Origin: Gemmataceae bacterium
GTDB lineage: Bacteria > Planctomycetota > Planctomycetia > Gemmatales > Gemmataceae
Length of the DNA: 16,503 nt
Assembly (NCBI GenBank): GCA_947490035.1
Contig: CANLGS010000016.1
Location: 1-16,503, forward strand
Direction of reading: 5' to 3'
The translations under genes and the position numbers were made by a program. Within the stretch, counting starts at the first letter, position 1. Each line of letters opens with the position of its first letter. Shown here one piece after another: positions 1 through 16,503 of this stretch. The notes beneath the pieces are model-generated. The model saw only the letters and a list, made by a program, of their open reading frames with translations. It was not told the origin of the DNA and ran no database searches.

Positions 1-110
1 ACGGAAGACGGCTGAGTACCCCAAGGGAGAAGGGATTCTGAGATGTGCCCTTGGCCTTCTGAGGGGGCGGTAACACCATGGCTTCCTCTCCATGTTATTC
101 TGAGCCATGA
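1..110. other. Atypical sequence at left edge, junction with truncated vWA gene
   Basis: This stretch is visibly less GC-rich than the rest of the window and shows no codon-like pattern in any frame. The frame of the downstream vWA gene is closed by TGA at 108-110, and no plausible start lies between that stop and the conserved protein. It may be the edge of an inserted element, a rearrangement junction or an assembly join. I do not recognise the sequence. Confidence 0.35.
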
Positions 111-1223
111 TGTTATAGCAAACCTCAAGTCACGCAAATCAGTAGCTCCAGCCCGGCGTCGCTCACGACCGCGGACCTCCTTAGCTACAACAAGTTCGCG
201 TGGGAGACCGTGCCCGGCGCGAAGCCGTACATGCGGTACACCGACAGCCCGCGCCGCCCGCGGTTGCACACGTGGTTCGGGCCGATGAGCATGGTCCACT
301 TCGTCACGCAGATGAACGGCAACTGGCTGCCGGGCACGTGCTACGAGTCCCAGTGCTGGCAGCTCAAGGCCGGGATGAACTCGGTCCTCGACGACGTGAA
401 GAACAACCACCCGAACGACATCGCCGGGCTGGTGTTCTTCGCCACCTCGCACCACAACGGCGTCCGCGCGGCGCTCGGTCAGAACTTCCAGGGGCTGAAG
501 AACTCGCTCTTCTACCCCAAGAGCCTGCTGACGGCGATCAACGGCGGCGACATCACGACCGAGATCCGCCCGTACACCACCACGACGCTGACCGGGTACA
601 ACGACGTCGAGATTCCGAACGCGGCCGGCGGCACCGACCCCGCGACCGGGCTGGCGTACTCGTTCAACATGCTGTCCCCGTCCACCATTGCGGCGGCCCA
701 GGCGGTCGGCACCGGCAACGGTCGCCGCGGCGCGCAGAAGATCATCATCTTCGAGACGGACGGCGTGCCCAACTCGTACCGCACGCCGACGTACACCCAG
801 CGCGGGTACAACTCGTACTACACCCTGTCCGGCGTCACCAGCGCCAGCAACGGCAACACGACCGGGATCAACCACGCCTACGACGTCATCAAGCAGGCGG
901 TCAAACCGATGGCGACGACGGCGACGACCTCCGGCGCCGGTGCTGACAGCGGGCTGGGACTGCCCAACGCCCCGGCCCGCGTGTACCCGATCGCGTTCGG
1001 CGACCTGTTCGACGAGGTGCTGGCCCCGGGCGCGACCTACCGCGACCAGGCCAACGCGTTCCTGGCGAAGTGCGCCGAGCACGGCGGCACCGGCACCGCC
1101 GGGGCGATCAAGCTGCCCGACTCGCAGATCATCACCGGCCCGTACCAGCAGCGCATCGACCGCCTCCGCGACTGCCTCGAGCGCATCTTCCAGACCGGCG
1201 TCTCGGTCGTGCTGATCGAGTGA
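111..1223 (+). CDS. vWA domain protein (TadG-like), 3' part only
   Basis: The frame is open from just after the TGA at 108-110 and ends with TGA at 1221-1223. The protein resembles the C-terminal part of planctomycete pilus-assembly TadE/TadG-related proteins carrying a von Willebrand A domain. Two late vWA landmarks are visible: a GGTDPATGL segment, which fits the MIDAS threonine loop, and the strand KIIIFETDG (TDG about 183-185 residues after the GTG at 210). The first MIDAS motif (DxSxS) and the expected N-terminal membrane helix are absent, so the gene is 5'-truncated. Protein-like sequence (for example NKFAWETVPGAKPYMRY) runs upstream of the GTG at 210, so that GTG is probably an internal codon. 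The family is usually envelope-anchored and may act in Flp/Tad pilus assembly, but nothing here proves that. It may be a pseudogene, or an intact gene cut by a junction near 110-130. Confidence 0.6.
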   Translation, partial: CYSKPQVTQISSSSPASLTTADLLSYNKFAWETVPGAKPYMRYTDSPRRPRLHTWFGPMSMVHFVTQMNGNWLPGTCYESQCWQLKAGMNSVLDDVKNNHPNDIAGLVFFATSHHNGVRAALGQNFQGLKNSLFYPKSLLTAINGGDITTEIRPYTTTTLTGYNDVEIPNAAGGTDPATGLAYSFNMLSPSTIAAAQAVGTGNGRRGAQKIIIFETDGVPNSYRTPTYTQRGYNSYYTLSGVTSASNGNTTGINHAYDVIKQAVKPMATTATTSGAGADSGLGLPNAPARVYPIAFGDLFDEVLAPGATYRDQANAFLAKCAEHGGTGTAGAIKLPDSQIITGPYQQRIDRLRDCLERIFQTGVSVVLIE

Positions 1224-1231
1224 CGCAGCAG

Positions 1232-1373
1232 AGGGCAGAAGGCAGAAGAGCCGCAGATCAACGCAGAAGAACGCAGATCAAGACGAAGAGACAGAGGAGT
1301 TTGAAGAACTCTGTTTCCTGGTTTTGATCTGCGTTCTTCTGCGTTGATCTGCGGCTCTTCTGCCTTCTGCCCT
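1232..1373. repeat. Perfect 50-bp inverted repeat with 42-nt loop
   Basis: The arms 1232-1281 and 1324-1373 are perfect reverse complements over 50 bases. The 42-nt spacer (1282-1323) holds a weaker inner pairing of ACAGAG with CTCTGT. Each arm contains the words CGCAGATCAA and CGCAGAAGAA in alternation. It lies directly behind the vWA stop and ahead of the ABC ATPase, so its transcript would form a very long hairpin that could terminate or protect mRNA. The first ATG of the longest ATPase frame (1344) lies inside the right arm and is not credible as a start. Confidence 0.9.
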
Positions 1374-1448
1374 TTGATTTTTCCGCCCTATCGCCGGGCG
1401 TGGTCTATGTTTCCGAACGGCAACACGCGTAAACCCACCGTCTCGCGC

Positions 1449-1453
1449 AGGAG
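1449..1453 (+). promoter_or_regulatory. RBS deciding the ABC ATPase start
   Basis: AGGAG lies 7 nt upstream of GTG 1461. The upstream in-frame ATGs at 1344 and 1407 have no comparable site, and the first lies within the inverted repeat. Confidence 0.6.
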
Positions 1454-1460
1454 CAACGAC

Positions 1461-2219
1461 GTGACCGCAGCCGCGGTGTTCGATCAGGTGGTGAAGACGT
1501 ACCCCACGGGGCCGTTCGCGCGCGGCGGGGTGCCCGCCGTGCGCGGCGTGTCGCTGACCGTGCCCGCCGCGCGCGTGTTCGGGCTGCTCGGCCCGAACCG
1601 GGCCGGCAAAACCACACTCGTCAAGTTACTTCTTTCGCTCGTGCATCCCACCTCGGGCGCGATCACGCGCCTCGGGGCGTCACTGGGCAACCGCGGCACG
1701 CTCGGCCGCGTCGGGTACATGCACGAGAACCACGCGTTCCCGCGCTACCTGTCCGCGACCGAACTGCTCACCTTCTACGGCGGACTGTCCGGCGTGCCGT
1801 CGGGAGCGCTGTCCGCGCGCGTCGCGTCGCTGGTCGAACGGGTGGGCCTCGCGGACCGCAAGAGCGAACCGATCGCGCGGTTCAGCAAGGGCATGGTGCA
1901 GCGGCTCGGCCTCGCGCAGGCGCTGCTGAACGACCCGGATCTGCTCATCCTCGACGAACCGACCGAAGGGCTGGACCTGACCGGGCGGCAACTGCTGCGG
2001 GCGGTGGTGCGCGAGCGCAAGGCCGCCGGCAAGACGGTGCTGCTGGTGTGGCACGTGCTGCCCGAAGTGCAGGAGTTGTGCGACGCCGCCGCGGTGGTGG
2101 TCGCCGGGAAGGTCGTGTTCGACGGCACGCTGCCGGACCTGCTGCGCGACCCGAAGTCCGGCGCCGCGCGGAACCTCGAAACCGCCCTCCAGAGCCTCTA
2201 TCAGTCGGAGGCCGCATGA
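1461..2219 (+). CDS. ABC transporter ATP-binding protein
   Basis: This is the ATPase subunit of an ABC-2 type exporter, 252 residues from the GTG start. In order it shows Walker A GPNRAGKTT at residues 44-52, an E-type Q-loop region GYMHENHAFPRYLSATE at 85-101, the degenerate signature FSKGM at 141-145 (common in ABC-2 exporters), Walker B LLILDEPTEGLD at 161-172 and the H-loop histidine H198. Walker A carries R where most homologues have G (GPNGAGKTT). The lysine and threonine that bind ATP are intact, so activity is plausible. Its stop codon TGA (2217-2219) overlaps an ATG (2216-2218), the classical ATGA coupling, but the permease now begins 140 bp downstream because a repeat lies between them. 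Substrate unknown. The start could also be ATG 1407; GTG 1461 is preferred because of its RBS and because homology begins there. Confidence 0.88.
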   Translation: MTAAAVFDQVVKTYPTGPFARGGVPAVRGVSLTVPAARVFGLLGPNRAGKTTLVKLLLSLVHPTSGAITRLGASLGNRGTLGRVGYMHENHAFPRYLSATELLTFYGGLSGVPSGALSARVASLVERVGLADRKSEPIARFSKGMVQRLGLAQALLNDPDLLILDEPTEGLDLTGRQLLRAVVRERKAAGKTVLLVWHVLPEVQELCDAAAVVVAGKVVFDGTLPDLLRDPKSGAARNLETALQSLYQSEAA

Positions 2220-2225
2220 ACGCGA
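2209..2225. repeat. 17-bp direct repeat, left copy
   Basis: AGGCCGCATGAACGCGA, identical to 2352-2368. This copy carries the ATGA overlap of the ATPase stop and the original permease start, preceded by a full GGAGG (2207-2211). Together the two copies frame the palindromic element like a target-site duplication. Confidence 0.8.
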
Positions 2226-2242
2226 CGGGCTGCTGCCTTTGT

Positions 2243-2318
2243 TCTTGTGGCACAGACATTCCTGTCTGTGCGGCTGGACCACCCGAAGCACACAGACAGG
2301 AATGTCTGTGCCACAAGA
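2243..2318. repeat. Nested palindrome, H module (complete pair)
   Basis: The 28-bp arms 2243-2270 and 2291-2318 are perfect reverse complements around a 20-nt loop. Each arm is itself a hairpin: CACAGACA-TTCC-TGTCTGTG on the left and its complement with a GGAA loop on the right. A further small hairpin, CCGCCGC-GGA-GCGGCGG, follows at 2325-2341. The same 28-bp right arm occurs at 10291-10318, and a sequence variant of the pair at 15423-15494. It lies between the ATPase and permease genes. Confidence 0.9.
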
Positions 2319-2324
2319 GAAGAG

Positions 2325-2341
2325 CCGCCGCGGAGCGGCGG
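2325..2341. repeat. Short hairpin CCGCCGC-GGA-GCGGCGG
   Basis: This 7-bp perfect stem with a GGA loop lies directly downstream of the H module and inside the same 17-bp direct-repeat frame. It shares the stem-GGA-stem design of the other hairpins in the window. Confidence 0.7.
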
Positions 2342-2351
2342 ACCACATTGT

Positions 2352-2368
2352 AGGCCGCATGAACGCGA
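2352..2368. repeat. 17-bp direct repeat, right copy
   Basis: Identical to 2209-2225. It carries the present permease start ATG 2359. Upstream of this copy the Shine-Dalgarno site has become TAGG instead of GGAGG, so the inserted element apparently weakened the local RBS. Confidence 0.8.
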
Positions 2369-3339
2369 TGCCCGCGACCATTCTCACCGTCCGATGGATG
2401 GTGCGCGACACCTTCCGTCAGTCGCTCGCCTCGAAACTGTTCTGGGTGATGCTCGGTCTCACGTCGCTCTGCACGCTGTTCGCGATGAGCGTGAGTGTGA
2501 CCGGCGCCGAGGAGCGCGAACGCCACCCGGCGGAACTGCCGCTGTACATGCCGAAGGGCCAGGGCGTCGACGGCATCCGCGAACCGCACGGCACCGTGTC
2601 CGTCAGGTTCGGGATGGTCGAATACCCGGTCACGAAGGGCAAAGCCGACTCCGTCCGCGAGCTTCAGTTATGGCTCGCGGGCATCCTCGCGGACACCGCC
2701 GGCGTGCTGCTCGCGCTGCTGTGGACGGCCGGGTTCGTGCCGGCGTTCCTGGAGCCGCACGCGGTCACGGTGCTGCTGGCGAAGCCGGCGCCGCGGTGGG
2801 CGATCCTGGCCGGCAAGTACGCCGGCGTGGTGCTGTTCGTCGCGCTGCACGCGACCCTCTTCGTCGGCGGGACGTGGCTCGGTCTCGGCTTCGCAACGGG
2901 CGTGTGGGACGTGCGGTACTGGCTGGCGGTGCCGCTCTTGGTGACGAACTTCGCGGTGTTCTTCGCGTTCAGCACGTTCCTCGCGGTGTGTACGCGCAGC
3001 ACGGTGGTGAGCGTGTTCGGCACGCTGCTCTTCTGGGTGCTGTGCTGGGCGATGAACTTCACCTACCTGCGGTTGACCGCGGCGCCGGTGGAGGGGATCA
3101 CGCCGTTCGCGCAGTTCCTGGTGGAAGCGGGCTACTGGATTCTCACGAAGCCGCTGGACCTGAGCGGCATCTTCTTCGACGCGATGGACGCGGGGAAGTA
3201 TTCGGCGCCAGTGCCCGAACTGGAAGCGGTGAAGCAAAAGGGGAAGTTCCATCCAGAGCTGTCGGTGCTGGCGTCGCTCTCGTTCGCGGTCGGCGTGCTG
3301 GCGGTAGCGGCCTACGAGTTCCGCAACATGGATTATTGA
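2359..3339 (+). CDS. ABC-2 type transporter permease
   Basis: This 326-residue membrane protein is the likely partner of the ATPase encoded just upstream. Hydrophobic segments lie at about residues 27-48, 107-132, 150-178, 188-211, 215-236 and 301-319, giving six helices with a large extracytoplasmic loop between the first two. The loop-plus-helix LLAKPAPRWAILAGKY at 139-154 is typical of ABC-2 permeases of the gliding/NatB-like class. The longest frame extends upstream to 2239 but only through the palindromic repeat (a WHRHSCLC-type translation), so ATG 2359 is chosen; ATG 2368 is an alternative. The native RBS has been altered by the element. The export substrate cannot be told from sequence. 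It converges on the TIGR03000 gene, with 18 bp between the stops. Confidence 0.82.
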   Translation: MNAMPATILTVRWMVRDTFRQSLASKLFWVMLGLTSLCTLFAMSVSVTGAEERERHPAELPLYMPKGQGVDGIREPHGTVSVRFGMVEYPVTKGKADSVRELQLWLAGILADTAGVLLALLWTAGFVPAFLEPHAVTVLLAKPAPRWAILAGKYAGVVLFVALHATLFVGGTWLGLGFATGVWDVRYWLAVPLLVTNFAVFFAFSTFLAVCTRSTVVSVFGTLLFWVLCWAMNFTYLRLTAAPVEGITPFAQFLVEAGYWILTKPLDLSGIFFDAMDAGKYSAPVPELEAVKQKGKFHPELSVLASLSFAVGVLAVAAYEFRNMDY

Positions 3340-3357
3340 GAGCCACGCTCGGCCACT

Positions 3358-3915
3358 TCACTTTACCTCGGTCCCCGACACGACGAGCAGCCGGCTGCGG
3401 TCGCCGGGGCCGAGCGTCACGGTGTGGGTACTTTCGTAGGTCTTGCCGCCCTGCTCCCAGGTCGCCCGCACCGAAAACGTGAACGTCTCGCCCGGCTTCA
3501 ACACCGGCGACGTAAGGACGCGCTCCTCGCTCGCTTCACCCTTCGCGGGCTTTCCATTCAGCCACACTTCGGCCGCGGCCGGGAACTGGAGTGAAAGCGT
3601 CGCGGGGAACTCGTTCGCCGGCACGACCACAACGGCCGGCGGCGCGGGCGGCGTGACCACCTGCGGTTGCACCGGCGGAGCGTAGAAGGGCGCGTAGCCG
3701 CCGAACGGGTAGCCGTAGCCGATCCACGGGCCGTACATCGGGTAGCCGCCCGGCGCGACCGCGGGGAAGTAGACGATCCCCGGCCGCGCGGGCATCCCCG
3801 GCCCGATGGGGCTGGCCGGGCGGACGCCCGGCGACAGCGGCAGGTTCCCCGGTTGCGCGGCCGCGCTCGCGGCAAACCCGACCACCGCGAGAAGCGCGCT
3901 CAAGGTGCGTATCAT
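3358..3915 (-). CDS. TIGR03000-domain secreted protein
   Basis: This 185-residue protein has a clear signal peptide (hydrophobic residues 4-19, likely cleavage near AAA-QP at 20-21). A Pro/Gly/Tyr-rich middle (about 25-95) contains repeats of YPMYGPWIGYGYPFGGYAP type. The C-terminal all-beta domain at about 103-181 matches the planctomycete TIGR03000 family: FPATLSLQFPAAAEVWLNG, then a TSPVLKPGETFTFSVRATW block and a TVTLGPGDR end. The family's function is unknown; proteins of this kind are exported and often have Gly/Pro/Tyr-rich linkers. It starts 60 bp after the stop of the NRAMP gene on the same strand, with GGAG upstream of the ATG, so the two may be co-transcribed. Confidence 0.85.
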   Translation of the reverse strand: MIRTLSALLAVVGFAASAAAQPGNLPLSPGVRPASPIGPGMPARPGIVYFPAVAPGGYPMYGPWIGYGYPFGGYAPFYAPPVQPQVVTPPAPPAVVVVPANEFPATLSLQFPAAAEVWLNGKPAKGEASEERVLTSPVLKPGETFTFSVRATWEQGGKTYESTHTVTLGPGDRSRLLVVSGTEVK

Positions 3916-3975
3916 GGCGTTACTCCAGGAGAGGGCGTCTCGGTGACGGCAATGCGCGTGCCGAAGGCGCCCGGC

Positions 3976-5409
3976 TCACCCGCCGGCGATCACCTTCCAC
4001 GCCTTCTCCATCGCGTCCGGCAGGCCGTAGAGGTCCAGCGCGGTGATGAGCAGGCACGACACCCAGCCGACGGTCAGCAGGAACCACCCGTTGCGGTACT
4101 TGCCCATCAGCTTGCGCGAACTCGTGAAGTAGAGCAGCGGGAACATCGCCAGCGGCAGTTGCATCGCCAGCACCACCTGACTCAGTTTGAGCAAGTCGGT
4201 CACGCTGGTGTTGCCGTAAAAGCCGATGACGAAGATCGCCGGCACGATCGCGATGAGGCGCGTGACGAGCCGCCGCGCCCACGGCCGCATGCGCCAGCGC
4301 ATGAACCCTTCCATCACCACCTGACCGGCCAGCGTGCCGGTGATCGTGCTGCTCTGCCCGCTCGCCAGCAGCGCCACCGCGAACAGCACGCTCGCGGACC
4401 CGGCGCCCAGCAGTGGCGTGAGCGTCAGGTACGCCACGCGAATCCAGTCCGGCTCCTTGCCGCCCTCGGTCTGGAAACTGACCACCTCGCCGCTCGCCAG
4501 CGTCACGTCCGTCCGGCCGTGGAACGTCACCGCGGCGAGCACCAGAATGGACGCGTTGACGAAGAACGCGAGCGACAGCGCCAGCACCGTGTCGATGGTG
4601 TTGAACTTGATCGCCCGCCGGATAGACGATTCGTCCGGTAGAATCTGTCGCGTGCGGACGAGCGCGGAGTGGAGGTACAGGTTGTGCGGCATCACGGTCG
4701 CCCCGATGATGCCGATCGCGCCCAGGATCATCCCCTCGCGCCGGAACCCGGGCGTGAGCAGCGCCGACCCCATTTCGAGGAAGTTCGGCGCGGTCTGCGG
4801 CAGCACGAAGATTTCGACGAAGTAGCAGCCGGCGATGGTAGCGACGAGGGTCGCAATGAGCGCCTCGATGAACCGCACCCCCAGACTTTGGAGGGCGAGG
4901 ATCAGCAGCACGTCGAACGCGGTGATGCAGACGGCAAAGAACAGAGGAATGTGGAACAGCAAGTTGAGCGCGACGGCGCTGCCAAGCACTTCGGCCAGGT
5001 CGCACGCGGCGATGGCGATCTCGCACGCGATCCAGTTCGGCCACCGCGTCCACGCCGGCAGGTGGTCGCGGCACGCCTGCGCCAGATCCTTCCCGGTCAC
5101 GATGCCGAGTCGCAGGGAACACACCTGCATGATGATCGCCATGAAACTCGAAACCGCGACAACCCACAGCAGATCGAACTTGTAGTCCGCACCGCCCGCG
5201 AGGTCGGTTCCCCAGTTGCCGGGGTCCATGTACCCGACGCTGACGAGGAACGCCGGCCCGACGAAGGCGCGGTACTGGCGCCAGAAGCTAGCGCTTTCGG
5301 GCGGCAGCGGGACCGTGCTGTTCAGCCCTTCCAGCGACAAGGCTCCCACCGCGGGCGGGGCCGGCGGCGCTTCGTTCGGCTCGCCGTTCGGGGCATTCTC
5401 GGTACTCAC
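3976..5409 (-). CDS. NRAMP family divalent metal (Mn2+/Fe2+) transporter
   Basis: This 477-residue inner-membrane protein imports divalent metal ions with protons. It has an acidic, Pro-rich cytoplasmic N terminus (about 1-45), then the helix-1 motif DPGNWGTDL (D62, N65), the helix-6 motif MPHNLYLHS (M240; A237 precedes) and the conserved GQSSTITGTLAGQ loop at 351-363. D, N, A and M at these places are the metal ligands known from bacterial NRAMP structures. The GTG start at 5407-5409 has GGAGG at a 6-nt spacing; the frame extends 16 codons further upstream without an RBS. A small AT-rich palindrome at 5465-5482 could be its operator. Metal specificity cannot be assigned from sequence; MntH-like is the best label. 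The TIGR03000 gene follows downstream. Confidence 0.9.
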   Translation of the reverse strand: MSTENAPNGEPNEAPPAPPAVGALSLEGLNSTVPLPPESASFWRQYRAFVGPAFLVSVGYMDPGNWGTDLAGGADYKFDLLWVVAVSSFMAIIMQVCSLRLGIVTGKDLAQACRDHLPAWTRWPNWIACEIAIAACDLAEVLGSAVALNLLFHIPLFFAVCITAFDVLLILALQSLGVRFIEALIATLVATIAGCYFVEIFVLPQTAPNFLEMGSALLTPGFRREGMILGAIGIIGATVMPHNLYLHSALVRTRQILPDESSIRRAIKFNTIDTVLALSLAFFVNASILVLAAVTFHGRTDVTLASGEVVSFQTEGGKEPDWIRVAYLTLTPLLGAGSASVLFAVALLASGQSSTITGTLAGQVVMEGFMRWRMRPWARRLVTRLIAIVPAIFVIGFYGNTSVTDLLKLSQVVLAMQLPLAMFPLLYFTSSRKLMGKYRNGWFLLTVGWVSCLLITALDLYGLPDAMEKAWKVIAGG

Positions 5410-5415
5410 CTTCAA

Positions 5416-5420
5416 CCTCC
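5416..5420 (-). promoter_or_regulatory. RBS deciding the NRAMP start
   Basis: On the minus strand this reads GGAGG, 6 nt before GTG (5407-5409). It is the only good site near the candidate starts, so it fixes the N terminus as VSTENAPN rather than the longer frame. Confidence 0.6.
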
Positions 5421-5464
5421 ACGCTTGAGCGTGTGACGCAAATTGATCGCCCCGCATAGGCGAG

Positions 5465-5482
5465 GCTAATTAGTTGATTAGC
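5465..5482. promoter_or_regulatory. AT-rich palindrome, candidate metal-regulator operator
   Basis: GCTAAT-TAGTTG-ATTAGC is a 6-bp perfect dyad in an unusually AT-rich island, 56-73 bp upstream of the NRAMP start and about 110 bp upstream of purD. Dyads of this size and base content are typical of DtxR/MntR or Fur-type sites, but it does not clearly match any consensus I know. The regulator assignment is a guess from the neighbouring gene. Confidence 0.3.
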
Positions 5483-5591
5483 TTACGCGAATCGGTCAGC
5501 GGCGTCGAGAGGGAAGTGTCCCGCGTGGCTTTCGGGTGACGTGCGGATAAACTGACGTGAGCGATTCGCACCACGAACCACGAAACACGCA

Positions 5592-6959
5592 ATGCTGAAC
5601 GTGATGGTGATCGGCAAGGGCGGGCGGGAACACGCGCTGGCGTGGCGGCTCAAGCAGTCGCCGCGCGCGGGCGCGGTGTACTGCGCGCCCGGCAACGCGG
5701 GCACCGCGCGCGACGGCGTCACGAACGTCGCGATCGAACACACCGAAACGGACAAGCTCCAGCGATTCTGCCTGAAAGAGAAGATCGGGCTGGTGGTGAT
5801 CGGTCCCGAAGACCCGCTGGCGGCCGGCCTCGCGGACTTCCTTCGCGGCAGGGGCTTGAAGGTGTTCGGGCCGTCGAAGGACGCGTCGCGGATCGAAGCA
5901 AGCAAGGTGTTCGCGAAGGAACTGATGCGGCACGCGGACGTGCCCACGTCGGAGTTCCAGGTGTTCGACCACCCGCAGCCGGCGCGCGACTACATCGAGA
6001 CGCGCGACTACCCGGTGGTGGTGAAGGCCGACGGGCTGGCCGCGGGCAAGGGCGTGGTGGTGTGCAAGACGAACGCGGAAGCGGCTGCGGCCGTGAATCG
6101 CATCATGACCGACGCGGAGTTCGGCCAGAAAGCCGGGCGCCGCGTCGTGGTGGAGAAGCGGCTCGACGGCGAGGAAGTTTCCGTTCTCGCGCTAGTAAGC
6201 GGGCGCACCTTTCTGCCACTGCCCGCGTGTCAGGATCACAAGGCGGTCGGCGACGGCGACACCGGACCGAACACCGGCGGCATGGGCGCGTACTGCCCGG
6301 CCCCGGTCGCGACGCCCGAACTGATGAAGGAGTGGGAACGCACGGTCTTCTTCCCGACCATCCACGCGATGAAACGCGGCCGCTACCCGTTCCAGGGCGT
6401 GCTGTTCGCCGGGTTGATGCTGACGAACCAGGGCACGCGCGTGCTGGAGTTCAACTGCCGGTTCGGTGACCCTGAAACGCAAGTCCTCATCATGCGGCTG
6501 AAGACCGACCTGCTCGACCTTCTGGAAGCGGTCGCGGACGAACGGTTGCAGGAGTTCGAGAACATCGAATGGGACACGCGGCCGGCGGTGTGCGTGGTGC
6601 TGTGTTCGGGCGGCTACCCTGGGAAGTACGACACCGGCAAGCCGATCACCGGCATCGCGGACGCGGAGCGCTTGCCGGGAGTGAAGGTATTTCACGCGGG
6701 CACGAAGATCGACGAGTTGAACCGGATCGCGTCGGACGGCGGTCGCGTGCTGGGCGTGACCGCATTGGGCGCGACACTTGCGGACGCGAAGGCCCGCGCC
6801 TACGAAGCGGTGAAGCTCATCAACTTCGTGGGGATGCACTACCGGACGGACATCGCGGACAAGGCGCTGAAGGTGAAGCCGGTCCTGGCGCCTGCGGCGG
6901 CGCCGAAACTGCCGGCGAAGTTCCGCCGCCCGGGGGGTGACAAGAAGCCCGCGACGTGA
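5592..6959 (+). CDS. purD: Phosphoribosylamine-glycine ligase (GAR synthetase)
   Basis: PurD joins phosphoribosylamine and glycine with ATP to give GAR, step 2 of de novo purine synthesis. The 455-residue protein is near the usual family length (about 420-430) plus a C-terminal tail. Visible landmarks are GKGGREHAL at 8-16, APGNAGT at 32-38, GPEDPLAAGLADFL at 71-84, FGPSKDASRIEASK at 92-105, VVKADGLAAGKGVVV at 143-157 (ATP-grasp), GEEVSVLAL at 193-201, QDHKAVGDGDTGPNTGGMGAY at 214-234 and EFNCRFGDPETQ at 286-297. The last ~25 residues (LAPAAAPKLPAKF, ending in basic residues) look like a non-conserved extension. The RBS is weak. It stands alone on the plus strand, with purN nearby on the opposite strand. 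Confidence 0.96.
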   Translation: MLNVMVIGKGGREHALAWRLKQSPRAGAVYCAPGNAGTARDGVTNVAIEHTETDKLQRFCLKEKIGLVVIGPEDPLAAGLADFLRGRGLKVFGPSKDASRIEASKVFAKELMRHADVPTSEFQVFDHPQPARDYIETRDYPVVVKADGLAAGKGVVVCKTNAEAAAAVNRIMTDAEFGQKAGRRVVVEKRLDGEEVSVLALVSGRTFLPLPACQDHKAVGDGDTGPNTGGMGAYCPAPVATPELMKEWERTVFFPTIHAMKRGRYPFQGVLFAGLMLTNQGTRVLEFNCRFGDPETQVLIMRLKTDLLDLLEAVADERLQEFENIEWDTRPAVCVVLCSGGYPGKYDTGKPITGIADAERLPGVKVFHAGTKIDELNRIASDGGRVLGVTALGATLADAKARAYEAVKLINFVGMHYRTDIADKALKVKPVLAPAAAPKLPAKFRRPGGDKKPAT

Positions 6960-6962
6960 GAT

Positions 6963-7577
6963 TCAACCCACCACATCTGCCACCGCAATCGTGCCGACCG
7001 CGTTGCCGTCGAGAACGACGGGCACGTTTGTTCCGACCGCGAACACTTCTTGCGTGGCGTAAGCTGGCGATTCGCCCGGCCCGCTCGGCTGCGTGAACAC
7101 TTCGATCTGCTTGTCCACCACGTTCACGATCCAGTACACCGGGATGCCGGCGCGGGCGTAGATGCGGGTTTTGTGGTTGCGGTCGTAGCCGAGGGAGCTG
7201 TCGGAGACCTCGACGAGTAACCCCAGTTCGGGCGCGAGCGGGTGGTGCCCGCGGTTGCGAACCGGCGCGCCGCGGACGACCGCGTAGTCCGGTTCGGGTT
7301 CGCTGTCGGCGAGCGTAATGGCACGCTGGCTGCGCACGAACCAGCCGACGGGTGTGAGGGCCGCGAGCGCCTGGTCGAGGAAGTCCATCGCTTCATCGTG
7401 GGGAGTGCCACGCGACATTTTTTCCACCAAGTAGCCTTCGATGAGTTCGATCGGCTCCCCTTCGAGCAAGATGCCGTTCGCGATCATCTGGTGATATTGC
7501 GCGACGCTCAGACTGTGGAATGTGGCCATACGCGCCAAATCGAGAAGGGGGTGTTTCGTGACCGCCGGTATCGACAT
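6963..7577 (-). CDS. Uma2 family endonuclease-fold protein
   Basis: This 204-residue cytoplasmic protein belongs to the Uma2 (DUF820) family, which has a PD-(D/E)XK nuclease fold and is very abundant in planctomycetes and cyanobacteria. The predicted core is EPDYAVVRG (D98), LLVEVSDSSLGYDRN (E123) and K136 before TRIYARAGIPVYWIVN, the order expected for the catalytic D-E-K set. The N-terminal YLVEKMSRGTPHDEAMDFL block is also typical. ATG 7575-7577 has a GGAGGAA site. The true biological role of the family is unsettled; a transposition- or defence-related nuclease has been suggested. It starts 45 bp after the purN stop on the same strand, so the two could share a transcript. Its stop lies 3 bp from the purD stop on the other strand. 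Confidence 0.88.
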   Translation of the reverse strand: MSIPAVTKHPLLDLARMATFHSLSVAQYHQMIANGILLEGEPIELIEGYLVEKMSRGTPHDEAMDFLDQALAALTPVGWFVRSQRAITLADSEPEPDYAVVRGAPVRNRGHHPLAPELGLLVEVSDSSLGYDRNHKTRIYARAGIPVYWIVNVVDKQIEVFTQPSGPGESPAYATQEVFAVGTNVPVVLDGNAVGTIAVADVVG

Positions 7578-7622
7578 ACAAATTCCTCCGTCGCTCGTTC
7601 TACCATACGCGCGGCGTGCCCA

Positions 7623-8255
7623 TCAACCGGAAACTACAACCCTTCGTCCCTGCACCGTTACTTTTCCCTCCGCGATCAGCCGAATGGCTTCCGGGTACGC
7701 CTCGCACTCGGCTTGGAAGACTCGCGCCGCGAGCGTGTCGGGAGTGTCGCCGTCCTTCACCGGCACGCACCGCTGCACCAGAATCGGGCCGGTGTCGTAG
7801 GTGTCGTCGGCGAAGTGGACCGTGCAGCCGGTCACCCTTGCGCCATAGGCCAGCACCGCCTCGTGGACGTGGTGCCCGTACATCCCGCGGCCGCCGAACG
7901 CGGGTAACAGCGACGGGTGGATGTTCAGCACGCGATGCCGGAAGTCGTCCGGAATCGGCAGGAGGTGAAGCCACCCCGCGAAGCACACGAGATCGGGCTG
8001 ATAGGCGCGGACCGCGGCCCACACATCGTCGCTGAACTTGGCGAGCGGGGGGCGTAAGCCCCCTGTTCCTCTTTCAACAACGCTCGCGGGAATCCCCGCG
8101 CGTTCGGCGCGCGTGATGCCGAACGCGTCCGCGCGACTCGCCACGACGCCCGCGATCTGCGCGTGCAGGGTTCCCGTTGCGATGCGGTCGATGAGATTCT
8201 GGAGCGTGCCGCCGCCGCCGCTGACGAGGGCCACGAGTCGGAGCGCATCTGGCAT
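7623..8255 (-). CDS. purN: Phosphoribosylglycinamide formyltransferase
   Basis: PurN transfers a formyl group from 10-formyl-THF to GAR, the product of PurD, to give FGAR. The 210-residue protein matches the single-domain family. The phosphate-binding loop is LVSGGGGTLQNLID at 10-23. The catalytic set is visible as N111 and H113 in LNIHPSLLPAF and D154 in HFADDTYDTGPILV. The variable loop near residues 60-75 contains RGTGGLRPPLAK, encoded by a short GC-rich palindromic repeat (8048-8063) found inside the gene, about three residues longer than in homologues as I recall them. The catalytic core is unaffected. ATG 8253-8255 has only a weak upstream purine run. Confidence 0.95.
   Translation of the reverse strand: MPDALRLVALVSGGGGTLQNLIDRIATGTLHAQIAGVVASRADAFGITRAERAGIPASVVERGTGGLRPPLAKFSDDVWAAVRAYQPDLVCFAGWLHLLPIPDDFRHRVLNIHPSLLPAFGGRGMYGHHVHEAVLAYGARVTGCTVHFADDTYDTGPILVQRCVPVKDGDTPDTLAARVFQAECEAYPEAIRLIAEGKVTVQGRRVVVSG
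8048..8063. repeat. GGGGGC-GTAA-GCCCCC palindrome inside purN
   Basis: A 6-bp perfect G/C stem with a GTAA loop lies within the purN coding sequence. It is framed by GCGAGC at 8041-8046 and GCTCGC at 8082-8087. It is read in frame as GGLRPP in PurN. Similar G-run/GTAA/C-run sequences are common dispersed repeats in Gemmata-type genomes, from general recollection, not checked here. Confidence 0.55.
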
Positions 8256-8373
8256 GATGCTTCGTTCTTGGGTGTTGATCCGGGACGACAGTTCAGTTTA
8301 GTGGGTGGCGAAAGAAGTGAGTGGGCGCTTTCAGCCGCTTGCGGCTTCGCGGGCACTTGCGTACAACACACGC

Positions 8374-8621
8374 GACGAGCCGGGTTGGTTTAGCTCGCTG
8401 CTTTGCAGCAGGACGATGTTGCGTTGTCCGAGCGTATTCCGCTTCACACAGCGCGAGGAAGGCTGTTCCAGCACCGCTTTCGCCGAGAAGTCGAATTCGA
8501 CTTCGATGGTCTGGAACAACCTCGCGGATCGCGGTTCCATCGAAGTCGAATTCGACTTCTCGGCGGCGGTGCCGTGAGCCTTCCGCGCCACAGGTCGGGT
8601 AGTAGACCGGCCCGGCTCGTC
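8374..8621. repeat. Nested inverted-repeat element with 11-bp ends
   Basis: The outer arms GACGAGCCGGG (8374-8384) and CCCGGCTCGTC (8611-8621) are perfect reverse complements. Inside, GGAAGGCT/AGCCTTCC (8457-8464 with 8577-8584) pair next, then a perfect 28-bp pair 8482-8509 with 8537-8564. Each 28-bp arm centres on the 18-bp palindrome GAAGTCGAATTCGACTTC. The layered symmetry suggests a miniature inverted-repeat element about 250 bp long. No flanking target duplication was recognised. Confidence 0.6.
8482..8564. repeat. Perfect 28-bp inverted repeat with two copies of an 18-bp palindrome
   Basis: The arms 8482-8509 and 8537-8564 are perfect complements around a 27-nt loop. The 18-bp self-complementary core GAAGTCGAATTCGACTTC occurs at 8487-8504 and at 8542-8559. 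It is the inner layer of the larger nested element. Confidence 0.9.
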
Positions 8622-8625
8622 AAAG

Positions 8626-8661
8626 CACGAACCCCGCACGCTTTCGCGTGCGGGGTTCGTG
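8626..8661 (-). terminator. Hairpin terminator of the Gly-rich/HEAT-like gene
   Basis: A perfect 15-bp GC-rich stem (8626-8640 with 8647-8661) surrounds a 6-nt loop, beginning 3 bp past the stop of the minus-strand gene at 8665. On the minus strand a short CTTTG run follows, so the U tract is weak, but position and stem strength favour a terminator. Confidence 0.65.
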
Positions 8662-8664
8662 TGG

Positions 8665-9408
8665 TTAGCGGCTCGCGCTACGCGGCATCGGAGCAACCTC
8701 GATGTCGCTCTCCTCGCGTCCGCCACGTCCGCCGCCCCAGCCGCCGAAGCCACCGCGACCGCCACCCGGATTCATGCCCGGTTGACCGCCTGGACCACCG
8801 CGACCGCCGCCCGGATTCATTCCCGGTTGACCGCCCGGGAACCCGCCCGGTCCCATTCCGCCCGGTCCCATCGGTCCCATACCCGGCATACCGGGGAAGC
8901 CCATGCCGCCACCCATGCCGCCGAAGCCACCACCACCGCCGCCGCGGTTGCCGCCCGGCTGGCCGGGCTGCCCCGGACCGCGACCCTGGATCGCGCCGAT
9001 CAACTTGCGGGCCGCGACCGCCTTCGCCGGGTCGGTCCCGTCGGCCAGCGTTTGCAGCGCCGGCAGCGCCGGCGGGCCGACCGCCACGATCGCGCCGCGG
9101 GCGCTGTCGCGCACCGTGTCGTGCGGGTCGGTGATCTTGTCGAGCAGCGTCTTCAGCCACGCGTCAACCACCGCGTCGCTCTTCGGGGCCGGACCCTTCT
9201 TGTCGCCCGGTTGACCCTTCTTCTCTTCCACCTTCTTGTCGTCGGTCTTCTTGTCGTCGCCGCCCTTACCGGGGAAGCCCTTACCCGGCTGGCCGAAGTC
9301 GCCCTTGCCGAACGGGGGCTGGTTGCCGTCCGCGTCGGCCATCACCATCGCGGTTCCCGCGCCCAACACCAGTAGCGCCGGGGCGAATACCTTCGTGACC
9401 CAAAACAT
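8665..9408 (-). CDS. Secreted Gly-rich protein with HEAT-like segment
   Basis: A 247-residue exported protein with an N-terminal hydrophobic segment (about 7-23, ending MADADG). A charged linker full of D/K pairs follows (DDKKTDDKKVEEKKG, 51-65). A helical block at about 78-141 (AWLKTLLDKITDPHDTVRDSARGAIVAVGPPALPAL) has the look of one or two HEAT-type repeats. The remainder is Gly/Pro/Met-rich low complexity, with the 14-residue unit GGQPGMNPGGGRGG present twice in tandem. ATG 9406-9408 has GGAGG at 5 nt; the longer frame to 9507 lacks a site. Function is unknown. It is divergent from the ECF sigma gene, and its Gly-rich tail resembles that of the kinase, so a shared surface or signalling role is possible. 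Confidence 0.72.
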   Translation of the reverse strand: MFWVTKVFAPALLVLGAGTAMVMADADGNQPPFGKGDFGQPGKGFPGKGGDDKKTDDKKVEEKKGQPGDKKGPAPKSDAVVDAWLKTLLDKITDPHDTVRDSARGAIVAVGPPALPALQTLADGTDPAKAVAARKLIGAIQGRGPGQPGQPGGNRGGGGGGFGGMGGGMGFPGMPGMGPMGPGGMGPGGFPGGQPGMNPGGGRGGPGGQPGMNPGGGRGGFGGWGGGRGGREESDIEVAPMPRSASR

Positions 9409-9600
9409 AAGTTCCTCCGCGTAGTGGGGAGAGGTTCGACACCAGGCGAAACAAGGTGCCCAATTGTCGCACACTCTGTCATAATGGGAAACGGGAGTGG
9501 CCGACACCCGCGACGCGGCTCAGAAAGTTTTCATAACCAGCAAGGGTCGCGGGCGGAGCGGCGATTCCGTTTACGTCGCGGGCGGGCTACGGGGAACACA
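9409..9600. promoter_or_regulatory. Divergent promoter region of HEAT-like gene and sigma factor
   Basis: This 192-bp divergent spacer must contain promoters for both genes. On the plus strand TGTCATAAT at 9477-9485 has the form of an extended -10 element (TG, one base, then CATAAT), but no matching -35 is evident. GGAGG at 9414-9418 on the minus strand is the RBS of the HEAT-like gene. ECF sigma genes often autoregulate, but no repeated ECF-type motif was recognised. Confidence 0.35.
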
Positions 9601-10230
9601 ATGGCCGTCGAAGCGGAAGCCGAGATCGCGGAGTTGCTCGCGCGGGTGCGGGCCGGCGACCAGCCGGCGCTGGCCGAACTGTTCGCGCGCCACCGCGACA
9701 AGCTGCGGCGCATGGTCCAACTGCGGCTCGACCACCGGCTCGCGGGCCGCGTGTCGCCGTCGGACGTACTTCAAGAAGCGTACATCGACGCGCTGAAGCG
9801 CATCGAACACTACTTCGAGAAGCCGGACCAGCCGTTCTTCGGGTGGCTGCGGTTGATCGTCGGGCAGCGGCTGGCGGACGTTCACCGCGAACACCTGGCG
9901 CAGAAGCGCGACGTGGGGCAAGAGGTGTCCATCGACCGCACCGCGACGGCGGCGGACTCGGCGTGCCTCGCGGCGTGCCTGCTCGGTCACGGCAGCAGCC
10001 CCAGCCACGCGGCGGCGCGCACGGAATCGTTCGCCCGGCTCGAAGAGGCGCTGAACCAGATGGACGCGCTCGACCGCGAGGTGCTGGCGCTGCGGCACTT
10101 CGAGGAACTGAGCAACACCGAAACGGCCGCGCTGCTGGGCGTGCAACCGGCCGCCGCGAGCAAGCGCTACGTGCGGGCGCTCGCCCGGCTGAAGCAGATT
10201 CTGGAGACGATTCCGGGCTTTGGTGGGTGA
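9601..10230 (+). CDS. ECF-type RNA polymerase sigma factor
   Basis: A 209-residue sigma-70 family factor of the ECF group. Region 2 spans about 8-100: LARVRAGDQPALAELFARH, then VSPSDVLQEAYIDALKRI and FFGWLRLIVGQRLADVHREHL. Region 4 spans about 145-201: LNQMDALDREVLALRHFEEL, then SNTETAALLGVQPAAASKRY (helix-turn-helix) and VRALARLKQIL. The linker includes an Ala/Ser-rich stretch. The frame extends upstream to 9424, but homology begins at ATG 9601, with a weak GGGGA upstream. The gene is followed by a large Ser/Thr kinase, an arrangement described for planctomycete ECF groups. The regulon is not visible; the anti-sigma role, if any, may belong to the kinase. Confidence 0.92.
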   Translation: MAVEAEAEIAELLARVRAGDQPALAELFARHRDKLRRMVQLRLDHRLAGRVSPSDVLQEAYIDALKRIEHYFEKPDQPFFGWLRLIVGQRLADVHREHLAQKRDVGQEVSIDRTATAADSACLAACLLGHGSSPSHAAARTESFARLEEALNQMDALDREVLALRHFEELSNTETAALLGVQPAAASKRYVRALARLKQILETIPGFGG

Positions 10231-10237
10231 GCGTTTT

Positions 10238-10355
10238 GTAGGGTGGGACAAGGCTTTGCGCCGTCCCACCATCTTCGATCCTCAAAGCAGCACAGACAGG
10301 AATGTCTGTGCCACAAGAAAGAGGTGGGACGGCGCAAAGCCTTGTCCCACCCTAC
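10238..10355. repeat. 33-bp inverted repeat (G module) around half an H module
   Basis: The 33-bp arms 10238-10270 and 10323-10355 are perfect reverse complements (start GTAGGGTGGGAC, end GTCCCACCCTAC). Each arm is internally palindromic: GGTGGGAC pairs with GTCCCACC around an AAGGCTTTGCGCC core. Between them lies one 28-bp H-module arm (10291-10318) identical to 2291-2318. It sits between the sigma factor and kinase genes and would form a large hairpin in their transcript, ending 10 nt before the kinase ATG at 10366. Confidence 0.9.
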
Positions 10356-10365
10356 GAGGCCGCTC

Positions 10366-12783
10366 ATGCACTCCGACGACCGCGACCCGGTAGACGTGCT
10401 GGCCGAAGAGTTCGCCGACCGGCTGCGGCGCGGCGAACACCCGTCCGTGAGCGTGTACGCGGCGGCGCACCCCGAACACGCGGAGCAACTCCAGGAGTTG
10501 CTGCCCGCCGTCGCGCAGATGGAGTTGCTCAAGCGGTTCCGCGCGCCGGCCACCGCGGACAAGTCCCTCCCGGACCGGTTGGGCGACTTCCGCATCGTGC
10601 GCGAACTCGGGCGCGGCGGCATGGGCGTCGTGTTCGAGGCGGTGCAGGAGTCGCTCGGCCGACCCGTCGCGCTCAAGGTGCTGGCGCGGCACGCGCAACT
10701 CGACCAGACCCACCGCGAGCGGTTCGTGCGCGAGGCGCAAGCCGCCGCGAAGTTGCACCACACGAACATCGTCCCGGTGTTCGGCGTCGGCGAGCAGGAC
10801 GGGCTGCCGTACTACGTGATGCAACTCATCCCCGGCGCCGGGCTGCACGCGCTCGTGCGCCGCTGGCGCGGCGGGTCGAACAAGGCCGACAACGCGCGGC
10901 TCGAAACCGAAGCGCTCACCCCCGGCACGCGGCCCACCGACACGCCCCCGCCCTTTGAACTGGCCGAGTCCGAACTCATCGGTCCGGCTCGCGGCGACTG
11001 GCGGTTCGTCGCCGGGATCGGGCTTCAGGCCGCCGACGCACTGCACTACGCGCACCGGCACGGCGTCCTTCACCGCGACGTGAAACCGGCCAACCTCATC
11101 CTCGACGGCGAAATCGTCTGGGTCGCCGACTTCGGCCTCGCGAAGTTGCTGAACGTCGAAGGGTTGACGGCGACCGGCGACATCCTCGGCACGCTCCAGT
11201 ACATCCCGCCGGAGTGCCTGTCGGGGCACGCCGACGCGCGCTCCGACGTGTACGGCCTCGGCGCGACGCTCTACGAACTGCTCACGCTCGAACCGCCCTA
11301 CGCGGCCGATAGCCCGGCCAAGCTCATCAAGAAGGTGACCGACACGGACCCGCCGGCGCCGCGCAGCCTGAACTCGGACATCCCGCGAGACCTGGAGACC
11401 ATCGTCCTCAAGGCGATGGCGCGCGAGCCGTCGAACCGGTACGCGAGCGCCGGCGAGCTGGCCCGCGACCTCGAAGCGTTCCTCGACGACCGCCCTATCA
11501 AGGCGCGGCGCACCACGTTCCTTTCGCGCGCGTGGCGCGCGTGCCGTCGGAACCCGGCAGTCGCGTCGCTCGCGGTCAGCACGGCCGCGGCGCTGGTACT
11601 CACGGCGGCGACCGGGTGGGTCGGGTACGCCCGCACCACGGCCGCGCTGGGCGGCGAAGAAGCCCGCCGCAAGGACGCCGAGACCGCGACGCGCGCGGCC
11701 GAGGTCGCGAAGGCCGACGCCGACCGCGCGACGACCGACGCCCGCGAACTGTCCAAGCGGCTCGAAGCGAAGTCGAAGCAGCTCGAAGCGAACCTGAAGC
11801 TGTCGCTGGAGACGTTCGAGAAGGTGTTCGAGGCGGCCGGCGGGAACGGGCAACCGGGGTTCGGCGTGCCGATGCCGCCGCCGCCGGCCGGGCGCGGACC
11901 CGGCGGGCCGGGCGCCGACCTCGCCTCGGACAAGGCCGCGATCCTCGAAGCGGTCCTCGCCTTCTACGACAAGTTCGTCGAGCAGAGCGCCCCAAGCCCG
12001 CAACTCCGGTTTGAAGCGGCGAAGGCGTCGCGGCGCGTGTGCGACGCGAACGGGTGGCTCAAGCGCCCGGACAAAGCGGTGGCCGCGTTCCGCCGCGCCG
12101 TCGCGCTGCTCGAACCGCTCGCGGGGGAGTTCCCGGACGACGACGAGATGCGGACCGAGCTGTTCACGGCGTACCTGACGGCCCCGCCGGAAGCGTACCC
12201 CGGCGACCGCGAAGCGCCGCTGCGGCGCGCCGCCGAACTCGCGCGCGGCAGCGTGTGGCTCACCGGTTCGGTGCAGATCCGGTTCGGCTGGGTGCGCGAA
12301 CAGGCCGGCGACCACGCCGCCGCGGAACGGGCTTACGGCGACGCCATCGCCGCGTTCACCTCTCCCGGCGCGGTGAAACCCGCCTACGGGCATTTGGAGT
12401 TGGGGTTCGCACGTTACCACCTCGCGTGGGTGCTGTCCGAGCAGGGGAAGACGCCGGCCGCGCGCCGGGCGCTGGAGAAATCGGTCGTGGAACTGGCTCC
12501 GATCGTTGGCCAGCCGGACAAACCGGGCGACGGCCCGCGCCACAACCCCGCGCGCGAACTGCTGGCCGGCACCCACTGGGCGATGGCGGTCGTGTGCAAG
12601 AAGATGAACGACGACCGAGCCGCAGTGGAAGCGACCAAGAACGCGTTCTTGGTCGCCGGCTTTCCCAGCGGCGGGCCGGGCGGAGGCGGTCCGGTCGGGG
12701 GAAATCCCGGCAAAGGACCGGGCGGCGCATTCGGCGGGATGTGGGGCAAGAAAGACGGTTTCGGCGGCCCGAAGAAGAACTAA
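10366..12783 (+). CDS. Transmembrane Ser/Thr protein kinase
   Basis: An 805-residue Hanks-type kinase. The N-terminal region (1-70) is helical and acidic. The kinase domain at about 75-373 has glycine loop GRGGMG at 82-87, lysine K104 in VALKVL, catalytic HRDVKPAN at 236-243, DFG at 255-257 and PPE at 281-283 (APE equivalent), so it should be active. The sequence around 160-215 holds an unusual Pro/Thr-rich insertion. A single membrane helix at about 398-420 is followed by an Ala/Lys/Glu-rich coiled coil (about 430-480) and a helical, TPR-like extracytoplasmic region. The tail is Gly-rich (FPSGGPGGGGPVGG). The frame extends 41 codons further into the repeat; ATG 10366 is preferred, with GAGG upstream. 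Together with the sigma factor it probably relays an envelope signal; substrates are unknown. Confidence 0.9.
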   Translation: MHSDDRDPVDVLAEEFADRLRRGEHPSVSVYAAAHPEHAEQLQELLPAVAQMELLKRFRAPATADKSLPDRLGDFRIVRELGRGGMGVVFEAVQESLGRPVALKVLARHAQLDQTHRERFVREAQAAAKLHHTNIVPVFGVGEQDGLPYYVMQLIPGAGLHALVRRWRGGSNKADNARLETEALTPGTRPTDTPPPFELAESELIGPARGDWRFVAGIGLQAADALHYAHRHGVLHRDVKPANLILDGEIVWVADFGLAKLLNVEGLTATGDILGTLQYIPPECLSGHADARSDVYGLGATLYELLTLEPPYAADSPAKLIKKVTDTDPPAPRSLNSDIPRDLETIVLKAMAREPSNRYASAGELARDLEAFLDDRPIKARRTTFLSRAWRACRRNPAVASLAVSTAAALVLTAATGWVGYARTTAALGGEEARRKDAETATRAAEVAKADADRATTDARELSKRLEAKSKQLEANLKLSLETFEKVFEAAGGNGQPGFGVPMPPPPAGRGPGGPGADLASDKAAILEAVLAFYDKFVEQSAPSPQLRFEAAKASRRVCDANGWLKRPDKAVAAFRRAVALLEPLAGEFPDDDEMRTELFTAYLTAPPEAYPGDREAPLRRAAELARGSVWLTGSVQIRFGWVREQAGDHAAAERAYGDAIAAFTSPGAVKPAYGHLELGFARYHLAWVLSEQGKTPAARRALEKSVVELAPIVGQPDKPGDGPRHNPARELLAGTHWAMAVVCKKMNDDRAAVEATKNAFLVAGFPSGGPGGGGPVGGNPGKGPGGAFGGMWGKKDGFGGPKKN

Positions 12784-12865
12784 CTCGCGTTCCGACCGTT
12801 CGACCTGCCAGGTGTGGTTACTTCTTCGCCTGGGACGCGGAAGGCTCACCGCAGTGCCGTGAGGA

Positions 12866-12954
12866 GTGTAGTCATCACGCTCCGCGTGATGGCCTTCGGG
12901 CGTTCCGCGGCGCCCGCTCGCACCGCGGCATCACGCGGAGCGTGATGACTACAC
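12866..12954. repeat. Nested palindrome with 26-bp arms
   Basis: The arms 12866-12891 and 12929-12954 are perfect complements around a 37-nt spacer. Each arm is itself a hairpin: CATCACGC-TCC-GCGTGATG on the left, the same stem with a GGA loop on the right. The sequence is unrelated to the H module, but the design (stem, TCC/GGA loop, stem, doubled as an inverted pair) is the same. The spacer also carries CCGCGG inverted boundaries. Confidence 0.88.
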
Positions 12955-13017
12955 GCCGGACCCGTTGTGATGCTTTCAACCGCCGGGATGACTGTTGGCG
13001 CCCTTGCCCCGAAACGG

Positions 13018-13053
13018 GTCGGGGCCGACACCCTCGCGAGTGCCGGCCCCGAC
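13018..13053 (-). terminator. Hairpin downstream of the BBP7 gene
   Basis: A perfect 10-bp stem GTCGGGGCCG/CGGCCCCGAC (13018-13027 with 13044-13053) around a 16-nt loop lies 16 bp past the minus-strand stop. The U tract is poor, so termination is only probable. Confidence 0.4.
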
Positions 13054-13068
13054 GCGGTCGCACACCGG

Positions 13069-14664
13069 TCACCAGCGGTACGTGAAGCCGAAGCCGATGC
13101 CCTGCACGAAGTACCCGTTCGTGCTGAACTGTGGCTGCGGGCGGACGATGCCCGCCAGCGGCACGCCCGAACCCGGCGGCAGCAGGTTCGGGACGCGGGC
13201 CGCGTCCACGCGCGTGTCGATCGCGTCGCCCGGCCGCACCGTGCTGCTCAGGTACAGGAAGTTGTAGCCGACGAACAGCTTCAACCGGTCCGTCGCCTGC
13301 CACCCGATGTTCAGCCCGACCTCCGGCACCACCGCGAACTTGTCCTGGCTGAACTTCCCGATGTTCCCGCCCTGCACCGCGAGCAGCCCGCCCGAGGTCG
13401 AGGTCGTCGTGCCGTTCGCGAACGTCAGCACTTGGCCGCCGTTCACTTCGATCTCTTGATGCACGGTGCCGAACGCGACCGTCGCCCGCGGGTCGAGCGA
13501 CCACCGGCCGCGCTGCCACGTGCCGACCACGCCCAACTGACCGCCGTGGAACTGGTTCGACGTGCGGAACGAGTCCGTGACGACGCCGGACATCGCCGGC
13601 ACGCCGATGGTCGGGTCCGAACCGGGGATGCGGGCGAACTGCTCGGTGATGGTGAGCTGGTCGCGCAGCCCCAGGTAGCGGTAGCCGACGAGGGCGTCGA
13701 TCCGCGCGGTCGCGTCGCCGATCAGGTACCGCCGGTAGTTCGCTTCCGCGCCCCACACGGTGCTCTTCATCTGGGCGATCACCGTACCGGTGGCGACGCC
13801 CGGCCCGGCGACGATCTCGGCCGACTGGCCGAACCCGACGTTCGGCGCCGTCACGCCGCCGTTGATGTTGAAGAACGGCCGCGCCAGCAGCGGGAACTGC
13901 GCGGTGCTCGCGGTGAACGTCGCGGTGGTGGGCGACAGCCAGAACAGCCGCGCGTCCACCCCGCGGCACTCGCCCTCGTCGAACCAGTACCCGGCACCCA
14001 CACGGCCGCCGACGCGGAACGTGTCGCCGAACGAACCGCCGAGCAGCACCCGCGTGTCGCCCTGGCCGGCGATGCCGTTGAACTGGGGCGAACTGGTCGT
14101 CACCAGCGGGGGCACGTTCGGGTTGCGGTTCCACCACAGGAGCAGTTCGGCCGACACCCACGGCTTGCCGCGGCGACCGGCGATACCGGCGACGCGGCCG
14201 ACCGCGGCGGCGCCGGGGTCGCACCCGTAGAGCGGGTCTTCCAGCCCGATGGGGCAGTCGTAGCCCGGCGCGACCGACGGCACGTACACCGCGCCGGGGA
14301 CGCGGCCGGACGGGTCGCGCGACTCGATCACGTTCGGCGGACCGCCGGGCACCAACCGCAGGGGCGGCGTCGGCTGCACCATCGGCATCTCGCCGGCCGG
14401 CGGCGCCCCGACGACCGGCGTGGGCGCGCCGAAAGAGCCTGGCGCGTAGGTGGTAATCGGCCGGGCCGGGCCGTTGCGGAATAGCCCGGTCTGGGTGATG
14501 TCCGGTTCGGGTTGCGGTTGCGGGTCGGGCACGGCGCTAGGCCGCCCCAATGCCGCGGCGCGAACCGGCGGTTGGGCCGGGTTGCCACGCGGTTGTTGTG
14601 CGAACGCGGGGCGGGCGAACACGCCCAGCGCGATCCCCAGCCCGCCGAGCAGAATGCGGCGCAT
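13069..14664 (-). CDS. BBP7 family outer-membrane beta-barrel protein
   Basis: A 531-residue outer-membrane protein. It has a signal peptide (residues 1-22, ending ARPAFA-QQ) and a Pro-rich linker (about 23-140). The long C-terminal barrel of alternating beta strands fits the BBP7/DUF1551 family of planctomycetes. Recognisable pieces are WVSAELLLWWNRN near the barrel start, RVGGRVGAGYWFDEGE, ALVGYRYLGLRDQL and VPEVGLNIGWQATDRLKLFVGYNFLYLS. It ends GFGFTYRW, an aromatic C terminus usual for BAM-assembled porins. ATG 14662-14664 has AGGAGG at 10 nt; a 20-codon upstream extension has no RBS. A pore or adhesin role is possible, but the function is unknown. It diverges from the PEP-CTERM gene. Confidence 0.88.
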   Translation of the reverse strand: MRRILLGGLGIALGVFARPAFAQQPRGNPAQPPVRAAALGRPSAVPDPQPQPEPDITQTGLFRNGPARPITTYAPGSFGAPTPVVGAPPAGEMPMVQPTPPLRLVPGGPPNVIESRDPSGRVPGAVYVPSVAPGYDCPIGLEDPLYGCDPGAAAVGRVAGIAGRRGKPWVSAELLLWWNRNPNVPPLVTTSSPQFNGIAGQGDTRVLLGGSFGDTFRVGGRVGAGYWFDEGECRGVDARLFWLSPTTATFTASTAQFPLLARPFFNINGGVTAPNVGFGQSAEIVAGPGVATGTVIAQMKSTVWGAEANYRRYLIGDATARIDALVGYRYLGLRDQLTITEQFARIPGSDPTIGVPAMSGVVTDSFRTSNQFHGGQLGVVGTWQRGRWSLDPRATVAFGTVHQEIEVNGGQVLTFANGTTTSTSGGLLAVQGGNIGKFSQDKFAVVPEVGLNIGWQATDRLKLFVGYNFLYLSSTVRPGDAIDTRVDAARVPNLLPPGSGVPLAGIVRPQPQFSTNGYFVQGIGFGFTYRW

Positions 14665-14988
14665 GTGAAGTGGTCCTCCTGACACGCTCGCCGGGCCGGT
14701 CTCCTGCCGCCCGGAATACGTCACGTCACATCACTCCTTCGACCCGATTACCCGCCCGTCCGAACCGCCGCGAGCCGCCGTCGCGCGACTTCTTCCCAGG
14801 AGCGCCGGCCTTCACCGGAGTTTCGCGCACTTCCGCGCAGCGCGTCACCTGGCGCGCAACTGCGGGAACCGCACCCCGAAGTGAATTGCTGAAGTGGGGC
14901 CGGCGCGCGGGCCGAAGTAGGAATCAAAAGCCGTGCAGTCTGAAACTGTCCAGGCAAGATGCCCACACGCCGCCAATGGAGGGCGATC
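14665..14988. promoter_or_regulatory. Divergent intergenic region (BBP7 / PEP-CTERM)
   Basis: This 324-bp spacer holds no credible gene. Both divergent genes need promoters here, but no clear -35/-10 pair was seen on either strand. Visible elements are AGGAGG at 14675-14680 (minus, RBS of BBP7) and GGAGG at 14978-14982 (plus, RBS of the PEP-CTERM gene). Confidence 0.4.
14978..14982 (+). promoter_or_regulatory. RBS deciding the PEP-CTERM gene start
   Basis: GGAGG lies 6 nt before ATG 14989. The upstream in-frame ATG 14959 has no such site, so the shorter protein is preferred. Confidence 0.6.
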
Positions 14989-15381
14989 ATGGCGACTCGG
15001 CGCTCACGTCTGAAGAAGAATTTGAAGAAGCTGCTCCCGGCCGTGACCGTGACGCTGACCACGGTGCCGTTCGCGGTGTGGTCGGCGCCAGCGCAGGCGT
15101 TCTTCCCGCCGGCCTGGTCGGTGCCGCCGGTCGTGACCGTCGTGCCGCCGGTGGCGCCGCCGCCGCTGATCGTGGTGCCGCCGGTCAGCCCGCCGCCGTT
15201 CGTGCCGCCGCCGGTGGTGCCGCCGGTGATCGTGGTGCCGCCGGTCAGCCCGCCGCCAATCGTGGTGCCGCCGCCGCACCAGTGCCCGCTGCCCAACGGC
15301 GTGCCGGAACCGGCGACCGTCGCCAGCGCGCTGATCGGGCTGGCCGCGGTCGCCGGCTACCGCTTCCGCCGCAAGCAGTGA
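14989..15381 (+). CDS. Pro/Val-rich PEP-CTERM sorting-domain protein
   Basis: A 130-residue exported protein. A basic N terminus (residues 1-14) is followed by a hydrophobic signal ending SAPAQA-FF near 37-38. The middle (about 40-97) is a Pro/Val repeat in which IVVPPVSPPP occurs twice at a 20-residue spacing; the encoding 30-bp DNA unit is repeated at 15168-15197 and 15228-15257. The C terminus VPEPATVASALIGLAAVAGYRFRRK is a PEP-CTERM signal: PEP at 106-108, a membrane helix, then a basic end. Exosortase is known to cleave such tails at the membrane. The extended PPV repeat suggests a structural or matrix protein. The gene converges on an XrtA-type deacetylase. No exosortase gene is visible in the window. 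Confidence 0.85.
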   Translation: MATRRSRLKKNLKKLLPAVTVTLTTVPFAVWSAPAQAFFPPAWSVPPVVTVVPPVAPPPLIVVPPVSPPPFVPPPVVPPVIVVPPVSPPPIVVPPPHQCPLPNGVPEPATVASALIGLAAVAGYRFRRKQ

Positions 15382-15382
15382 A

Positions 15383-15415
15383 GTAGGGTGGGACAAGGCT
15401 TTGCGCCGTCCCACC
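15383..15415. repeat. G module, single arm
   Basis: Identical over 33 bp to the G-module arm at 10238-10270. It begins just behind the PEP-CTERM stop (15379-15381) and is followed by a paired H-module variant instead of its own complement. Confidence 0.9.
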
Positions 15416-15422
15416 ACCTTCT

Positions 15423-15494
15423 CTTGTGGCACAGGCTTCCAGCCTGTGTTCCGTTAAACTGCCCGAAACACAGGCTGGAAGCCTATGCCACAAG
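15423..15494. repeat. H-module variant, paired hairpin between convergent genes
   Basis: The 28-bp arms 15423-15450 and 15467-15494 are complementary with one mismatch. The left arm holds CACAGGCT-TCC-AGCCTGTG, a sequence variant of the CACAGACA-TTCC-TGTCTGTG hairpin at 2251-2270 in which both stem sides changed together. It lies between the convergent PEP-CTERM and deacetylase genes, so it may terminate both. Confidence 0.9.
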
Positions 15495-15507
15495 GCCGGA
15501 ACAAAGA

Positions 15508-16389
15508 CTACCCGATCCGGAAGCGCGGCAACTCGACCCCGCTCGCGCGGATGTCGCGGACCGCGTCGATCGCGCGGCGGAACGGGAACGCCCCCAACAG
15601 CCGCGCGAGCCGCGCCGCCGTCTTGCCCACGCCGACGTAGGTGCGCCACCGCGCGAGCCGCTTCAGCGGCAACTTCGGTTGGGTCGGGTCGAACTCCCAC
15701 GGGTGGAAGTACAGCATCCCCACCTGCGGCACCGCCGCCCGCGCCGCCTGCCGCAACCCGGCGCGCATGACAAAGAGCGGGAACAATCGGAAGTACCCGC
15801 CGCCGGCGACAGGGAGATTCATTCCCGCGACGCGGTACGTCAGAGGCGGGAGTTCGAGAATCTCGCGCTCGCGCCCCTGCGCGATAAACGGAACACGCGG
15901 CGCGTCCGAGATGCCGTACCGGTCGTGGCGCACCGGGAAGATGGAGCTGTCGTACTCGAAGCCGCACTCGGCCAGCGCGTCGATGGCCCAGCCCGTATCG
16001 CGCGTCACGCTGAACGTCGGCGCGCGGAACCCGAACACCGCCGCACCGGTCACTTGCTCCAGCGCGTCCTTGCTCGCGCGCAGGTCTTCGCGAAAACTCT
16101 CCGGCGTGAACCGGTGGACGCGCCGGTGGTCCCAACTGTGCGACCCGACCTCGTGCCCGGCCGCGTGGATGTCGCGCACCAACTTCGGGTGCGTGCGGGC
16201 GATCTCGCCAACAACGAAGAACGTGGCCGCGACCTTCGCGGCGGCGAGTTGGTCGAGCAGGCGGCGCGTGCTGGCCTCCATCCGCGCCGCGTAGTCGGAT
16301 TTGAGTTCGGCGGAACACGTCAAGCCCGCCGCGGCCTCGATGCGGTCGTGTTCCTCGATGTCGAAACTGGCAACATTCGCCGCGATCAC
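15508..16389 (-). CDS. XrtA/PEP-CTERM-type polysaccharide deacetylase
   Basis: A 293-residue protein of the NodB-homology deacetylase fold with a DUF3473-like C terminus, typical of exopolysaccharide/PEP-CTERM loci (TIGR03006-like). The N-terminal SFDIEEHD holds the catalytic/metal acid (D10). KVAATFFVVGEIA at 52-64 and HEVGSHSWDH at 79-88 (H84 and H88 likely metal ligands) follow. FRAPTFSVTRDTGWAID at 121-137 and YDSSIFP at 146-152 complete the NodB core. GGGYFRLFPLFVMRAG at 196-211 and YFHPWEFDPTQPK at 227-239 are the DUF3473 signatures. It removes acetyl groups from an envelope polysaccharide; the exact substrate is not visible. It starts with GTG 16387-16389 with GAGGG upstream, and it is the neighbour of a PEP-CTERM substrate protein. 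Confidence 0.88.
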   Translation of the reverse strand: MIAANVASFDIEEHDRIEAAAGLTCSAELKSDYAARMEASTRRLLDQLAAAKVAATFFVVGEIARTHPKLVRDIHAAGHEVGSHSWDHRRVHRFTPESFREDLRASKDALEQVTGAAVFGFRAPTFSVTRDTGWAIDALAECGFEYDSSIFPVRHDRYGISDAPRVPFIAQGREREILELPPLTYRVAGMNLPVAGGGYFRLFPLFVMRAGLRQAARAAVPQVGMLYFHPWEFDPTQPKLPLKRLARWRTYVGVGKTAARLARLLGAFPFRRAIDAVRDIRASGVELPRFRIG

Positions 16390-16503
16390 GGTTCGGCCCT
16401 CAACTTCGTGGCACCGGTCTCAACCGGTGCAAGAACGGTAATAGGGTAGCACCGGCGTTGCCGGTGGCTCAAGTCGCCCCGCTCCGGGTTGTCAGGCCCC
16501 AAT
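16390..16503. other. Right-edge region upstream of the deacetylase
   Basis: No gene is visible in the last 114 bp. Minus-strand reading from the edge hits a stop almost at once. It should include the deacetylase promoter, but no clear -35/-10 pair was found. Confidence 0.4.
16411..16466. repeat. Two short GC-rich hairpins upstream of the deacetylase
   Basis: GCACCGGT-CTCA-ACCGGTGC (16411-16430) is a perfect 8-bp stem, and CACCGGC-GTT-GCCGGTG (16450-16466) a perfect 7-bp stem. They sit 22-77 bp upstream of the GTG start, in the likely leader. The first follows CTTCGTG, reminiscent of the CTTGTGGCAC start of the H module, so they may be a third sequence variant. Confidence 0.6.

Follow-up and report, generated by a model that had tools for sequence, protein, structure and literature searches.

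A REPIN-like repeat with an exceptional 17-bp target duplication at an ABC transporter gene overlap in a Gemmataceae bacterium

Introduction

How did a repeat element come to invade the overlap between the stop codon of one gene and the start codon of the next without breaking either gene? The question is raised by an ABC transporter locus within the window, by which we mean the whole stretch of 16,503 nt analysed here. Between its ATPase and permease genes stands an insert of 126 bp (2226–2351), and the 17-mer AGGCCGCATGAACGCGA occurs exactly at both edges (2209–2225 and 2352–2368), as the initial annotation had described. That annotation proposed a recent insertion of a palindromic 'H-module' with duplication of its target. 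The insertion of REP and REPIN elements is poorly known, and an empty site in close relatives combined with a 17-bp duplication makes for an unusual footprint. Here, we compare the junction with those of related genomes, and the insert with the other copies of its family.

Results and discussion

The junction and its direct repeat

The features of the locus are as follows (a strand is given where one applies):

1461–2219, + strand: ABC transporter ATPase (Pfam ABC_tran), with a C-terminus resembling that of relatives and its stop TGA (2217–2219) within the left 17-bp copy
2209–2225: left 17-bp repeat copy, AGGCCGCATGAACGCGA, an exact word match; G025 has a single copy
2216–2353, + strand: relay ('ghost') ORF of 45 codons, beginning in an ATGA with the ATPase stop and ending 5 nt before the permease ATG at 2359
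2226–2351: inserted REPIN-like element, 126 bp, absent from the junction in all 16 same-genus relatives that have both genes (G015 has a different repeat there)
2226–2241: remnant of the left outer arm plus linker (CGGGCTGCTGCCTTTG), its outer REP hairpin missing by comparison with the arms of L114, L117 and L256
2243–2270, − strand: left H arm, core 20-mer at 2251–2270, from inverted-repeat and core searches
2291–2318, + strand: right H arm, core 20-mer at 2291–2310, from the same searches
2325–2350: complete right outer REP hairpin CCGCCGCGGAGCGGCGG with its end ACCACATTG (a GTGG head when read on the opposite strand), as 26-nt exact matches elsewhere and a hairpin check indicate
2352–2368: right 17-bp repeat copy, an exact word match containing the present permease start
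2359–3339, + strand: ABC-2 type permease (Pfam ABC2_membrane_2)

Base composition predicts ~0.002 chance cases, across the whole window, of a 17-mer standing twice within 300 bp, and the only other close pairs found there lie in a palindrome (8487/8542) and in a low-complexity coding stretch (15167–15241). The possibility that the ATPase had degraded after the insertion was considered and rejected, as its seven changes at columns invariant in the seven relatives compared fall within the range of those relatives themselves (seven in G025, eight in G014, 17 in G020, and 0–1 in the other four). One residue of the ATPase is an observation apart: codon 2049–2051 encodes Trp where 7/7 relatives compared have Ser, directly before the H-loop His (VWH for VSH).

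An empty site in relatives

Searching for the permease gave hits in 90 of the 95 genomes of the family, including weak ones that are probably paralogues. Among the 18 other genomes of the genus, 16 had a close permease match, with weak matches only in G013 and G018. Of these 16 relatives with the gene pair, 15 retain an uninterrupted 4-base overlap of ATPase stop and permease start (14 ATGA and one GTGA, in G023). When the window site was compared with the relatives by BLAST, the two matches either side of the insert overlapped on the relative's DNA by 17 bases in G025, 16 in G009, G010, G011, G012 and G014, 18 in G017 and 13 in G020; in eight more distant same-genus relatives the matches ended before the junction (−5 to −356) and did not overlap. 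G025, the closest relative available, with 86–89% DNA identity around the site, carries the 17-mer once, followed by TGCCC, which is the pattern expected before insertion.

The initial annotation had also predicted that removal of the insert and one repeat copy would restore an ATGA overlap preceded by GGAGG, and exactly such uninterrupted junctions occur in G009, G010 and G012 (CAGTCGGAGGCCGCATGAACGCG) and in G025 (CCCGAGGCCGCATGAACGCGATGCCC). An exact search for the presumed junction 23-mer found it in 0 of 343 loci, and the relatives compared at the site all depart from it at one or more positions. Because the matches overlap and G025 has a single 17-mer, sequence comparison gives good support for a gain of 143 bp since the divergence from G025, of which 126 bp are element and 17 bp duplicated target. 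The first proposal that this gain was 'recent' finds partial support: it postdates the split from G025 at 86–89% identity, but the closest other match to the insert in its own genome, on contig C46, reaches 89% over 131 query bases in a genome that is 68% complete.

Anatomy of the insert and its repeat family

The H arms of the insert are 28 nt each, 100% complementary and spaced 20 nt apart, and the RNA fold has a predicted energy of −79.7 kcal/mol (z −9.6). Its two ends differ. The right arm reaches the natural end of the family, as 26-nt exact matches elsewhere on the own contigs examined attest, and the left arm begins inside the inner flank of the outer hairpin as seen in L114, L117 and L256. 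Inspection of the boundaries at 2226 and 2351 found no inverted ends. The insert gave 87 further matches in its own genome, many of them one copy read on both strands, and no donor more than 89% identical was found in this 68%-complete assembly. Rfam returned no match; our literature searches found no paper describing the element, and the 14-mer ACAGGAATGTCTGT was absent from the paper texts searched.

That the H-module is a real repeat family, as the initial annotation supposed, is borne out by 239 exact copies of the core 20-mer CACAGACAGGAATGTCTGTG in the own genome (4.67 Mb, 754 contigs). The same core occurs in 3 of 18 other same-genus genomes (91 copies in G011, seven in G013 and two in G025). 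Cores usually form simple inverted pairs (45 of 57 elements in a first set of contigs, mostly 17–22 nt apart, and 63 of 73 in the larger tested set). By a rough hairpin rule, which overlooks the GTAGGGTGGGAC arms with their long loops and takes in a few hairpins of the host, an outer hairpin was present on both sides in 19 of 73 copies, on one side in 14 and on neither in 40. Read on the opposite strand, the GGCTAC or GGACCACA terminus of many outer arms forms a GTAG or GTGG head. In G011, the core lies within an element of ~145 bp with different ends, many copies of which bear the inverted ends CTSATWCACG/CGTGAATSAG.

Several further repeats were observed alongside the family. A nested copy at 10238–10355 holds one H core within 33-nt perfect inverted arms (GTAGGGTGGGACAAGG...CCCTAC); it lies, by eye, directly upstream of a kinase-like gene, whose longest ORF call (10243) begins inside the element. 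At 15383–15494, a GTAGGGTGGGACAAGG arm adjoins another inner palindrome (CACAGGCTTCCAGCCTGTG), and the edge CTTGTGGCACAG is common to the CACAGGCTTCCAGCCTGTG palindrome and to H, such that inner palindromes look exchangeable inside one outer frame. Inverted repeats of other sequence occur at 8481–8565, 12863–12957 and 1229–1376, with arms of 29, 29 and 68 nt. At L119:4290–4339 and L224:1053–1108, elements sit inside host inverted repeats resembling terminator stems; insertion into hairpin loops would explain such nesting.

Genes matching PF01797, the family in which a cognate RAYT was sought, gave five hits in the own genome and were present in 16 of 19 genus genomes. The H core did not flank the two own genes inspected (C51 and C261; two other hits, C34 and C581, lay outside the inspection), where other repeats were found instead. 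On C614, a PF01797 gene and an H copy are ~2.7 kb apart, and the four PF01797 hits of G011 are all >70 kb away from the nearest exact core. The PF01797 search, combined with a motif scan near the two own genes, thus found no linkage of the H core to a RAYT; as the own genome is incomplete, the cognate gene may be missing from it. As a separate observation, the own PF01797 transposase genes at L120:1–900 and L147:2300–3100 are each flanked by a distinct repeat of their own (TTTACGCCGAAGGCGTTG.. and CACAGGGCGGAAGCCCTGTG).

Target duplication among other copies

If duplication were a habit of the element, comparable direct repeats should flank its other copies. From 101 loci (1.19 Mb) holding 80 elements, seven were dropped at contig ends, leaving 73 copies in which a direct repeat was sought between the 120-nt flanks. 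A long direct repeat was found in one of the 73, the window copy itself (17); the remaining 72 had 10 exact bases at most, or a score of 13 where both hairpins themselves repeat, and 866 control pairs of mismatched flanks reached up to 13 exact bases. We also compared 57 own copies with relatives' DNA, of which 28 aligned on both sides (a further four had a single spanning match and were left unscored). The matches overlapped on the relative's site in one of these 28, again the window copy, with the other 27 ranging from 0 to −331; only seven of the 27 align within 20 nt, and the footprint test is weak for the other 20. A clean case, L119, had ~10 nt replaced and nothing duplicated.

A parallel set from G011 comprised 40 stretches, yielding 41 copies with exactly two cores 50–66 nt across and full flanks. 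Boundary repeats were present in four of the 41: 16 bp in L232, 9 bp in L223, 9 bp in L235, and 20 bp with two mismatches in L230. Exact repeats of at least 9 bp occurred in 3/41 copies versus 20/1640 control pairs, and of at least 7 bp in 7/41 versus 160/1640, a modest excess. When the copies were sorted by a crude end motif, repeats were present in none of the 10 that had both ends and in 4 of the 31 others, a contrast that is not significant. Bases shared by target and element were seen by eye at one junction in L232 (ACGATCCGG, nine bases), L223 (ACACG, five) and L230 (CGGTGCC, seven). An empty-site search for L232 and L230, the two G011 copies with the best repeats, found the right-hand gene alone conserved. 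In L232 the right repeat copy matches the end of that conserved gene, which makes the left copy the added one; in L230 the repeat lies within non-conserved DNA.

A general habit of target duplication was accordingly rejected, as no long repeat was seen around 72 of 73 own copies and the two matches failed to overlap at 27 of 28 alignable sites. Of the initial reading, insertion with target duplication stands for the window locus, where 15 of 16 relatives are uninterrupted and eight show an overlap of 13–18 bases, but the expectation of similar repeats around other own-genome copies failed. The 17-bp duplication in the window is an exception within the family, and it is reasonable to read its length, as the initial annotation did, as a hint of an unusual mechanism.

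Proposed mechanism and alternatives

Starting from what is established, namely the empty site, the duplication, the identity of the element and its missing left hairpin, we infer that a partial REPIN-like element entered the ATGA overlap after the split from G025 in one illegitimate event that duplicated 17 bp and kept both genes, a reading to which we give an even chance. The element is a high-copy nested palindrome, composed of an inner H palindrome pair and an outer REP hairpin with a GT(A/G)G head, of which a partial copy was inserted. In a template switch, the nascent strand would leave its template near the overlap, move to an element copy at a few matching bases, copy part of it and return 17 nt behind its point of departure, producing both a cut arm and a direct repeat with no transposase. 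An identical product would arise if a staggered break took up a piece of an element while being filled in. A point against the reading is that microhomology at the junction in the window is doubtful, as it would need a donor with a GTCGCGG-type hairpin and the loss of one G. The insertion was presumably tolerated because the duplicated 17 bp carries both the ATPase stop and the permease start, leaving both proteins whole. The duplication seen at this overlap can accordingly reflect survival, as invasion of a single overlap spoils either the ATPase end or the permease start, and survival without a doubled overlap needs a new start, as perhaps in G015.

A broader proposal, that REP-like elements in Gemmata spread partly by such copying, leaving one cut end, short shared bases at the junction and variable duplications of ~9–20 bp, alongside a duplication-free route, seems to us unlikely at present; we are equally reserved about regarding such a mechanism as a bacterial look-alike of LINE-style or template-switch retroposition.

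Among the alternatives, single-strand insertion of the IS200/RAYT type, which makes no larger duplication, would leave the 17-bp repeat to a separate tandem duplication. PF01797 genes are on hand both in the own genome and across most of the genus, and the anatomy is REPIN-like with GT(A/G)G heads, a head described in PMC2817692; this account nevertheless requires two events at identical bases, and the H core flanks none of the PF01797 genes examined, making it improbable. We are similarly doubtful that the element is a MITE whose transposase produces long target duplications of varying length, for which IS1549 and IS1634 (8–514 bp; PMC2266710) offer a precedent. The inverted ends of many G011 copies and the 9–20-bp boundary repeats in four of 41 would suit such an element, but the window insert has no inverted ends at its boundaries, and no long repeat accompanies 72 of the 73 own copies or, as judged by a crude motif, the 10 G011 copies that retain both ends. 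Were a transcript of the element copied into the site by target-primed reverse transcription, one complete end, one cut end and a variable duplication would be expected, an anatomy that matches the window insert and, less clearly, L230 and L223 of G011; template switching on DNA alone gives an identical anatomy, and we hold the reverse-transcription route to be very unlikely. An assembly artefact, conceivable in a fragmented, repeat-rich assembly of 754 contigs at 68% completeness, is more improbable still, given that the sequence on either side of the insert is collinear with the two genes as found in relatives, that none of the other own contigs examined matches the left 25 nt of the insert, and that both repeat copies continue correctly into their respective genes.

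A second invasion of the same junction

In G015, ATPase stop and permease start stand 266 nt apart (L049:854–1119), and between them lies a different, unrelated nested palindrome whose arms measure 29 nt and which gave 84 matches in that genome (its own copy counted, and some copies matched on both strands). Aligned with a single gap, the two edges of this insertion agree at 15 of 18 positions, a score that 647 of 4831 random pairs also reach; the likeness is not above chance and gives no ground for claiming a target duplication. The ATPase–permease junction is thus a repeated target of insertion, and since the G015 insertion shows no demonstrable duplication, duplication may be unnecessary for an insertion here to survive. 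Two unrelated high-copy repeats, in two species of the genus, have entered one and the same junction, which recommends it as a natural test bed.

Consequences for translation

The initial annotation held that the start codon had been duplicated, that a 45-codon ORF had been left behind and that the permease Shine–Dalgarno sequence had become poorer, all of which are present in the sequence. The first ATG (2216) overlaps the ATPase stop TGA (2217–2219), and upstream of the present permease start GGAGG has given way to TTGTAGG. The permease may be translated by way of the relay ORF, with ribosomes passing from the ATPase stop to a restart at 2216, a stop at 2353 and a second restart at 2359. REPs inside operons are known to affect downstream yield or to protect the upstream message, and by analogy so stable a hairpin between the ATPase and permease reading frames may reduce the amount of permease made or shield the message upstream of it. 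At this locus, translational coupling may thus have passed to a relay ORF that spans a highly stable hairpin.

Comparison with known systems

Like REPINs, as described in PMC3116915, the H element is a short inverted pair with a short spacer, present in hundreds of copies (239 cores; simple inverted pairs in 63 of 73 tested elements) and patchy among related genomes. Unlike REPINs in that description, its arms of 20–28 nt are palindromes of other sequence, often nested between other REP hairpins, and one copy bears a 17-bp target duplication. As none of the PF01797 genes examined proved to be a RAYT bordered by the H repeat, the H element is not filed as a member, even though it works like a REPIN-type repeat.

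Its GTAG/GTGG-headed outer hairpins in inverted pairs, the head standing at one hairpin end in many outer arms, resemble the GTAG-tagged REP superfamily; PMC3733652 records repeats of this type in Planctomycetes and, for O. terrae, finds that most GTAG-20 elements have GTGG heads. It differs from that superfamily in that its outer pair encloses an unrelated inner palindrome; the main text of PMC3733652 does not contain the word 'Gemmata'. Of the hallmarks of a MITE moved by a DDE transposase, terminal inverted repeats were not found at 2226/2351, nor was a fixed-length duplication found, with a long direct repeat in one of 73 own copies. IS200/IS605 elements are described in PMC2817692 as making no larger target duplications; of 28 alignable copies of the H element, 27 show no overlap, 20 of them aligned too loosely to be informative, and the window copy shows one of 17 bases. 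The window copy resembles IS1549 and IS1634 in the long direct repeat around its insertion, as reported in PMC2266710; those are autonomous DDE insertion sequences, whereas for the H element the long repeat is the exception. We therefore regard the locus as a well-supported insertion footprint of a known kind of repeat, carrying an unusual duplication for which one illegitimate event could account.
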